DNA of 64,000 nucleotides. It comes from Beijerinckiaceae bacterium. Lineage in GTDB: Bacteria > Pseudomonadota > Alphaproteobacteria > Rhizobiales > Beijerinckiaceae. Of the stretch, positions 1 to 64,000 are shown piece by piece. The stretch's first letter is position 1, and each line of letters starts with the position of its first letter. A model generated the notes under the pieces. That model was not told the DNA's origin. It did no database searches and saw nothing but the letters and a program-made list of their open reading frames with translations. The position numbers and the translations under genes were made by a program. The stretch covers positions 62,001-126,000 of the forward strand of contig CANGFT010000004.1 in the NCBI GenBank assembly GCA_947453205.1, written 5' to 3'.

Positions 1-669
1 GTCCGGCCAATGGCCGGGGACGCGGACTTCGTCAAAGTCCGAGAGCATATGGGCGTAGAGCGCGGCGTGCTTGGCCTCGCGCCGGTAGTCGAGCTCCTCA
101 CGCACGCGCGCCCCGATTTCGACGGCGATTTCGCGGGTGTCGATGGCCGGGTCCATGCGCCGATGGAGCGAAAAGAGCATATTGAGCTGGGAGAGGTCCG
201 CCTCGACGGCAGACGCCATGTCGGGATATTGCAGCTTGCAGGCGAGCGGGCGGCCATCAAGGCTCGTCGCGCGATGCACCTGTCCCAGCGAGGCGGCGGC
301 GGCGGGCCGCAGGTCGAAGGCGCCGAACCGCGACCGCCACTGGGGCCCAAGCTCGGCCTGCATGCGCCGCTTGACGAAGGCCGCGCCCATGGGCGGCGCG
401 TCGGCCTGCAGCTTCTGGAGCTCCTCGGCATATTCGGGGGGCAGGGCGTCGGGGATGGTGGCCAGCAGCTGCGCCACCTTCATCATGGGCCCCTTGAGAT
501 CGCCCAGAGCCCGGGTGAGCGCCCGCGGAAGCGTGGCCTCCTCGCCCGCGCGCGCGCCGCCCATCAGGGTCGCAGCCGCAATGCGCGCGGCGACCCCGCC
601 CACATTGGCGCCGACCCGCGCATAGCGGGTGGCGCGGGCGGAAAAGCGATTGGCTTCGTCGTCGATCAT
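1..669 (-). CDS. ABC1 kinase / UbiB (AarF)-family protein, partial (runs off the left edge)
   Basis: Reverse-strand reading from the ATG at 667-669 gives MIDDEANRFSARATRYARVGANVGGVAARIAAATLMGG...LGDLKGPMMKVAQLLATIPDALPPEYAEELQKLQADAPPM...ASLGQVHRA, typical of the ABC1/UbiB N-terminus (KxGQ-like region, LSKLQ/ELQKLQ, ASLGQVH). Confidence 0.85.
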   Translation of the reverse strand, partial: MIDDEANRFSARATRYARVGANVGGVAARIAAATLMGGARAGEEATLPRALTRALGDLKGPMMKVAQLLATIPDALPPEYAEELQKLQADAPPMGAAFVKRRMQAELGPQWRSRFGAFDLRPAAAASLGQVHRATSLDGRPLACKLQYPDMASAVEADLSQLNMLFSLHRRMDPAIDTREIAVEIGARVREELDYRREAKHAALYAHMLSDFDEVRVPGHWPD

Positions 670-738
670 GGACTGCAACCTGCGGTGGCCGGCTTGTGCG
701 TCAAGCGTCAGCCGCAGGTCTACGGGCCGGAGGCCGCC

Positions 739-1935
739 TCAGACCGGAACCGTGTTCACATTATAGGTGAACAACCACTCATAACGCGCGGCGATGGCCT
801 CGGCGCTCCACTCGCGGTCGATATAGGCGTCGGCCTTGGCGGGATCGCGATAATCGGGATTGTGGAAGTGGCGCACCATGTCGTTGGCGCCTGCGACCAT
901 GCGGTTGTCGCGCTCGAGACGGGCGGCCTCATAGCGGCGCAGGGCCGTGGGCACGTCGTCATAGGCTTCAAGGCAGCGCGCCAGAACCACGCCATCCTCC
1001 AGCGCCATGACCGCGCCCTGCGCCAGAAATGGCAGCGTGGGATGGCAGGCGTCGCCGAGCAAAGCGACGCGGCCATAGGCGAAGCGCGACAGGGGATCAC
1101 GCACCAGATATGCCCATTGCAGGAGCTTGGGCGCGGCGTCGATCATCACATGAATGTCTTCGTGCCAGCCCTCGAAATCCCTGTGGCACTGCTCCCTCGT
1201 GCCCTCGACGGTCCAGGCGGATTCCTTCCATTCGGGTCGTTCGATGGTGGCGGCGAGGTTGAAGATCTCCCCATCGCGCAGGGGATAATGGACCACATGG
1301 CCGTTGGGGCCGATCCAGTTGACCGCCATGCTGGCGCGCATGCGGTCGGGCAGGGCGTCGAGGGGGATCACCCCGCGCCAGATCATCATTCCGGGATAGC
1401 GGGAGGGGGCGTCATTGGCGGTCAGGCTGCGCACCATGGAATTGACGCCATCGCAGCCGATCAGCGCATCGCCCTCGAAGACGCGCCCGTCCTGCAGGGT
1501 GAGGAACACCTTGCCATCGCTCTCCCTGAAGGAGGCGCAGCGCGCGTTGAGGTGCAGCACATCGGGCCGCTGGCGCAGCACGGCGTCGCTGACGGCGGTG
1601 AGAAGATCGGGCCGGTAGACCGTGAGATAGGGATAGCCGTAGCGCTCCAGGGCGGCGGGGCCCATGTCGAAGAGCTTCCAGACCTTGCCCGTGCTCCACA
1701 GGCGCACTTCCTTGCGCTCGGCCCGGCAGGAGAGTTTGCGCAGGGTTTCGAAGGCGCCGATGGAATCAAGGGCGCGGTTGCCGTTGGGGCTGATCTGGAT
1801 GCCCGCGCCCACCTCGCGCAGCTCGCCCGCCTGTTCGAAGATCGCCACATCAAAGCCGCGCTGCAGAAGCGCCGCAGCCGTCGTCATGCCGCCAATGCCG
1901 CCGCCAGCGATGAGAATGCGTTTGGGACCAGCCAC
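739..1935 (-). CDS. FAD-dependent monooxygenase (salicylate/3-hydroxybenzoate hydroxylase-like)
   Basis: N-terminal GGGIGGMTTAAALLQRGFDVAIFEQ Rossmann motif; GRVALLGDACHPTLPFLAQGAVMALEDG FAD motif. Confidence 0.85.
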   Translation of the reverse strand: MAGPKRILIAGGGIGGMTTAAALLQRGFDVAIFEQAGELREVGAGIQISPNGNRALDSIGAFETLRKLSCRAERKEVRLWSTGKVWKLFDMGPAALERYGYPYLTVYRPDLLTAVSDAVLRQRPDVLHLNARCASFRESDGKVFLTLQDGRVFEGDALIGCDGVNSMVRSLTANDAPSRYPGMMIWRGVIPLDALPDRMRASMAVNWIGPNGHVVHYPLRDGEIFNLAATIERPEWKESAWTVEGTREQCHRDFEGWHEDIHVMIDAAPKLLQWAYLVRDPLSRFAYGRVALLGDACHPTLPFLAQGAVMALEDGVVLARCLEAYDDVPTALRRYEAARLERDNRMVAGANDMVRHFHNPDYRDPAKADAYIDREWSAEAIAARYEWLFTYNVNTVPV

Positions 1936-1999
1936 CTGTGCGCCTCCGGTTCTTGGCAGCTTCCTAGCTCAGGAGAGGGCGCAGGAGCAATGAGGTTCG

Positions 2000-2383
2000 C
2001 TACTTCGGCCAGTTGTCGCGGATCCAGCGGGCGAGGGATTCCTCGCTGACATTGCCTGCGGCGAGGTCGAGGATGATGACCGTGGCGTCGGCGGGCCTGG
2101 GCGCAAATGGAACGTCATTCAGGCGCAGAAACGTCATCATGCACTGGAACGCGATGCGTTTGTTGCCATCGATGAATGGGTGATTTTTCGCAAGGCCATA
2201 GGCATAGGACGCCGCCAGCGTGGCAAGATCAGTTTCGCCATAATGCCAGCGATTGACCGGCCGCATGAGCGCGGATTCGAGCAGCCCGGCGTCGCGGATG
2301 CCGTCAGGCCCCCCAAACACGCTGAGCTGCTCCGCATGAAGGTCGACGACCTCGGTGAGGTCGAGCCAGAGGGGCTCGATCAT
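2000..2383 (-). CDS. doc: Type II toxin, death-on-curing (Doc/Fic) family
   Basis: Fic/Doc motif HPFIDGNKRIAF; 127 aa; overlaps the upstream antitoxin by 4 bp. Confidence 0.85.
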   Translation of the reverse strand: MIEPLWLDLTEVVDLHAEQLSVFGGPDGIRDAGLLESALMRPVNRWHYGETDLATLAASYAYGLAKNHPFIDGNKRIAFQCMMTFLRLNDVPFAPRPADATVIILDLAAGNVSEESLARWIRDNWPK

Positions 2384-2640
2384 TTCGCCAACTCGCGGAA
2401 GGTGTCCTTATACTCGTCCATCACCTTGCGGGCGATGTCCATGACCTTCGCGTGCTTGGGATCATAGGGACTGAGCTTAATGCCCTGCTCCGTCTGCTCC
2501 ACAATATGCATCTTGTCGCCCTCCTTGAGGTCGAGGCGGGCGAGCAGGTCTTTGGGCAGGATGAATCCCAGGGAATTGCCGATCTTGCGGATCTGCAGGA
2601 CGTAGCCTTCCATCTCGACGGTCCGGGGCTGTTCGTTCAT
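2380..2640 (-). CDS. AbrB/MazE/SpoVT-type antitoxin
   Basis: 86 aa with LQIRKIGNSLGFILPKDLLARLDLKEGDKMHIVE swapped-hairpin AbrB motif; upstream of doc with ATGA overlap. Confidence 0.8.
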   Translation of the reverse strand: MNEQPRTVEMEGYVLQIRKIGNSLGFILPKDLLARLDLKEGDKMHIVEQTEQGIKLSPYDPKHAKVMDIARKVMDEYKDTFRELAK

Positions 2641-2646
2641 GGCGAT

Positions 2647-2679
2647 CTCCTGTGTTATACGAACTGTATAACACAGGAG
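2647..2679. promoter_or_regulatory. Perfect 14+14 bp inverted repeat, candidate autoregulatory operator of the TA operon
   Basis: ctcctgtgttatac-gaact-gtataacacaggag immediately upstream of the antitoxin start (2640); one arm covers the Shine-Dalgarno. Confidence 0.7.
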
Positions 2680-2696
2680 GCGCCGCCCCGAAAGCC

Positions 2697-4544
2697 TCAG
2701 AGCGTCTCAAGCTCGGCGATCATGCCCTCGATCATGTTGAGCCCGATCTGCCAGAAGCCGGGATCGCGGGCGTCGAGGCCAAAGGGGGCGAGGAGTTCGG
2801 AATAGTGTTTCGAGCCGCCCGCCGAGAGCAGGGCGAAATATTTCTCCACAAAGCCATCCGCCGCGTTCTGATAGACGCCGTAAAGCGAATTCACGAGGCA
2901 ATCCCCGAAGGCGTAGGCGTAGACATAGAAGGGGGAATGGACGAAATGCGGGATATAGGCCCAGAAGGTCTCGTATCCCTCATGCAGGGCGATGGAGGGG
3001 CCAAGGCTCTCCGCCTGCACGCTCATCCAGAGTTCGCCGATCCGCTCGGCCGTCAGCTCGCCCTCGCGCCGGGCCTCATGCAGCTTGCGCTCGAATGAGT
3101 AGAAGGCGATCTGGCGCACGACCGTATTGATCATGTCCTCCACCTTGGCGGCGAGCATGGCGCGGCGCTGATCGGGGCCGGCCTCCGCCAGAAGGGTGCG
3201 GAAGGTCAGCATCTCCCCGAAGACGCTGGCGGTTTCGGCCAGCGTCAGGGGCGTCGGCGCCATCAAGGCTCCATTTGGCGCGGCGAGCACCTGATGCACC
3301 CCATGGCCAAGCTCATGGGCGAGCGTCATCACATCCCGCGGCTTGCCCTGATAATTCAGGAGAACATAGGGATGGGCGGAGGGGACGGTGGGGTGCGCGA
3401 AAGCGCCCGGCGCCTTGCCCGGCCGCACCGGCGCGTCAATCCAGCCCTCATCGAAGAAGCGCCGGGCGATCTCGGCCATGCGCGGCGAGAAAGCGCCATA
3501 GGCGGAGAGGACGAGATGGCGCGCATCCTCCCAGTTGTAGGAGCGGGTGGGGACATTGGGCAGCGGGGCGTTGCGGTCCCAGTGGTCGAGGCGCTCTTTG
3601 CCGAACCATTTGGCCTTCAGCTTGTAATAGCGGTGGGACAGGCGCGGATAGGCCTCCTGCACGGCCGCCACCAGCGAATCCACGACCTCGCGCTCGACGC
3701 GGTTCGACAGGTGCCGGGAATCGGCCACATCGCTGAATCCGCGCCAGCGGTCGCCGATCTCCTTGTCCTTGGCCAGCACATTGGTGATGAGCGAGAAGGT
3801 GCGCTGATGGGCGCGCAGGGTCTGGGCCAGCGCCTCCGCCGCCTCCTTGCGCACGCTCGCCTCCTTGTCCTGCATGAGGTTCAAGGTGGGCTCCAGCGTC
3901 AGCTCCTTGTCGCCGACCTTGAACCGCAGGGACGCGATGGTCTCGTCGAAGAGCCGGTTCCAGGCCCCGCGCCCGGTGACGGATTTCTCGTGGAAGAGCT
4001 GCTCGACCCGGTCTTCGAGCTGATAGGGCTTCTCGCGCCGCACATCCTCGATCCAGGGCCGGTACCAGGCGAGCGGCCCGCCGGAGATGGCCTTCTCCAC
4101 GAGGGCGTCGTCGATTCGGTTCAATTCGAGGGTCAGGAAGAGCAGGTCGGTCGAGGCGTTCGTGACCTTTTCCTGGGTGTCGCCAAAAAATTTCGCGCGC
4201 AGGGGATCGGTGGTGTCCCCGGCGTAGATCAGGCCCGCGTAGGACATGATCCGCCCGATCAGATCCTCCAGACGCTCATAGCGCTGGAGCATCTCGAAGA
4301 GCTTGCGGGAGGCCTCGGGCTCCCCGGCGATCTCGGCGAGCTTGCCCCGATAGGCCTGTGCGAAGGCTTTGGATTCGCTCAGGGCGCGCTCCAGATCCCC
4401 CGAAAATTCGGGCGATTCCATCCCCGGATAGAGGTCGGTCAGGTTCCATTCGGGCAGGCCGCCGACGACGGAGGCTGCGCCCTTGGCCTGGGCGGAGAGG
4501 GCGGTCGGGGCTTGGGCGGAGAGGGAGAAGCGCATCGAGAACAT
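2697..4544 (-). CDS. pepF: M3-family oligoendopeptidase (PepF-like)
   Basis: HELGHGVHQ zinc motif in MTLAHELGHGVHQVL; about 610 aa; PepF-like C-terminus. Start chosen at MFSMRF; ORF extends to 4589. Confidence 0.85.
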   Translation of the reverse strand: MFSMRFSLSAQAPTALSAQAKGAASVVGGLPEWNLTDLYPGMESPEFSGDLERALSESKAFAQAYRGKLAEIAGEPEASRKLFEMLQRYERLEDLIGRIMSYAGLIYAGDTTDPLRAKFFGDTQEKVTNASTDLLFLTLELNRIDDALVEKAISGGPLAWYRPWIEDVRREKPYQLEDRVEQLFHEKSVTGRGAWNRLFDETIASLRFKVGDKELTLEPTLNLMQDKEASVRKEAAEALAQTLRAHQRTFSLITNVLAKDKEIGDRWRGFSDVADSRHLSNRVEREVVDSLVAAVQEAYPRLSHRYYKLKAKWFGKERLDHWDRNAPLPNVPTRSYNWEDARHLVLSAYGAFSPRMAEIARRFFDEGWIDAPVRPGKAPGAFAHPTVPSAHPYVLLNYQGKPRDVMTLAHELGHGVHQVLAAPNGALMAPTPLTLAETASVFGEMLTFRTLLAEAGPDQRRAMLAAKVEDMINTVVRQIAFYSFERKLHEARREGELTAERIGELWMSVQAESLGPSIALHEGYETFWAYIPHFVHSPFYVYAYAFGDCLVNSLYGVYQNAADGFVEKYFALLSAGGSKHYSELLAPFGLDARDPGFWQIGLNMIEGMIAELETL

Positions 4545-4717
4545 CCACTGATGAGGTCGCGCTCTATATCGGGTCTCCCGGCGCCCCAATCAACCGCCCA
4601 GCCAGAAAGGTGACGCATTCGCCACAGTTCGGCCTGAAATTAATCGGCCATTTACCCTGTTCGAACAACATGCCTCCCCAGAGCAGGATTGCTTCCTGCC
4701 GGAGAGTAAGCATCCGC

Positions 4718-6211
4718 ATGACCTCGACCGTCCTGATCGCCGATGACGACGCCATTCAGCGTCGCCTACTGGAAGCCATGGTCCGCCGATTCGGCTATCA
4801 GGCAGAACTCGTCGAAGGGGGCGAGGCGGCCCTGGCCCGGCTCGTCGCCGCCGATGCGCCGCGAATCGACTGCCTGATTCTCGATCTGGTCATGCCTGAC
4901 CTTGATGGCATGGGCGTTCTGTTGCGGATGAAGGAGCGCGGCCTCGCCACGCCCGTGATCGTTCAGACCTCCCCCAACTCCATCGAATCCGTCGTCTCCG
5001 CCATGCGGGCGGGCGCCTTCGATTTCGTCGTGAAGCCCGTGGGCGCCGAGCGCCTGCAGGTCTCCATCAAGAACGCGCTCCGCTTCGAGGCGCTGGAGGA
5101 GGAGGTCCGCCGCAAGGCCCGCTACGGTTCGGCGACCGTCTCTTTCCGCGACATCGCGACAACCTCTGAAAACATGAGCCGCATCCTTCGCCTGTGCGAG
5201 CGTGCGGCGAAATCCACCATCCCCGTGCTGATCGAAGGCGAGGCGGGGGTCGGCAAGGAGCTTGTGGCGCGCTCGATCCATGGGGCCTCCGACCGCCGCA
5301 GCCGTCCCTTTCTCGCCGTGAATTGTGCGGGCCTGTCCCAGGCCGAAGTCGAATCCTGTCTGTTCGGCCACGAGAAGGGCGCCTTTCCCGGCGCGATGGA
5401 GCGGCAGGTCGGCAAATTCGCGGAGGCCAACGGGGGCGCCCTGTTCCTGGAGAATGTCGAGGACTTGCCGCCCGCCGTCCAGGCCAAGCTTCTGCGCGCG
5501 CTCCATGAGGGCGAGATCGAGCCTGCCGGGGCGCGCAAGCCCATCAAGGTCGATGTGCGCATCATCACCGCCAGCAACCGCAACATGATGGAATGTGTGA
5601 AGGCGGGAGCCTTCCGCGAAGATCTCTACTACCGGCTCAATGTCTTCCCGATCACCGTGCCCCCCTTGCGGGCCCGCCATGAAGACATCGCCGACCTCGC
5701 GCGCAGATTCACCGCGCGCTTCGCCGCCGAACAGGGCAAGCGTCTGCGCGGCCTGTCCGCCGAAACCCTCGCGCTGCTCACCCGCTACAACTGGCCGGGC
5801 AATATCCGCCAGCTCGAGAACACGATCTATCGCGCCGTCGTGCTCGCCGAAGGCGACGAACTGACCATCGCCGAATTCCCGCAGATCGCGGCCCGCGTCG
5901 AGGGCTTCGACATTCGCATTCCCGCCGCGCCGGCGCTTGCGGCCGCGCCCGCCCCGCAGCGGGAGATCATCCGCATCGAGGTGCGCGACCCCAACGCCAT
6001 GCGGCCGCTCGACGACAGCGGCCATGTGCGCAAGCTTGAGGACATGGAGGCGGAGATGATCCGCTTCGCCCTCACCTATTATCGCGGACAGATGTCCGAA
6101 ATGGCGCGCAGGCTCGGCATCGGCCGCTCGACCCTCTACCGCAAGATGAAGGATCTCGGCCTTCAGGAAGATGAGATCTCGGCCATCGGGGCGAGCTTCG
6201 AGGCCGCCTGA
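4718..6211 (+). CDS. Sigma54-dependent response regulator (receiver + AAA+ + Fis HTH)
   Basis: MTSTVLIADDDAIQRRLLEAMVRR receiver; LILDLVMPDLDG phospho-Asp; GEAGVGKELVARSIH Walker A; GAFPGA; RYNWPGNIRQLEN; C-terminal Fis HTH MARRLGIGRSTLYRKMKDLGL. Confidence 0.9.
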   Translation: MTSTVLIADDDAIQRRLLEAMVRRFGYQAELVEGGEAALARLVAADAPRIDCLILDLVMPDLDGMGVLLRMKERGLATPVIVQTSPNSIESVVSAMRAGAFDFVVKPVGAERLQVSIKNALRFEALEEEVRRKARYGSATVSFRDIATTSENMSRILRLCERAAKSTIPVLIEGEAGVGKELVARSIHGASDRRSRPFLAVNCAGLSQAEVESCLFGHEKGAFPGAMERQVGKFAEANGGALFLENVEDLPPAVQAKLLRALHEGEIEPAGARKPIKVDVRIITASNRNMMECVKAGAFREDLYYRLNVFPITVPPLRARHEDIADLARRFTARFAAEQGKRLRGLSAETLALLTRYNWPGNIRQLENTIYRAVVLAEGDELTIAEFPQIAARVEGFDIRIPAAPALAAAPAPQREIIRIEVRDPNAMRPLDDSGHVRKLEDMEAEMIRFALTYYRGQMSEMARRLGIGRSTLYRKMKDLGLQEDEISAIGASFEAA

Positions 6212-6338
6212 GCGGCGGTCTCCATTTGAACGTTCATTTGCTTTTCTTTGCGTGACCTCACGCCATTTCATTAAAAAACCGAAAGCTCCCTTTGCGGGAG
6301 GGCCAGAAAAACGACCCCGATCCGGAAGGGTGACGTAG

Positions 6339-8078
6339 ATGAGAGTGAATGCGCCCCATGCCTTGCTTCTGGGCCTGTCCATGAGCGCGCTCATGCTGGC
6401 GATGCAGGCCCATGCGCAGGATGTCGGCGCGACGCCGCAGCTCGACCATAGCACCACGCAGACCATCACCTTGCGCGCAGCCCCCGACAAGCTGGCGCCC
6501 TTCGAGCCCTCGCCGATCATTGAAGCGCCCGAGGCGCCGCCTGCGGCTTTGAGCGCGCCAGGCGCTGCGCCCGCGCAGGACTTAGCCGCTCCCCTCCTCG
6601 CCGCTCCCGACGCCGCGACCCTTGCCGCCGCCATCAAGCTTGGCCTTGAAGACCTCGCGAAAGACCCAATCCGCAGCCCCGCCCTCAAGCGCGAGCGCGA
6701 GGCCATCGCCGCCTTTTACGCCGCGCGCGGCCATGCGCCCCTGTGGTTCGACACAACCGACTGGGCCCCTGCGGCGAAATCCGCTTTGACGCGGCTCGAA
6801 CATGCCGATGAAGACGGACTGGCGCTGAAACTGGCCTTGCCCACGCTCAGCGGCGGCACGAATGGCGAACGCGCGGCGGCCGAGATCGCCCTTTCCCTGG
6901 CGGTCGTGACCTATGGTCGGCAGGCCAGCGGGTCGCGCATCGACCCCCAGACCATCGACAAGCTCATCACCGAAAAGCCTGATGTGGCGGAGCCCGCGCG
7001 CATTCTTTCGACCGTCGCCGCCGCTGGGGATGCGGACGCCGCGCTGCGCAGCTTCAACCCCACGCAATCCGGTTATCTCGCCTTGCGCGAAAAGCTTGCC
7101 GAAGTGCGCCGCGAAAAGCCCAGGAGCATTGATCGGGTGGCCTCGGGGCCGACCCTTAAACCGGGCATGAAGGATCCGCGCGTGCCGGTCATTCGTGCGC
7201 GCTTCGGCCTTGATCCCCAGCCCATGGGCGAGACGCCCGAGCCGTTGCTTTATGACACGCGCGTCGCCTCGGCGGTGGCGGATTTTCAGCGTGGCCATGG
7301 CTTGCCCGCCAATGGGCAACTCACGGCGCGAACGGTCCTCGCCCTCTCGGGCGGCGACCCCGTGCGGCTTGAAGCCGAGATCATCGCGAATATGGAGCGC
7401 TGGCGCTGGCGGGCGCGCGGCGAAGCGCCAGAGCGGATCGAGGTCAACATTCCCGATTTCAGCGTGCGCGTGATGCGCGGCAACGCGGAATTCCACAGCG
7501 CGCGCGTGATCGTGGGCAAACCCACGACACGGACGCCGGTCTTCTCGAACCGCATGCAATTCGTCGAGGTCAATCCTTACTGGAATGTGCCCGACAGCAT
7601 CATCCGGAAAGAGATGATGCCGAAACTGGCGGAGGATCCGACCTATCTGGAGCGCGCGGGCTATCAAGTCTCGACCGCGCCCAATGGCAGGATGGTCGTG
7701 CGCCAGCCGCCGGGCGCGAGGAATGCGCTGGGGAACATCAAATTCATGTTCCCCAATGAACATGCGGTCTATCTGCACGATACGCCGACGCGCAAGCTTT
7801 TCGCCAATGACACGCGCGCTTACAGCCATGGCTGCGTGCGGCTCGACCAGCCCTTCAAATTCGCAGAGGTCGTGCTCGGCGCGCAGAATGGCTGGACGGA
7901 AGAGCGGGCCCGCAGCCTCGTCGGCGGCAAGAATCAGACGATCCATCTGCCGCATCCCATCGACATCCACATCGGCTATTACACCGCCTTTGTGGACGGC
8001 GAGGGCAAGCTGCAGTTGCGCGACGACATCTATGGCTATTCGCGCAAGGTGCGGGTGGCGCTGGGTCTGGAAGCGTGA
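6339..8078 (+). CDS. L,D-transpeptidase (YkuD domain, YcbB/LdtD-like) with peptidoglycan-binding domain
   Basis: HDTPTRKLFANDTRAYSHGCVRLDQP catalytic HxxxxxxSHGCxR-type motif; PG-binding repeat VADFQRGHGLPANGQLTARTVLAL. Confidence 0.88.
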   Translation: MRVNAPHALLLGLSMSALMLAMQAHAQDVGATPQLDHSTTQTITLRAAPDKLAPFEPSPIIEAPEAPPAALSAPGAAPAQDLAAPLLAAPDAATLAAAIKLGLEDLAKDPIRSPALKREREAIAAFYAARGHAPLWFDTTDWAPAAKSALTRLEHADEDGLALKLALPTLSGGTNGERAAAEIALSLAVVTYGRQASGSRIDPQTIDKLITEKPDVAEPARILSTVAAAGDADAALRSFNPTQSGYLALREKLAEVRREKPRSIDRVASGPTLKPGMKDPRVPVIRARFGLDPQPMGETPEPLLYDTRVASAVADFQRGHGLPANGQLTARTVLALSGGDPVRLEAEIIANMERWRWRARGEAPERIEVNIPDFSVRVMRGNAEFHSARVIVGKPTTRTPVFSNRMQFVEVNPYWNVPDSIIRKEMMPKLAEDPTYLERAGYQVSTAPNGRMVVRQPPGARNALGNIKFMFPNEHAVYLHDTPTRKLFANDTRAYSHGCVRLDQPFKFAEVVLGAQNGWTEERARSLVGGKNQTIHLPHPIDIHIGYYTAFVDGEGKLQLRDDIYGYSRKVRVALGLEA

Positions 8079-8079
8079 T

Positions 8080-9114
8080 TCAAGGCTTGGGCTTGTAGGG
8101 GCCGAGGTCTTTCAGGGCCGCCGCGACGAAGCTGTCATCGATGATCTGATCGACGGTGACGTCGCCCTTGATGAGCTTCGTTTCTTTGAAATACTCCCAA
8201 TCCCTGCGCAGGCTCTCCGCCCCGACCGTCCCGTCGGGATCGACATAATGGGGGACGATGGAGCGAAGCACGTCCTTGTCCTTGACCGTGGAATAACGCG
8301 CGATGATGTCGACCACGTCTTCTGCGCCCGGCCCCGCAAGGCGTGAATCCTTCAGCGCATCCACATAATCGCGAAGCCCGCGGATATAGGCGCGCATGAC
8401 TTTGCGCGCCACTTCTGGGCGGTTCTTGATGAAGGCGTCGCCATAGACGATGACGCCGCTCACATCGTCGTCGCGCAGTTTCGACATGGGCGTGAGGCTG
8501 ACCACCGTGCCCTGTTTGATCGCGGCGCTGAGGAAGGGTTCGGGCAGGATGCTCGCGTCAAGCGCGCCGCTGGCGTAGGCCGCGACCTGCTGGGGCATGG
8601 ACAACAGGCTCATGTCGAGATCGGCGGAGGAGAGCCCCACCTTGCGCAGGGATTCCTCGATGACGGCGCTTTCATTGCCGCCATTGGCCGTGGTGACGAA
8701 TTTGCGGCCCTTGAGATCCCGCAAGGAGCGCACTGCGCCGCTCTCCCACAGATCCTTGCGCACCACCAGCGCCTGATAGGAATAGTCGCCCTTGTTGCGC
8801 GCCTTGTCGGCGACCGCGCGCATGGTGATGCCGCGCTCGAAGGCGTTGTAGGTGGCCGCATTGATGGCGCCGGAGCCGACGTCGATGTCGCCCGTCGCCA
8901 GCGGAGCGACCATGCGGGCGCTGGAGTCGAAGACGATGAATTTCGCCTCGACATCCTCCTGCTTGAGATAGCCCTTGGCGTCGGCGATATAAAAACCCAC
9001 ATCGGCCGTGCCGCCGATATAGGCGATGTTGACCTTGTCCGCCGCACGCAGGGGCGCAGAGAAGACGCAGGCCGCAAAGGCGCCGACAAGCCCGATCATC
9101 CGACGTTTCAACAT
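8080..9114 (-). CDS. ABC transporter substrate-binding protein (NMT1/THI5/SsuA-like)
   Basis: Signal peptide; VNIAYIGGTADVGFYIADAKGYLKQEDVEAKFIVFDSSARMVAPLATGDIDVGSG typical of the NitT/TauT SBP family. Confidence 0.85.
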   Translation of the reverse strand: MLKRRMIGLVGAFAACVFSAPLRAADKVNIAYIGGTADVGFYIADAKGYLKQEDVEAKFIVFDSSARMVAPLATGDIDVGSGAINAATYNAFERGITMRAVADKARNKGDYSYQALVVRKDLWESGAVRSLRDLKGRKFVTTANGGNESAVIEESLRKVGLSSADLDMSLLSMPQQVAAYASGALDASILPEPFLSAAIKQGTVVSLTPMSKLRDDDVSGVIVYGDAFIKNRPEVARKVMRAYIRGLRDYVDALKDSRLAGPGAEDVVDIIARYSTVKDKDVLRSIVPHYVDPDGTVGAESLRRDWEYFKETKLIKGDVTVDQIIDDSFVAAALKDLGPYKPKP

Positions 9115-9396
9115 GTCATATCCCCCCGCCAGGCCGGTTCCGGCCATTTTCGGGGATGATGCTCTTCCATTCCGCTGATGTCGAGCCTGCCCGTGGAAAA
9201 GCCGGTTTCTCCAAAAAATTCCCTGAGCTTGAGGCTTGAATCCATGCGATTCTTGGCGCTGTTCTCCAGGCCTGATTCGAAAATGCGCCGGGACTCACGC
9301 CCCGTTAACCCTTCTCGGTAACACTATGGTCACCAAGTTCCTTGGTTCACCCCTCGCAGGGCCTGTCTGAGGTTCACGCAAAACACGAGTCGTTGG

Positions 9397-11106
9397 TTGC
9401 TGAAAATGCGTAACCTCAAGATCCGGACCGCCGGAAAATACGCCGGGACCGGCGCCCTGGCCCTGCTGCTGGCGGCGATTTCGCCGACGCGCACCCAGAC
9501 CGCCGTCGCCAATGGCGACACCCGCACCATTCGTCTTCATCATACCCATACCGGCGAGAGCATTCAGGCGACCTTTCGCGTCAATGGCCAATACGATCAA
9601 TCGACGCTGGAGAAGCTGAACTATTTCCTGCGCGACTGGCGCAACGATGAATCCGTGAAAATGGACCCTCGGCTCTTCGACGTTGTCTGGGAGACCTATC
9701 GCGAATCCGGCTCGCAGGAGCCCATCCACGTGGTCTCCTCCTATCGCTCGCCCCAGACCAACGCCATGCTGCGCCGCCGCTCCAAGGCCGTCGCGGAATT
9801 TTCCCAGCACATGCTCGGAAAGGCGATGGACATGCATTATCTGGACGTCCCAATGTCGCGTGTGCGCGAGATCGCCATGCGCCTGCAAAGGGGCGGCGTC
9901 GGCTATTATCCGACCGCTGGCACGCCTTTCGTCCATCTGGACGTCGGCAATGTCAGGGCTTGGCCGCGCATGAGCCAGGACCAGCTTGCGCGTCTGTTCC
10001 CGGATGGCAAGACCGTGCATCTGCCGCCGAGCGGCCAGCCCATGGCGCGCTATGAAGAAGCGCGGGCCGAGATCGAGGCGCGCGGCGGCGCGTCTGTGCC
10101 GACGATGGCGCAGGTGCAATCGAAGGGCTTCTTCGCCTCGCTCTTTGGCGGCGGCGATGAGGAGGAGACAGTCGCCCCCGCGCCGCGCGGCGGGCCGCGC
10201 TCGCGCATGGCCGCTTCTGTCGAGGCCCGCAACCAGCCCAAGGCGGCCATGGCCTCGGTCACGACCTATGACGATGGCAGCTCCGCAACCTATTTCCTGG
10301 CGGAGGCCAATCGGTCCCCGGTCATCCGTCAGGCCGAGCGCAACCTGCCGCGTGGCGAAACCTATGCGGCTCCGGCTCCAGCGCCCGCGCCCGCCCCGGC
10401 GGCGGCGCCCGTCCACAGCGCGCCCGTGCAGACCGCTTTCGCGCCCGCGCCGCCCAGCCGCCCGGCCGAGATCTTCGCCGCCGCCGTCGATCCGCGCGGC
10501 GTGAACGGCGCACCGACCCCGCCACGTCGGCCCACCGACCTGCCGCTGGCGGTGGGCCTCCTCGCCTTCAATGCGCCGCTTCCCCCGACCCGTCCGACGG
10601 AGCTGCGCCCGAGCGCGCTGCCGCGCATCGCCGATTTGCGTCTGGGCGAGCAGCCCGCATCCGAGGCGACCCACATCGCCCGTCCCACGGAGTTGCCGCC
10701 TGTCATCACGGGCGCGGGCGCCGGGCAGCCGTCGGCGCCGCCGCCGGCCCTCGCCTACGCCCCCGTGCAGGAGCCCCCGACCCCCGTAGCCCGGCCCATC
10801 CCTGTCCCGGTCCGTCCCATCGCGCGCGGGCCGGCCCCCCGGTCCGAATTCGTCGCGGCGAAACTCGACCGCGCCACCCTGACGGCCCTCATCAAGACAG
10901 CGTCGGTGGCGGAGCTCACTGCGCCGACCAAGCCGGCTGGCGGCAGCCGGGCGGACTTCACCCGCACGATCTTCGCCCAGCCGAGGCAGGTGGCGGGGGG
11001 CTTCCACAGCGGGCCCGGCGCCTTGTCCACAGACGCCTTCACCGGCAAAGCCGTCGTCGGGGTCACGGCGCGCGACATGACCACGCTCGCCAAACATCAG
11101 GATTGA
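9397..11106 (+). CDS. DUF882 / M15A-like peptidoglycan peptidase with long Pro-rich C-terminus
   Basis: VVSSYRSPQTNAMLRRRS...SQHMLGKAMDMHYLDVP...GTPFVHLDVGNVRAWPR zinc-ligand pattern; C-terminal Pro/Ala-rich repeats. Confidence 0.85.
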   Translation: MLKMRNLKIRTAGKYAGTGALALLLAAISPTRTQTAVANGDTRTIRLHHTHTGESIQATFRVNGQYDQSTLEKLNYFLRDWRNDESVKMDPRLFDVVWETYRESGSQEPIHVVSSYRSPQTNAMLRRRSKAVAEFSQHMLGKAMDMHYLDVPMSRVREIAMRLQRGGVGYYPTAGTPFVHLDVGNVRAWPRMSQDQLARLFPDGKTVHLPPSGQPMARYEEARAEIEARGGASVPTMAQVQSKGFFASLFGGGDEEETVAPAPRGGPRSRMAASVEARNQPKAAMASVTTYDDGSSATYFLAEANRSPVIRQAERNLPRGETYAAPAPAPAPAPAAAPVHSAPVQTAFAPAPPSRPAEIFAAAVDPRGVNGAPTPPRRPTDLPLAVGLLAFNAPLPPTRPTELRPSALPRIADLRLGEQPASEATHIARPTELPPVITGAGAGQPSAPPPALAYAPVQEPPTPVARPIPVPVRPIARGPAPRSEFVAAKLDRATLTALIKTASVAELTAPTKPAGGSRADFTRTIFAQPRQVAGGFHSGPGALSTDAFTGKAVVGVTARDMTTLAKHQD

Positions 11107-11285
11107 CGTTCACAACTGCGCCATGTCCGGCGCGCCTGATTGACGCAGCTTCGGCGGGGGGCTAATGCTCCGCGCCCTCGATGGACCTTCAAGACGTCGC
11201 AGGGAAGCACGCGCGAAACTGCTTGCAGCTTTCCTGCAGACAGCCATGATGCGTTCGACCTCGGGTTTGCGAAAGACGCCGTGAC

Positions 11286-12137
11286 ATGACACTCGCCACC
11301 ACAGCCGCGACGGGCGCCACGACCGGGCAGCCCCAGCTCGTGATCGACAATGTCTTCAAGCAGTTCGGCGAGGGCCCCGGCTCCGTCATCGCGATCGATA
11401 ATATGTCATTTGACGTGAAGCCCGGCGAGTTCGTCTCGGTCATCGGACCTTCGGGCTGCGGCAAGTCCACGCTCTTCAACATCATCGGCGGCTTGCTCGA
11501 CGAATATGCCGGCAATGTCCTGATCGAACGCGAGCGCATCGCGGGCCCGCACAAGGCGGTCGGCATGGTCTTCCAGGAGGAATCGACCTTCCCCTGGCGC
11601 AATGTCATCGACAACGTCGCGTTCCCGCTCGAACTTCAGGGCGTCAACAAATCCGAGCGCCTCGACCGGGCCCATCACTTCATTGATCTGGTGGGCCTGA
11701 AGGGCTTCGAGAAGCTCATGCCCTCGGCCCTGTCGGGCGGCATGCGCCAGCGCGTCTCCATCGCCCGCACCCTCGTCTCCGGCCCGCAGATCCTGCTCAT
11801 GGACGAGCCTTTCGCGGCGCTTGACGAACAGACCCGCTTGCTGCTGGGCGACAAGATCACCCAGATCCAGCAGGATCTGAACCAGACCACCCTGCTCATC
11901 ACCCACAATCTGACCGAAGCCGTGCAGCTCTCCGACCGCATCGTGGTCATGACCTACAGGCCCGGCCGGGTGAAGCGCATCGTCAACATCGACCTGCCGC
12001 GCCCGCGCACCTCCGATGTCGTCTCGAGCGACGCCTTCGGCCACTATGTCGCGGAAATCTGGTCGGACCTGCGCGAGGAGGCGAGCCGCGGCATGGCCGA
12101 CACCGAATCCGTCCGCAGGACAGCCCCCCGTGGCTAA
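11286..12137 (+). CDS. ABC transporter ATP-binding protein (nitrate/sulfonate/taurine type)
   Basis: GPSGCGKSTLFNIIGG Walker A; LSGGMRQRVSIARTL signature; LLMDEPFAALDEQTR. Confidence 0.92.
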   Translation: MTLATTAATGATTGQPQLVIDNVFKQFGEGPGSVIAIDNMSFDVKPGEFVSVIGPSGCGKSTLFNIIGGLLDEYAGNVLIERERIAGPHKAVGMVFQEESTFPWRNVIDNVAFPLELQGVNKSERLDRAHHFIDLVGLKGFEKLMPSALSGGMRQRVSIARTLVSGPQILLMDEPFAALDEQTRLLLGDKITQIQQDLNQTTLLITHNLTEAVQLSDRIVVMTYRPGRVKRIVNIDLPRPRTSDVVSSDAFGHYVAEIWSDLREEASRGMADTESVRRTAPRG

Positions 12138-12900
12138 GGCCTCGCTCTCCCAGGGCCGCGCGCTTCCCATGGCGGTGGGGGTCGCGACGATCATCGGCGC
12201 CTTCGTGCTGCTGGAGATGCTTCTGCGCTATGGCGTCGTGAACAAATATGTCGTGCCCCTGCCAAGCCAGGTGCTGATGAGCCTCGAGCGCATCGTCGTT
12301 GAGGAGAACATCCTCTCGCGCATCCGCGAAACCGCCTATGAAATGATCGTCTCCTGTCTTGCGGTGATCGTTCTGGGCGTGCCGATCGGCGCCATGCTCT
12401 ACCGTTGGCGTCCGCTGCGCCGCGCGGTGCTCGACTGGGTCGCAGCCACGGCGGCGGCGCCGCTCGTGCTGGCCTTTCCGTTGTTTCTCGTGATGTTCGG
12501 CCGCAGCCCGACGACGGTCATCGTCATGTCCGTCATCACCGGCCTTGCGCCCATCATCATCAAGACGACCGAAGGCCTGCTTGGCGTGCGCCCCGTGCTC
12601 ATCAACGTCGGCCGCAGCCTGAAAATGACGGATGCGCAGATGTTCCGGATGATCCTTCTGCCTGCGGCCCTGCCCACCATTTTCTCCGGCATCCGCCTGA
12701 GCTGGACCTTCGTGCTCATCTCGGTGGTGGGCATTGAATTCCTCATCAACCTGGGCGGGCTCGGCCAGCTCATCAACGACCTTGCGGAACGCTACGATCT
12801 GCCCGGCACCTATGCCGCCATCGGCTTTGTGATCCTCGTCAGCGTCATCTTCTTCATGCTTCTGGAGCGCGTGGAAAAATGGCTGCGACCGGCCAAGTGA
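12130..12900 (+). CDS. ABC transporter permease (NitT/TauT type)
   Basis: TM-rich, BPD_transp_1 pattern; GTG start at 12130 overlapping the ATPase stop (longer in-frame ORF from 12016). Confidence 0.88.
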   Translation: MAKASLSQGRALPMAVGVATIIGAFVLLEMLLRYGVVNKYVVPLPSQVLMSLERIVVEENILSRIRETAYEMIVSCLAVIVLGVPIGAMLYRWRPLRRAVLDWVAATAAAPLVLAFPLFLVMFGRSPTTVIVMSVITGLAPIIIKTTEGLLGVRPVLINVGRSLKMTDAQMFRMILLPAALPTIFSGIRLSWTFVLISVVGIEFLINLGGLGQLINDLAERYDLPGTYAAIGFVILVSVIFFMLLERVEKWLRPAK

Positions 12901-13682
12901 AAAACCCGACGGCGACCATGGGCTTCGCTGCGCGCCGCGCCAGCGATGCGCGTTCGACCAATCTCATCCGCATCGGACTGCTGCTCGCCATCGCCGGGAG
13001 TTGGGAGGCGCTTGCCCGTTCAGGGCTGCTCTTCCGCGACGTCGTGCCCTCGCTCTTTTCGATCTCTGCGGCCATATGGAAGCTGCTCGGCAATCCGGCC
13101 TTCTACGCCAATCTGCAGGTGACGGCCTGGGAGATCTTCGCCTCTCTGGCCATCGGCTCCGGGCTTGGCATTGCGGTGGGCATCATCCTTGGCGCGAACC
13201 GCTTCCTCGGCGCGGCCTTCGAACCCTATGTCTATTATCTCGCGCCAACCCCGCGCATCATCTTCTTCCCGGTGATGATCATGTGGTTTGGCGTCGGCAT
13301 CGCCTCGAAGATCGCCCTTGGCGCGCTCTCCTGCTTCTTCACCGTGGCCCTCTCGACGGCGGGCGGCATGCGCGAGGTGGACAAGGTGCTGATCCGCGTC
13401 GGCCGCAGCTTCCGCGCGACCCAGTGGCAGATGGCGACGAAGATCTACCTGCCCGCCATGCGCGCGCCCGTGCTGAACGGCATCCGCCTTGGCTTTGGCA
13501 CCGCCACCGTCACCGCGCTGCTCGCCGAGACGAAGCTCTCCAACCAGGGCCTCGGCTTCATGATCATGCAGATCTATGCGCGCTTCGACATGCCCTCGCT
13601 CTATGGCCTGCTCATCATCGTCTTCATTCTGGCGGGCATCGGCAATCTGATTCTCGGGAAAGTGACGGGAACCTCGGCCTGA
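12879..13682 (+). CDS. ABC transporter permease (NitT/TauT type)
   Basis: TM-rich; PTPRIIFFPVMIMWFGVGIASKIALGALSCFFTV EAA-loop region. Confidence 0.9.
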   Translation: MAATGQVKNPTATMGFAARRASDARSTNLIRIGLLLAIAGSWEALARSGLLFRDVVPSLFSISAAIWKLLGNPAFYANLQVTAWEIFASLAIGSGLGIAVGIILGANRFLGAAFEPYVYYLAPTPRIIFFPVMIMWFGVGIASKIALGALSCFFTVALSTAGGMREVDKVLIRVGRSFRATQWQMATKIYLPAMRAPVLNGIRLGFGTATVTALLAETKLSNQGLGFMIMQIYARFDMPSLYGLLIIVFILAGIGNLILGKVTGTSA

Positions 13683-13761
13683 GGGCGTCGCATTCCCCAG
13701 TGCTTCCTGCGCCTGCCTCAGCAGGGCGGCGCGCATGACAAATACAAACAGGGAGGAATGG

Positions 13762-14739
13762 ATGACCGGCTCAAGCCATCGCGCATCGAAAAGCGCTGCG
13801 GCGCTCATCATCGGGCTCTGCCTTACCGCGAGCCCCGCGCTCGCCCTCGACAAGATCAAGCTGGCCATCGGCAACCCCGGCGTCGGGGAGACCGAAGCGC
13901 CCGATCTCGGCATGAAGCAGGGCATCTTCGCAAAATACGGGCTTGAGCTGGAAATCCTCTACACGCAGGGCAGCGCCGAGACCGTGCAGGCGGTCGTCTC
14001 GGGCGGCGTGGACGTCGGCTGCGCCGTGGGAACGGTCGGGGCGCTCGCCGCCTTCTCCAAAGGCGCGCCGCTGCGCATCATCGGCGCCTCCTTCACCGGC
14101 GACAGCAACATGTTCCTCTATGTCCCCGCGCAATCGCCCATCCGCAAGGTCGAGGACGCCAAGGGCAAGACGGTCGCCTTCTCGAACACGGGCTCGTCCT
14201 CCCATGTCATGGTGATCGAGGCCAAAAAGCAGTTCGAAACGGACTTCAAACCGACCGCCACAGGCGGCGGCCCGGCGACCCTGACGCAGGTGATGAGCGG
14301 GCAGGTGGATGTGGGCTGGTCAGGCGCGCCCTTCGCGGTCGACATGCTGGAGGACGGGCGCATCCGCCTCATCATGAAGGCTTCGGATCTGACGGCCATG
14401 GGCAATCAGACCTCGCGCGTCATCACCGCCAACCTTCAGGATCTCAAGAAGCGCCCGGACGTCTATCGCCGCTTCATGGACGCTTATCGCGAAACCATCG
14501 ACTGGATCTACGACACGCCCGAAGGCGTGAAGGCCTATGCGGAGTGGGCGAAGGTTTCCGAAGCCATCGGCAAACGCTCGCTCAGCGAGTTCCTGCCCAA
14601 GAGCGGGGTTCAGACCGACGAAATCCGCGGGCTCGACCAGAACATGCAGACCGCGCTCGAGGCGAAATACATCTCCGCGCCGCTCACCCGGGAGCAGATC
14701 GCGGAGTTGATCCAGATCCCGCAGAGCGCGAGAAAGTAA
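13762..14739 (+). CDS. ABC transporter substrate-binding protein (NitT/TauT type)
   Basis: Signal peptide; IGNPGVGETEAPDLGMKQGIFAKYGLELEILYTQGSAETVQAVVSGGVDVG. Confidence 0.9.
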   Translation: MTGSSHRASKSAAALIIGLCLTASPALALDKIKLAIGNPGVGETEAPDLGMKQGIFAKYGLELEILYTQGSAETVQAVVSGGVDVGCAVGTVGALAAFSKGAPLRIIGASFTGDSNMFLYVPAQSPIRKVEDAKGKTVAFSNTGSSSHVMVIEAKKQFETDFKPTATGGGPATLTQVMSGQVDVGWSGAPFAVDMLEDGRIRLIMKASDLTAMGNQTSRVITANLQDLKKRPDVYRRFMDAYRETIDWIYDTPEGVKAYAEWAKVSEAIGKRSLSEFLPKSGVQTDEIRGLDQNMQTALEAKYISAPLTREQIAELIQIPQSARK

Positions 14740-14745
14740 GGCGCG

Positions 14746-15012
14746 TCAGATCTCGCCCAGCGCCTGAAGATAGAGGTCGAGGATCGTCTCCTCCTCGATG
14801 CGCTTCTCGCGGTCCATGCGGCGGATCGAGACGATCTTGCGCATGATCTTCACGTCGAAGCCATTGCCCTTGGCTTCGGCGTAGACCTCCTTGATGTCGT
14901 CGGCGATCGTGCGCTTCTCCTCTTCGAGGCGCTCGATGCGCTCGATGAAGGCGCGCAGATGGCCGCCGTCCACATCCGAGGACTCCGCAGTGATCATTTC
15001 GGGCTTGTTCAT
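14746..15012 (-). CDS. gapR: DUF2312 / GapR-family nucleoid-associated protein
   Basis: 88 aa: [52 protein letters not shown] characteristic DUF2312 sequence. Confidence 0.92.
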
Positions 15013-15152
15013 CGCGCCTGTCCAAACATGAGGGCTGCATTCAGCGAAGCGTCTGGATGCGGCCAGCGGGCGCGCGGGTCAAGTCCGGCGGCGCGAAAAG
15101 GCGCATCGCCAGACCTGACGAGAGAATTGTGGGGAAAACCTCCCCGCGCGCC

Positions 15153-15467
15153 CTAACTGTGTTTGGCGGGGTCGCTCATCACGGAGGCGAACTGCTTTTG
15201 CTGATCGGGCGAGGCTTCGCGCTGGTGGAGCTGCTTCCAGACCTCATAGGGCATGCCATAGACCGCCTCGCGGGTCTCATCGAGGCTGAGGCCGAGGCCA
15301 TGCTGGTCGGACTCTTCCTTCATCCATTTCGACAGGCAGTTGCGGCAGAAGCCGGCGAGATTCATCAGGTCGATGTTCTGCACATCCGTGCGCTTGCGCA
15401 GATGCTCGACGAGCCTGCGGAAGGCGGCGGCTTCAAGTTCGGTGCGGGCTTGCTGGCTGATGGTCAT
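15153..15467 (-). CDS. DUF1244-family protein
   Basis: LVEHLRKRTDVQNIDLMNLAGFCRNCLSKWM...YGMPYEVWKQLHQ. Confidence 0.88.
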   Translation of the reverse strand: MTISQQARTELEAAAFRRLVEHLRKRTDVQNIDLMNLAGFCRNCLSKWMKEESDQHGLGLSLDETREAVYGMPYEVWKQLHQREASPDQQKQFASVMSDPAKHS

Positions 15468-16258
15468 GGACGCGGTCCTCTGTCTCGCCGCGCGGTGCGG
15501 CTCACATGATGCTGGATCATATGGGTGTCGGGCCGTGCGAGTACAGGGCGCAGCGCCGCTTCCAGCACACCCGCCCAGCGGGCGACGCCCTCCGCCTCGG
15601 CCACGAGATCCTGCCGCAGCTCGATCAGCACATGGGCCAGGCCCCGGCTTGTGCCGTGCTCAAAAAGCGTGTCGCCTTCAAGCGCCCCGTCATAGGGCTC
15701 GTTGTCGCCGGTCACGACGCCGCCTGCCCGAAGGGCCGCAAGCAGGGGCGCGGCGAGGCGCGGATCGCCATCCCAGAGGATCGCCACCTCCCACGGGCGC
15801 GCGAAGCCCTTCCAGACCGGCGTGAAGGAGTGGAGCGAGACGATGGCGGGGATGGGGCCGCGCGCGCTCATGGCGTCAAGCCGCGCGCGCACGGCGTCGC
15901 GATAGGGCAGCCAGAAACGGCGGCGACGATCCTCGATCTCCTCTGGCCCGGCCTGCGCATTGCCGGGGATGATCGCGCCGTCGGAAATGCGCATGACGAG
16001 GGTGGGATCATCGGCGCCGCGATTGGGGTCGATCAGCAGACGCGAATAGCGCGTCAGCACGGCTGGAGCGCCGAAGCGGGCGGCGAGCGCGCGGGTGAGC
16101 GCGGCCGCGCCTATGTCATAGGCGATGTGGCGGTCGAATTGCCGGGAATCCAGCCCCAGCGTCCCGTAGCGCGGCGGCAGGGCGTTCGAGGCGTGATCGC
16201 ACAGGAACAGGACGCCAGCCTCCGGCGCCCCCTCGATCTCTTCCACGGGATGATCCAT
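15464..16258 (-). CDS. N-formylglutamate amidohydrolase family protein
   Basis: FLCDHASNALPPRYGTLGL...HIAYDIGA...RLLIDPNRG...IVSLHSFTPVWKG; start chosen at MDHPVEEIEG. Confidence 0.88.
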   Translation of the reverse strand: MDHPVEEIEGAPEAGVLFLCDHASNALPPRYGTLGLDSRQFDRHIAYDIGAAALTRALAARFGAPAVLTRYSRLLIDPNRGADDPTLVMRISDGAIIPGNAQAGPEEIEDRRRRFWLPYRDAVRARLDAMSARGPIPAIVSLHSFTPVWKGFARPWEVAILWDGDPRLAAPLLAALRAGGVVTGDNEPYDGALEGDTLFEHGTSRGLAHVLIELRQDLVAEAEGVARWAGVLEAALRPVLARPDTHMIQHHVSRTARRDRGPRP

Positions 16259-16389
16259 GGAGGCTTTCTGCCCCGGTTCAGCAGGGCCGGTCAATCGGCG
16301 CCCCTGACACAGATTTGACATCGCCCCGGCCGATGATTGCATTCTGACGTCTCGCACATCCCGGTGATTCGCGTTAAATCCGTTGGTTC

Positions 16390-16818
16390 ATGCAGTCCAT
16401 TCGCCGCTTCGTCCTGCCTTTCCTCGCCCTCGCCGCAGGCCTCGCCCTGCCGGGCGCCGCGCGCGCTGATTTTCGCCTGTGCAACAACGCCTCGAGCCGC
16501 GTGAGCGTGGCCATCGCCTACACCAATGGCAAGACCTGGGTCAGCGAAGGCTGGTGGAACCTCAAGAGCAACGCCTGCGAAGTTCTGCTGCGCGGCAATC
16601 TGGCGGCCCAGTATTACTACATCTACGCCATGGATGAGCGTGGTGGAGAATGGAAGGGCAAGTCCTACATGTGCACGCGGGACCGCGAATTTCACATCGA
16701 CGGCCGTGAGAATTGCCTTGTGCGCGGCTATGACCGCACGGGTTTTTTTGAAGTCGATACGAAAGACGGCAGAAACTGGACAGTCCAGCTCACCGACGCC
16801 ACGCAGCAACCGCGCTGA
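16390..16818 (+). CDS. DUF1036 domain secreted protein
   Basis: Signal peptide; FRLCNNASSRVSVAIAYTNGKTWVSEGWWNLKSNACEVLLRGNLAAQYYYIYA. Confidence 0.88.
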   Translation: MQSIRRFVLPFLALAAGLALPGAARADFRLCNNASSRVSVAIAYTNGKTWVSEGWWNLKSNACEVLLRGNLAAQYYYIYAMDERGGEWKGKSYMCTRDREFHIDGRENCLVRGYDRTGFFEVDTKDGRNWTVQLTDATQQPR

Positions 16819-16839
16819 TCTTCACTGAAAGGCTATCTG

Positions 16840-18264
16840 ATGAGACGCATGCGCCGGGTGAAGATACTCGCAACGCTGGGCCCTGCCTCGCAGGATAGCG
16901 ACACCCTCGGGCGGCTGTTCGAGGCCGGCGCCGATGTCTTCCGCATCAACATGAGCCACGCCAGCCATGACGCCATGCGCGAGCGCATCCGCATGATCCG
17001 CGGACTCTCGAAACATTATGGCCGCGAAATCGGCATCCTCGTGGATCTGCAGGGGCCGAAGCTGCGGGTCGGGCAATTCGCCGATGGCGGCGTCGATCTG
17101 CTGCGCGGACAGACCTTCACGCTCGATGACGACCCTGCGCCCGGCGACGCCACCCGCGTGCATCTGCCCCATCCCGAGATCCTGCGCGCCCTCGCCCCCG
17201 GCCACACCGTCCTCATCGACGACGGCAAGATCCGCCTGCACATCACGCAGGCGAGCCCGCAGCGGGCGACGGCGGTGGTGGATGTCGCGGGGCGCATTTC
17301 GAACCGCAAGGGCGTGAGCCTCCCCGACACGGAGATCCCGGTCTCGGCCATGACCGAAAAGGACCGGAGCGATCTCGACGCGGCCCTTGAGGAGGGCGTC
17401 GACTGGATCGCGGTCTCCTTCGTCCAGCGCGCCGACGACATTGCGGATGTGAAGAAGATCGTGCGCGGCCGGGCCATGGTTCTGGCCAAGATCGAAAAGC
17501 CGCAGGCCATCGCCCGGCTTGAAGAGATCATGGAGATCTCCGACGCGCTGATGGTGGCGCGCGGCGACCTTGGCGTGGAGCTGCCGCTCGAAAAGGTGCC
17601 GGGGCTGCAAAAGCGCATCACCCGCATGGCGCGGCGGCTCGGCAAACCCGTGGTCGTGGCGACGCAGATGCTGGAGTCCATGATCACCTCGCCGGTGCCG
17701 ACCCGCGCCGAAGTCTCGGATGTGGCGACCGCCGTCTTCGAGGGCGCGGACGCGGTCATGCTCTCCGCCGAGAGCGCGGCCGGGCAATATCCCATCGAGG
17801 CGGTCGCGACCATGAACCGCATCGCTGAAGAGGTGGAGCGCGACTCGATCTACCGCCCCGTCATCAACGCCCAGCGCAGCGCCCCCGAGCAGACCGGCGC
17901 CGACGCCATCGCGGTGGCGGCCCGCGATGTGGCGGAGACGCTGGATGTGAAGGCCATCTGCGCCTGGACCTCGTCAGGCTCGACGGCCCTGCGCATCGCA
18001 AGGGAGCGCCCCGCCCCGCCCATTCTGGCGCTCACGCCAAAGCGTGAGGCCGCACGTCGGCTCTCGCTGGTCTGGGGCGTTCACGCCGTTGTGACGAAGG
18101 ACGCCGACGATGTGGACGACATGTCCAAGCGCGCCTGCAAATTCGCCAACCGCGAGGGCATGTCGCGCGAGGGCGAGCGGGTGGTGATTGTGGCGGGGGT
18201 GCCCTTTGGCACGCCGGGCGCCACGAATATGGTGCGGATCGCCTTCACCGGGAACGAGAGCTGA
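16840..18264 (+). CDS. pyk: Pyruvate kinase
   Basis: KILATLGPAS; FRINMSHA; MVARGDLGVELPLEKVP; VVVATQMLESM; DAVMLSAESAAGQYP. Confidence 0.97.
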   Translation: MRRMRRVKILATLGPASQDSDTLGRLFEAGADVFRINMSHASHDAMRERIRMIRGLSKHYGREIGILVDLQGPKLRVGQFADGGVDLLRGQTFTLDDDPAPGDATRVHLPHPEILRALAPGHTVLIDDGKIRLHITQASPQRATAVVDVAGRISNRKGVSLPDTEIPVSAMTEKDRSDLDAALEEGVDWIAVSFVQRADDIADVKKIVRGRAMVLAKIEKPQAIARLEEIMEISDALMVARGDLGVELPLEKVPGLQKRITRMARRLGKPVVVATQMLESMITSPVPTRAEVSDVATAVFEGADAVMLSAESAAGQYPIEAVATMNRIAEEVERDSIYRPVINAQRSAPEQTGADAIAVAARDVAETLDVKAICAWTSSGSTALRIARERPAPPILALTPKREAARRLSLVWGVHAVVTKDADDVDDMSKRACKFANREGMSREGERVVIVAGVPFGTPGATNMVRIAFTGNES

Positions 18265-18270
18265 GGGGGA

Positions 18271-18909
18271 TCAGATCCCCTGACCCTCGACCTCGAGGGT
18301 GAGCTTGTCGACGAGGCGGCGAATGTCCTCGTGGCGGGGATTGATCTCCAAAGCCTTGCGGAAGGCCTCGAGCGCGCGGGCGTCGAAACCCCTGCCTTGC
18401 AGAATGTAGCCCATGCCTGACAGCGCCGTGAAATGGCGCGGCTCCAGAGCCAGCACATGGGCGATGTCCTGCATGGCTCCCATGGCGTCGCCGGCGAGAT
18501 AGCGCACGGTGGCGCGCTTGTTCCAGCCCTCGGCCCAGGTCGGCTCGATCTCGACGATGGCCCCCAGCAGTTCCAGACAGAGGGGGTAGTCCTTGCGCTG
18601 CAGGGCCTGCATGGCGCGGTTCATGAGGAGGTCGGCGGTGTCGGAGCCCGAATGCATCCAGACCCGCTCGATGGCGCCGGAGACGCCCCTGGCCTCCACT
18701 GCGTCCTGAGCCTTGGCCAGACGCTCGAAAAGCTCGTCCAGCACCTTGCGCCGCCCCTGCTCGGGATCGGCGGGCTTCGCCTGTGCGCCGGAGGAGGCGC
18801 CCGCCTTGCCATCGCCCGCCGCCAAGGCAGGCGCGGCCATGAGCGCGGGAAGCGCCATGGCGAGGAGGCCTGCACGGAGCAGTGGGAGAAGATGGATGCT
18901 CATGCGCAA
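18271..18909 (-). CDS. Secreted tetratricopeptide-repeat protein
   Basis: Signal peptide followed by three TPR-like units (AEGWNKRATVRYLAGDAMGAMQDIAHVLALEPRHFTALSGMGYILQGRGFDARALEAFRKALEINP). Confidence 0.8.
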   Translation of the reverse strand: MRMSIHLLPLLRAGLLAMALPALMAAPALAAGDGKAGASSGAQAKPADPEQGRRKVLDELFERLAKAQDAVEARGVSGAIERVWMHSGSDTADLLMNRAMQALQRKDYPLCLELLGAIVEIEPTWAEGWNKRATVRYLAGDAMGAMQDIAHVLALEPRHFTALSGMGYILQGRGFDARALEAFRKALEINPRHEDIRRLVDKLTLEVEGQGI

Positions 18910-18963
18910 AACCTAGTGCGGCCCGCGCATTTCGTCAAAGGCCCCAGGAAAGGCCTGGCCAGC

Positions 18964-18995
18964 ACAAAAAGCCCCGGCAGACCCTGCCGGGGCTT
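18964..18995 (-). terminator. Rho-independent terminator of the L36 gene
   Basis: 12-bp perfect stem AAGCCCCGGCAG/CTGCCGGGGCTT with ACC loop; U tract on the minus strand (caaaaagcc on plus). Confidence 0.85.
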
Positions 18996-19017
18996 GAAGC
19001 GCGAGACAAGCGGTCGA

Positions 19018-19143
19018 TCAGCCCTGACGAGCCTTGAAGCGCTTCTGGGTCTTGTTGATGACGTAGACGCGGCCCTTGCGGCGCACGATCTGGTTGTCGC
19101 GATGGCGACCACGAAGAGACTTGAGAGAGTTACGGACCTTCAT
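19018..19143 (-). CDS. rpmJ: 50S ribosomal protein L36 (zinc-ligand-free form)
   Basis: 41 aa [41 protein letters not shown]. Confidence 0.95.
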
Positions 19144-19327
19144 GGTCGTCCCCGATTGGATGAGGCGGCGGGAAACCCGTCCGCAGAAAAAGCTGAGGGG
19201 CATATGCCCCAGCCAGACCCATGAGGTCAACCCCGCCGGGCCTCGAAAGCGCCGATTTTAAGACAATCCCGAGCTTTGACCTCTGACGACGGAGGGTTTA
19301 TCTCGCCTTTCATCAGCGGAGAAGCCC

Positions 19328-20584
19328 ATGTTGCGAGACGATTCGGCGCCAGCGCCCGCCTTGGCGGCCGCCCCCGCCCCATCCCAGACGCCCGCCATGG
19401 CGACGCCTGCCTCGCAGACTGTCTACCCCGTGCTCTTCGCCATCAGTTTCTGCCATGTTCTCAATGACATGATGCAGGCGCTGGTGCCCGCTTTGTATCC
19501 CCTTCTCAAAGACGCCTTCGACCTCGACTTCGCGCAAATCGGCTATATCACCCTCACCTGGCAGCTGACGGCCTCGCTGCTCCAGCCGGTCGTGGGCGCG
19601 GCGGCGGACAAGCGGCCCATGCCCTATTCCCTCGCCTTCGGCATGATTTTCACCCTCGCCGGCCTTTTGCTCGCGGCCTCCGCAGAGAGCTACGCCATTT
19701 TGCTCGTCGCGGTCGGCCTGATCGGCGCGGGCTCGGCGATCTTTCACCCGGAATCCTCGCGCATCGCCCGCATGGCCTCGGGCGGACGCTATGGCCTCGC
19801 CCAGTCGATCTTTCAGGTGGGCGGCAACCTGGGCTCGGCCATCGGCCCGCTCATGGCGGCCTTCATCATCGTGCCCTTCGGGCGCCACGCCATCGGCTGG
19901 TTCGGCGTCTGCGCGCTCGTGGCGGGACTGATCCTGTTCCGCATCGGCGCGTGGTATGCGCAGCGCCAGATGGAGCGGGCCAGGCGCCCCGCCCGCCCCG
20001 TTCGGGATCTTGGCCTGTCGCAGCGCGCCGTGGCCCTGTCCATCGCCATCCTGATCGTGCTGAGCTTCTCCAAGAGCTTCTACACCACGAGCATTTCGAG
20101 CTTCCTGCAGTTCTACCTGATCGACCGTTTCGCGGTGGACGCCCGCACGGCGCAGATGTTCCTGTTCCTGTTCACCGGCTCGGTGGCGGCGGGCACCTTC
20201 TTCGGCGGACCCATAGGGGACCGAATCGGCCGCAAGGCCGTGCTCTGGGGCTCGGTGCTGGGGGCCCTGCCGTTCACCCTCGCTTTGCCCTACGCCAACC
20301 TCTTCTGGACCGGCGTCCTCGTGGTCGTGATCGGCCTCATCCTCGCCTCGACCTTCTCGGTGATCCTGGTCTATGCGCAGGAGCTTTTGCCCGGGAAAAC
20401 GGGGCTTGTGGCGGGAATTTTCCTCGGGCTCGCCTTCGGCCTCAGCGGCGTCGGCGCGGCGGCTCTGGGCAAGCTGGCGGATATGACCAGCATCTCCTTC
20501 GTCTACTCCGTCTGCTCCGTCTTGCCCGCTGCGGGCATTCTCGTCATGTTCTTGCCAGACATACGCAATGAGGTTCGTTCATGA
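19328..20584 (+). CDS. fsr: MFS transporter, fosmidomycin-resistance (Fsr)-like
   Basis: 12 TM pattern; SFCHVLNDMMQALVPALYPLLKDAFDLDFAQIGYITLTWQLTASLLQPVVG typical of Fsr. Confidence 0.85.
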   Translation: MLRDDSAPAPALAAAPAPSQTPAMATPASQTVYPVLFAISFCHVLNDMMQALVPALYPLLKDAFDLDFAQIGYITLTWQLTASLLQPVVGAAADKRPMPYSLAFGMIFTLAGLLLAASAESYAILLVAVGLIGAGSAIFHPESSRIARMASGGRYGLAQSIFQVGGNLGSAIGPLMAAFIIVPFGRHAIGWFGVCALVAGLILFRIGAWYAQRQMERARRPARPVRDLGLSQRAVALSIAILIVLSFSKSFYTTSISSFLQFYLIDRFAVDARTAQMFLFLFTGSVAAGTFFGGPIGDRIGRKAVLWGSVLGALPFTLALPYANLFWTGVLVVVIGLILASTFSVILVYAQELLPGKTGLVAGIFLGLAFGLSGVGAAALGKLADMTSISFVYSVCSVLPAAGILVMFLPDIRNEVRS

Positions 20585-21318
20585 GCGACGCCAGCCTTCT
20601 CGCCTTCATCGAAGCCCGCGCCATGCGCGGCCTCATCGACCTCGAATTCGCGCCCGACGATCTGGAGGAGGCCTACGCCATTTCGGCGGGCATGATGGCC
20701 GCGCTTGGCCAGCAGCCGGGCGGCTGGAAGGTCGGCTACGCCCCGGACAAGACGCCTGTGGCCTCCCCCATGTACGCCTCGGGCTTCCTGAACAGCGGCG
20801 ATTCCTGGTCCATGCGCTCGGACCGGCCGATGATCCCGGAGATCGAGATCGCCGTGCGGCTGGCCCGTGACCTGCCGCTCAACCCCCGCACGCCCTACAC
20901 CCGCGCCGACATCGAGGATGCGGCGGGCGAATATCTGATCGGGATCGAGATCATCGAGCGGCGCATTCCCATGCAGGGCGCGCCCTTCCCCATGAATCTC
21001 GCTGATGACCTTGGCAACGCCGCCTATGTCGTGGGGCCCGGCACGCGCGACTTCCGCGCCCTCGATCTTGCGAATCTGCAGTGCCGGTTCTGGATGAACG
21101 GAACGCTGGCGGTCGACCGGCGCGGCGGGCACCCCTCGGGCGATCCGCTCAAACCGCTGATCGACTGGGCCAACGCCCAGAAGGACCATGTGGGGGGCTT
21201 GCGGAGCGGTCAGATCGTGACGCTTGGCAGCCTCACCCCCCTTGTCGTCATGGACGGTCCGGGCACGCTGGAGGCCGAAATCGAAGGCATCGGCCGCATC
21301 AGCGCGATCATCACCTGA
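20581..21318 (+). CDS. 2-keto-4-pentenoate hydratase / fumarylacetoacetate hydrolase-like protein
   Basis: GGWKVGYA..., IPEIEIAVRLARDLP, LRSGQIVTLGSLTPLV; ATGA overlap with the MFS gene. Confidence 0.8.
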   Translation: MSDASLLAFIEARAMRGLIDLEFAPDDLEEAYAISAGMMAALGQQPGGWKVGYAPDKTPVASPMYASGFLNSGDSWSMRSDRPMIPEIEIAVRLARDLPLNPRTPYTRADIEDAAGEYLIGIEIIERRIPMQGAPFPMNLADDLGNAAYVVGPGTRDFRALDLANLQCRFWMNGTLAVDRRGGHPSGDPLKPLIDWANAQKDHVGGLRSGQIVTLGSLTPLVVMDGPGTLEAEIEGIGRISAIIT

Positions 21319-21321
21319 GCC

Positions 21322-22353
21322 TCAGGGCTCGATGATCTGCCGCGCCCGAGTCACAACCTCCTTTGGCGCCGAATGGACGCGGGTCACGACCTCCTGCAGC
21401 CGCTCGCCCGTGGAGGCGGTGATCGAGACGCGCGCCCTGGCGGCGTCGGCGAGGAACTCGGCGTCCACCACCGTCGCGGCGAAGGCCTTGCGCAGGATGG
21501 CGACGGCGTCAGGCGCGGCGCCGGGGGGCAGCACATAGGACCGGCCGAACAATTGCTGGCTCAGCACGAGCTCGACCGCCTGCTTGTCGAGATCGTTCTT
21601 GATGTAGGGCCAGATGGTCGGCACGCCCATGGCGGTGAGTTCGGGCTCTGGCTCCAGCGCATCCTGCACGAGGATGTTGATCGTCTTGTCCCTGATCCAG
21701 TCGGGCTTCTGTGATTTAAGCGAGGACCAGTCGAAGCCGCAGAGCCCTGCGGTCTCGCCACGCTCCATGGCGAGGGTGAGGTCGGACGTGCCCTTGTAGC
21801 CGCTGACGATCTCGAACTTCGCGCCCGTTGCGTGGTTATGCAGGGCCTCGTAATCGCGCGTCGCGCCGCCCGCCTGGCTGGCGCCCATGATGGTGCGCTG
21901 GCGCAGCGCGTCCTCATAGGTCTTGGTGGCGGCGTTGGCCATGGTGATGCAGACGCGCGTGCCGCTGTCGGCGGTGCCGATATAGACGAATTTCGTGGGG
22001 TCGAAGAGGTTGCTGGCCTTGTCGTCGAGAATGCGGCCCATGATGGCGCCGGGCATCAATGCCCCGATGACCGTGCCGTCCTTGGCGGATTTGCTGTAGA
22101 GCTGCGCGCCGGCGATCGCGCTGCCCGCGCCCGGCATGTTGCGCGCGACGATGGGCGGCGCCCCCGCAATATGGCGGGGCATGTGACGCGCCACGAGCCG
22201 CGCATAGATGTCGTAGCCGCCGCCGACATCGGCGCCGACGAGCATTTCAATGGTCTTGCCGGTGTAATGATCAGCCGCGCGGCCATATTGCGGCGCGCCA
22301 AAGCTGGCCAGCGCCATGGAAGCCACGACAATTCCTCTCACCCACCGCACCAT
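21322..22353 (-). CDS. Tripartite tricarboxylate transporter substrate-binding protein (Bug/TctC-like)
   Basis: YTGKTIEMLVGADVGGGYDIYARLVARHMPRHIAGAPPIVARNMPGAGS. Confidence 0.85.
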   Translation of the reverse strand: MVRWVRGIVVASMALASFGAPQYGRAADHYTGKTIEMLVGADVGGGYDIYARLVARHMPRHIAGAPPIVARNMPGAGSAIAGAQLYSKSAKDGTVIGALMPGAIMGRILDDKASNLFDPTKFVYIGTADSGTRVCITMANAATKTYEDALRQRTIMGASQAGGATRDYEALHNHATGAKFEIVSGYKGTSDLTLAMERGETAGLCGFDWSSLKSQKPDWIRDKTINILVQDALEPEPELTAMGVPTIWPYIKNDLDKQAVELVLSQQLFGRSYVLPPGAAPDAVAILRKAFAATVVDAEFLADAARARVSITASTGERLQEVVTRVHSAPKEVVTRARQIIEP

Positions 22354-22413
22354 TGAATCCTCCCGAATGATCGCGCGACGCTAGAACAGCAGGCGCCCGC
22401 GGACAAGAGCGCG

Positions 22414-23349
22414 TCACCTCACGATGTTGCGCATCTCCGTGACGCGGCCCTCGAGGAAGGCGGCGACATTATGCGCGACCACAGGCAGAGCCTGATCGGC
22501 GTAAATGTCGCTCATGCCCCCGACGCGCGGCGACATCATGACATTGGGCATGTCCCAGAGGGGATTGTCCTGCGCCAGCGGCTCGACTGAAAACACATCG
22601 AGACCCGCGCCCGCGATGGCGCCGCCTTGCAAGGCGCCGATCATGGCCGCCTCGTCGATCACATCGCCGCGCGCCAGATTGATGACGAAGGCCGAGGGCT
22701 TCATGGCCGCGAAGACCGGCGCGTTGATCATATGGCGCGTGGTCTCGTCGAGGGGCGCTAGCACGATCAGGAAATCCGCCATTGCGGCGGCCTCGAGCAG
22801 CCTGGCGCGCGGAACGATCTGATCGAAGCCCGGAGACTGCGTGCGCGCATTGCTCACGCCGACCACGGACATTTCGAAGGCCTTGCACCGCAGCGCCACC
22901 GCCTCGCTGATGGCGCCGACGCCGACGATGATCGCCGTCTTGCCGACCAGCACAGGCTGCGCCCACCGCTTCCAGACGTGGTTGCGCTGGTTCGCCTCCA
23001 TCAGGCGATAGTGGCGCGACAGGCCGATCATGTAGAGAAAGGCCATCTCGGCCATCTGCGGGCCATGGATGCCCCGGCCATTGGTGATGCGCACGTCAGC
23101 ACGCAGGTTCTTGAGCGTCCACAGATGATCGACGCCGGTGGAGAGCGCCGCGATGTAGCGAAGCCTGGGCATGGCCGCGAGCAATTCGTCGCTCACCTCA
23201 TGGGCGAGGGCGATCAACACCTCGCAGTCCCCGGCATGGGGCAGCGCCTCGCCGACGCTTCTGGCGTCATGGATGGTCAGATCAGGAAACCGGGCCCGCA
23301 GATCAGCCGCCTTGAAGTGGTCTTCGCGTTCGACGATGAGCATCTGCAT
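22414..23349 (-). CDS. D-2-hydroxyacid dehydrogenase family protein
   Basis: KTAIIVGVGAISEAVALRCKAFEM NAD-binding region; VINLARGDVIDEAAMIGALQGG; GLDVFSVEPLAQDNPLWDMPNVMMSPRVGG. Confidence 0.87.
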   Translation of the reverse strand: MQMLIVEREDHFKAADLRARFPDLTIHDARSVGEALPHAGDCEVLIALAHEVSDELLAAMPRLRYIAALSTGVDHLWTLKNLRADVRITNGRGIHGPQMAEMAFLYMIGLSRHYRLMEANQRNHVWKRWAQPVLVGKTAIIVGVGAISEAVALRCKAFEMSVVGVSNARTQSPGFDQIVPRARLLEAAAMADFLIVLAPLDETTRHMINAPVFAAMKPSAFVINLARGDVIDEAAMIGALQGGAIAGAGLDVFSVEPLAQDNPLWDMPNVMMSPRVGGMSDIYADQALPVVAHNVAAFLEGRVTEMRNIVR

Positions 23350-23437
23350 GTGGCCTCGCCCCCCTGTACCGCATGATGGAAAGCTTGTACCACGATCCGA
23401 AAGAACGCATCAATCTGCGCGGCCACGCAGGGAAACC

Positions 23438-24220
23438 ATGACAGACGCGACGACGACGGAAGATATGGTCTCACAGGATCGCAACGGCGTGCAGGTGATC
23501 GCCCGCGCCGCCGCCATTCTGCGCACCCTCGAGGAGGACGCCTCGGGCCTCAGCCTGGCTCAGATCGCCCAGCGCACGGGGCTGGCGCGCTCCACCGTGC
23601 AGCGCATCGTCGCCGCGCTTCACGCGGAGAAATTCGTCATCGCGGCCTCGCCCACCGGGCGCGTGCTGCTGGGCCCCGGCCTGTTGCGGCTGGCGGGCGC
23701 GGTGCGGTCCGATTTTCTGGAGCTTGCGCGGCCCTTCATCACCAGATTGTCGAACGAATTGAAGGAGACCGTGGACCTCGCGGTCGCCCGCAAGGATCGT
23801 CTGCTCTTCGTCGATCAGGTCATCGGATCGCAGCGTCTGCGCACGGTGTCGGCTGTCGGCGAGACCTTCCCCCTTTACTGCACCGCCAATGGCAAGGCCT
23901 ATCTCGCGACCCTCGACAATCGCGCGGTCGAGCGCCTGCTGGGCGGCGCCTTCGAGGCGCGCACGCCCAACACGATCACGCATATCAAAGCCCTGCTCGA
24001 AGACCTCGACCGCATCCGCAAGACCGGCGTCGCCTTCGACCGGGAGGAGCATACGCTGGGGGTCTCGGCGGCGGGGATCTGCGTGCCGGACATGCTGGGC
24101 AACCAGATGGCCATCTCGGTGCCCGTTCCCACCCAGCGCTTCGGCGAAGCAGAAGACCTCATCGCCGAACGCCTGCTGGAGACGAAGCACGCGCTGCAGG
24201 ATCTCGTGCAGCCCGGTTAG
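23438..24220 (+). CDS. IclR-family transcriptional regulator
   Basis: VQVIARAAAILRTLEEDASGLSLAQIAQRTGLARSTVQRIVAALHAEKFV HTH plus IclR effector domain; start chosen at MTDATTTEDM inside a longer ORF from 23171. Confidence 0.88.
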   Translation: MTDATTTEDMVSQDRNGVQVIARAAAILRTLEEDASGLSLAQIAQRTGLARSTVQRIVAALHAEKFVIAASPTGRVLLGPGLLRLAGAVRSDFLELARPFITRLSNELKETVDLAVARKDRLLFVDQVIGSQRLRTVSAVGETFPLYCTANGKAYLATLDNRAVERLLGGAFEARTPNTITHIKALLEDLDRIRKTGVAFDREEHTLGVSAAGICVPDMLGNQMAISVPVPTQRFGEAEDLIAERLLETKHALQDLVQPG

Positions 24221-24232
24221 TCATTTGGACAA

Positions 24233-24296
24233 GGCAGTCGGCAGTCGGCAGTGGGCAGTGGGATTCCCGACTGCCGACCGCCTACTCACAACTGCC
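24233..24296. repeat. Heptamer-built inverted repeat (4 + 4 heptamers, 8-nt loop), intergenic
   Basis: ggcagtc ggcagtc ggcagtg ggcagtg - ggattccc - gactgcc gaccgcc tactcac aactgcc, between convergent genes. Confidence 0.85.
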
Positions 24297-24303
24297 GATA
24301 AAA

Positions 24304-25257
24304 TCAGAACTTCACGGCTGCGCGCCCCTTGAGTCCCAGCATTTCGCGGGCGTCGTCGGGGGTCGCGGCCTCGTAGCCGAGCTCCTCGATGATGTGGCGG
24401 ATCTTCGCCACCTGCTGCGCATTGGAATCGGCGAGCTTGCCGCGGCCGATGAAGAGCGAATCTTCAAGGCCCACGCGCACATGGCCGCCCATCATCGAGG
24501 CCTGCGTGGCGAAGGGCATCTGGTGGCGGCCCGCCGCCAGCACCGACCAGCGATATTGATCGCCAAACAGCTTGTCGGCGGTCTTCTTCATGAACATGAG
24601 ATTGTCGACGTCCGGCCCGATGCCGCCCAGAATGCCGAAGATCAGCTGCAGGAAGACCGGCGGCTTGAACAGGCCGCGATCAAGGCAATGGGCGAGGTTG
24701 TAGAGATGGCCCACATCGTAGCATTCATGCTCGAACTTCGTCCCGTGGCCTTCGCCCAGCGTTTTGTAGATGCGCTCGATGTCGCGGAAGGTGTTGCGGA
24801 AGATGTTGTCGTCGGACTGGACGAGATAGTTCTCCTCCCAGTCGTATTTCCAGTCCTTGTAGCGCGTGGCCATGGGATAGAGGGCGAAATTCATCGTGCC
24901 CATGTTGAGCGAGCACATTTCGGGCGAGGCCTGGATGGGCGCCGCAAGACGCTCGTCCACGGTCATCTTCACGCTGCCGCCGGTGGTGATGTTGACCACG
25001 GCGTCGCAGGCTTCGCCGATGCGCGGCAGGAACTCCATGAACACCTTCGGGTCAGGCGTGGGGCGGCCATCACTGGGGTCGCGCGCGTGAAGATGCAGGA
25101 TCGCCGCGCCCGCCTGCGCCGCCTCGATGGCGGAGACAGCGATCTGATCGGGGGTGATCGGCAGGGCGTCGGACATGGTGGGCGTATGGATGGAGCCCGT
25201 CACCGCGCAGGTGATGATGACCTTGTTCGAGAGGTTCCGCTTTTTGGGTTCAGACAT
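24304..25257 (-). CDS. BKACE-family beta-keto acid cleavage enzyme (DUF849)
   Basis: NKVIITCAVTGSIHTPTMSDALPITPDQIAVSAIEAAQAGAAILHLHARDPSDGRPTPD...VNITTGGS. Confidence 0.92.
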   Translation of the reverse strand: MSEPKKRNLSNKVIITCAVTGSIHTPTMSDALPITPDQIAVSAIEAAQAGAAILHLHARDPSDGRPTPDPKVFMEFLPRIGEACDAVVNITTGGSVKMTVDERLAAPIQASPEMCSLNMGTMNFALYPMATRYKDWKYDWEENYLVQSDDNIFRNTFRDIERIYKTLGEGHGTKFEHECYDVGHLYNLAHCLDRGLFKPPVFLQLIFGILGGIGPDVDNLMFMKKTADKLFGDQYRWSVLAAGRHQMPFATQASMMGGHVRVGLEDSLFIGRGKLADSNAQQVAKIRHIIEELGYEAATPDDAREMLGLKGRAAVKF

Positions 25258-26296
25258 GGCTGGGCTCCGGTTTTGATTCAGGATTTGATTTGGCGTGGAC
25301 AAGACGGCGTTCGAGCGGCGCGGGCTCGAAGCCGAAACGATCAGCGAGCCAGCCCGCCACGCCGCGCGGCGCGCGCAGCATGATGACGATGGCGACGAGG
25401 CCGAGCATCATGAGATAGAGGCTGCCAAGATCCGACAGGGTCTGGCGCAGAAAGAAGAACACCACGGCGCCGATGATCGGCCCCTCGATGCGGCCGATGC
25501 CGCCGATGACCGCCATGAAGATGACGAAGGCCGTCCAGTCGTTCACGCTGAAGGCGGCGTCCGGGGAGATGCGCAGCTTCTGCAGGAAGATCAGCGCGCC
25601 CGCCATGGCCGTGCCGAAGCCCGCCACCGCATAGACGAGCAGCTTGATGCGCGTGACCTCGACGCCGTTGCTGCGCGCGGCCAGCTCATTGTGGTGGATG
25701 GCGCGCAAGGCGAGGCCCCAGCGCGAACGCAGCAGCGCGATGGTGAGGCCGATGACCACGACGACCAGCGCAAGGCCCGTCCAGTAGATCATGAATTCGC
25801 GGGCCTGCCGGCCATCCGCCATGCCCGTGACGATGCGCGCGGGCAGGCTCGTGCCGGAGCCCCCGCCAAGGGCGGAAATCTGCGACGCCAGCAGGCGGAA
25901 CACCTCCGCCACCACCCATGAGCCGATGGCGAAATAGGCGCCGCGCAGGCGAAACAAAAGGCCCGCGACAGGGATGGCGATGAGGCCGCCGATCACGCCC
26001 GCCACCACCAGCGCGGCCAGCGGATGCAGGCCCCAGAAGATGGTGAGGGCGAAGAGGGCGTAGCCGCCGATGCCCACATAGGCCTGCTGGCCCACCGAGA
26101 CGAGGCCGGAGAAGCCTGCGAGCAGGTTCCACATGGTCGCAAGCGCCACATAGGCGAAGATCTGGGTGAGGAGATTGAGGCTGGAGGCCTGCGCCCACAG
26201 GGGCGCGCAGGCGAGGCCCGCCAGCGCTGCAAAAGCGCCGATGGCGACGAGGCGGCTCACCCCTGTGCCGCGCGTGAGGGTGAAGGCGCCGCTCAT
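25250..26296 (-). CDS. Branched-chain amino acid-type ABC permease (LivM-like)
   Basis: TM-rich; NLLAGFSGLVSVGQQAYVGIGGYA; VGGIGRIEGPIIGA-type motif. Confidence 0.9.
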   Translation of the reverse strand: MSGAFTLTRGTGVSRLVAIGAFAALAGLACAPLWAQASSLNLLTQIFAYVALATMWNLLAGFSGLVSVGQQAYVGIGGYALFALTIFWGLHPLAALVVAGVIGGLIAIPVAGLLFRLRGAYFAIGSWVVAEVFRLLASQISALGGGSGTSLPARIVTGMADGRQAREFMIYWTGLALVVVVIGLTIALLRSRWGLALRAIHHNELAARSNGVEVTRIKLLVYAVAGFGTAMAGALIFLQKLRISPDAAFSVNDWTAFVIFMAVIGGIGRIEGPIIGAVVFFFLRQTLSDLGSLYLMMLGLVAIVIMLRAPRGVAGWLADRFGFEPAPLERRLVHAKSNPESKPEPSHV

Positions 26297-27159
26297 GCCT
26301 GCACCCTCGGAAAGAAGCCTTCGGGGCGGACCGCAAGCACCATGAGAAAGGCGAGATGGCCCGCGAGCAACTGCCAGCCCGGATCGATCTTCGCGCCGAT
26401 GGCCTGCGCCACGCCCAGCACGACGCCGCCCGCCAGCGTGCCCCAGAGATTGCCGAGCCCGCCGATGATGACGGCCTCGAAGCCGAAGATCAGCCGCGCC
26501 GGGCCCATGGAGGGATCGAAATTGGCGCGCACCGCCAGGAACACGCCGGCCACCGAGACCACCGCCAGCGACAGGCCCATGGCGAGGCCGAAGACATGGC
26601 GATTGTCGACGCCCACAAGCTGCACGGTCGATTGATCGTCGGAGGTCGCGCGGAAGGCGCGGCCCCAGGCCGTGCGGTAGAACAAGGCCTGCAAGGCGCC
26701 GATCATGACGACCGCCACAAGGAACTGCACCAGCGGCAGCACGCCGATGGAAAGGTCGGGCGTGAGCGGGATGGTCGCTGTCTCGATGGCGCCGGCCTGC
26801 AATTTGCGGCTGTCGGGACTGAAGATTTCGAGCAGGCCGTTCTGGATGATGACCGAGAGGCCGAAGGTGACGAGGAGCGGCGGCAGCAGATCATCGCCGA
26901 GCGTGCGGTTGAGCAGCCAGCGTTGCAGCCCATAGCCGATCGCGGCCATCAGGGGCGCGATGACCAGCAGCGAGGCCAGCGGCCCCATGCCCAGCGCCTG
27001 CGTGACGACAAGCGCAAGATAGGCCGCGAGCACCACGAGATCGCCATGGGCGATGTTCACGAGGCGCATGACGCCGAAGATCAGCGAGAGCCCCGCCGCG
27101 AACATGGCGTAGAGGCCGCCGACCAGCACGCCCTGAAGGATGGAGTTGAGCCAGTCCAT
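26293..27159 (-). CDS. Branched-chain amino acid-type ABC permease (LivH-like)
   Basis: LVGGLYAMFAAGLSLIFGVMRLVNIAHGDLVVLAAYLA; IIGGLGNLWGTLAGGVVLG. Confidence 0.92.
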   Translation of the reverse strand: MDWLNSILQGVLVGGLYAMFAAGLSLIFGVMRLVNIAHGDLVVLAAYLALVVTQALGMGPLASLLVIAPLMAAIGYGLQRWLLNRTLGDDLLPPLLVTFGLSVIIQNGLLEIFSPDSRKLQAGAIETATIPLTPDLSIGVLPLVQFLVAVVMIGALQALFYRTAWGRAFRATSDDQSTVQLVGVDNRHVFGLAMGLSLAVVSVAGVFLAVRANFDPSMGPARLIFGFEAVIIGGLGNLWGTLAGGVVLGVAQAIGAKIDPGWQLLAGHLAFLMVLAVRPEGFFPRVQA

Positions 27160-27162
27160 CGC

Positions 27163-27864
27163 TCAGACTCCGAAATAGGCCGCCGCGATCGTCTCGCGGC
27201 TGACGGATCGGCTGTCGCCCTCAAGCGTGACGCGCCCTTCCTGCAGGCAATAAACGCGGGCTGAAGCGGCGAGCGCCTGAAGGATGTCCTGCTCGACGAT
27301 GACCAGCGACATGCCGTCGCCGATGATCTGCGGCAGCCGCTCGTAGATTTCGCGCACCACGATGGGCGCGAGGCCGAGGCTGATTTCATCGCAGAGCAGC
27401 AGGCGCGGATTGGACATGAGCGCGCGGCCGATGGCGACCATCTGCTGCTGGCCGCCCGAAAGCGAGGTGCTGCGCTGGTTGCGGCGTTCGGCGAGCACGG
27501 GAAAGAGATCGTAGACGCGCGCCAGCGTCCACGGACCCTTGCGGCCATGTTCGCCGCCGATCAACAGGTTTTCCTCGACGCTGAGCGAGGGGAAGAGGCG
27601 CCGGCCTTCGGGCACAAGCGAAATGCCGCGCTTCAGCAGCACATGGGTGCGCTCGCCGCCGATGGGCGCGTCATCGAAAGAAATGGCGTCGCGCCGCGTG
27701 GCGATCTGCCCCGCGATGGATTTGAGCAGCGTGCTCTTGCCCGCCCCGTTCGAGCCGACGATGGCCACGACCTCGCCTTCGCCGACGCGCAGCGACACAT
27801 CGAACAGCGCCTGAAAATCACCATAGAAGGCGTCGAGCCCGCAGATGGTCAGGAGATCACGCAT
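27163..27864 (-). CDS. Branched-chain amino acid-type ABC ATPase (LivF-like)
   Basis: GSNGAGKSTLLKSIAG; LSGGQQQMVAIGRALMSNPRLLLCDEISLGLAP. Confidence 0.93.
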   Translation of the reverse strand: MRDLLTICGLDAFYGDFQALFDVSLRVGEGEVVAIVGSNGAGKSTLLKSIAGQIATRRDAISFDDAPIGGERTHVLLKRGISLVPEGRRLFPSLSVEENLLIGGEHGRKGPWTLARVYDLFPVLAERRNQRSTSLSGGQQQMVAIGRALMSNPRLLLCDEISLGLAPIVVREIYERLPQIIGDGMSLVIVEQDILQALAASARVYCLQEGRVTLEGDSRSVSRETIAAAYFGV

Positions 27865-28585
27865 TGGCGGGAATCCCCATGTAGATCTCCATCACCTGCG
27901 GGCGGCGGATGACCTCGCGGGGCTCGCCATCGGCGATGAAGGCGCCGCCGTGCAGCACCACCAGGCGATCGACCACCGCCACCAGCGCATGAACGATATG
28001 TTCGATCCAGATGATGGTGACGCCCGTCTCCTTCACATCGCGCACGAGGCTGACGAGCGCGTGACATTCCTCGTCCGTGAGGCCGCCTGCGACCTCGTCA
28101 AGCAGAAGGAGCTGGGGCCGCGTCGCCAGCGCGCGCGCGAGTTCGAGACGTTTTCTTTGCAGCAGCGTGAGGGAGCCTGCGGGGCGGTTGGCCTGGTCGA
28201 TCAAACCGCAGCGCTCCAGAATCTCCCCGCAGCTTGCGGCAAGATCGCCTGAGCGGTCGGCGCAGCCGAATTCGGCTGCGACGGCCAGATTTTCAAAAAC
28301 GCTCATGCCGCCGAAGGGCTGGGGCACCTGAAAGGAGCGGGCGACTCCCCGGCGGCAACGCGCTGCGGGCGAGAGCCCCGCCAGATCCTCGCCGCGAAAC
28401 AGCACGCGCCCGCCGTCCTGCGGCAGCGTGCCTGTGATCATGCCGAAGAGCGAGGTCTTGCCCGCGCCGTTTGGACCGATGACGCCAAGCGCCTCGCCCT
28501 GCGGGACCACCAGGTCAAGGCCATCGGCCACGACCACGGCGCCGAACCTTTTCGAAATCGCATCGAGCTGAAGGATCGGCGCCAT
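27857..28585 (-). CDS. Branched-chain amino acid-type ABC ATPase (LivG-like)
   Basis: GPNGAGKTSLFGMITGTLPQDGGRVLF; ARALATRPQLLLLDEVAGGLTDEE. Confidence 0.93.
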   Translation of the reverse strand: MAPILQLDAISKRFGAVVVADGLDLVVPQGEALGVIGPNGAGKTSLFGMITGTLPQDGGRVLFRGEDLAGLSPAARCRRGVARSFQVPQPFGGMSVFENLAVAAEFGCADRSGDLAASCGEILERCGLIDQANRPAGSLTLLQRKRLELARALATRPQLLLLDEVAGGLTDEECHALVSLVRDVKETGVTIIWIEHIVHALVAVVDRLVVLHGGAFIADGEPREVIRRPQVMEIYMGIPANA

Positions 28586-28600
28586 GGGCTTTCGGTACGA

Positions 28601-29884
28601 TCAGGTCAGCGGAACGAGCGCGCCGCCGACGGGGATCTCAGGGCCCGTCTTGTTCTGGGTGACGACGAGATCAAAGCCCTTGTCGGTCTTGCGCCACTGA
28701 CCCGCGACGAGCGGGGTCTTGGTGACGTTCTTGACGGGCTGGCCGCTCCACTTCACGGGGCCGACGATGGATTTGTAATCGGTGGCCACGATGGCTTCGA
28801 GGACCGACTTCGAGTCCTTCACGTTCTTGGCGCGCTTGAGGACGTCGATGGCGACTTCGAAGAGCGCATGCTGGAAGCCGATGGGCTGCGTCCAGGGACG
28901 GCCCGTCGCCTTGGTGTAGGCGTCGGTGAGGTCGCGGGCGCTCTGGCCGGTGAGGCTCGACTTGAAGGGATGGTTCGGCGTCCACCAGATCTCGCTGGTG
29001 AGGCCCTCGCCGCGCGCGCCAAGCGAGTCGATCACCGAGGGGAAGAGCAGCGCCTTGCCGATGGTGACGATCTTGGGCTTGAAGCCCTGCTGCGCGCACT
29101 GGGCCCAGAAGGTCGCGAAATCCGGCGGGATCATGTTGCCGGTGACGATCTCAGCGCCCGCCTGCTTGAAGGCGGTGATCTGCGCGGTGAAGTCGTTCGA
29201 CATGGGCTGATAGCGGCCGGGATCGACCAGCTTGAAGCCCGCCTTCTGCAAGGCCGGGGGGAAGCCGATCTTCGCGTCGCCCCAGGCGTTGCCGTCGGCG
29301 TCATTGGGGAAGATGCCGCCGATGACCTTGTTGGTGGGGATCGACTCCCAAAGCGCGAGGAAGGCGCCGATGACGTCTTCAAGGCCCCAGAAGAAATGAT
29401 AGGTCCATTTGAAGCCCTTGGCCGGATCGCCGTTGCGGCCGAAGAAATAGGGCTGCCAGGGGCAGTTGGTGGTGATGCAGGGAACCTCGTTCACCTCCGC
29501 CTGATCGGCGACGGGATTGGTCACATCCGGCGTGCTGGTGGCGAGCAGCAGATCCACCTTGTTCGACAGGATCAGTTCGGAGGCCACCTCCGCCGCGCGG
29601 TTGGGGTTGGACTGGCTGTCCTTGGAGATGATCTCGACCTTGTAGGTCTTGCCGCCGCTCGAAAGGCCGGTCGCGAGCAGCTTCTGCATCTGCTCGAGGG
29701 TGAAGGCGTCAGCCTCGCCAAAGCCTGCGAGCGGGCCGGTGCGCGCATTCACATAGCCGATGCGGATCACATCGTCAGCGGCGAGCGCGCCGCCCGAGCG
29801 CAGAACGGTCGGCATCGCCAGCGCGCCTGCGCCCAGTTTGACGGCCTGACGGCGTGTGATGATGGAATTCTTGTCGTTGCTCAT
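28601..29884 (-). CDS. ABC transporter substrate-binding protein (LivK-like), Tat-type signal
   Basis: ITRRQAVKLGAGALAMPTVLRSGGALAADDVIRIGYVNARTGPLAGFGEADAF; Peripla_BP_6-like. Confidence 0.9.
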   Translation of the reverse strand: MSNDKNSIITRRQAVKLGAGALAMPTVLRSGGALAADDVIRIGYVNARTGPLAGFGEADAFTLEQMQKLLATGLSSGGKTYKVEIISKDSQSNPNRAAEVASELILSNKVDLLLATSTPDVTNPVADQAEVNEVPCITTNCPWQPYFFGRNGDPAKGFKWTYHFFWGLEDVIGAFLALWESIPTNKVIGGIFPNDADGNAWGDAKIGFPPALQKAGFKLVDPGRYQPMSNDFTAQITAFKQAGAEIVTGNMIPPDFATFWAQCAQQGFKPKIVTIGKALLFPSVIDSLGARGEGLTSEIWWTPNHPFKSSLTGQSARDLTDAYTKATGRPWTQPIGFQHALFEVAIDVLKRAKNVKDSKSVLEAIVATDYKSIVGPVKWSGQPVKNVTKTPLVAGQWRKTDKGFDLVVTQNKTGPEIPVGGALVPLT

Positions 29885-29907
29885 GTCATCCTCCCCCAAG
29901 AAACGTT

Positions 29908-30819
29908 TCAGGCGTCGTCCTTGCGCGCCTTTTTCAAATGCTGAACCACTTTCTGTCGCAGCTCCGCCTGCTCGTCAGCGGTCCATGTGCGGAAGCCCTC
30001 GCCCGATTTCATGCCGAGCTTGCCCGAGGCGACCAGGCCTTCAAGATAGGGCGACGGGCCGGGCCTGCTTTCGATGGAAGGCAGAACGGTGTTGTGGATG
30101 GCGAGGGTGAGATCGGTCCCCACGAGATCGGCGTTTTCGAGCGGGCCGAGCACAGCGAGCCTGCGGCCGAAACTCGCCTTGATGACGGTGTCCACCGTGC
30201 GCGCGTCGCAAATGCCGTTCTCGACCAGCGAGATCGCCTCGCGCCAAAGGGCATGCTGCAAGCGATTGCCGACGAAGCCCGGCACATCCTTCTTCACATG
30301 AACCGGCGTCTTGCCGATGGATTCATGGAGCGCCATGGTGGCGTCGATGGTCGCCTGTGAGGTGCGGTCCGTGCCGATGACCTCGACCAGCGGCACAAGG
30401 AAGGGCGGGTTCCACCAGTGTGTTCCCACGGTGCGCCCGCCGTCCGCAATGTTCTGCATGATCTGCGTGATCGGGATCACCGAGGTGTTGCTGGCGAGGA
30501 TCGCCTGCGCTGGCGCATGGCGCTCAACCTCGGCGAAGAGCGCCTGCTTCACGCCGAGATTTTCGAGCGCCGCCTCGACGACGAAATCAGCATCGCCGAC
30601 AGCTTCGGCGATGGTGGATGCGGGGGCCACCCTTTGGGCGGCGCCCTCGTCTTCATCGAGATCCCTGAGGTTCCCGGCGATGCGGGCGCGCACGGTCTCC
30701 AGGGCTGCCGGAACAGGGTCGTAAATGCGGACCTCATGGCCCGCCAATGCGAAGACCTGCGCTATGCCGTGGCCCATGAGGCCAGCGCCCAGAACGCCTA
30801 TGCGCGCCTTTTGCGTCAT
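29908..30819 (-). CDS. 3-hydroxyacyl-CoA dehydrogenase-family NAD-dependent dehydrogenase
   Basis: RIGVLGAGLMGHGIAQVFALAGHEVRIYD; FVVEAALENLGVKQALFAEVERHAPAQAILASNTSVIPI; DVPGFVGNRLQHALWREA; start chosen at MTQKARIGV. Confidence 0.88.
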   Translation of the reverse strand: MTQKARIGVLGAGLMGHGIAQVFALAGHEVRIYDPVPAALETVRARIAGNLRDLDEDEGAAQRVAPASTIAEAVGDADFVVEAALENLGVKQALFAEVERHAPAQAILASNTSVIPITQIMQNIADGGRTVGTHWWNPPFLVPLVEVIGTDRTSQATIDATMALHESIGKTPVHVKKDVPGFVGNRLQHALWREAISLVENGICDARTVDTVIKASFGRRLAVLGPLENADLVGTDLTLAIHNTVLPSIESRPGPSPYLEGLVASGKLGMKSGEGFRTWTADEQAELRQKVVQHLKKARKDDA

Positions 30820-30820
30820 G

Positions 30821-31624
30821 TCAGCCCGCCGTGTAGCCGCCATCGGCGTAGAGGATATGCCCGGTGTAGAAGTCCGAAGCATTGGAGGCGAGGAACAGCA
30901 GCGGCCCCGCAAGATCCGACGCCTCCCCGAGCCTGCCCTTGGGCACGCGCGTCAGGAAGCCGGCGCGGACCTGGCGGGCGTTGTCGTTGTCCTCGAACAT
31001 CCACTGGGTCAGCGGCGAACGGAAGACCGTCGGCGCGATGGCGTTGACGGTGATGCCGGTGGGGCCGAGTTCGCAGCCGAGCGCCTTGGTCATGCCATCG
31101 ACCGCCGCCTTGGAGGCGCAATAGGCCGTATAGCCCGCGGGGTGGCCGAGAAGGCCGCGCGCGCTGGACATCAGCACGATCTTGCCGCCCCCACCCTGCG
31201 CCTGCATCTGGGTCGCGCAGGCGCGCGCCATGAGCCAGGACTGGGTGACATTGGCGTCCATAACATCGAGGAAGCGCGCCGGGGTCATGTCGCCGATCTT
31301 GGCGACATCGTTCTTGCCGGAGGCGACGACGAGAATGTCGACGCGGCCGAAACGGGCCACGGCGGCGGCCACAAGCTGCCCGCAGGCCTCTTCGGTCGAG
31401 GGGCGCAGATTGACGCCCTCAACCTCGGCGCCCAATGCCCGGCAGGCGTCGCCCACCGCGTCAAGCTCGGCCTTCTTGCCAGCCGAGAGGACGAGCTTGG
31501 CGCCCGCCCCCGCCAGCACCTTGGCGGCCAGCGCGCCAAAGGCGCCCGAGGCGCCGGTGACGATGGCGACTTTGCCCTTCACGCTGAAGAGGGCGAGCGG
31601 ATCCTTGAGAAAGTCTTCGCTCAT
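30821..31624 (-). CDS. SDR-family oxidoreductase
   Basis: VAIVTGASGAFGALAAKVLAGAG; SSARGLLGHPAGYTAYCASKAAV (Ser-Tyr-Lys). Confidence 0.92.
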   Translation of the reverse strand: MSEDFLKDPLALFSVKGKVAIVTGASGAFGALAAKVLAGAGAKLVLSAGKKAELDAVGDACRALGAEVEGVNLRPSTEEACGQLVAAAVARFGRVDILVVASGKNDVAKIGDMTPARFLDVMDANVTQSWLMARACATQMQAQGGGGKIVLMSSARGLLGHPAGYTAYCASKAAVDGMTKALGCELGPTGITVNAIAPTVFRSPLTQWMFEDNDNARQVRAGFLTRVPKGRLGEASDLAGPLLFLASNASDFYTGHILYADGGYTAG

Positions 31625-31971
31625 GGCTTGTGCCCCGGGGGATAGGGGATCACCACCAGCATCGAACAGACATCGTTCGAGCGGTTTACGATCTCGCGCA
31701 CTTCATTGGGCGGGATGGTGCAGGAATCGAGCTTTTTCAGCACGGTCTCCTCGCCGTTGATGATGACGGTCATCTCCCCTTCGAGGACCACATAGACCTT
31801 CTCGAAGGGCGTGGAGTCCGGCCCCGCGCCGCCGCCCGGCAGGAAGTGGGACAGGCCCACCCACTGGTTGGTCGGCCCGCCGGGCTCGAAGCCCTGCAAA
31901 CGCACGCCGTAATTGCCGCGATGGTTCACCGCGTCATAGGGCTTGGCGTCCTGATAGCGCTTGACCAGCAT
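31621..31971 (-). CDS. Cupin-domain protein
   Basis: HFLPGGGAGPDSTPFEKVYVVLEGEMTVIINGEETVLKKLDSCTIPPNEVREI; start at MLVKRYQDAK. Confidence 0.82.
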   Translation of the reverse strand: MLVKRYQDAKPYDAVNHRGNYGVRLQGFEPGGPTNQWVGLSHFLPGGGAGPDSTPFEKVYVVLEGEMTVIINGEETVLKKLDSCTIPPNEVREIVNRSNDVCSMLVVIPYPPGHKP

Positions 31972-32813
31972 CAGAAGCTCTCCCCGCTCTCGATGCGATA
32001 GGCGCCGCGCTTGTCGATCATGGCGACGAGGCGGATGATGCAGCCGTCGCCCCGATCCCAGTTCCAGGGGAAGAAGGCGAAGGTGACGCGCTTGCCGGTG
32101 ACCTTGTCGAGATCGCCGCCGACATTCTCGATGCCCAGGATCCCGTTGTTGAAGAGGATGCGATGCACAGGCTCCCACTCCGGGAAGTCATCCTTCCAGT
32201 CGCGCCCGCCGGACCATTCGAAATATTCTTCCTTGAGATGCGGCAGCAGGGGACCGTTGCGCTGCGGGCCGATGGCCGTGGCGAGCGGATGATCGTTGGC
32301 CTGGGTGTCGTGGCCGACGACCTTGACCTTCTTCTCGACGAACCAGTGGCCAGCGGAGGACACGAAGCCCGGAGCGCGGGCGAAATAGTCCTCGTTGTCC
32401 TCGTAGATATGGTGCCAGCCGGTGTTCACGATCACGACGTCGCCGGGGCGCACGACCTTGCCGGCGGCCTTCTCCAGATCGTCATAGGTGATCGGCTCCC
32501 ACTTCTTCTTGGGGATTGAGACCACGATGCCCGTGCCGAAGAAGTGCGGCAGCGGCACTTCGTTGATGAAGGGCGTGCCCGCGACCACATGGGCGGGCGC
32601 GTCGATATGGGTGGTGTTGTGCATGCTTGTCGTGATGCGCTGGGACAGCACGCCCGACTTCGCCATGTAGTGGATGCGCTCGATCTTCACATCTTCGAAA
32701 TAGGGCCAGTTCGGGGACTGATAACCGAAGCGGTGGGATAGATTGTAGAACTCCAGACCCATATCGTTGTCGAGATTGTCCTGGAATTCGATGCCGCGGA
32801 TCTTGATCGTCAC
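31971..32813 (-). CDS. Cyclase-family protein (kynurenine formamidase-like hydrolase)
   Basis: TTSMHNTTHIDAPAHVVAGTPFINEVPLPHFFGTGIVVSIP (HxxxHxDxPxH-type); GTG start at 32813. Confidence 0.87.
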   Translation of the reverse strand: MTIKIRGIEFQDNLDNDMGLEFYNLSHRFGYQSPNWPYFEDVKIERIHYMAKSGVLSQRITTSMHNTTHIDAPAHVVAGTPFINEVPLPHFFGTGIVVSIPKKKWEPITYDDLEKAAGKVVRPGDVVIVNTGWHHIYEDNEDYFARAPGFVSSAGHWFVEKKVKVVGHDTQANDHPLATAIGPQRNGPLLPHLKEEYFEWSGGRDWKDDFPEWEPVHRILFNNGILGIENVGGDLDKVTGKRVTFAFFPWNWDRGDGCIIRLVAMIDKRGAYRIESGESF

Positions 32814-32929
32814 GATTCTGCCTCCCGAAGGTTGTTGACCCATCATGTGGTGCAACTGTATCAATATGCGGTCTCGCTTACAAGAGCCCGGACGGATCCG
32901 GGCAGGCTCGCTGACCAGGGAAGAACGCC

Positions 32930-33889
32930 ATGAAGAAGATCGCGCTGGAAGAACACTTCATCTCGCCGGGGCTGATCGAATACTGGCAGCCCACCATGAC
33001 GGATGTGCCCAAGCCCATCTATGACAAGATCTACGCCGAACTCGCCGATTTCGGCGACATGCGTCTGGCCAGCATGGATGAGGCGGGCATCGCCAAGGCG
33101 ATTCTTTCGGTCTCGGGCCCCGGCGTGCAGGTGGAGCCCGACGCCGCCCGCGCCACCGCCAAGGCGGCCGAGGCCAACGACTTCCTCGCAAATGTGACCA
33201 GCGCCCGAGCCGACCGCTACATGGGCTTCGCCCATATCGCCTTGCAGGATCCGCAGGGCGCAGCGCGCGAACTCGAGCGCTGCGTGCGCGACTTCGGCTT
33301 CAAAGGCGCCATGATCAACGGCCATTCCATGGGCGCCTATCTCGACGAGCGTCAGTTCGATCCCTTCTGGGCCAAGGCCGAGGAATTGCAGGTTCCCATC
33401 TATCTGCATCCCGCCGATCCCGCCCAGCAATACGCGACCTATGGCTCCTATAAGGAGCTCACGCGCGCCACCTGGGGCTGGGGCGTCGAGACCGGCACCC
33501 ATGCGCTGCGCATGATCTTCGGCGGCGTCTTCGACCGTTTCCCGAAAGCGCTGCTCCTGCTGGGCCATCTTGGCGAGACGCTGCCCTATCTGCTCTGGCG
33601 CTTCGACAGCCGCGCCAAGCTCTATGGGGTGAAGCTGAAGCGCGAGCCCTCCGACTACGTCAAGGAGAACATCGCGGTCACGATCTCCGGCATGTATTCG
33701 CCCGAGCCGCTGAACTGCGCGGTGGCCGCGCTCGGGCGCTCGCGCGTGATGTTCTCCGCCGACTATCCCTTCGAATCGGCCAGGGAGGCCGGCCATTTCA
33801 TGGATGGCGTGGCCATGGACGAGGCGCTGCGCGAAGACATCTGCTGGCGCAACGCCGCGCGCATCCTCAACATTCCCATGCAGGGCTGA
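32930..33889 (+). CDS. Amidohydrolase 2-family protein (gamma-resorcylate/2,3-dihydroxybenzoate decarboxylase-like)
   Basis: MKKIALEEHFISPGLIEYW; RYMGFAHIALQDPQGAARELERCVRDFGFKGAMINGHSMGAYLDERQFDPFWAKAEELQVPIYLHPADP; MFSADYPFESAREAGHFMDG. Confidence 0.87.
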   Translation: MKKIALEEHFISPGLIEYWQPTMTDVPKPIYDKIYAELADFGDMRLASMDEAGIAKAILSVSGPGVQVEPDAARATAKAAEANDFLANVTSARADRYMGFAHIALQDPQGAARELERCVRDFGFKGAMINGHSMGAYLDERQFDPFWAKAEELQVPIYLHPADPAQQYATYGSYKELTRATWGWGVETGTHALRMIFGGVFDRFPKALLLLGHLGETLPYLLWRFDSRAKLYGVKLKREPSDYVKENIAVTISGMYSPEPLNCAVAALGRSRVMFSADYPFESAREAGHFMDGVAMDEALREDICWRNAARILNIPMQG

Positions 33890-34936
33890 TCAGGACAGCG
33901 CGGGCGCCGCGACGCCCGCCTTCTCCGCAATCTCCAGAAGGCCCGCGAGGGTCTTCGGGGAGAGCGGAATCCCCTCGCGCGAGCGGCGGGCGAAGGCCTT
34001 CGCGCCCCTTTCGCCGGGCAGCATGATCGCGACCTCGGGGTCAAGCCGCGGCAGGGCGCGCACGATCCCGCTGAGCTCGCTCATGTCGCGCTTGAAGTCC
34101 TCCATCGGACGCATGGCGGCGACGTCGATGAGGATCAGCATGGCGTTGTGCTCGTGCCGCCGCTTGCCGCCGGGGCCGATCATGCTGGCCAGAATGGGAT
34201 TCGTGGCGAGCACGCCCGTCAGGCACTCGAACATGAAGGAGATGCCCGATCCCTTGGGGCCGCCCAGCGGCAGCAGGATGTCGGCGGCGGCGGCGTCGGT
34301 GGTGGGGACGCCGTCCTTCGTGAGCGCGCAGCCGGGCGGCAGGGGCTCGCCCGTGCGGACCGCCTGAATGAGGCGTCCGTTGGCGATGATGGCGGTCGCC
34401 ATGTCCAGAACAAGCGGGCCTTCTTCACTGGGCACGCCCATGGCCATGGGGCTGGTGGCGAGGCTTTTCACCCGTGACCCCTGATAGGCCATGTTCGGCG
34501 GGCCGCTGTTGAACATGATCGCGGCGAAGCCTTGTTCGGCGGCGGCGTGCACATAGCGTCCGATGGCGCCGGTATGGGTCGTGCGGCGAATGACCGCCAT
34601 GCCGACGCCAAAAGTCCTGGCGCGCTTGCCCGCCTCTTCAAGCGCCAGCTTCATGGCGACCGGGCCCGCGCAGCGGTGGCCCTCGACCACAAAGAGCGCG
34701 GCGGCGCGATCCTCGATCTCGGGCGTTGCGGCGGGATTCATGTCGCCGTCCCTGATGGTGCGCAGATACATCGACAGGCGCGAGACGCCGTGGGATGAGA
34801 CGCCCCGCAAATCAGCCCAGACCAGCACTTCGGCAAGCGTGGCGGCGCTGGCCTGGGGCATGCCGTTGGCGGTCAGCACGGAGATGACGAACTGCGTGAG
34901 ATGGTCGGCGGATATATGCGCGGTTTCTGGCTTCAC
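33890..34936 (-). CDS. Ldh-family oxidoreductase (malate/L-lactate dehydrogenase type 2)
   Basis: VWADLRGVSSHGVSRLSMYL; TTHTGAIGRYVHAAAEQGFAAIMFNSGPPNMAYQGSRVKSLATSPMAMGVPS; PLGGPKGSGISFMFECLTG. Confidence 0.9.
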   Translation of the reverse strand: MKPETAHISADHLTQFVISVLTANGMPQASAATLAEVLVWADLRGVSSHGVSRLSMYLRTIRDGDMNPAATPEIEDRAAALFVVEGHRCAGPVAMKLALEEAGKRARTFGVGMAVIRRTTHTGAIGRYVHAAAEQGFAAIMFNSGPPNMAYQGSRVKSLATSPMAMGVPSEEGPLVLDMATAIIANGRLIQAVRTGEPLPPGCALTKDGVPTTDAAAADILLPLGGPKGSGISFMFECLTGVLATNPILASMIGPGGKRRHEHNAMLILIDVAAMRPMEDFKRDMSELSGIVRALPRLDPEVAIMLPGERGAKAFARRSREGIPLSPKTLAGLLEIAEKAGVAAPALS

Positions 34937-35084
34937 GGCGTCGTCCCTCGTTTCTTTGCGCGCAATCTAGCGAAAGCGCGGCCCGCTGCAAGCATAACCA
35001 CATGCGCGCGATCCTTGCGGTGCGGGCTGCGCGCGATTAAGTTCCCGCATCCGGCGCAGGTCGGCGCATCGAGAGGAATGAAGC

Positions 35085-36422
35085 ATGGCGGGCCGTGACC
35101 GGCAGATGGCGCTCGGCGTCTTTTTCAACCACACCGGCCATCACGTGGCGTCATGGCGCCATCCCGGCGCGGAGGCCGACGCAGGCGTCAACCTCAAGCA
35201 TTACATCCGCCTCGCCCAGACCGCTGAAAAAGCGAAATTCCATTTCCTCTTTTTCGCCGACTGGCTCGCGGTGCGGGAGGCCTCCGACCTGACCTTGAGC
35301 CGCTCGGCGCAATATACCGCGCATTTCGAGCCCTTGACGCTGCTGGGCGGCCTCGCCGCCGTCACCGAACAGATCGGCCTCGTCTGCACCTGCACCACCA
35401 GCTACAACGAGCCCTTCCACGTCGCCCGCAAGATGGCCTCGCTCGATCATATGAGCGGCGGGCGCGCTGCTTGGAATGTGGTCACCTCCTCCTTCAAGGC
35501 CGAGGCCTATAACTTCGGCCGCGAAGCCCATTACGACCACGAGGACCGCTATGAGCGCGCCCATGAATTCGTGGAGGTGGTGAAGGGGCTCTGGGACAGC
35601 TGGGATGACGACGCCTTTCCGCGCGACAAGGACAGCGGCCTGTATCTCGATCCCGCGAAGCTGCATCGCCTCAACCACGAGGGCAAGCATCTGCGGGTGC
35701 GCGGGCCTCTCAACGTCCCGCGTCCGCCGCAGGGCCATCCCCTGATCGTGCAGGCGGGCGCTTCAGACACTGGCCGCGAGCTCGCCGCCGCCACCGCCGA
35801 AATCGTCTTCACCTCGCCGCTCGACATCGCCGCAGGCAAGGCCTTTTATGACGATGTGAAGGGGCGCATGGCCAAATATGGCCGCCACCCCGACGAGATG
35901 AAGATCCTCCCCGGTCTCAGCGCCACCGTGGCCGCGACCGATGAAGAGGCGGAGGAGAAATTCGACTATCTCCAGTCGCTCATCCATCCCGAAGTCGGCC
36001 GCGAAATCCTCTCCATGGTGCTCGAAGGCGCCGATCTCTCGGGGCATGACCTCGACGGGCCCCTGCCGGAGATTTCACCCATGCCGGAAGGGGGCACGCC
36101 GCGCGGAGTGATCGCGCTGGCGCGGCGCGAGAACCTGACCATGCGCCAGCTCTATCTGCGGCTCGCAGGCGCGCGCGGCAAGCGCAGCACCAAGGGCTCG
36201 GCGAAAACCGTCGCCGACGAGATGGAGGAATGGTTCCGCGCAGGCGCCTGCGACGGCTTCATCCTGCAGCCCGCCTATCTGCCGGGCAGCCTCGACGACA
36301 TCTGCGAATTGCTTGTGCCGGAGCTGCAGAGGCGCGGCCTGTTCCAGACGGAATATCGCGGCTCCACCCTGCGCGACCACCTCGGCTTCTCGCGCCCCAG
36401 AAGCCGCTACGCGAAGGACTAA
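35085..36422 (+). CDS. LLM-class flavin-dependent monooxygenase (NtaA/SnaA/SoxA family)
   Basis: GVFFNHTGHHVASWRHPGAEADAGVNLKHYIRLAQTAEKAKFHFLFFADWLAVRE...HVARKMASLDHMSGGRAAWNVVTS. Confidence 0.92.
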   Translation: MAGRDRQMALGVFFNHTGHHVASWRHPGAEADAGVNLKHYIRLAQTAEKAKFHFLFFADWLAVREASDLTLSRSAQYTAHFEPLTLLGGLAAVTEQIGLVCTCTTSYNEPFHVARKMASLDHMSGGRAAWNVVTSSFKAEAYNFGREAHYDHEDRYERAHEFVEVVKGLWDSWDDDAFPRDKDSGLYLDPAKLHRLNHEGKHLRVRGPLNVPRPPQGHPLIVQAGASDTGRELAAATAEIVFTSPLDIAAGKAFYDDVKGRMAKYGRHPDEMKILPGLSATVAATDEEAEEKFDYLQSLIHPEVGREILSMVLEGADLSGHDLDGPLPEISPMPEGGTPRGVIALARRENLTMRQLYLRLAGARGKRSTKGSAKTVADEMEEWFRAGACDGFILQPAYLPGSLDDICELLVPELQRRGLFQTEYRGSTLRDHLGFSRPRSRYAKD

Positions 36423-36871
36423 GTCCCGGCGTTGGCCTTGACGAAGGCGATGATGGCGCGCGTGTCGAGGGCGCCCGCCTGACGCGCGACTTCGCGGCCT
36501 GCGCGAAACACGATCATGCAGGGAATGCCGCGTATGCCAAAGCGCCCGGCGACATCGGGCGCGGCCTCGGTGTCGAGCTTGGCGAAGCGCACGAGCGGCT
36601 CAAGTTCGGCCGCAGCGGCTGCGAAATGCGGCGCCATCTGACGGCAGGGCCCGCACCAGCCCGCCCAGAAATCCACGACCACCGGCGCATCGTTGCGTGC
36701 GATCATCCGGTCGAAGGCTGCGGCGTCGGGCAGATCGACCGGGGCGCCCGTGAAGAGGGGCTTATGGCAACGCCCGCAATCCGGGATCTGCCGCGCCGCA
36801 AGACGCGCGGTGGGCGCCCGGTTGAGCCCGCCGCAATGGGGGCAGACGATGACCTGGTTCTCGTCGCTCAC
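36419..36871 (-). CDS. trxC: Thioredoxin 2 (TrxC-like, N-terminal zinc finger)
   Basis: VICPHCGGLNRAP...CGRCHKPLF; VVVDFWAGWCGPCRQMAPHF. Confidence 0.93.
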   Translation of the reverse strand: MSDENQVIVCPHCGGLNRAPTARLAARQIPDCGRCHKPLFTGAPVDLPDAAAFDRMIARNDAPVVVDFWAGWCGPCRQMAPHFAAAAAELEPLVRFAKLDTEAAPDVAGRFGIRGIPCMIVFRAGREVARQAGALDTRAIIAFVKANAGT

Positions 36872-37215
36872 AGCGCGATCGGCCCGCCCTGCGCGCGCCA
36901 GCCGCCCGTGCCCGGCAGATAATGGATGACGTCGGCGCGGCCATGGGCATGGGCCTGCTGCATGGCCCGCGCCGAGCGTCCGCCCGCCTGGCAGACCAGC
37001 ACCACAGGCTTGTCCGTCGGCAGCTTCGAGGGATCGAAGCTGGAGAGCGGATGGTTCTGCGCATGGGGGATATGGCCCGCCGCATATTCATGGGGCTCGC
37101 GCACGTCGATGACATGGCAGGCCTGTTCGAGGCAGGCCTTCTGGAAGGCGTCATGCTCAAGGGCCGGAATGCTCGTCTCCCCCGCGAGGCGGGACAACAG
37201 ACTGGCCATGGACAT
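36868..37215 (-). CDS. Rhodanese-like domain protein
   Basis: HVIDVREPHEYAAGHIPHAQNHPLSSFDPSKLPTDKPVVLVCQAGGRSARAM; ATGA overlap with trxC. Confidence 0.9.
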   Translation of the reverse strand: MSMASLLSRLAGETSIPALEHDAFQKACLEQACHVIDVREPHEYAAGHIPHAQNHPLSSFDPSKLPTDKPVVLVCQAGGRSARAMQQAHAHGRADVIHYLPGTGGWRAQGGPIAL

Positions 37216-37367
37216 GGGCGCGCTCCTGAATTGACGCCCCGGCGGGCGATCTGCGCCAAATATATGACCCGCCTCCATGCCCGACAAGCGCAGCCTCGCC
37301 ATGAGGGCTGGCGCAAACCATGGAGAGGGCGATAATCTGGCCATCAAGATTCCCGTGGGAGGTCAAG

Positions 37368-37973
37368 ATGGGTGAATATGATCGCTGGCAGGGGCGCTAT
37401 GCCGCGCCTGAATATATCTTCGGCGAGGGGCCGAACGTCTTTCTGGCGGCGCAGCGCCATTTGCTGCCAAGGAGCGGCAAGGCTCTGGCCGTGGCCGATG
37501 GCGAGGGGCGCAATGGCGTCTGGCTGGCCGAGCAGGGGCTCGACGTGCTCTCTATCGATTTTGCGCCCAATGGCCAGGCCAAGGCCAAAGCGCTGGCGGA
37601 CAAGCGCGGCGTCAAGCTGGAGCTCGTGCTGGCCGATGTCCATGAATGGGCCTATCCCGAAGCCGCCTTTGACGTGGTGGCCGAAATCTTCACCCAGTTC
37701 TCCGACCCCGTGCAGCGCGCGAAGAAATGGGCGGGCATGCGCAAGGCCCTGAAGCCCGGCGGCCTCCTTCTGCTTGAGGGCTACACGCCCAAGCAGCTCG
37801 AATATGGCACAGGCGGCCCCAAGCAGCTCGACCACCTCTACACCCGCGAACTTCTGGAGGCTGAATTCGGCGGCTTCTCGAAGGTCGAGATCAAGCAATA
37901 TGAGACCGAAATGTCCGAGGGCGGCGCCCATGCGGGCATGGCGGCAGTGATCGACCTGGTCGCCTGGAAATGA
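37368..37973 (+). CDS. Class I SAM-dependent methyltransferase
   Basis: ALAVADGEGRNGVWLAEQGLDVLSIDFAPNGQAKAKALA...LVLADVHEW. Confidence 0.88.
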   Translation: MGEYDRWQGRYAAPEYIFGEGPNVFLAAQRHLLPRSGKALAVADGEGRNGVWLAEQGLDVLSIDFAPNGQAKAKALADKRGVKLELVLADVHEWAYPEAAFDVVAEIFTQFSDPVQRAKKWAGMRKALKPGGLLLLEGYTPKQLEYGTGGPKQLDHLYTRELLEAEFGGFSKVEIKQYETEMSEGGAHAGMAAVIDLVAWK

Positions 37974-38036
37974 ACGCGCCCCATGCGCCCGGCCCCGGCG
38001 GCCGGGCCATGGCCAATAAAAATCTGGAGGGAACCT

Positions 38037-39056
38037 ATGTTCGGCAAGTCCTGTCTTTTCATGGCGGCGCTGGCCTCCACGCTCTGCCTCGCGACAAGCG
38101 CGATGGCGCAGGAAGCGCCCGCCGCCCTTGTCGAGGCGGCGAAGAAGGAGGGCCGGGTCGTCTGGTACACCTCCTATGTCAGCCCGCAGCTGCATGATCA
38201 GGTGAAGAAGAATTTCGAACGCAAATACGGGATCCCCGTCGATCTCCTGAATGTGCGCGCGAGCGAACTTGAAGAGCGCCTGCGCAGCGAACAGGCGGCG
38301 GGGCGTTTCGTGGCGGATGTGATCCAGCACGGGCAGGCCTCCATCACGCGCCTCTTTCGCGCAGGCCAGGTGCAGGAATATGGCGATGTGCCGAACACCG
38401 CCAACATGATCGAAGGCCAGCCAGCCGAGAAATGGGAGATCGGCAGCCTCATCACCGGCTATTCCATCATGGTCAACGCCAACATGGTGACCCCCGAGGA
38501 AGAGCCGAAAAGCTGGCGCGATCTGCTCGATCCCAAGTGGAAGGGCAAGATGCTCGTCGACGATGTGCGCGCCGTCGGCGGCGGCTTCGCCTTCTTCTCC
38601 GCCACCATGGGCCATCCCGAATTCGGCGAGGCCTACCATCGGGCGCTCGCCAGACAGGATCTCGTCTTCACCCGCGACATCGGCCAGAGCGAGCGGCGCG
38701 TGGCGCGCGGCGAATATCCGATCTGGGTGCCTCAGGTGTCGGTCAATGTGCAGGGGCTGAAGGGCCTGCCGGTGCGCGTCATCACGCCCAAGGAGGGCGT
38801 CGCCTATGTGCGCCTCGACAATGGCATGTTGAAGAATGCGCCGCATCCCAACGCCGCGCGGCTCTTCATGAACTATTACATCAGCGAGGAGAACCAGCTC
38901 ATGGTCGCCTCCATGGGGCTGCTCTCCGTGACCAAAGGCGTGCAGGAGAAAGTCCCGGCGGACAAGCGCGTGATGGAAGGCGCCAGGCTCATGGGCACCA
39001 TCCATGTGGAGACGCAGGCCCAGTGGCTGAACCTTGCGAGCGAGATTTACAAATAG
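38037..39056 (+). CDS. Extracellular solute-binding protein (family 1, iron-type)
   Basis: Signal peptide; LVEAAKKEGRVVWYTSYVSPQLHDQVKKNFERKYGIPVDLLN; WRDLLDPKWKGKM. Confidence 0.88.
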   Translation: MFGKSCLFMAALASTLCLATSAMAQEAPAALVEAAKKEGRVVWYTSYVSPQLHDQVKKNFERKYGIPVDLLNVRASELEERLRSEQAAGRFVADVIQHGQASITRLFRAGQVQEYGDVPNTANMIEGQPAEKWEIGSLITGYSIMVNANMVTPEEEPKSWRDLLDPKWKGKMLVDDVRAVGGGFAFFSATMGHPEFGEAYHRALARQDLVFTRDIGQSERRVARGEYPIWVPQVSVNVQGLKGLPVRVITPKEGVAYVRLDNGMLKNAPHPNAARLFMNYYISEENQLMVASMGLLSVTKGVQEKVPADKRVMEGARLMGTIHVETQAQWLNLASEIYK

Positions 39057-39080
39057 GCGTCCGACCCCTCAACGATATTG

Positions 39081-39112
39081 ATCCGGCAGGCCCGACCTGC
39101 CGGATTTTTTTT
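39081..39112 (+). terminator. Rho-independent terminator
   Basis: Perfect 10-bp stem atccggcagg-cccga-cctgccggat followed by TTTTTTT. Confidence 0.92.
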
Positions 39113-39120
39113 ATGAGACT

Positions 39121-39861
39121 TCACATCTGCGCAAGCAGGCGGCTGCGGCCGGGCATGGGCTTGCGCACGCCGAGGATCTCCTGAATGTCGAACATCTGGG
39201 CGGTCTGGTTGCAGATGACGATCTTGCCGGTCTCCTTCTCAAGGGCGCGCGTGATCGGCTCTGAAATCCATGTGCCGCCACCAAGATAGATGCCGTCAGC
39301 GTCGGGATTGTCGCGGAGCGCTTTCTTGCCAAGCTCATAGGCCATCATCATGTGATCGCCCGCAGGGATTTTGACGAAATCGGCGGGATGCATCTCATTG
39401 GTCACGGCGCCGACGACCTCGACCCCGACGCGCCTGTAGAAATCGGCCAGCACCTTGTTCATGGGCGCCGACCATTTGTTCACGAGCGCGATTTTCTTCA
39501 TGCCCATGTGCCTCGCGGCCCGCGTGACGGCGAGCGTCGTCGAGGTCGCGGGCTTGCCCGTATATTTTTCGATATGGGCCATCATGGCGTCGTGTTTCTC
39601 GACGCCCATGAGCACCGCCAGCGGCGTGCCCGCCTGCAGCACGAGATCGACATGCCGGCCCATGAGCTGGTCGAGCAGCCGGTCAAGCGGGGCGAAGACG
39701 CGGTCCATCTCCGTGCCCGAAAACTCAGTGACGCCGACGGATATGAAGACCGCCAGCATGTCGGGCGGGGCGAGGCGGTACCATTCGCAGGCGGCGTTGT
39801 CGATGACCGACAGCGGCGAGAGATAACCGACGCGGTGCTTGTGGACGACATCTTCGAACAT
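39121..39861 (-). CDS. Asp/Glu racemase superfamily (maleate isomerase/arylmalonate decarboxylase-like) without canonical catalytic cysteines
   Basis: HRVGYLSPLSVIDNAACEWYRLAPPD; VDLVLQAGTPLAVLMG; ATSTTLAVTRAARHMGMKKIALVNKW; DADGIYLGGGTW. Confidence 0.75.
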   Translation of the reverse strand: MFEDVVHKHRVGYLSPLSVIDNAACEWYRLAPPDMLAVFISVGVTEFSGTEMDRVFAPLDRLLDQLMGRHVDLVLQAGTPLAVLMGVEKHDAMMAHIEKYTGKPATSTTLAVTRAARHMGMKKIALVNKWSAPMNKVLADFYRRVGVEVVGAVTNEMHPADFVKIPAGDHMMMAYELGKKALRDNPDADGIYLGGGTWISEPITRALEKETGKIVICNQTAQMFDIQEILGVRKPMPGRSRLLAQM

Positions 39862-39873
39862 GGGTGGCTCCGC

Positions 39874-40908
39874 TCAGGGATTGATGATGGCGCGCAGGCG
39901 TTCAACGGTCTGCGGCGGCGTGGTCTGGATGGCGTGGATCATCTGCGTCATGCGGTCGCCATCAATGGGCGTCACCTCGAAGCCGATGCGCTTGGCGTCC
40001 GCCAGAAAGCCGGGATCGCGGAGCGTCGCGTCATAGGCCTTGCGCAGCGCGGCGACGCGGTCAGGCGGCGTGCCGGGCGGCAGAACGAAAGGCCGGGCGA
40101 GGGCGAACTTCGCGGCGATGAATTGCAGCATCTCGCGCGCCTCGGCATCGGGGGCAAGCTCGATGGCGGTGGGCGTATCGGGCAATTCACGCGCTCGTTC
40201 GGCGCCGAACTGCATGAGCACGGCGACCTTGTTCTCACGGATCCACTCGCTGCGGTTTATCATCAGGGTGGACAGGGCGGCGCTGACCCCCTGCACCTCG
40301 CCGCGCTCGATCGCCAGAAAGATGTCCGTCGGCGACTTATAGCCCAGCACGATCTCGTTCTTGACGCCCCAGATGCGGTTGGCCACCTGCGGCAGGGTGT
40401 AATTGTCCGCCCCGACGCCTGACGAACCGAAGATGAGCTTCGTCGTCTTCATGGCCTCAAGCGTGACGGCCGGCGCGCTGCGCGACACCATCATCACCTG
40501 CGGCTCCTGCACGGGTGAGCCGAGCCAGATGAATTTCTCCAGATCAAACTGCACGGCTCCGCCCTCGCGGGACAGCAATTTGAGCGTGGGCTCGAAGATG
40601 ACGTTGCTGTTGGGCATGCCGATCACCGTGCCGTCGCGCTTCGAGCGGTTGTAAAGCGTGTTGGTCATGATGAGGCCGGTGGCGCCCGGCATGTTCTCGA
40701 CGATGAAGCCGGGAGCGCCCGGGATATGCTTGCCCATATGGGCGGCCACGGCGCGCCCGACGAAGTCATAACTGACACCCACGGAGCCGCCGATCAGGAT
40801 GGTGATGGTCTTGCCGCGGTAAAATTCCTCGACCGTTTCGGCGAGGGCGGGCGCCGACAGGAGGAGGGGAATCAGCGCAAGCGCGCGGATGAGCCTTTTG
40901 AATGGCAA
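39874..40908 (-). CDS. Tripartite tricarboxylate transporter substrate-binding protein (Bug/TctC-like)
   Basis: FYRGKTITILIGGSVGVSYDFVGRAVAAHMGKHIPGAPGFIVENMPGATG. Confidence 0.87.
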   Translation of the reverse strand: MPFKRLIRALALIPLLLSAPALAETVEEFYRGKTITILIGGSVGVSYDFVGRAVAAHMGKHIPGAPGFIVENMPGATGLIMTNTLYNRSKRDGTVIGMPNSNVIFEPTLKLLSREGGAVQFDLEKFIWLGSPVQEPQVMMVSRSAPAVTLEAMKTTKLIFGSSGVGADNYTLPQVANRIWGVKNEIVLGYKSPTDIFLAIERGEVQGVSAALSTLMINRSEWIRENKVAVLMQFGAERARELPDTPTAIELAPDAEAREMLQFIAAKFALARPFVLPPGTPPDRVAALRKAYDATLRDPGFLADAKRIGFEVTPIDGDRMTQMIHAIQTTPPQTVERLRAIINP

Positions 40909-41046
40909 GATTTCCTCCCCTCGTTTCGCTTCGCGGCGGTGTTTTCGTCAGAATGACGCTTTTGCACGGCCGGTGCAATGGCGCCGCGCGCCCCGCTTGC
41001 GCCGCGCCCAAGATCGTCGCACCATCAGCCCAAAAGGGAGGATGAC

Positions 41047-42090
41047 ATGACCAAGGCGAAACGTCCCGGAACGGCTGTCGCGTTGATATGGCTGGCAGTG
41101 ACCGCCATGGCCGCGCAGAGCGCGCGCGCCGCCGACCCGGCCCTGATCGAGGCCGCGAAGAAAGAGGGCAGGGTCGTCTGGTACACGACGCTCCTTCTCC
41201 AACAGCTCGGCACGCCGCTCGCGGAAGCCTTCGAGAAGAAATACGGGATCAAGGTCGAGGCGACGCGCAATGATCCGGGCGAGACGGCGCTGCGCCTGCT
41301 CAACGAGCACCGGGCCGACAATATGCAGGCGGATGTCTTTGACGGCTCCTTTGCGCCGACGACGCTCATCCGTGAGGGCGTGCTGGCGAAATTCCAGCCC
41401 GACCTCGCCAAGAGCTGGCCGAAGGATCTGCTCGATCCCAATGGCTACTGGACCGCTCACAGGCTCACGGTCATCACGCCCGCCTACAACACCAACCTCG
41501 TCAAGCCTGAGGATGCGCCCAAAAACTGGGATGACCTGCTCGATCCCAAATGGAAGGGCAAGATGGCCTGGGGCATCAACCCCGGCATCACCGCGAGCAC
41601 CGGTTTTTCCGGCCTCGTGCTGAAGGAATGGGGCGAGGAGAAAGGCATGGCCTATCTGCGCAAGCTCGCCGGCCAGAACATCACGGGGCTGAAGATCTCC
41701 GCGCGCGCGGTGGTCGATCAGGTGATCGCGGGCGAATATCCGCTGGCCCTCCAGATCCTCAATGACAATGTGGTCGTCAGCCGCAACGTCGGGGCGCCCG
41801 TGGCCTGGATTCCCATGAACCCGGCCTTCGCCTCCGTCTCGATCATTTCGGTCACCGCAAAGGCCCGCCATCCCAACGCCGGGCGTCTGCTCGCGGAGTT
41901 CGTCGTCTCCGAAGAAGGACAGAAGATCGCTGCGGATCGTGACTACATTCCCGTGCATCCCGATGTCGCCCCGCGCGATCCGAGCCTGCGGCCTGATGGC
42001 GTGAAGTTCCGCGCCGTGAATTTCTCGCCCGAGGACGTCGACGCCTCCATGCCCAGATGGAAGCAGGTCTATGACGAGCTGTTTCGCTAG
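41047..42090 (+). CDS. Extracellular solute-binding protein (family 1, iron-type)
   Basis: Signal peptide; LIEAAKKEGRVVWYTTLLLQQLGTPLAEAFEKKYGIKVEATR; WDDLLDPKWKGKMAW. Confidence 0.88.
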   Translation: MTKAKRPGTAVALIWLAVTAMAAQSARAADPALIEAAKKEGRVVWYTTLLLQQLGTPLAEAFEKKYGIKVEATRNDPGETALRLLNEHRADNMQADVFDGSFAPTTLIREGVLAKFQPDLAKSWPKDLLDPNGYWTAHRLTVITPAYNTNLVKPEDAPKNWDDLLDPKWKGKMAWGINPGITASTGFSGLVLKEWGEEKGMAYLRKLAGQNITGLKISARAVVDQVIAGEYPLALQILNDNVVVSRNVGAPVAWIPMNPAFASVSIISVTAKARHPNAGRLLAEFVVSEEGQKIAADRDYIPVHPDVAPRDPSLRPDGVKFRAVNFSPEDVDASMPRWKQVYDELFR

Positions 42091-42099
42091 GAGAGGCCC

Positions 42100-43131
42100 A
42101 TGAAAAGCGCAGTTTCTGTCGCCGCCGGCATCGCCGTCCTCAGCGCGTCGGCGCTGGCCCAACCCGTGGAGGAGCCTTTCTTCAAGGGCAAGACGATCAC
42201 CATCGCGGTCGGCGCCCCGCCCGGCGGCACGCTCGACCCCTATGCGCGGCTGATGCAGAAGTTTCTGGGCGCGCGCATTCCCGGCAGCCCCAACATCGTC
42301 GTCACCAATGTGCCGGGGGCGAGCAGCAATGTGCTGGCCCGGCAGATCTACGCCGCCGCCCCCAAGGACGGCACGATGATCGGCGCTGTCTTCCATGGCG
42401 TGGCTGTGGAGCCGCTCATCGGCCAGGGCGACCAGCGGGGCTTCGATCCCGGCAAGTTTTCCTGGCTGGGCAGCTCCCATCCCGAGATCGCCGCCTGCGC
42501 CGTGCGCGCCGACCTGAATGTGAAGGCGCCTGCGGATTTCCTGACGCAGGAAGTCGTGCTTGGCTCGACCTCGCCGGGCAGTCCGCCCTTTGATTTTCCC
42601 ACCATCGCCAACCGCATTCTCGGCACGAAATTCAAGATGGTGACCGGCTATGGCGGAGGCCAGGCCATGATGCTGGCGCTGGAGCGTCGCGAGGTGGACG
42701 GCCTGTGCATCGCATGGTCCACCGTCAAGACCCATCTGCCGGACATTCTGCGCGGCAAGGCCCATGCGCGCGTCATAGCCCAGAGCGAGATGGAGGGGAC
42801 GCCTGAATTCATCGAGGCAGGCGTGCCCACCCTCGCATCTCTGGCGAAGACGCAGGAAGACCGCGAGGCGCTCGCCTTCTTCTTCGGCCCCAACGCCTTT
42901 GGCGGCCCCTTCATCCTCCCGCCCGGCGTGCCGCAAGAGCGCGTCGCCCTGTTGCGAAAAGCCTTCAACGAGGTCTTCGCAGACAAGGAAGCGGCTGCCG
43001 AGGCGCAGAGGCTCAACATAGATTGGGCGCCGCTCTCGGGCGAAGAGGTGCAAAGGCGCGTCGAGACGATCTACGCCGCGGCCCCGCAGGTGATCGCGCG
43101 GGTGAAGGCCGCGCTTGCGCCGCCAAAATAG
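42100..43131 (+). CDS. Tripartite tricarboxylate transporter substrate-binding protein (Bug/TctC-like)
   Basis: FFKGKTITIAVGAPPGGTLDPYARLMQKFLGARIPGSPNIVVTNVPGASS. Confidence 0.87.
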   Translation: MKSAVSVAAGIAVLSASALAQPVEEPFFKGKTITIAVGAPPGGTLDPYARLMQKFLGARIPGSPNIVVTNVPGASSNVLARQIYAAAPKDGTMIGAVFHGVAVEPLIGQGDQRGFDPGKFSWLGSSHPEIAACAVRADLNVKAPADFLTQEVVLGSTSPGSPPFDFPTIANRILGTKFKMVTGYGGGQAMMLALERREVDGLCIAWSTVKTHLPDILRGKAHARVIAQSEMEGTPEFIEAGVPTLASLAKTQEDREALAFFFGPNAFGGPFILPPGVPQERVALLRKAFNEVFADKEAAAEAQRLNIDWAPLSGEEVQRRVETIYAAAPQVIARVKAALAPPK

Positions 43132-43135
43132 GCCC

Positions 43136-43795
43136 TCAAGACTTCGCCGCCATGGCCTGAAACAGATTGCCCATGGCGCCGGGCAGCAGCAGCTTCGACT
43201 GAACCGCGGCCTGTTGCTGGGGGGTGAGATAAACAAGTTGCGCGGCCTTCAAGGCGGCGCCCTGCGCCTGCGTGAGGGCCGCGAGCTGGCTCGTGGTCAT
43301 CGCGCTGAACGTGGTCGCCGAGAGCGCGTTCAGCTGCGCGCGGGTGAGATAAGGGATATTCGCGGGCGCGATCTTGGACACTTGAGCTTTGCTGAAGGCG
43401 CCGACCTGCGCGCTCGTCAGCGCCGCGATCTGGGTCGAGCTGAAGGCGCCGATCTGATCGGCTGTCAGGCCCTTGATGGCGGCGGGCGGGATGGCGGCGA
43501 CCTGTTCGCCGCTCAACGCCTGGAGCTGGCTGATCGGCATGTCGGCCATTTGCTGGGGCGAATAAGCCTTGAGCTGGGCGATGGTCGGGGCCGAGGCGCC
43601 GCTGACCGAAGCTTTGTAGGCGGCGGCCGCCTGCGCGGAAATGGAGACCTGAACGGCGGAGGTCGACTTGGCGGCGCTTGATGCGGCGCCCGACTTGGTC
43701 GAAACGGATGCGCCGACCGGAGCAGGCGCGGTCGTCTGCTTCGATCCGGAGTTTGAACCGGAATTCAGGTTGGTGCTGAGATTGCTGATCGTCAT
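43136..43795 (-). CDS. Uncharacterised octapeptide-repeat protein (16 gapless 8-residue repeats)
   Basis: AQLKAYSP QQMADMPI SQLQALSG EQVAAIPP AAIKGLTA DQIGAFSS TQIAALTS AQVGAFSK AQVSKIAP ANIPYLTR AQLNALSA TTFSAMTT SQLAALTQ AQGAALKA AQLVYLTP QQQAAVQS after a Ser/Thr/Ala-rich N-terminus; start at MTISNLST. Confidence 0.8.
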   Translation of the reverse strand: MTISNLSTNLNSGSNSGSKQTTAPAPVGASVSTKSGAASSAAKSTSAVQVSISAQAAAAYKASVSGASAPTIAQLKAYSPQQMADMPISQLQALSGEQVAAIPPAAIKGLTADQIGAFSSTQIAALTSAQVGAFSKAQVSKIAPANIPYLTRAQLNALSATTFSAMTTSQLAALTQAQGAALKAAQLVYLTPQQQAAVQSKLLLPGAMGNLFQAMAAKS

Positions 43796-43919
43796 AGGCG
43801 CCTCTTTGAAGCGCCGCAGCAAATCTCATGCCTACCGCTCGGCCCAGAGGATCACATCGGCGGACAGGTCGCCATGCTGCTCGTCGGGGGGCGTGCACGG
43901 GGCTTGCTCGCCTTCAGCG

Positions 43920-45566
43920 TCATCTGGCGGGCGCTCGCTCGAGGCTGACGGCGTTTCCTGCGCGCACCTCGACTGCGATGCGCGCCAGGATCTCCAGCTT
44001 TTCTGCGCGCGACAATTGGTCGATATGGCTGAGCAGGGCGTCGAAATCGCTGAAGCTGAGGCTCTGGGCCGCAGGATTCGGCACGGCTTCAGCGGGCGGC
44101 GGGGGCTTGGGTTTGGATGACTGCGGCTGCGCCTTTTGGGCGGGCGCCTGCCCGCTCAATAGCCGGGACTCCTCCTGCAGGCGGCGGTAGGCTTCGATCT
44201 CCTCACGCTCAAGCTCAGCCTCGCGATACCGCCCAAGGCCCATGGCGGCGGCCTGCAGCTTCAATTCGACCCGCTCGGCGTCGGTGAGGTCGCCATCGCG
44301 AACCCTCGCGTCGACCAGCGCCTTGAATTGCGCGGAGCGCTCCTGCATCTTCTGCTGAAAGCCGGTCGCCAGAATGCCCGCAGGCAAGGCGACGAGGCCA
44401 AGACCCATCAGCGAAATGATCATGGTCACGAATTTGCCCAGCGACGTCACGGGCGTGATGTCGCCATAGCCCACGCTGAGCAAGGTGATGATGGCCCAGT
44501 AGGTCGCTTCAGGGATGCTCGAGAATTTGTCAGGCTGGGCTTCGTGCTCGACGAGATAGATGATGCTGGCGGCGAAGATCGTCACGGTGAGCGTGGTGAA
44601 GAATGCGGCGCTGAGCGCGGGCGCCTGTTCGCTCACCACCTCCATCAGCGTGGTCATCGCCGTGGAGTAGCGTGTGAACTTGAGCAGGCGCAGAAGCCGG
44701 AAGGCCCGCAAAAAGCGCAGGTCCATCGCGACGACGAAGCTGAGATAGAACGGAAGGATGGACAGGAGGTCGATCAGGGCTATCGGCGTCGCCATATAGC
44801 GCAAACGCTCCATCCAGCCCTCGCCAAAGGCTTTGTCTTCCGGGCAGGACCAGACGCGTGCGACATATTCCAGCGTGAAGACGGCCACGGTGAAATAATC
44901 GAAATAGCGGAATTGCTGCTGCAATGGCGTATGGATCGACTCCACCGTCTCCAGCATGACGGCGGCGACGGACAGAAAGATCAGCTTGCCCATCAGGAGA
45001 TCGAAGACTTCATTCAGACGGCCTGAATATCGGTCGGCGTTAAGCGCGCTATAGACCTTCTGCCGGAAGGTGCGCCTGGCGTTCAGCTTGCGGAATTCGA
45101 TCCAGATGGGACGCAGGCTGCGCGTGATCTTGACAAGGCGCACCAGACGCAGAAAGCGCAGATCGACGACGGCCTCAAGCGGAATGAAGAAGGGCAGGAT
45201 GACCACAAGATCAAGCAAGGCCATCGGCGATGACAGATAGCGCAGGGTGGGCAGGCGCTTGTCCTTGTAGCGGCGCTGCAAGCCCCCGCTCAGCGCGCGC
45301 AACACATATTCGATCACGAAGATCGCGATCGTGACATCGTCCAGGATGCTGAGGATCGCGAGGACGCTCACGTCGAGGGGAATCGTATGTTCGAGCAGAA
45401 GCGACAAAAGGCTGACGACGATGGCCACATTGACGATGTGATTGGCGTAGAGGCTCGGCGCATGACGGGGATTGTCGACGAACAAGGCAAGATGCAGCTT
45501 GCGTCGAAACGTCAGGAATTGTCGGTCCCGCAGCGCCTTCGCCGACTTGCCCATGATCGCCCCCAC
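43920..45566 (-). CDS. Predicted voltage-gated K+ channel with two tandem voltage-sensor domains and one pore
   Basis: Two S3-S4 blocks: RYLSSPMALLDLVVILPFFIPLEAVVDLRFLRLVRLVKITR and RYMATPIALIDLLSILPFYLSFVVAMDLRFLRAFRLLRLLKFTR; selectivity filter TLLSVGYGDITP; TM-rich. Confidence 0.88.
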   Translation of the reverse strand: MGAIMGKSAKALRDRQFLTFRRKLHLALFVDNPRHAPSLYANHIVNVAIVVSLLSLLLEHTIPLDVSVLAILSILDDVTIAIFVIEYVLRALSGGLQRRYKDKRLPTLRYLSSPMALLDLVVILPFFIPLEAVVDLRFLRLVRLVKITRSLRPIWIEFRKLNARRTFRQKVYSALNADRYSGRLNEVFDLLMGKLIFLSVAAVMLETVESIHTPLQQQFRYFDYFTVAVFTLEYVARVWSCPEDKAFGEGWMERLRYMATPIALIDLLSILPFYLSFVVAMDLRFLRAFRLLRLLKFTRYSTAMTTLMEVVSEQAPALSAAFFTTLTVTIFAASIIYLVEHEAQPDKFSSIPEATYWAIITLLSVGYGDITPVTSLGKFVTMIISLMGLGLVALPAGILATGFQQKMQERSAQFKALVDARVRDGDLTDAERVELKLQAAAMGLGRYREAELEREEIEAYRRLQEESRLLSGQAPAQKAQPQSSKPKPPPPAEAVPNPAAQSLSFSDFDALLSHIDQLSRAEKLEILARIAVEVRAGNAVSLERAPAR

Positions 45567-45569
45567 GAC

Positions 45570-45914
45570 CTAGCGCGCGCGCCGCCCCGTGACCTCGCAT
45601 TCATCCGTCCGCTTCCCGCCATTGGCGAAGTGATAGGTGATCGAGGCTGTGAAACGATAGACGAAAGTATAGTCCCATCCCCTGTTGCCGAGCGTGCCCA
45701 GAATGGTGACGACGCCATTTTCGCTCTTGAGATTGCGGATATGGAACTGGGACGCATTGCCATCGATGATCGAGACGAGGCTCGGCGGATCATCATCATA
45801 CCTGAGTTCATAGGTGCGGGGCCCGTCCTTGCAGGTCATCAGGAGCACGGTCGCGTGAGCCGTGGAGGCCGCAAGGCCGGCGAGGATCGTTGCGAGGCGA
45901 AGAAACAAGCGCAT
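45570..45914 (-). CDS. Small secreted protein of unknown function
   Basis: 114 aa, signal peptide MRLFLRLATILAGLAASTAHA; stop 3 bp upstream of the channel ORF start. Confidence 0.65.
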   Translation of the reverse strand: MRLFLRLATILAGLAASTAHATVLLMTCKDGPRTYELRYDDDPPSLVSIIDGNASQFHIRNLKSENGVVTILGTLGNRGWDYTFVYRFTASITYHFANGGKRTDECEVTGRRAR

Positions 45915-46076
45915 CGAGGGCTCCCATTTATAAAGTCAGCCCATTCTTCCCCTTACGCTCAGGCTGTCAATTAAAAACCTCTGCGTTAAATTGATTTAAA
46001 TCAATAGTTTCGGGCGCTTTTCCACTCCGGGTGATCCGCTTCTGCGCGCGGGGAAACGCACGCAGTCATCGCAATT

Positions 46077-46931
46077 TCAAAGCCGGCGGGCGCGCGATAG
46101 CTTGTCCGCCGCCGCCCGCAGGTCGCGCGCCACCATTCCATCCATATGGGTGTCGAAAAGCGCGGAGACGCCGATCAGCGTCAAGGCCATCTTGAAACCG
46201 CCGTCGAGATCGAAAATCGGGCAGGAAAACGCGGTCCAGGTGGGGTTCTTCATGCCGCGCGAACGGGCGAAGCGAAGTTTCTGGACCCGCATGCGCAGGC
46301 GCAGAATCTGCTCAAGGGTCGTGGCGGGCTCCGGCGACATCTGATTCCACAGAGCCAGATCGCGTTTCACGAAATCAAGGGTCTCCGCCTCCTGCATGAA
46401 GGCGTGGAAGATCTGGCCCGAGGCGGTGAGCATGGACAAATTCGATCCTTCACGCACGCGCACAGCCGTCTGCACCGATCCCAACTCGCTGCGAATGACC
46501 GTCGGCCCATTCGAGCCCCACACGCAGAGATAGGAGCAAAGCCCTGTCTTGTTCGTCAGATCTTTCATGATGTCTGCAGCGGCCTGGGAGCCATCGACCC
46601 TCTCCATGGCGGCTATGCCGATCTCCAGGGTCGCCGAGCCCATGTCGTAATGCCCGCTGTCCTCGTTCTTCCGCACGAAACCGGCGTGTTGCAGGCTCGA
46701 GAGATAACGATGGGTTCGGCTGGCGGACATGCCGAGCTGCCGGGCGATTTCCGTCAAGGCGAGAGGCCTGCGCGCCGCCGCGATATGCTTGAGCAGGTCA
46801 AGCCCGATGAGGACGGTCGTATTGCCCGCCTTGTCGGCTGCAAGCCGCGCGGGCCTGCCTCGTCTGGGCGCTGTCGTGGCAGGGTCGATCCGCTCTTTCG
46901 CCTTCAGCATCTTTTGCAATTCCGTTGACAA
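46077..46931 (-). CDS. IclR-family transcriptional regulator
   Basis: VLIGLDLLKHIAAARRPLALTEIARQLGMSASRTHRYLSSLQHAGFV HTH plus IclR C-terminal domain. Confidence 0.9.
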   Translation of the reverse strand: MSTELQKMLKAKERIDPATTAPRRGRPARLAADKAGNTTVLIGLDLLKHIAAARRPLALTEIARQLGMSASRTHRYLSSLQHAGFVRKNEDSGHYDMGSATLEIGIAAMERVDGSQAAADIMKDLTNKTGLCSYLCVWGSNGPTVIRSELGSVQTAVRVREGSNLSMLTASGQIFHAFMQEAETLDFVKRDLALWNQMSPEPATTLEQILRLRMRVQKLRFARSRGMKNPTWTAFSCPIFDLDGGFKMALTLIGVSALFDTHMDGMVARDLRAAADKLSRARRL

Positions 46932-46971
46932 GGCTTCAAGCCGGCGCCTAGAATTTAAAACAATAAATAAT

Positions 46972-46990
46972 TTTCCGCAAATTGGAAAAA
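46972..46990. promoter_or_regulatory. Candidate IclR-type operator in the divergent intergenic region
   Basis: Inverted repeat TTTTCC...GGAAAA in an AT-rich stretch between the divergent iclR-like and hyuA-like genes. Confidence 0.4.
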
Positions 46991-47036
46991 TTCAGACGCC
47001 CGCCAAACAGGGCGTCACGGGATCGGAGACGCTCGA

Positions 47037-49100
47037 ATGTCATATGCCGTGGCCGTCGATATCGGCGGAACCTTCACTGATCTTGTCGGCTATGACCACG
47101 AGACGCGCCGCGTCGCTTATACGAAGAGCGCCACCACTTATGGCAATTTCGTCGAAGGCATCCTTGATTGCTTCGAAAAGGCGGGATTGACGCCTGACCA
47201 GGCGCACCACATCAATCACGGCACCACGCTCGTCATCAACGCCTATATCCAGCGGCGGGGCGCGCGGGCGGCGCTGGTCACGACCAGGGGTTTCCGCGAC
47301 ATTCTGGAGATCGCGCGCGGCAACCGCCCGGACCCTTTCGATCTTCATTACAAGCGTGACGAACCCCTCATCCCCCGCTCCCTGCGGTTTGAGGCCCCGG
47401 AACGGATCGACACCTTCGGCAAGGTCATCGAACCGCTCGATCTTCCCGCGCTCGATGCGCTGGCGGAGGAGCTGCGCGCCGCCGCAGTGGAATCGGTGGC
47501 GGTCTTCTTCATGAACTCCTACGCCAATCCCGAGCATGAAGAGATCGCCGCAGCGCGGCTTCGTGAGCGGCTTCCGGGCGTCTATGTCACGCACAGCACC
47601 GAATTGACGCGCGAGTGGTATGAATACGAGCGCACCTCCACAGTTGCGGCCAATGCTTATGTAGGCCCGCAGGTGAACACCTATATCCGCCGGCTTGAGG
47701 AGGATATGAAGGCGCGCGGCTTCACCGGCCCGCTCTTCATGATGGGATCGAACGGCGGTCTTCTCTCTGTCGACCGCACCTGTCGCCAGCCCGTGAGCCT
47801 CGTCGAATCCGGTCCCATCGGCGGCTGCATCGGGGCAGGGGCCTATGCGGAGCAACTCGGCTTCAAGAATGTCGTCGCCTTCGACATGGGCGGCACGACC
47901 GCCAAATGCGCCCTTGTTGAGAACGGGCGCTTCAATGTCGAATCCATTTATTATGCGAATGGATATATTCAGGGATTTCCCATCAAATCCCCGGTCATCG
48001 ACATCGTCGAGGTCGGCTCGGGCGGCGGCTCCGTCGCATGGATCGACGGCCAGAACCGCCTGCATGTGGGTCCGCGCAGCGCAGGGTCAACGCCCGGGCC
48101 GGTCTGCTACAGGCGAGGCGGAACCGAAGCGACGGTGACCGACGCCAATCTTGTGCTGGGGCGGCTCAACCCCGAGCGCTTTCTTGGCGGCGAACTGACG
48201 CTCGACACGCAGGGCGCCAGCGAGGCCATCCGCAGGCTTGCCGAACCGCTGGGGTTTGGGGGCGACGAGGGCGTTCTGCGGACGGCCGACGGCGTTCTCG
48301 CGCTCGCCACCGTCACCATGGCCGGCGCCATCCGCCAGGTCTCGGTCGAGCATGGCCTCGACCCCCGCGACTTCGTCCTCTTCAGCTATGGCGGCGGCGG
48401 GCCGCTGCATGGCGCGGCGCTGGCGCGCGAGCTTTCCATCCCCATGCTGGTGATACCGCCTGCGCCCGGCAATTTCTCGGCCATCGGCATGTTGCTGGCG
48501 GATGCGCGCATTGATCTGTCCAAGACCTTCACGGGGCTTTTGTCGGCAGAGGTGATCGGGGATCTGCAGGACGCCTATGCCCAGATGGAGACGGAGGCCG
48601 CCGCCTCCCTTGCGAAAGAATTTGGCGCGCAGGACGTCTTCTTCGAGCGGCACGCAGAAATGCGGTATCTTGGCCAACGCCACAACATCAAGGTGCCCGT
48701 GGAGCAGATCGGCGATCTCAACGCCATACGCGCGGCCTTCGAGCGCGACTACAAGCGCCGCTACGGACATTCCGACCCCAACAATCCCGCGGAGCTGCAG
48801 GCGCTGCATCTGTCGGCCTTCGCGCGTCAGGACCGGCCTGATCTGAAGAATCTCATCATCGACTCCGAAGTAGCCGCGACCCCCGGCTCACGGCCCATTT
48901 ATTTCAGGGAGAAGGGTGGTTTTGTGGACGCCGCCGTCTATCAGCGCGAGGCGCTCGCCATTGGCTTCCGGGCGGATGGTCCGGCTGTGATCGAGGAATA
49001 TGGCTCCACCAGCCTCGTCGGGCCCGATGATTGGTTCGAGATCGGACCCTTGCGGGAGATTCGCGTTCACTGTGACCGTCGGCAGGGAGAGCAGAAATGA
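47037..49100 (+). CDS. hyuA: Hydantoinase/oxoprolinase family protein, subunit A (HyuA-like)
   Basis: VAVDIGGTFTDLVGYD; HGTTLVINAYIQRRGARAALVTTRGFRDILEIARGNRPDPFDL; FDMGGTTAKCALV. Confidence 0.95.
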   Translation: MSYAVAVDIGGTFTDLVGYDHETRRVAYTKSATTYGNFVEGILDCFEKAGLTPDQAHHINHGTTLVINAYIQRRGARAALVTTRGFRDILEIARGNRPDPFDLHYKRDEPLIPRSLRFEAPERIDTFGKVIEPLDLPALDALAEELRAAAVESVAVFFMNSYANPEHEEIAAARLRERLPGVYVTHSTELTREWYEYERTSTVAANAYVGPQVNTYIRRLEEDMKARGFTGPLFMMGSNGGLLSVDRTCRQPVSLVESGPIGGCIGAGAYAEQLGFKNVVAFDMGGTTAKCALVENGRFNVESIYYANGYIQGFPIKSPVIDIVEVGSGGGSVAWIDGQNRLHVGPRSAGSTPGPVCYRRGGTEATVTDANLVLGRLNPERFLGGELTLDTQGASEAIRRLAEPLGFGGDEGVLRTADGVLALATVTMAGAIRQVSVEHGLDPRDFVLFSYGGGGPLHGAALARELSIPMLVIPPAPGNFSAIGMLLADARIDLSKTFTGLLSAEVIGDLQDAYAQMETEAAASLAKEFGAQDVFFERHAEMRYLGQRHNIKVPVEQIGDLNAIRAAFERDYKRRYGHSDPNNPAELQALHLSAFARQDRPDLKNLIIDSEVAATPGSRPIYFREKGGFVDAAVYQREALAIGFRADGPAVIEEYGSTSLVGPDDWFEIGPLREIRVHCDRRQGEQK

Positions 49101-50818
49101 CGCATCAAGCCTCCAGGCCGACCATCGACCCCATCACGCTCGAAGTGATCCGTTATGGCCTGATCTCGACCTGCAACCAGATCGACGCCAACATCAAGCG
49201 CACCGCCTTCAGCCCCTATATCTATGAATATAATGACTTCGCCGTGGGGCTCACGGACATCGACGGTCGGCTTGTGGCGCAATGCACAGGGGGCATGCCG
49301 CCTTTCGTCGCCGATTCCGTGGGAACGGCAGTGCGTGACGGGTTGAAGATCTATGGACTTGACCGTCTGTATCATGGCGACGTCATCGTCTGCAACCACG
49401 CCGCCGTGCAGGGCCAGCATCTCAACAACACCGTGATGTATACGCCCATCGCCGAACATGCGGACGGGACGGGCAAGCTGATCGGCTTCTTCGCCATCAA
49501 TGTGCACTGGATCGACATCGGCGGCACGATGACTCATTCCAACGACATCTTCATGGAAGGGCTGCAGTTGCGCACCGTGAAGATGTGGTCGAAGGGCGAG
49601 CCGATCGAGGAAGTCTACCGCATCATCGAGAACAACACCCGTCTGCCCACCGAGCTCATGGGCGACATCGAGGCGCAGCTGGCTGGTTGTTTCCTCGGGC
49701 GAAGCCTCGTCAGCAACCTGATCGAAAAATATGGCGCCGACACATTCCGCACCGCCATCGACATCATCCTCGATCAGGCCGAAGCTGCTGCGCGGGCCCA
49801 TATCCGCGCGCTGCCGGATGGGGAATATATCCATGAAACCTGGCTCGACAATGATGGCGAGGGCGACCAGCCGATCCCCATCAAGGTCAAGGTGGTGGTC
49901 GCGGGAGACGAAATCACCGTCGATTACACGGGCATCGCGGATCAGGCCAAGGGATCGATCAATTCGGGCTATCACGGGGGCGGACTGACCACGGCCCGCG
50001 TCGCGTTCCGCTACCTCGTGGCGCCGGATGAGCCCGCCAATGAGGGGCTGTTCAGGCCGCTCAAACTCATTTTGCCCATGGGTAAGATCCTCAGCGCCGA
50101 TCCGACCGCGCCCATGGCGAATTATCCCATGCCCTTTCCCACCGTCATCGACGCCGTCATCAAGGCGCTTGAAAAGGCGCTGCCAGAGCGCGTCACAGGC
50201 GGACATTTCGGCACGCATTCGGGCTTCCGTCTGTTCGGACGCCGCGCCAACGGCCGCACGTTCAATGGCCATGACAGCGGCCACGGCGGCTGGGGCGCAT
50301 GCGCCACGCATGATGGTTCAGGCCCCTACCGCACCATGGCCCATGGCGACACCCGGCTCATTCCGCTTGAATTGCAGGAACGCCTCCTTCCCTTCCGCAT
50401 CGAATCCTTTTCGCTGCGCACGGATTCAGGGGGAGCGGGCAAGTTCCGCGGCGGGCTTGGCTTCGAGAAGAAATATCGCATTCTCGAAGATTGCCTGCTG
50501 CAGACGAACCTTGATCGCACGAACCATCCCGCATGGGGCGTTCTTGGCGGCAAGGATGCGCTCTCCGGCTCCGTCGTTGTCGTCAATGAGACGACTGGCG
50601 AGGCCACATCGCAATGCAAGGCGCGCGGCGAGCCCTTGAAGGCGGGCGAGGTCGTGATCCTGTCGACTGGCGGGGGCGGGGGCTATGGCCCGGTCGAAGA
50701 GCGTGACCTCGCCCTTCTGCAACGCGATCTTGACGAAGGCTATGTCAGCCGCGCCGCTGCGCAGAACACATACAATGTCGCGGTGGACGAGCATGGGCGT
50801 GTGACGCGCCCGGCTTGA
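49097..50818 (+). CDS. hyuB: Hydantoinase B/oxoprolinase family protein (HyuB-like)
   Basis: DPITLEVIRYGLISTCNQIDANIKRTAFSPYIYEYNDFAVGLTD; GDEITVDYTGIADQAKGSIN; ATGA overlap with hyuA. Confidence 0.95.
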   Translation: MTHQASRPTIDPITLEVIRYGLISTCNQIDANIKRTAFSPYIYEYNDFAVGLTDIDGRLVAQCTGGMPPFVADSVGTAVRDGLKIYGLDRLYHGDVIVCNHAAVQGQHLNNTVMYTPIAEHADGTGKLIGFFAINVHWIDIGGTMTHSNDIFMEGLQLRTVKMWSKGEPIEEVYRIIENNTRLPTELMGDIEAQLAGCFLGRSLVSNLIEKYGADTFRTAIDIILDQAEAAARAHIRALPDGEYIHETWLDNDGEGDQPIPIKVKVVVAGDEITVDYTGIADQAKGSINSGYHGGGLTTARVAFRYLVAPDEPANEGLFRPLKLILPMGKILSADPTAPMANYPMPFPTVIDAVIKALEKALPERVTGGHFGTHSGFRLFGRRANGRTFNGHDSGHGGWGACATHDGSGPYRTMAHGDTRLIPLELQERLLPFRIESFSLRTDSGGAGKFRGGLGFEKKYRILEDCLLQTNLDRTNHPAWGVLGGKDALSGSVVVVNETTGEATSQCKARGEPLKAGEVVILSTGGGGGYGPVEERDLALLQRDLDEGYVSRAAAQNTYNVAVDEHGRVTRPA

Positions 50819-50837
50819 AGGAAAACAAAAAGGGAGG

Positions 50838-51920
50838 ATGGGCGCCATGATGAAAAGGTTTTCATACACTGCCGCAGCCTGCGCTGCGCTCGCCCTCCTG
50901 GGCGCAAGCGCCAATGGCGCGGAGATGACCGGCGAACTGAAGGCTCTTGCAGAAGCGGCCACCGCAGAAGGGCGGCTCAATCTGAGCTGGAGCCAGTCTT
51001 CGCTCGGCGGCAGCCAGGGCGCGGCCCGGATCGAAGCCGCCATGAACAAGATGTTCGGCACAAAGGTCAAAATCAACTTCGCGCCGGGCGCGGAGATGGC
51101 GCGCATCGCCAATCAGCTTGCGACGGAGTTTCAGGCCAAGCAGCCCGCCAGCGTCGATGTTTACCTCGGCTCCGCCGCGCAGATCGCGCCGCTCGTGAGC
51201 TTCAATATGTTCGAGGCGCCGGACTGGAGAAAGTTCCTGCCGGAGCGCATCAGTCCCGACTATCTCGAAGTCGACAACCAGTTCGTCAGATTCGTGACAG
51301 GCCTGTCGGGCGTCACCTACAATTCCCGCCTGGCGCCGTCCAAACCCACCATGCTGACGGATTTCCTCAAGCCTGAATGGAAGGGCAAGGTCGCCTCAAC
51401 GCCCTATGCCGCGAGTTTCGATGTGCTGGTGGCCGATGACGTCTGGGGCAAGGACAAGACCTTCGACTATGTCACGAAGCTCAATAAACAACTGGCGGGC
51501 CTGATCCGTTGCGGCGACGCTGAGCGCATCGCCACGGGCGAGTTCATCTCGCTGGTGATGGACTGCACGGGGCAGGACGCTTTGGTCTGGCAGGAGCGCG
51601 GCGCGCCGCTTGCGCAGATGGTGCCGCTCGACGCCGCGCAGCAGCGTTATTATTATCTCGCTGTTCCCAGGAACGCGAAATTTCCCAACGCCGCGAAGCT
51701 CTTCGCCGTTTTCATGATGACCGAAGAGGGGCAGAAAATCGCCTGGGACACCTGGAAAGCTGATCTCCATACCTTCCAGGGGTCGCAGATTGGCAAGCAG
51801 ATGCAGGCCTATTATGCGCAAAATGTGAAGTTCAAGGAGGTGACGATCCAGTGGTGGGTCAAGCACCCCGAGATCGACGAACACAAGCGTGAACTCATCA
51901 AGATCGTCACCACGAAATGA
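50838..51920 (+). CDS. ABC transporter substrate-binding protein (family 1)
   Basis: Signal peptide; LNLSWSQSSLGGSQGAARIEAAMNKMFGTKVKINFAPGAEMARIANQLATEFQAKQPASVDVYLGS; FLKPEWKGKVAS. Confidence 0.87.
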   Translation: MGAMMKRFSYTAAACAALALLGASANGAEMTGELKALAEAATAEGRLNLSWSQSSLGGSQGAARIEAAMNKMFGTKVKINFAPGAEMARIANQLATEFQAKQPASVDVYLGSAAQIAPLVSFNMFEAPDWRKFLPERISPDYLEVDNQFVRFVTGLSGVTYNSRLAPSKPTMLTDFLKPEWKGKVASTPYAASFDVLVADDVWGKDKTFDYVTKLNKQLAGLIRCGDAERIATGEFISLVMDCTGQDALVWQERGAPLAQMVPLDAAQQRYYYLAVPRNAKFPNAAKLFAVFMMTEEGQKIAWDTWKADLHTFQGSQIGKQMQAYYAQNVKFKEVTIQWWVKHPEIDEHKRELIKIVTTK

Positions 51921-51945
51921 GCGCGCTGCAGACGGAGCGCGGGTC

Positions 51946-53700
51946 ATGAGCGCGGCCATGGCGCAACGCGAGCAAGGCCGCAGGCCATTTTGGCGCCTTG
52001 AGCCGCTCTCGGTCGCCATGCTCGTCTGCGTCGGCTGCGTCTGCTTCATCATTCTCGCGCATCTCGCAGTCATTCTGTGGCTGAGCGTGATCGAGGGCTC
52101 GCCCGGCGCGGCGATGCATGTCTATAGTCTGAAGAATTATCTCGAGGTCTTCACAGACGGCCGCATCGTGGATGTGCTGGCCAACACGCTGGGCTTTTCG
52201 GTGGTGAGCCTCGTGGTCGCGCTGATCTTCGGCCTGCCCGCCGCATGGCTCGTCGAGCGCACCGATCTGCGCGGGAAGACCCTGCTCTATACGCTGATGA
52301 CCATCGGCATGCTGATCCCGGGCTTTGCGGCCGCCATGGGATGGCTCTTTCTGATGCATCCGCGCATCGGGCTTATGAACGTCTGGGCCAAGCAGTTGTT
52401 CGGTCTCGACAACGGCCCCTTCGACATAGCCTCGGTCATCGGCATGGGCTGGGTGCAGGGGCTGAACCTTGCGCCTTTGGCCTTCATCATGACGGCGGCG
52501 GTGTTTCGGGCCATGGACCCCTCGCTTGAGGAGGCGGCCCATACCAGCCGCGCCAACTGGCTGCGCACCATGCGCCGCGTCACCCTGCCTCTGGCCTGGC
52601 CGGGCATCATGGCTGCGTCGATCTATATATTCACCATCGGCTTTGCGGCCTTTGACGTGCCTGCGATCATCGGCTGGAGCAACCGCGTCTTCACCTTCAG
52701 CACGTTTCTTTATCTGCTCATCAGCCCGCAGGACGTATTGCCGCGTTATGGCGTGGCGGCCGCGCTCAGCACCATCGTCATGGCTCTGGCGGCGGCCCTG
52801 AGCTGGTGGTACGGCCTGATGCAGAAACGGTCCCGTCAATTCGCCGTGGTGACGGGCAAGGCCTATCGCCCCCGCATCGTCAGGCTTGGCAGGGCCATCT
52901 ATCCGGTCTGGATCTTCCTCGGCCTTTACTTCACCTTGAGCAAAGTCCTGCCGATCGCCCTGCTGGGCTGGAGCTCCCTGCTGCCCTTCTTTCAGATGCC
53001 CTCGGCCTATGCCTTATCCATGGCGTCTTTCGCCCATTACGCGACGCTGCCATGGGATCTCGTTCTGACCGGCGTCCGCAACACCGCGATCCTCATGGTG
53101 CTGACGCCCACGATCACCCTGATCGTCAGCCTGGCCTTTTCCTGGGCGGTGCTGCGCTCCAAGGCGCCGGGCAAGGAATTTTTCGATTTCGTCGCCTTTC
53201 TCCCCCACGCCGTGCCAAGCATGATTTTTGGCGTCGGCGCCTTGTTGTTGACGCTCTATGTCCTGCAGCAGGCCGTGCCGATCTATGGAACGATCTGGAT
53301 CCTGCTGCTCGTGTTCGTCATCGCAAGGATCAGCTACGCCACGCGCATGACGAACAGCGGCTTCATACAGATCCACAGGGAGTTGGAGGAATCCGCGCAG
53401 ATGAGCGGCGCGCCTCTTGCGCGCATCTTCCGCCGCATCCTCCTGCCGCTGCTGTCGCCGACGCTGCTTTACGCATGGTTATGGATCGCCCTGCTGACCT
53501 TCCGCGAACTGACCTTGGCCGTGATCCTGTCCTCAAGCAGCAACACAACCTTGCCGGTCGTCATCTGGAGCCTTTGGCTTGGCGGCGGGCTGGGGCAAGC
53601 ATCAGCCGCCGCGCTGCTGATGCTTGCGGCGATGACGCCGATCATCGTGGTTTACTGGATGCTCGCGCGCCGGTTCGGCCTGCTGGCCGCGGCTTCCTAG
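51946..53700 (+). CDS. ABC transporter permease, two fused permease modules (FbpB-type)
   Basis: About 12 TM segments; two EAA-type loops (LEEAAHTSRANWLRTMRRVTLPLAWPGI and LEESAQMSGAPLARIFRRILLPLLSPTL). Confidence 0.92.
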   Translation: MSAAMAQREQGRRPFWRLEPLSVAMLVCVGCVCFIILAHLAVILWLSVIEGSPGAAMHVYSLKNYLEVFTDGRIVDVLANTLGFSVVSLVVALIFGLPAAWLVERTDLRGKTLLYTLMTIGMLIPGFAAAMGWLFLMHPRIGLMNVWAKQLFGLDNGPFDIASVIGMGWVQGLNLAPLAFIMTAAVFRAMDPSLEEAAHTSRANWLRTMRRVTLPLAWPGIMAASIYIFTIGFAAFDVPAIIGWSNRVFTFSTFLYLLISPQDVLPRYGVAAALSTIVMALAAALSWWYGLMQKRSRQFAVVTGKAYRPRIVRLGRAIYPVWIFLGLYFTLSKVLPIALLGWSSLLPFFQMPSAYALSMASFAHYATLPWDLVLTGVRNTAILMVLTPTITLIVSLAFSWAVLRSKAPGKEFFDFVAFLPHAVPSMIFGVGALLLTLYVLQQAVPIYGTIWILLLVFVIARISYATRMTNSGFIQIHRELEESAQMSGAPLARIFRRILLPLLSPTLLYAWLWIALLTFRELTLAVILSSSSNTTLPVVIWSLWLGGGLGQASAAALLMLAAMTPIIVVYWMLARRFGLLAAAS

Positions 53701-53709
53701 GAGGATGTC

Positions 53710-54798
53710 ATGATCCGGGTCGATCATCTGCGCATGAATTATCGCTCGGGCGGCGAGACCGTCGCCGCCGCGCAAGACGTCAGCCTCCATATCGAGCAGG
53801 GTCAATTCTATACGCTGCTCGGCCCCAGCGGCTGCGGCAAGACCACGACGCTGCGTTGCGTGGCGGGCCTCGAGGAGCCCGATCAAGGCGAAATCACGGT
53901 CGGAGATGACCTCGTCTTTTCTTCGAAGACCGGGGCCTGGATTCCTCCCCATCGCCGTAACATCGGCATGGTCTTTCAGTCCTACGCGATCTGGCCGCAT
54001 ATGTCGGTGTTCGAGAATGTCGCCTTTCCGCTTGTCAACGATGGCGGGCGCCTCGCCCATGAAGAGGTCCGGCGGCGCGTGCTTGAGGCGCTCGCGCTCG
54101 TGAAGCTTGAGTCCTACGCCAATCGCCCGGCGCCGCATCTGAGCGGCGGCCAGCAACAGCGTCTGGCGCTTGCTCGCGCGCTTGTGGGCGAGCCTCGCGT
54201 GCTCCTGCTGGATGAGCCTCTCAGCAATCTCGACGCCAAACTGCGCGAGGAGATGCGCATCGAATTGCGCGATCTCTCAAAGCGGCTGAATGTGACGACC
54301 CTGTTCGTCACCCATGAGCAGCTCGAAGCCTTGAGCATGTCCGACATGGTGGCCGTCATGAAGGATGGAAAGATCGTTCAGGCGGGCACGCCGGCGCAGA
54401 TTTACGCAGAACCGCGCAGCGCCTTCGTCGCGCAATTCATCGGCTGCACGAACATCATCTCAGGAAGTGTGAGAGAGCGCGCCGGTCGCCATGTGCTGGC
54501 GCAGACGCCGATGGGCCTGCTGTGGAGCGTCCCCTTCAGCCAGAGCGACGATGTGATCGTCTCGATCCGGCCTGAAGACGTCGAACTTGTGGGGCATGGC
54601 GAGGTTGATGCCGACAATGTCTTCGAGGGGCAGGTTGAGCGCGTGATCTTTCTGGGCGAATGCGTGGAGGCGCATATGCGGATCGGCCCGCAGGCTTTCA
54701 CCCTGCGCCTGCATCCCGCGCAGGCCCCGCAGGCAGGGCAGTCCTTGCGTGTGCGGCTTTCCAGGGATCGCTGCCGGGCTCTGTCGGCGGAATCATGA
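53710..54798 (+). CDS. ABC transporter ATP-binding protein (PotA/FbpC-type with TOBE-like domain)
   Basis: LLGPSGCGKTTTLRCVAGLEEPDQGEI; LSGGQQQRLALARALVGEPRVLLLDEPLSNLDAKLREEMR. Confidence 0.95.
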   Translation: MIRVDHLRMNYRSGGETVAAAQDVSLHIEQGQFYTLLGPSGCGKTTTLRCVAGLEEPDQGEITVGDDLVFSSKTGAWIPPHRRNIGMVFQSYAIWPHMSVFENVAFPLVNDGGRLAHEEVRRRVLEALALVKLESYANRPAPHLSGGQQQRLALARALVGEPRVLLLDEPLSNLDAKLREEMRIELRDLSKRLNVTTLFVTHEQLEALSMSDMVAVMKDGKIVQAGTPAQIYAEPRSAFVAQFIGCTNIISGSVRERAGRHVLAQTPMGLLWSVPFSQSDDVIVSIRPEDVELVGHGEVDADNVFEGQVERVIFLGECVEAHMRIGPQAFTLRLHPAQAPQAGQSLRVRLSRDRCRALSAES

Positions 54799-54905
54799 GG
54801 GGCGTGCGCGCATCACCTCCGGCTTGCGGTGGCCCTGGCCTTTGAACTGCGGGCCTCGTCGGGCCTCGATCGGCAGGGATGGCGTGTTTGCCGATCAGAG
54901 CGCGG

Positions 54906-55127
54906 TCATTGCAGCCCGGGCTTGATCGGGGGCGCCAATGCGGCCAAAGGGTCGCGCTGCTGGTTGGTGCGGTTCAGCGAGATGGAGAATTGTTTGAACG
55001 CAGCGTCATACCAAGCGTTGTCATTATGCTTGGCCTTGGTCTTGATCTTGAGCTTTTCTTTCGGACTTGGCGTCTTTGCTGTTTTTGATTCTGCCGCCGC
55101 CGCCTTCCCAGTCTTCTTCGTCGCCAC
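54906..55127 (-). CDS. Small Lys-rich hypothetical protein (GTG start)
   Basis: VATKKTGKAAAAESKTAKTPSPKEKLKIKTKAKHNDNAWYDAAFKQFSISLNRTNQQRDPLAALAPPIKPGLQ; GAGGGAG ribosome-binding-like sequence about 8-9 nt upstream on the minus strand. Confidence 0.45.
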   Translation of the reverse strand: MATKKTGKAAAAESKTAKTPSPKEKLKIKTKAKHNDNAWYDAAFKQFSISLNRTNQQRDPLAALAPPIKPGLQ

Positions 55128-55580
55128 GCCGCACACTCCCTCAACTCACCGCCATATCTTCGCACGGAGAGGGATTTTCTGACAAGTGCACGGAAAAAGT
55201 TACGTTTTCGGTTTGTCGCCTTGGATTGTCGAGGCTCAGGATCCGCCGTTCCCAAGATGGATCATGCAGCCAGCTTTTGTTCCCCGGCGTGGTCCATGGG
55301 GTCCTGCGCAGGAAGCCACAGTCGCGGTCTGTGATTCAGGAGCATGGGCGAGCGTCGTCCGCCCTTTCAGGCCATCTTTCCCACGAAACCCAGAAAGATG
55401 AACATGATCAAGGGTGATTGGCGCTCCGTGCAGAATAAAAAACAATAACATCTATGTATCTGAATTTACGATGTAATTATTAATATCCCTCTCCGGACAT
55501 CTTGCTGATGAGCCCTTCTTCGTTATTGAAAAAATGGAATTGCTGGAGGAGCGGCTCACCTCTGGCGGATGGTGAGAGCA

Positions 55581-56183
55581 TTATTGAAATAATGCGCGGG
55601 CGCATTCATCCACGCTCATGACCTTGGCGACAGGACGCAGCGCGTCAATGGAGACGCGGTGAACCTCCGGCGAGAAAGCCGCGCAGCCGTCCGACAGAAC
55701 GGTCACGTCGATGTCGCGCACATGGGCGTCGCGCACGGTCGAGGCGACGCCGCCATTGGTGACGATGCCGCCCACCACAAGGCGGGTGATGCCGAGTTTG
55801 CGCAGAAGCCAGTCCAGGCGGGTCATGTAGAAGGCGGAATAGGCCAGCTTCTCCACGCTTGCGTCCACGGGCTGCAATTCATCCACCACCGCCTGCCCCC
55901 AGGAGCCCGGCGCGAAATCGCCGCGCCCCAGAAAGGGGCGCATCTGCTTGAGATGGGGTGAGATGATCGGCTCGCCGCCGCGTCCGGGCACGAGGGTGAA
56001 GAGCGTCGCGATCACCAGCCCGCCCTTGGCGCGGAAGGCCTGCGCCAAAGGGGCGAGGCGGGCAGGCAGGGCGGCGATGTCCGCGCAGCTCTGGCCGCCG
56101 CGCCCATAGGCGCCCTGCGGGTGCAGGAAATCATTCTGCAGATCGACGAGCAGCAGCGCGGCGTGAGCCAGATCCCCGCTCAT
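55581..56183 (-). CDS. Isochorismatase-family cysteine hydrolase
   Basis: AALLLVDLQNDFLHPQGAYGRGG; KLAYSAFYMTRLDWLLRKLGITRLVVGGIVTNGGVASTVRDAHVRDIDVTVLSDGCAAF. Confidence 0.87.
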   Translation of the reverse strand: MSGDLAHAALLLVDLQNDFLHPQGAYGRGGQSCADIAALPARLAPLAQAFRAKGGLVIATLFTLVPGRGGEPIISPHLKQMRPFLGRGDFAPGSWGQAVVDELQPVDASVEKLAYSAFYMTRLDWLLRKLGITRLVVGGIVTNGGVASTVRDAHVRDIDVTVLSDGCAAFSPEVHRVSIDALRPVAKVMSVDECARALFQ

Positions 56184-57067
56184 CGCCCGCCCTCATCATA
56201 GCGTTTGCCGCGCGCCAGGATGTCGCTGGTCCCGAGCAGGCCGTTCAGCCCCTCGAAATCGAACATGCGCGCGCGGAAGGCGTTGGATTGCCCGTCGCGC
56301 GCCAGCGTGCCGTAGAAGTCCTGCGCGGCTCTGGCGAGGGCGCGCACGATGCCGCCGGGGAAAATGACCAGCGCAAAGCCGAGGGCTTCAAGTTCAGCGG
56401 CGGACAGGACGGGCGTGCGGCCTCCCTCGACCATATTGGCCATGAGGGGGATGCGGCCCTGTCCCACCTTGCCGACCTGCGCCAGTTGCGCGCTGTCCTG
56501 CGGCGCCTCGATGAAGAGCATGTCGGCGCCGGCCTGCGCATAGAGGCCGGCGCGGTCGGTGGCGGCCGGCAGGCCCTCGACAGCCACGGCGTCTGTGCGG
56601 GCGATGATGAGGGTTCGCGAGTCCAGCCGCGCGTCCACGGCGGCCTTGATCTTGCCCACCATCTCCTGCGCGGAGATCAGGCTCTTGTCGGCGAGATGGC
56701 CGCAGCGTTTGGGCAGGGACTGGTCCTCGAGCTGGATGGCGCTGGCGCCTGCCCGCTCGAAGACCCGCATGGTCCGCTCGACATTCAGCGCATTGCCATA
56801 GCCCGTGTCGGCGTCGACGATCAGCGGGGTGTCCACCCGCTCGCGGATATGGGCGAGGGTGTCTGCCACCTCGGTCATGGTGACGAGGCCGATGTCGGGG
56901 CGTCCGAGCTTGGTGTAGGCGATGGCGGCGCCTGAAAGATAAAGCGCCTCGAACCCGGCGTCCGCCGCGATGGAGGCGGTGAGCGGGTCGAACACGCCGG
57001 GGGCGAGCACGATCTTGCCGCTGGCGAGCCTTGCGCGCAGGTCATGGGGCGCCGGGAGTTCAGTCAA
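56180..57067 (-). CDS. Isocitrate lyase/PEP mutase superfamily lyase
   Basis: VLAPGVFDPLTASIAADAGFEALYLSGAAIAYTKLGRPDIGLVTMTEV; IVDADTGYGN; IQLEDQSLPKRCGHLADKSL (KRCGH catalytic Cys loop). Confidence 0.9.
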   Translation of the reverse strand: MTELPAPHDLRARLASGKIVLAPGVFDPLTASIAADAGFEALYLSGAAIAYTKLGRPDIGLVTMTEVADTLAHIRERVDTPLIVDADTGYGNALNVERTMRVFERAGASAIQLEDQSLPKRCGHLADKSLISAQEMVGKIKAAVDARLDSRTLIIARTDAVAVEGLPAATDRAGLYAQAGADMLFIEAPQDSAQLAQVGKVGQGRIPLMANMVEGGRTPVLSAAELEALGFALVIFPGGIVRALARAAQDFYGTLARDGQSNAFRARMFDFEGLNGLLGTSDILARGKRYDEGGR

Positions 57068-57873
57068 AGCATCGTCTCCGCATGAGGATCGAGGGCGTTC
57101 GGCATGGGCTCCCAGTGGCGCTGGCTGCGCTCGCCTGCGCGCACCAGCTCCATGCGGAAGCGGTAGAGGTCGGGGCGATAGAGCGCGCGCAGATGTTGCA
57201 GCCCCGCGCCGTCAGCATCGAAGATCGTGCGGGTCAGGGAGATCAGGGGCGCGCCCATGTCGATCCCCAGCGCCTGCGCGGCGTCCGGTCCGGCCAGCTC
57301 CGCGCCAAGATCCTGGGTGGCGTGGTCAACCCTGCAGCCCGCCCGCTCCAGCAGGCCCAGCAGGGGGCGGCTCGAAAGATCCTCTGGCGAGAAGGTGCGG
57401 CCGATGATCTCCGGGACATAGGCGACCAGATAGGAAAAGGCTTGCCCGTTCAGCAGGCGGCGGCGCACCGAGCGTTGGACAAGCGCGCCACGGGACAGGC
57501 CCAGCGCATCAGCCACTTCGCCGGGCGCCTCTTCATAGACGAAGTCCAGCAGGCGCACCTCGGTCGAGGCGCCCATGGCCGCAAGCTGCGACATGGCGTC
57601 GGCCAGATCCACCGTGATCGGGGCGGGTTTGCCGCTGTCGTTCAAAAAGGTGCCCGCGCCCCGGCGCCGGTCGATGACGCCATCCTCCTTGAGGGAGGCC
57701 AGCGCACGGCGCAGGGTCACGCGGGAGACGCCCAGCTCCGCCGCCAGCGTCTGCTCGCCCGGCAGGCCGCCATTCTGGTCATAGACGCCGCGGGCGATCC
57801 GCTCGCGCAGGGCGATATAGACCTGACGGCTTTTGGAAAGAGAAGGCCTTTTGAAAAGTTTGTCGCCAGCCAT
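57064..57873 (-). CDS. GntR-family transcriptional regulator (HutC/UTRA type)
   Basis: KSRQVYIALRERIARGVYDQNGGLPGEQTLAAELGVSRVTLRRALASLKEDGVIDRRRGAGTFL wHTH plus UTRA-like domain. Confidence 0.9.
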   Translation of the reverse strand: MAGDKLFKRPSLSKSRQVYIALRERIARGVYDQNGGLPGEQTLAAELGVSRVTLRRALASLKEDGVIDRRRGAGTFLNDSGKPAPITVDLADAMSQLAAMGASTEVRLLDFVYEEAPGEVADALGLSRGALVQRSVRRRLLNGQAFSYLVAYVPEIIGRTFSPEDLSSRPLLGLLERAGCRVDHATQDLGAELAGPDAAQALGIDMGAPLISLTRTIFDADGAGLQHLRALYRPDLYRFRMELVRAGERSQRHWEPMPNALDPHAETML

Positions 57874-57901
57874 TGCCAAAGCCGTGGATCGGGTTTCCAC
57901 T

Positions 57902-57909
57902 TGTATACA
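57902..57909. promoter_or_regulatory. Candidate GntR/HutC operator
   Basis: Perfect palindrome TGTATACA (GT-N2-AC core) in the gap between the divergent gntR-like and leuC-like genes. Confidence 0.4.
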
Positions 57910-57956
57910 TTATGGGACGACTCGAAACCAGTCTCGCAAGAGAGGGAGCAACAGCC

Positions 57957-59360
57957 GTGGCGCCGCGCACCATCATCGACAAAATCTGGGACGCGCATGT
58001 GATCGCGATCCGCGAGGATGGCGATTGCCTGCTGTGGGTGGACCGGCATCTCGTCCATGAGGGCTCGCATCACGGATTCGCGCAGGTCAGGCAGCGCGGC
58101 GCGGGCGTCGCCCGGCCCGATCTCACCTTCGGGACCGCCGACCATTATGTGCCGACGCGGCCCAGCATCGCCGTCGATCCCGATTCCGCGCGGATGATCC
58201 GCCAATTGACCGAAAATTGCGCCGAGCATGGGGTGGCCTGCTTCGGCCATGGCCACGCGCGGCAGGGGATCGCCCATGTGGCGGCGCCGGAGCTGGGGCT
58301 GACCCTGCCGGGCCTTCTCATGGTCTGCGGCGACAGCCACACCTCGACCCACGGGGCGCTGGGGGCCTACGCCTTCGGCATCGGCGCCTCCGAGGTCGCC
58401 CATGTCCTGATGACCCAGACCATCTGGCAGTCGCGGCCCAAACGCATCCGCATCACCGTGGAGGGGGTTCTGGGCGCGGGCGTGACCGCCAAGGACATGG
58501 CGCTCGCCATCATCGCGAAGCTCGGCACGGGCTATGCGGCGGGCTGCGCCATTGAATATGCGGGCAGCGCGGTGCGCGGGCTGTCGGTCGAGGGGCGCCT
58601 GACCCTGTGCAACCTGTCCATTGAATCAGGCTCGAGGCTGGGGCTTGTGGCGCCGGACGAGACCACCTTCGCCTATCTGCGGGGGCGCCCCTATGCGCCG
58701 CAGGGCGCGGATTTTGATCGGGCTGTCGAGGATTGGCGCCAGCTCGCCACCGATGCCGACGCCGCCTTCGACCGCGAGATCGCCATCGACGCCCGCGAGA
58801 TCGCCCCCACCGTCACCTGGGGCGTGAGCCCGGAGCAGGCGGCGCAGGTCGGGGGATTGGTGCCTGACCCCGCCGATGTCAGCGATCCCACGAAGGCGCA
58901 GGCCTGGCGCGACGCCCTGTCCTACATGGGCCTCACGGCGGGCATGCCCATCCGGGACATTCGCGTGGACAGGGTCTTCATCGGCTCCTGCACCAATAGC
59001 CGGATCGAGGATCTGCGGGACGCCGCTGCGGTTCTGCGAGGCCGCAGGTCGCTCGTGCCCGGGCTCGTGTCGCCGGGTTCGGCGGGGGTGAAGCGGCAGG
59101 CTGAAGCCGAGGGGCTCGACGCGATCTTTCTGGCGGCGGGGCTCGAATGGGGCGGTCCGGGCTGCTCCATGTGTGTGGGCATGAATGGCGACCTCGTGGG
59201 AGCGGGGGAGCGCTGCGCCTCGACCACCAACCGGAATTTCAAGGGTCGGCAGGGCAAGGACGCCCGCACCCATCTCATGTCGCCCGCCATGGCGGCGGCG
59301 GCGGCCGTTCGCGGCCATCTGTGCGACGTCAGGGAGCTCATGGCGGAGGGACAATCATGA
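57957..59360 (+). CDS. Aconitase-superfamily hydratase large subunit (LeuC-like)
   Basis: TIIDKIWDAHVI; VCGDSHTSTHGALGAYAFGIGASEVAHVLMTQ; FIGSCTNSRIEDLR; GPGCSMCVGMNGD; TNRNFKGRQG; GTG start after GAGAGGGAG. Confidence 0.92.
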   Translation: MAPRTIIDKIWDAHVIAIREDGDCLLWVDRHLVHEGSHHGFAQVRQRGAGVARPDLTFGTADHYVPTRPSIAVDPDSARMIRQLTENCAEHGVACFGHGHARQGIAHVAAPELGLTLPGLLMVCGDSHTSTHGALGAYAFGIGASEVAHVLMTQTIWQSRPKRIRITVEGVLGAGVTAKDMALAIIAKLGTGYAAGCAIEYAGSAVRGLSVEGRLTLCNLSIESGSRLGLVAPDETTFAYLRGRPYAPQGADFDRAVEDWRQLATDADAAFDREIAIDAREIAPTVTWGVSPEQAAQVGGLVPDPADVSDPTKAQAWRDALSYMGLTAGMPIRDIRVDRVFIGSCTNSRIEDLRDAAAVLRGRRSLVPGLVSPGSAGVKRQAEAEGLDAIFLAAGLEWGGPGCSMCVGMNGDLVGAGERCASTTNRNFKGRQGKDARTHLMSPAMAAAAAVRGHLCDVRELMAEGQS

Positions 59361-59974
59361 TCGCGCTCACCACCATCGAGGCGTCCGCCTGCCCGCTGGG
59401 GCTGGAGCATGTGGACACCGACCAGCTCATCCCCGCCCGCTTCATGCAGACGCCGCGCGCCAAGGGCTATGGCGGCTTTCTGCTGCATGATCTGCGGCGC
59501 GATGCCTCGGGCGCGCTGCGCCCTGATCTGGCGGTCAATGATCCGCGCTATGGGGGCGCGCAGATCATGATCGGCCGGGCGAATTTCGGCTGCGGCTCCT
59601 CCCGCGAGGCGGCGGTCTATGTGCTGGCGGACGCAGGCTATCGCTGCGTGCTGGCGCCCAGCTTCGGCGACATCTTCTCCTCCAATGCGGTCAAGAACGG
59701 CGTGCTGCCCGCGCGCGTCGGCGCTGCGGACATAGAGGCGCTGCTGGCTGATCCCGTGGTGCTGGCTGGCGGCGCCATCAGGGTCGATCTGGCGGCGCAG
59801 ACCATCAGCGTCGGCAATAAATCGATCCCCTTCGAGGTGCGCGCCGACTGGAAAAAGCAGTTGCTGAACGGCTGGGACGATGTGGACCTGACGCAGTCCT
59901 ATGCGCAGGACATCGCCGCCTTCGCCGCCCGCGACAAAGCGCAGCGGCCCTGGGCCACGCCGCGGGCTGGCTAA
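59357..59974 (+). CDS. Aconitase-superfamily hydratase small subunit (LeuD-like)
   Basis: VDTDQLIPARFMQTPRAKGYGGFLLHD; ANFGCGSSREAAVYVLADAGYRCVLAPSFGDIFSSNAVKNGVLP; ATGA overlap with the large subunit. Confidence 0.93.
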   Translation: MIALTTIEASACPLGLEHVDTDQLIPARFMQTPRAKGYGGFLLHDLRRDASGALRPDLAVNDPRYGGAQIMIGRANFGCGSSREAAVYVLADAGYRCVLAPSFGDIFSSNAVKNGVLPARVGAADIEALLADPVVLAGGAIRVDLAAQTISVGNKSIPFEVRADWKKQLLNGWDDVDLTQSYAQDIAAFAARDKAQRPWATPRAG

Positions 59975-60741
59975 AGCACCGGGAGACCCATCCGCTCCCG
60001 CCACCAGTCCCCCCGCACCCAGGCCAGCAGATCATCCGCATCGGGCTTGCGCCCGGCGGCCAGCGCGAGGCTGAGCCAGACGATGCAGAACATGCAGGAG
60101 AGCACGGGCGTGCGCCCCTTGAAGGGCGTGCGGGCGATGGGGGCGAGGGTGGGCATGCCCGTGCCCAACATCACAATCGCGTCAAGATCGGTGGCGTCGA
60201 TCTCGTCGAGCGCGCGCTGGGCGGAGCCTGAGGGCAGGGAATAAATCGGGTGGAAGTCGAGCGTCGCGCCGCTGGCGTTGGTCTTGGCGGCGATCTCGAA
60301 TCCGCGGGACTGCCAATAGGGCGTGCAGGCCTCATCCAGCGCGCCCTCATAGGGCGAGACAAGGCCGATCCGCTTCGCCCCTAGAACGTTCAGCGCATAG
60401 ACGACGGAAGTCGCCGCGCTCATGGCGGGAAGGCCGCCGGACTCCTGCGTCACCTGCGCCAGCACGCGGTCTTCGGCCTCCTTGCCCACGAGATAGGATG
60501 TGCCGGTGCAGGCGAAGGCGAGGGAGCCCACGGGGGCATTGGCGAATTGCCGGGCGAATTCCGGCGCGCGCCCCCAATAGTCCACCAGCCGCTCCTCGAT
60601 GGTCTTGTGGCGGCTGAGCATGCGTGCGTTGATCCAGGCCGTATCGCGCGGCATCAGGATCGCGTATTCAGGCTCCACGGTGGTGTTGGCCTGGGGCGTC
60701 AGAACGCCAACGAGACCCTTGGCTGCATATTCCACGGTCAT
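59971..60741 (-). CDS. Maleate isomerase/arylmalonate decarboxylase-like (Asp/Glu racemase superfamily)
   Basis: GVLTPQANTTVEPEYAILMPRDTAWINARML; SLAFACTGTSYLVG; AATSVVYALNVLGAKRIGLVSPYEG; AIVMLGTGMPTL. Confidence 0.82.
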   Translation of the reverse strand: MTVEYAAKGLVGVLTPQANTTVEPEYAILMPRDTAWINARMLSRHKTIEERLVDYWGRAPEFARQFANAPVGSLAFACTGTSYLVGKEAEDRVLAQVTQESGGLPAMSAATSVVYALNVLGAKRIGLVSPYEGALDEACTPYWQSRGFEIAAKTNASGATLDFHPIYSLPSGSAQRALDEIDATDLDAIVMLGTGMPTLAPIARTPFKGRTPVLSCMFCIVWLSLALAAGRKPDADDLLAWVRGDWWRERMGLPVL

Positions 60742-60773
60742 ATCGTCACCACCGCTCCCGTTGACACATCTGT

Positions 60774-60791
60774 TGTATTAATTAGCATACA
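60774..60791. promoter_or_regulatory. Candidate operator in the divergent intergenic region
   Basis: TGTAT-taattagc-ATACA inverted repeat overlapping a possible promoter (TTGACA at 60761-60766, TAGCAT at 60783-60788). Confidence 0.35.
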
Positions 60792-60797
60792 GGTTAA

Positions 60798-61655
60798 ATG
60801 ATCGGTCAAGCGCATCCGATCCACTGCGGGAGCATTTCTTCCTTGGACACCCCTGCCAGCAACGCGCCGAATGAGGCCCCCGCCATCGGCCTGCGGGCGA
60901 TTGAAAAGTGGTTCGGCGACCGCGCCCATCCCGTCCATGCGCTTGCGCCGACCGATCTTGACGTGCCAGCAGGGGAATTGCTCGTTCTGCTCGGCCCCTC
61001 CGGTTGCGGCAAGACGACCATGCTGCGGATGATGGGTGGCCTCCTCGAGCCCACGGCCGGCGAACTGACCATCGAGGATCAGGCGCTCTGGAACGGCGGC
61101 GAGCGGCAGGGCGAGGCCCTATCGGAGCTTGGCATGGTGTTCCAGGACGCCAATCTCTTTCCCTGGCTGACCATCGAAGAGAACATCGCCCTGCCGCTGG
61201 AGCTCAAGGGCGTGGGCAAGGCGCAGCGTCTGGCGCGCGCCCGCGAACTGACGAAGCTCGTGGGCATCTCGGGCTTCGAGAAGCGGTGGCCGAAGGAGCT
61301 GTCGGGGGGCATGCGCCAGCGCGCGGCCATCGCCCGCGCCCTGTCCTATGATCCGAAGATCCTGTTGATGGACGAGCCTTTCGGCGCCCTCGACGCCATG
61401 ACCCGCGACCAGATGAATCTCGAATTGCAGCGCATCTGGCAGGCGACGAAAAAGACCATCGTGCTGGTGACCCATTCCATTTCCGAAGCGGTGTTTCTGG
61501 CCGACCGCATCGTGCTGCTCTCGCCCCGGCCCGGCCGCATCGACACCATCGTCGACGTGCCCATGGCCCGCCCGCGCTCGCTTGACGTGCAGGCGACGCC
61601 GGAATTCCAGACCATCGCGCGGACCCTGCGCCATCGCCTCAATGAAATCTCGTGA
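60798..61655 (+). CDS. ABC transporter ATP-binding protein (SsuB/TauB type)
   Basis: LLGPSGCGKTTMLRMMGGLLEPTAGEL; LSGGMRQRAAIARALSYDPKILLMDEPFGALDAMTRDQM. Confidence 0.93.
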   Translation: MIGQAHPIHCGSISSLDTPASNAPNEAPAIGLRAIEKWFGDRAHPVHALAPTDLDVPAGELLVLLGPSGCGKTTMLRMMGGLLEPTAGELTIEDQALWNGGERQGEALSELGMVFQDANLFPWLTIEENIALPLELKGVGKAQRLARARELTKLVGISGFEKRWPKELSGGMRQRAAIARALSYDPKILLMDEPFGALDAMTRDQMNLELQRIWQATKKTIVLVTHSISEAVFLADRIVLLSPRPGRIDTIVDVPMARPRSLDVQATPEFQTIARTLRHRLNEIS

Positions 61656-61662
61656 GAGCGCC

Positions 61663-62496
61663 ATGACAGACAAGACGCTCCCCCCGGCCACGCCGCCCGC
61701 CCATTTTGGCGCCAGCAAGGGGCTGACCCGTGAAACGGCGCTGCCCTGGATCACCACGCCGCTGCTGCTCATCGTCATTCTCGCGACCTGGCATTTCTAT
61801 GTGCGGGGCACGGGCATCTCCTCCTTCATCCTGCCCGCGCCTTCGGCGGTCTGGGATTCCTGGATGGACATGCTCTCGTCCTCGCGCGCCTGGCGCCACA
61901 CCTGGACGACCGTCTATGTCACCCTCATGGGGTTTGGCTGGGCGCTGGTGATCGGCGTGTCCCTCGGCGTGGTGCTCGGCCGCACCCGCTGGCTCGAATT
62001 GACCCTCAACCCCTTCATCGTCGCCACGCAGGTGATCCCGAAAGTGGCGCTGCTGCCGCTCTTTGTGGTCTGGTTCGGCTTTGGCGCGACCTCGAAGATC
62101 ATCGTGGCGGCGGTTCTGGCCTTCTTCCCCATCCTCACCAATACGGTGCTGGGCGTGAAATCCGTCGACGCCGGCCATCGCGATGTCATGACCAGCCTCA
62201 ACGCGACACGCTGGCAGATTTTCCGTCGCCTCGAACTGCCCTCGTCCCTGCCCTATATCCTCACGGGCATGGAGATCGGCATCGTGCTCGCCATCATCGG
62301 CGCGATCGTCGGCGAATATCTCGGCGGCAATGCGGGACTGGGCTTCATGCTGGTGTCGAAGATGAACGGCTATGAGACCGATGGCCTCTTCGCCGTCATC
62401 ATCCAGATGACCCTGCTGGGCTTCATCTTCTATTTCGCCACAGGCGCACTGCGCCGTTTCGCGATCCCCTGGCACCAGTCCGTGGACATCAAGTGA
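61663..62496 (+). CDS. ABC transporter permease (SsuC/TauC type)
   Basis: TM-rich; VIPKVALLPLFVVWFGFGATSKIIVAAVLAFFPILTNTVLG. Confidence 0.92.
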   Translation: MTDKTLPPATPPAHFGASKGLTRETALPWITTPLLLIVILATWHFYVRGTGISSFILPAPSAVWDSWMDMLSSSRAWRHTWTTVYVTLMGFGWALVIGVSLGVVLGRTRWLELTLNPFIVATQVIPKVALLPLFVVWFGFGATSKIIVAAVLAFFPILTNTVLGVKSVDAGHRDVMTSLNATRWQIFRRLELPSSLPYILTGMEIGIVLAIIGAIVGEYLGGNAGLGFMLVSKMNGYETDGLFAVIIQMTLLGFIFYFATGALRRFAIPWHQSVDIK

Positions 62497-63697
62497 TGGC
62501 TTGCGACTGACGCAGGCCCTCGATCATGGATGAGCGCAGCAGATAGGCGTGCAGGCGCTGGCGGTCGTTCACGATGGCCTGCAAATCCGCGAGCATCTCG
62601 CGGCGCTTCTCCGGATCCTTCTCGCGCATGCGGGCGCGGTTGCGGTCGGCCTGCGCGATGATCTGATCGCGCGCGATGGGCCGGCGCTTGCGGTCGTAAA
62701 GATCGAGCCGCTCCAGCGGCGCGCCATGGCGCAGCATGTCGACGAGGGCTGCGGCGAGTTCAAAGGCGTCATGCACGCCGCCATTCAGCCCCATGCCGCC
62801 CGAGGGGCTGTTGAGATGAGCCGCGTCGCCCGCCAGCGCCAGACGCCCCCTGTTATATTTGTCCACGATGCGCTGATGCACCCGATAGGGGCGCTTCTCA
62901 TTGACCTCATAGGCCTGCGCGCGCGGCACGATCTCCTGCAGGCTCGCCTCGATCATCTCCTCCGAGAGCTGCTCCTCGATGGACAGATCCTCGCGCGGAT
63001 AGATGGAGACACGCCAGCGGCCGGGCACCTTCAGCAGGCTGAAATTGCCATCCTTCTTCCAGCAGTAGGTGACGTTGGACAGGCCTTCCAGATGCTCCTC
63101 GAAGGGAAAGAGCGTCGTCACCAGCAGGGTGGTTTCGGGATAGGTCTCGCCCTCGAAGGGCAGGTCCATGGCCTTGCGCACGAGGCTGCGCGCGCCATCC
63201 GCGCCGATGACGAATCTGGCCCGATGGGTCTCGACGCCGGCCGCGCTCTGCACGCGCACGCAGGCGCCGTTTTCGTCCTGGGCCACCTCAGTGACCGGGG
63301 CGCCGAAGATCACCTGCGCGTGACCCTCCTTCTGGAGATGGGCCAGCAGGCTTTCGGAGAGCTTCCATTGCTCGCATTGCAGGCGATAGGGATGGCGGGT
63401 TTCGCCAGCCAGAACGGAAAGATCGAACACCGCCCGGTCGCCATCGGGATGCAGGCGGATCTGCCAATGGGGACAGACCAGACCGCGCGCCACAAGGTCC
63501 GCCGTCACGCCAAAGGGCTCCAGCATGTCGAGGGTCGGCGGATGGAAGGTGGAGGCGCGCAGGTCCAGCGAAATCGCGGGCTCGGCCTCGAACACGCGCA
63601 CGCTCACCCCCGCGCGGCTCAGCAGCAAGGCTAGGCACAGGCCGACCGGCCCCCCGCCCGCGATGATGACCTCGCAATCGCTTCGTGCGTTTGACAT
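62489..63697 (-). CDS. FAD-dependent aromatic monooxygenase (UbiH/MhpA-like)
   Basis: VIIAGGGPVGLCLALLLSRAGVSVRVFEAEP; GRLALAGDAAHLNSPSGGMGLNGGVHDAFELAAAL. Confidence 0.9.
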   Translation of the reverse strand: MSNARSDCEVIIAGGGPVGLCLALLLSRAGVSVRVFEAEPAISLDLRASTFHPPTLDMLEPFGVTADLVARGLVCPHWQIRLHPDGDRAVFDLSVLAGETRHPYRLQCEQWKLSESLLAHLQKEGHAQVIFGAPVTEVAQDENGACVRVQSAAGVETHRARFVIGADGARSLVRKAMDLPFEGETYPETTLLVTTLFPFEEHLEGLSNVTYCWKKDGNFSLLKVPGRWRVSIYPREDLSIEEQLSEEMIEASLQEIVPRAQAYEVNEKRPYRVHQRIVDKYNRGRLALAGDAAHLNSPSGGMGLNGGVHDAFELAAALVDMLRHGAPLERLDLYDRKRRPIARDQIIAQADRNRARMREKDPEKRREMLADLQAIVNDRQRLHAYLLRSSMIEGLRQSQAIT

Positions 63698-63722
63698 GAT
63701 GGTGTTCCGGTGGGCGATTGAC

Positions 63723-63744
63723 GTTGTCTGCTATTTAAGACAAC
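63723..63744. promoter_or_regulatory. Candidate operator, 7-bp perfect inverted repeat
   Basis: GTTGTCT-gctattta-AGACAAC between the divergent monooxygenase and SBP genes. Confidence 0.4.
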
Positions 63745-63805
63745 CTACTCACTCAGGTCAAAACATAAGCGCGATCGCGCTTCGCCATGCAACGAGGGGG
63801 CTTCG

Positions 63806-64000
63806 ATGACGAACCGTCGTGAATTCATCAAGTCGGGCGTCGCCGCCAGCGCGCTGATCGCGTCTCCGGCCATCCTGCGGGCCCAGACCCGCGAGCCCTT
63901 CGTGATGATGACGCCCTTTGGCTTCATCGCCGACTTCATTGAAATGATGAATGCGATTTCCGGCGGCCACATGGCTGCGCAGGGGCTCGACGCGAAGCTG
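63806..64000 (+). CDS. ABC transporter substrate-binding protein, Tat-type signal, partial (runs off the right edge)
   Basis: MTNRREFIKSGVAASALIASPAILRAQTREPFVMMTPFGFIADFIEMMNAISGGHMAAQGLDAKL. Confidence 0.75.
   Translation, partial: MTNRREFIKSGVAASALIASPAILRAQTREPFVMMTPFGFIADFIEMMNAISGGHMAAQGLDAKL

Follow-up and report, generated by a model that had tools for sequence, protein, structure and literature searches.

The locus examined here raises the question of what a protein built around a gapless run of eight-residue repeats is, and what it does for the bacterium that encodes it. The window, a 64,000-nucleotide stretch of a Beijerinckiaceae genome (contig CANGFT010000004.1, positions 62,001 to 126,000), contains the ORF at 43136–43795 on the minus strand, which starts with the ATG at 43795 and encodes 219 amino acids plus a stop. 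Translation, Pfam and orthologs mark it as a short-form ALTTAQ (PF20080) octad-repeat coding sequence. Five orthologous ORFs in other genome records (L066–L070) share 45–67% identity. The whole-ORF pN/pS ratio is 0.27–0.34 between near ortholog pairs; the most distant pair tested gives 0.56 for the whole ORF and 0.21 for the first 20 codons. In several relatives the neighbour of the ORF is a TctC-like gene or a small conserved one (a homologue of 45570–45914). Judging by the orthologous ORFs, the purifying selection and the synteny, this ORF is a real gene. One ortholog, L068, comes from a metagenome-assembled genome labelled Comamonadaceae, yet it is close to the Beijerinckiaceae loci, which suggests that its contig was misbinned or transferred.

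The repeat array covers codons 73–200 (43196–43579, minus strand), 128 residues in strict eight-residue register without insertion. The original prediction of 16 gapless octads from AQLKAYSP to QQQAAVQS was borne out by a periodicity analysis, in which the column information of the octads reached 17.6 bits as compared to 11.6 ± 0.5 bits in 10,000 shuffles (z = 12.7; shuffle maximum 13.6). Position 2 is Gln in 13 of the 16 units, position 5 is Ala and position 7 Ser or Thr in 11 each, and positions 3 and 6 are mostly Leu, Ile, Val, Met or Phe. This column composition bears out the predicted consensus x-Q-[ILV]-x-[AG]-[LFI]-[ST]-x, and the pattern [ST]-x-x-Q-[ILV]-x-x-[LF] is present in tandem. 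Across the six sequences, 13 of 16 octads keep an invariant Gln as their second residue, with the other positions more variable. Tandem Repeats Finder detected no repeat in the array DNA, so the periodicity exists at the protein level only and a DNA-level minisatellite can be excluded. The lack of a repeat at the DNA level implies that the array is old and maintained by selection on the protein.

The suggestion that these octads belong to no named repeat family did not survive. The product matches Pfam PF20080 (ALTTAQ repeat, ALTTAQ_rpt) with 55.1 bits against a curated cut-off of 26.4 (E 5.7e-15), the very kind of hit that the prediction itself had listed first as evidence against it. Five of the six orthologs match the same family at E ≤ 0.01. 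The octad repeat is common to the family and the ORF product, whereas the short length and the conserved N-terminus are particular to the latter; this protein is a short, 16-octad form of PF20080 with a conserved N-terminus of its own. An NCBIfam profile search of the product returned no family, and a literature search found no paper describing a function of ALTTAQ or PF20080. Several other origins were tried and rejected. A phage origin found no match in 50,697 phage records, and a PHROG search gave one weak match (E 6e-4) to a PHROG with no assigned function. The BFVD structures contained no match at E ≤ 0.001. Matches to internalin and VLR leucine-rich-repeat profiles (E 0.004 and worse) were attributed to Leu periodicity.

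The genome of the window holds five ALTTAQ loci, namely the 16-octad form and four larger ORFs of 611, 696, 1013 and 1370 amino acids, two of which are cut by contig ends. ALTTAQ is common in the window's own genus, occurs in only 5 of 288 other genomes of a class-wide sample, and is also found on plasmids of Rhizobium, Shinella, Cereibacter, Pseudomonas and others. The genome of Caulobacter vibrioides, used as a control, has a PF20080 match too. Across the family, larger paralogs reach 2000–3000 amino acids, and many begin in a similar N-terminal style.

How might the octads fold? AlphaFold2 modelling of the repeat region, a check proposed in the original prediction, returned a confident structure with periodic eight-residue geometry. 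With the six aligned sequences, the mean pLDDT was 90–96 over most of the array and about 85 in the last two octads; the model consists of sixteen short helices, one per octad, of 4–6 residues each (8 in the last) with short turns between them. From the single sequence a similar screw was obtained with pLDDT about 90–96 for residues about 71–170 (about 12–13 octads), and confidence dropped over the last octads. The proposal that each octad forms a short helix plus a turn, stacked into a thin superhelix, is thus matched by the alignment-based model and for the most part by the single-sequence model. The beta-solenoid offered as an alternative finds no counterpart, since neither model contains a beta strand.

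The closest solved sequence is PDB 9ZEM, "HeliScrew4", a 120-residue chain (phmmer E 4.6e-12; profile match E 1.7e-19 over 107 residues). Its octads follow the pattern of the ORF product (LTPEQIAAL), although HeliScrew4 is apparently an artificial protein, whereas the ORF is a natural, regulated gene. A 2025 preprint describes a "tightly wound alpha-helical screw", derived from random repeats, as a new super-secondary structure, and reports a crystal structure and CD (PMC12822642). To go by the name only, 9ZEM is apparently this screw; a literature search for HeliScrew by name found no paper. Foldseek gave no PDB match at E ≤ 0.001 in a library reaching to April 2026, with 9ZEM absent from the results. 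Foldseek and VIA-align returned weak matches to mesothelin and armadillo proteins, with a best VIA-align Z of 7.2, which is within the chance range for repeat folds. Those proteins share with our model a superhelix of short helices, but their repeats are longer, irregular and unrelated in sequence to the octads. Such weak structural matches are not evidence that the screw fold is new. A thin alpha-helical screw as the fold of the 16 octads is well supported by the predictions together with a related crystal structure.

The segments outside the array differ sharply in conservation. Codons 1–20 (MTISNLSTNLNSGSNSGSKQ; 43736–43795, minus strand) contain 14 of 20 positions that are invariant among the six orthologs and show the strongest purifying selection (pN/pS 0.00–0.10 in near pairs). 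AlphaFold2 predicts this segment to be disordered (pLDDT about 43). The N-terminus is low in charge and rich in Ser, Thr and Asn, and inspection of the first 20 residues revealed no hydrophobic (Sec) signal or hydrophobic core. A conserved, apparently disordered N-terminus without a Sec signal is necessary, not sufficient, for a flagellar type III export substrate; we propose that it may serve as the export signal. It is followed by a variable Ser/Thr/Ala linker at codons 21–47 (43655–43735, minus strand; 1 of 27 positions invariant, pLDDT about 40). Codons 48–63 (43607–43654, minus strand) carry the conserved motif VxVSISxxAxAAYxAS, invariant at 9 of 16 positions, which in the AlphaFold2 model runs into a helix at 54–64. 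The earlier description of the N-terminus as a Ser/Thr/Ala-rich linker is therefore incomplete, in that residues 1–20 and 48–63 are more conserved than the repeats. Behind the array, codons 201–219 (43139–43195, minus strand) form in the model a C-terminal helix (205–218) of moderate confidence (pLDDT 64–69), probably a cap.

Motifs like VxVSISxxAxAAYxAS also occur in ALTTAQ paralogs and in a product encoded at 89.1 kb of contig C8. On this contig (genome G000, at about 89.2 kb), L147:1719-3500 encodes a protein of at least 594 amino acids with a sigma54 site upstream and no Pfam match, the N-terminus of which is ALTTAQ-like (MTVSSVSG...VTISSQAKALA) and the repeats of which are different. Comparison with the ALTTAQ proteins suggests a shared N-terminal module joined to exchangeable bodies.

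To see how the gene may be controlled, we aligned the 260 bases 5′ of the start codons of the six short-form loci. Apart from the ribosome-binding site (AAAGAGGC; 43800–43807, minus strand), conserved in all six, and one main block, GGCA[CT]-N5-TTGCT, present in six of six, the upstream regions are divergent. From the consensus GG-N10-GC we take this block to be a sigma54-type −24/−12 element. In the window it reads GGCATGAGATTTGCT (43818–43832, minus strand), and the predicted element ends about 22 nt 5′ of the ATG (22–25 nt across the six loci). The genome encodes one sigma54 gene. The pattern GGCAYNNNNNTTGCW matches 17 times in the 4.2-Mb genome of the window versus 7 times for the reversed control. 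Chance alone would account for about 40% of these matches, and unrelated genes follow some of them; a given 70-nt upstream region would hold a site with a probability of about 1.4e-4. Six of the 17 sites are on contig C1, before flgB, flgF, flhA (FHIPEP), flgE, fliK and an LPP20 lipoprotein gene, within a large flagellar cluster in which a sigma54-activator-like protein is encoded as well. Another precedes the ORF studied here, one is located 36 nt before the start of the ALTTAQ paralog C32, and one belongs to the gene on contig C8 for the protein of at least 594 amino acids described above.

Relatives show a comparable arrangement. Upstream of the short form, the motif is present in G016, G028, G033 and G036, and upstream of larger ALTTAQ genes it is present in G028, G033 and G046; G033 and G016 contain further sites clustered on one contig, as they are in the flagellar cluster of the window genome. 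It is absent from the larger ALTTAQ genes on Rhizobium and Shinella plasmids. Flagellin genes themselves mostly lack the motif, with a clean site at one of 16 N-terminal flagellin matches in the genus, so the link of the ORF is to the hook, rod and export genes. Late flagellar genes of the alphaproteobacterium Caulobacter are driven by sigma54 together with FlbD (PMC3096577). The resemblance to that regulon consists in a GG-N10-GC promoter that the ORF shares with rod, hook, fliK and flhA genes. To our knowledge, no ALTTAQ protein has been described in the late flagellar regulon of Caulobacter. The assignment of the ORF to a sigma54 flagellar regulon is well supported at the sequence level, by a conserved motif shared with flagellar genes and paralogs, by the relatives and by the Caulobacter precedent. 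As a separate observation, a sigma54-type site also lies 24 nt upstream of a gene for a 444-aa multi-EF-hand protein (L151:264-1598, on G000 contig C22 at about 12 kb).

Genomic context provides a second link to flagella. A divergently transcribed flagellin gene adjoins the short-form ORF in L068 and L070. The corresponding place in L069 holds the decayed start of such a gene (MTVINTNTGSLCARQAMTTNACGL..., minus strand, about 400–700), so that a flagellin gene or relic adjoins the short form in three of six loci. Among 61 related genomes, 15 of the 16 with ALTTAQ are flagellin-positive versus 26 of the 45 without it (Fisher p 0.007, kinship ignored). In the class-wide sample all five ALTTAQ genomes are flagellin-positive, and the pooled count is 20 of 21 (p 7e-4, shared ancestry ignored). 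The one ALTTAQ genome in which no flagellin was found, G023, is 76% complete. Since many flagellated relatives lack ALTTAQ, the family is not essential for flagella. On plasmids, ALTTAQ genes lie near flagellin and flgE (Pseudorhizobium), adjoin flhA, fliQ, fliE and flgC (Rhodovastum) or follow a flgE homologue (Rhizobium sp. 11515TR); those of Shinella have no flagellar neighbours within the stretch read.

The copy in the window has no adjoining flagellar gene, its upstream neighbour being an ion channel gene. An operon with this channel was discarded as an explanation because the upstream gene differs among relatives (a DoxX-like gene by eye, or flagellin). The channel itself (43920–45566, minus strand) is a 548-aa protein with two Ion_trans stretches. 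By reading of its sequence, an extra N-terminal S1–S4-like unit (RFLRLVRLVKITRSL) precedes a full voltage-gated K-channel unit with one pore (SVGYGD); a single pore alongside two sensor-like units would be an unusual combination.

The larger family members have a partner of a different kind. A gene for a TPR plus GT41 glycosyltransferase protein adjoins the ALTTAQ array or lies within a few kb of it in eight relatives, in three of five class-level genomes and at six of 16 plasmid loci. In the relatives, 8 of 26 GT41 genes are adjacent to ALTTAQ; a rough model of uniform placement puts the probability of this by chance at about 4e-9. Giant ALTTAQ genes are directly followed by TPR-GT41 genes at L056:2-6279, L059:7157-18108, L061:8643-16714, L063:4501-9113, L126:5554-15663 and L129:7507-13204. 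In Caulobacter, the TPR-plus-glycosyltransferase protein FlmG glycosylates flagellins (PMC7591256). The enzymes encoded beside the giant ALTTAQ genes match this architecture, but the FlmG-like gene adjoins those giants and not the gene in the window. GT41 is not supported as a partner of the short form either, since the short-form carriers G028 (83% complete) and G033 (90% complete) gave no GT41 match. Type I secretion genes are found near ALTTAQ on a Pseudomonas plasmid and in G026. At another locus (L060:11385-13534, G005 contig C76), an autotransporter beta-domain gene and a gene with a weak Flagellin_IN match lie beside a 1066-aa ALTTAQ gene.

Taken jointly, these data make it reasonably probable that the ORF encodes a sigma54-driven, flagellar-regulon ALTTAQ screw that is most likely a flagellar type III export substrate with a role as a rod. 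The repeat, the family, the conserved promoter, its sharing with flagellar genes and the co-occurrence with flagella are observed. We infer the export through the flagellar channel and the rod role, and picture them as follows. The ORF would be transcribed from its sigma54 promoter along with rod, hook and export-apparatus genes, and the protein would be made while the flagellum is under construction and most likely leave through the type III channel. The first 20 disordered residues would be the export signal, and residues 48–66 a second targeting or junction element. Each octad, in which Gln occupies position 2 almost invariantly and hydrophobic residues occupy positions 3 and 6, would contribute a short helix and a turn to a screw that may act as a stiff rod, either joined to the flagellum or released from it.

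The leading alternative is a cytoplasmic factor for flagellar assembly within the same regulon, a scaffold, chaperone or timing factor that is never exported and that binds a flagellar partner with its N-terminus. The sigma54 promoter and the flagellin linkage fit such a factor equally well. Peptide binding is frequent among alpha-solenoid folds in general, and the weak resemblance to armadillo and mesothelin, chance-range as it is, points the same way. We nevertheless regard a cytoplasmic role as unlikely: a disordered N-terminus that is conserved above the fold resembles a secretion signal more than a binding helix, and paralogs of 2000–3000 residues, many with a similar start, would be atypical of chaperones. 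The conservation of the N-terminus above the repeats thus favours export and is no proof of it.

If the protein does leave the cell, it might instead do so by type I secretion or another route, as a surface or secreted glycoprotein or adhesin with octad Ser/Thr residues O-glycosylated by a GT41 enzyme; the giant ALTTAQ proteins may be of this kind. The TPR-GT41 genes beside ALTTAQ in relatives, class-level genomes and plasmid loci, the type I secretion genes near ALTTAQ on the Pseudomonas plasmid and in G026 and the Ser or Thr at position 7 in 11 of 16 octads are consistent with such a protein. We consider it quite improbable for the short form, the promoter and neighbours of which indicate flagella and which has neither GT41 nor type I genes nearby, in addition to the two carriers without a GT41 match. 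It would be more surprising still if sigma54 controlled the ORF within a non-flagellar regulon and the flagellin linkage were incidental. Some motif matches in the genome do precede non-flagellar genes, but six of 17 belong to the flagellar cluster, one contig of G033 carries a comparable series of sites, and both the flagellin adjacency at three loci and the co-occurrence across genomes are independent of the motif.

PF20080 was already known as a catalogued repeat family. New here are the placement in a flagellar regulon and the association of the giant relatives with GT41, as well as the likelihood that the screw fold occurs in nature. With its sigma54 and flagellar links, the ALTTAQ short form becomes open to testing as a flagellar component; for the giant forms, the pairing with GT41 suggests an extracellular polymer that is modified. 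More tentatively, and with some doubt on our side, ALTTAQ proteins could constitute a new class of flagellum-exported structural proteins in which modular export N-termini precede a screw of variable length, from 16 to several hundred octads, that forms a rod or fibre in many Proteobacteria; a dedicated FlmG-like enzyme would O-glycosylate the giant forms. If this is true, the fold that the preprint presents as new would be a widespread natural building material. As the structure predictions stand, the alpha-helical screw is very probably already present in natural, conserved and regulated genes, and a natural screw bears on how short repeats became proteins.

Follow-up and report, generated by a model that had tools for sequence, protein, structure and literature searches.

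The window analyzed here is a stretch of 64,000 nucleotides from a Beijerinckiaceae bacterium, and the channel gene lies on its minus strand, reading from a GTG at position 45566 to a stop at 43920, with an in-frame ATG at residue 5 (45554) as an alternative start. The encoded protein scores above the cut-off for Pfam PF00520 and PF07885 and consists of two voltage-sensor domains (VSD1 and VSD2) in tandem, a single K+ pore domain, and a tail (table 1). The small gene directly upstream is likely to be cotranscribed with the channel gene; their association is not conserved, and homologues of the 114-aa protein in two other genomes do not lie beside tandem channels in the stretches read. Downstream, on the same strand, an open reading frame for 228 amino acids with short repeated motifs (LTxxQ-AALS-like) occupies positions 43136-43822.

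Table 1. Features of the channel locus, in window positions; residues are those of the channel protein.
Feature	Position	Strand	Details or basis
Tandem-VSD K+ channel gene	43920..45566	-	548 aa; Pfam Ion_trans twice, Ion_trans_2 once
VSD1, S1-S4 (residues 36-161), with F83, E86, D119	45084..45461	-	AlphaFold, PDB match of residues 1-160, conservation
S4 of VSD1 (residues 136-152), with R137, R140, R143, K146, R149, R152	45111..45161	-	Sequence, comparison with relatives
Conserved linker, S4 of VSD1 to S1 of VSD2 (residues 162-183, N-RRTFRQK...)	45018..45083	-	Conservation, AlphaFold
VSD2, S1-S4 (residues 184-299), with F230, E233, D266; R284, R287, R290, R293, K296, R299	44670..45017	-	AlphaFold, conservation
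S4-S5 linker and pore domain S5-P-S6 (residues 302-421)	44304..44663	-	AlphaFold; PDB matches KCNQ and Kv4 over ~165-420
K+ selectivity filter SVGYGD (residues 364-369)	44460..44477	-	Sequence; kept across the family
Cytoplasmic C-terminal tail (residues 422-548), helical, weakly conserved	43923..44303	-	Conservation, AlphaFold
114-aa protein, probably with a signal peptide, encoded 3 nt before the channel start	45570..45914	-	ORF and neighbourhood comparison

The original prediction, made from sequence alone, had claimed two copies of S2-S4, each S4 with six basic residues at every third position and each copy with the S2 Glu and S3 Asp of a charge-transfer centre, only the second copy leading into a pore with an SVGYGD filter. 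All of this held: every quoted motif was found at the right coordinates, the acidic pairs are E86/D119 and E233/D266, each S2 also carries a Phe, and runs of six register-spaced basics begin solely at R137 and R284. When the protein was shuffled 100,000 times, at least one run of this kind arose in only 97 cases, which places two S4 runs in one protein far beyond chance. The two VSDs are homologous across S1-S4 (phmmer E 8.8e-20; segment BLAST identities 30-42%), and a PDB search with residues 1-160 alone finds KCNQ voltage sensors, among them the isolated KCNQ1 VSD (6mie).

An AlphaFold2 model calculated from a 39-sequence alignment (mean pLDDT 81.9, pTM 0.68) shows two four-helix bundles and one pore, with ten transmembrane (TM) helices and one pore helix, where about ten and a re-entrant loop had been expected. 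S1 of VSD1, for which no motif had been quoted, was located at residues 36-61, followed by S2 (66-96), S3 (114-127), and S4 (136-161); the second S1 spans 184-206, followed by S2 (209-243), S3 (261-278), and S4 (283-297), and the pore domain comprises S5 (315-340), the pore helix (351-363), and S6 (375-421). There is no pore between VSD1 and VSD2, and the first block is a four-TM VSD; a first block of any other kind would have refuted the prediction. It should be noted that filter residues 366-368 fall below pLDDT 50, and that a monomer model cannot position VSD1 relative to a tetramer. A PDB fold search with the model returned single-VSD channels (KCNQ, Kv4, Kv1, Kv2, and Shaker) at TM-scores, by query length, of ~0.24-0.36.

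To collect relatives, one genome from each of 85,462 species was scanned with peptide patterns, which gave 221 confirmed relatives; the best 80 were fetched, and the VSDs of each gene, the window's own genome included, were counted with profiles for the VSD and for the pore. This search for homologues of the same architecture yielded 78 distinct VSD-VSD-pore genes, and sequence, model, and these genes together show the layout to be S1-S4, S1-S4, S5-P-S6. It is found on dozens of independent contigs, and since it is also present in the complete single-contig genome G414 and in cultured strains of Polynucleobacter (three isolates, L049, L053, and L056) and Gemmobacter, a frameshift or a chimeric assembly can be ruled out. 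Five genes from the Hyphomicrobiales (L002-L006, ~700 aa) encode a VSD-VSD-VSD-pore protein, and all three VSDs retain the full set of sensor residues, as in the 696-aa example at L004:5932-8022.

The fetched relatives are labelled Pseudomonadota, mostly alpha- and betaproteobacterial, except for a few metagenome-assembled genomes (MAGs) with uninformative or doubtful labels; many look, judged by their names, like lake or pond MAGs. The tandem-VSD channel is rare overall: in 397 evenly sampled genomes of Pseudomonadota, with few candidates scored per genome, full-length tandem matches occurred only in the window's genome and G414. Within the window's genus, ~10 of 36 other genomes had tandem-type matches, judged by identity and open-frame length. 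Phages and plasmids yielded no full-length tandem gene except a divergent one on a plasmid of Gemmobacter aquarius HYN0069 (WP_159082572.1), annotated merely as "ion transporter" and lacking some of the S4 basics. Three of the four Ion_trans genes in the window's genome are tandem-VSD genes, namely the window copy and two on a different contig (C19); the fourth has a single VSD and the filter TTTGYGD. In a single-VSD paralogue in G414 (L125:1498-2715(-)), the inter-VSD linker motif (RSFRQK) is retained close to the N-terminus, as a loss of VSD1 would leave it.

Mean pairwise identity over the 78 two-VSD proteins is 53% for VSD1, 60% for VSD2, and 72% for the pore, and the SVGYGD-type K+ filter is conserved in the family. 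In VSD1, all 78 proteins have the Phe and Glu of S2 and the Asp of S3, and 76-78 of them have each of the S4 basics; these sensor columns are more conserved than the rest of VSD1 (permutation p ~2e-5). This family-wide conservation of the sensing residues is the best evidence, although indirect, that VSD1 senses voltage, which we regard as likely but which is inferred from sequence without electrophysiology. The conserved S1 acid of VSD1 is E59, and the linker between the VSDs, with a prominent RTFRQK, is about as conserved as VSD1 (51% vs. 53%).

Phylogenetic analysis of 76 VSDs placed the first VSDs in one clade (96/95) and the pore-proximal VSDs in another (83/93), and showed the extra VSD of the three-VSD proteins to derive from the VSD1 lineage. 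The separate clades therefore show one old duplication, followed later by a second one giving three VSDs, with the reservation that the trees are based on few columns. A recent internal duplication is ruled out by these separate clades, the repeats at the DNA level being only short. The later origin of the third VSD from the VSD1 lineage suggests that selection varies the number of sensors. The family's VSD2 and pore are set apart from the sampled ordinary Kv channels at 100/99.

In the tree, the VSD1 sequences of the window and of L001 are neighbours of the first VSD of the three-VSD genes, as would be expected had the middle VSD of a three-VSD ancestor been lost; this is possible but not established, and the alternative survives an AU test (p 0.121). 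No end branch in the tree is longer than that of the window's VSD1 (1.74). Anchored on the post-S4 PxW.EF motif, the S4 of this VSD1 (DLRFLRLVRLVKITRSLRP; L001, for example, has DLRFLRLVRLLRLAKLARFIVP) falls three residues, or one turn of helix, short of those of the relatives compared on its outer side. The Arg that is outermost in the family is missing, and an additional Arg lies further in, R152, because of which six basics are still present. Given the long branch and the lost Arg, the voltage range or the function of the window copy may be drifting.

Immediately upstream of the channel gene, and in most cases overlapping it, 52 of the 82 multi-VSD loci carry a gene whose product has one TM helix and an extracytoplasmic domain (e.g., L029:5186-5899 and L089:10600-11262(-)). 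This domain contains four conserved Cys; the protein has no relative in Pfam, NCBIfam, or the PDB, and its model is confident (pLDDT 85.6) without a PDB fold match. A pilin-like reading of its long helix and strands gained no support, with no PDB fold match at E below 0.3. Both tandem copies on C19 have this upstream gene and the window copy does not; the window's 114-aa protein, considered as its equivalent, shows no profile similarity to it. Downstream of the tandem gene, several betaproteobacterial loci have one or two single-VSD genes with altered filters, TITSGYGN and TIISGWGN, which are shorter by one residue ahead of GYG/GWG (L029:7614-8543 and 8540-9475; also L047, L059, L061, L078, and L079); these genes apparently form an operon with the two-VSD gene. 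In four loci, in islands with several channel genes, a Nav-like gene with the filter TLESWAD lies immediately upstream of the tandem gene (L010:5108-5956, L011:5033-5887, L020:5069-5896, and L021:2864-3715; the L010 ORFs overlap by 4 nt). A PDB comparison, made for one of these Nav-like proteins, gave bacterial Nav structures at E 1e-71, which we take from their entry codes to be NavMs and NavAb; a reading of one protein as "VSD-only" was discarded, as it is such a NavMs/NavAb-like sodium channel.

The window protein fulfils the sequence and topology criteria of a Kv channel: an S1-S4 VSD followed by S5-P-S6, a filter of the (T/S)VGYGD type, and S4 basics together with the S2 Phe/Glu and S3 Asp. 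It shares the S4 pattern, the charge-transfer centre, and the GYGD filter with single-VSD Kv channels (KCNQ/Kv7, Kv4, Kv2, Shaker, and bacterial six-TM Kv), and residues ~165-420 align with KCNQ5 (E 7e-30) and Kv4.2. However, Kv channels have one VSD per pore domain, whereas this protein has two VSDs and one pore, making it a variant and not a standard member. Polypeptides with more than one VSD include TPC1/2 and the four-repeat Nav/Cav channels; these duplicate the whole six-TM unit, whereas here the VSD alone is duplicated, and the two six-TM repeats with two pore loops of a TPC-like channel are not found, there being only one pore. Hv1 and Ci-VSP resemble VSD1 in having a VSD with no pore directly after it, but VSD1 is joined to an entire Kv unit, and its S4 has the six charges of the Kv type. 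Hv proton channels are characterized by a three-Arg S4 and an S1 Asp selectivity residue; VSD1 has six S4 basics and the acid E59 in S1, although no comparison with an Hv profile was made. The bacterial Nav filter type TLESWS is absent, the filter being SVGYGD. NCBIfam NF040645 (K_channel_Meth, a hyperpolarisation-activated voltage-gated K+ channel), a single-VSD model of 203 positions, matches VSD2 and the pore only weakly (57 bits against a 300-bit cut-off).

No solved structure or family model with the VSD-VSD-pore layout was found, nor any description of it in the open-access literature searched (titles and abstracts; preprints and most subscription journals were outside the scope), and to our knowledge no characterized channel has it. 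An already characterized class would likewise have refuted the prediction, and none was found in these searches. The tandem-VSD family of freshwater bacterial channels is apparently an undescribed variant of Kv channels.

We favour, at a probability of about 0.6, a Kv-type tetramer with eight sensors in which VSD1 is working and modulates gating. VSD2 and S5-P-S6 would form an ordinary depolarisation-activated Kv module, tetrameric around one K+ pore, with VSD1 as a second genuine sensor at the periphery; the predicted count of eight sensors presupposes a tetramer, which is assumed by analogy with Kv channels. A helical extension of the VSD1 S4, together with the conserved linker (LN-RTFRQK), would tie VSD1 to S1 of VSD2, a plausible mechanical path, through which voltage-driven movement of that S4 may bias VSD2 and hence the pore, so that activation would be shifted, steepened, or given an added step. 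That VSD1 might gate VSD2, as had been suggested, stays a possibility. The tetramer, opening polarity, K+ selectivity in practice, and the coupling of VSD1 to VSD2 or the pore are inferred from Kv channels, and the movement of VSD1 is likewise an inference, with no electrophysiology; conserved sensor residues would also be expected if VSD1 moved uncoupled from the pore.

This last point supports a first alternative, in which VSD1 responds to voltage for a purpose of its own (conducting a leak or protons, for instance, or signalling to a partner protein) without gating the K+ pore: its sensor residues are conserved without direct evidence of coupling, and the one-TM partner encoded upstream in many relatives could read VSD1. 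We consider this unlikely, since the S4 has the six-basic Kv pattern and not the three Arg of Hv channels (again without an Hv-profile comparison), the PDB matches are KCNQ sensors, and the partner gene is absent beside the window copy. Alternatively, VSD1 may be mainly a structural or assembly module replacing the Kv N-terminal domain, its voltage response being irrelevant; it occupies the place of the N-terminal assembly domains of other Kv channels, and the window's VSD1 diverges fast. This too is unlikely, as it leaves unexplained the invariant S2 Phe/Glu and S3 Asp and the near-invariant S4 Arg/Lys across 78 genes at 53% identity. Coassembly with other subunits such as tandem paralogues, with a varying sensor number and no native homotetramer, could be supported by the three tandem genes of the window's genome and by the apparent betaproteobacterial operons with SGYGN and SGWGN subunits, but is improbable here: no channel gene adjoins the window gene, the other two copies are on a different contig, and there are no interaction data.

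Sensor number and contribution are usually studied by mutating four-sensor channels. The natural series of one, two, and three VSDs on one pore would allow a direct test of the effects of sensor number on gating charge and steepness, as well as of sensor-to-sensor coupling, and the two-VSD form has cultured hosts. The family further suggests elaborate sensing of membrane potential in some freshwater bacteria. A bolder reading, which we would not yet back over its negation, is that of a freshwater proteobacterial clade with two or three working VSDs per pore (8 or 12 sensors), to which some lineages would have added a dedicated accessory subunit, one-TM and rich in disulfides, as well as altered-filter partners and a Nav channel in the same island, together forming a kit for electrical signalling in which evolution varies the number of sensors.

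The single-VSD channels with a TTTGYGD filter have an unusually long stretch between VSD and pore (L010:3797-4930(-), L078:9525-10808(-), and, in the window's genome, G000:C10:84586-85353), and their genes are often found on the opposite strand next to channel islands.
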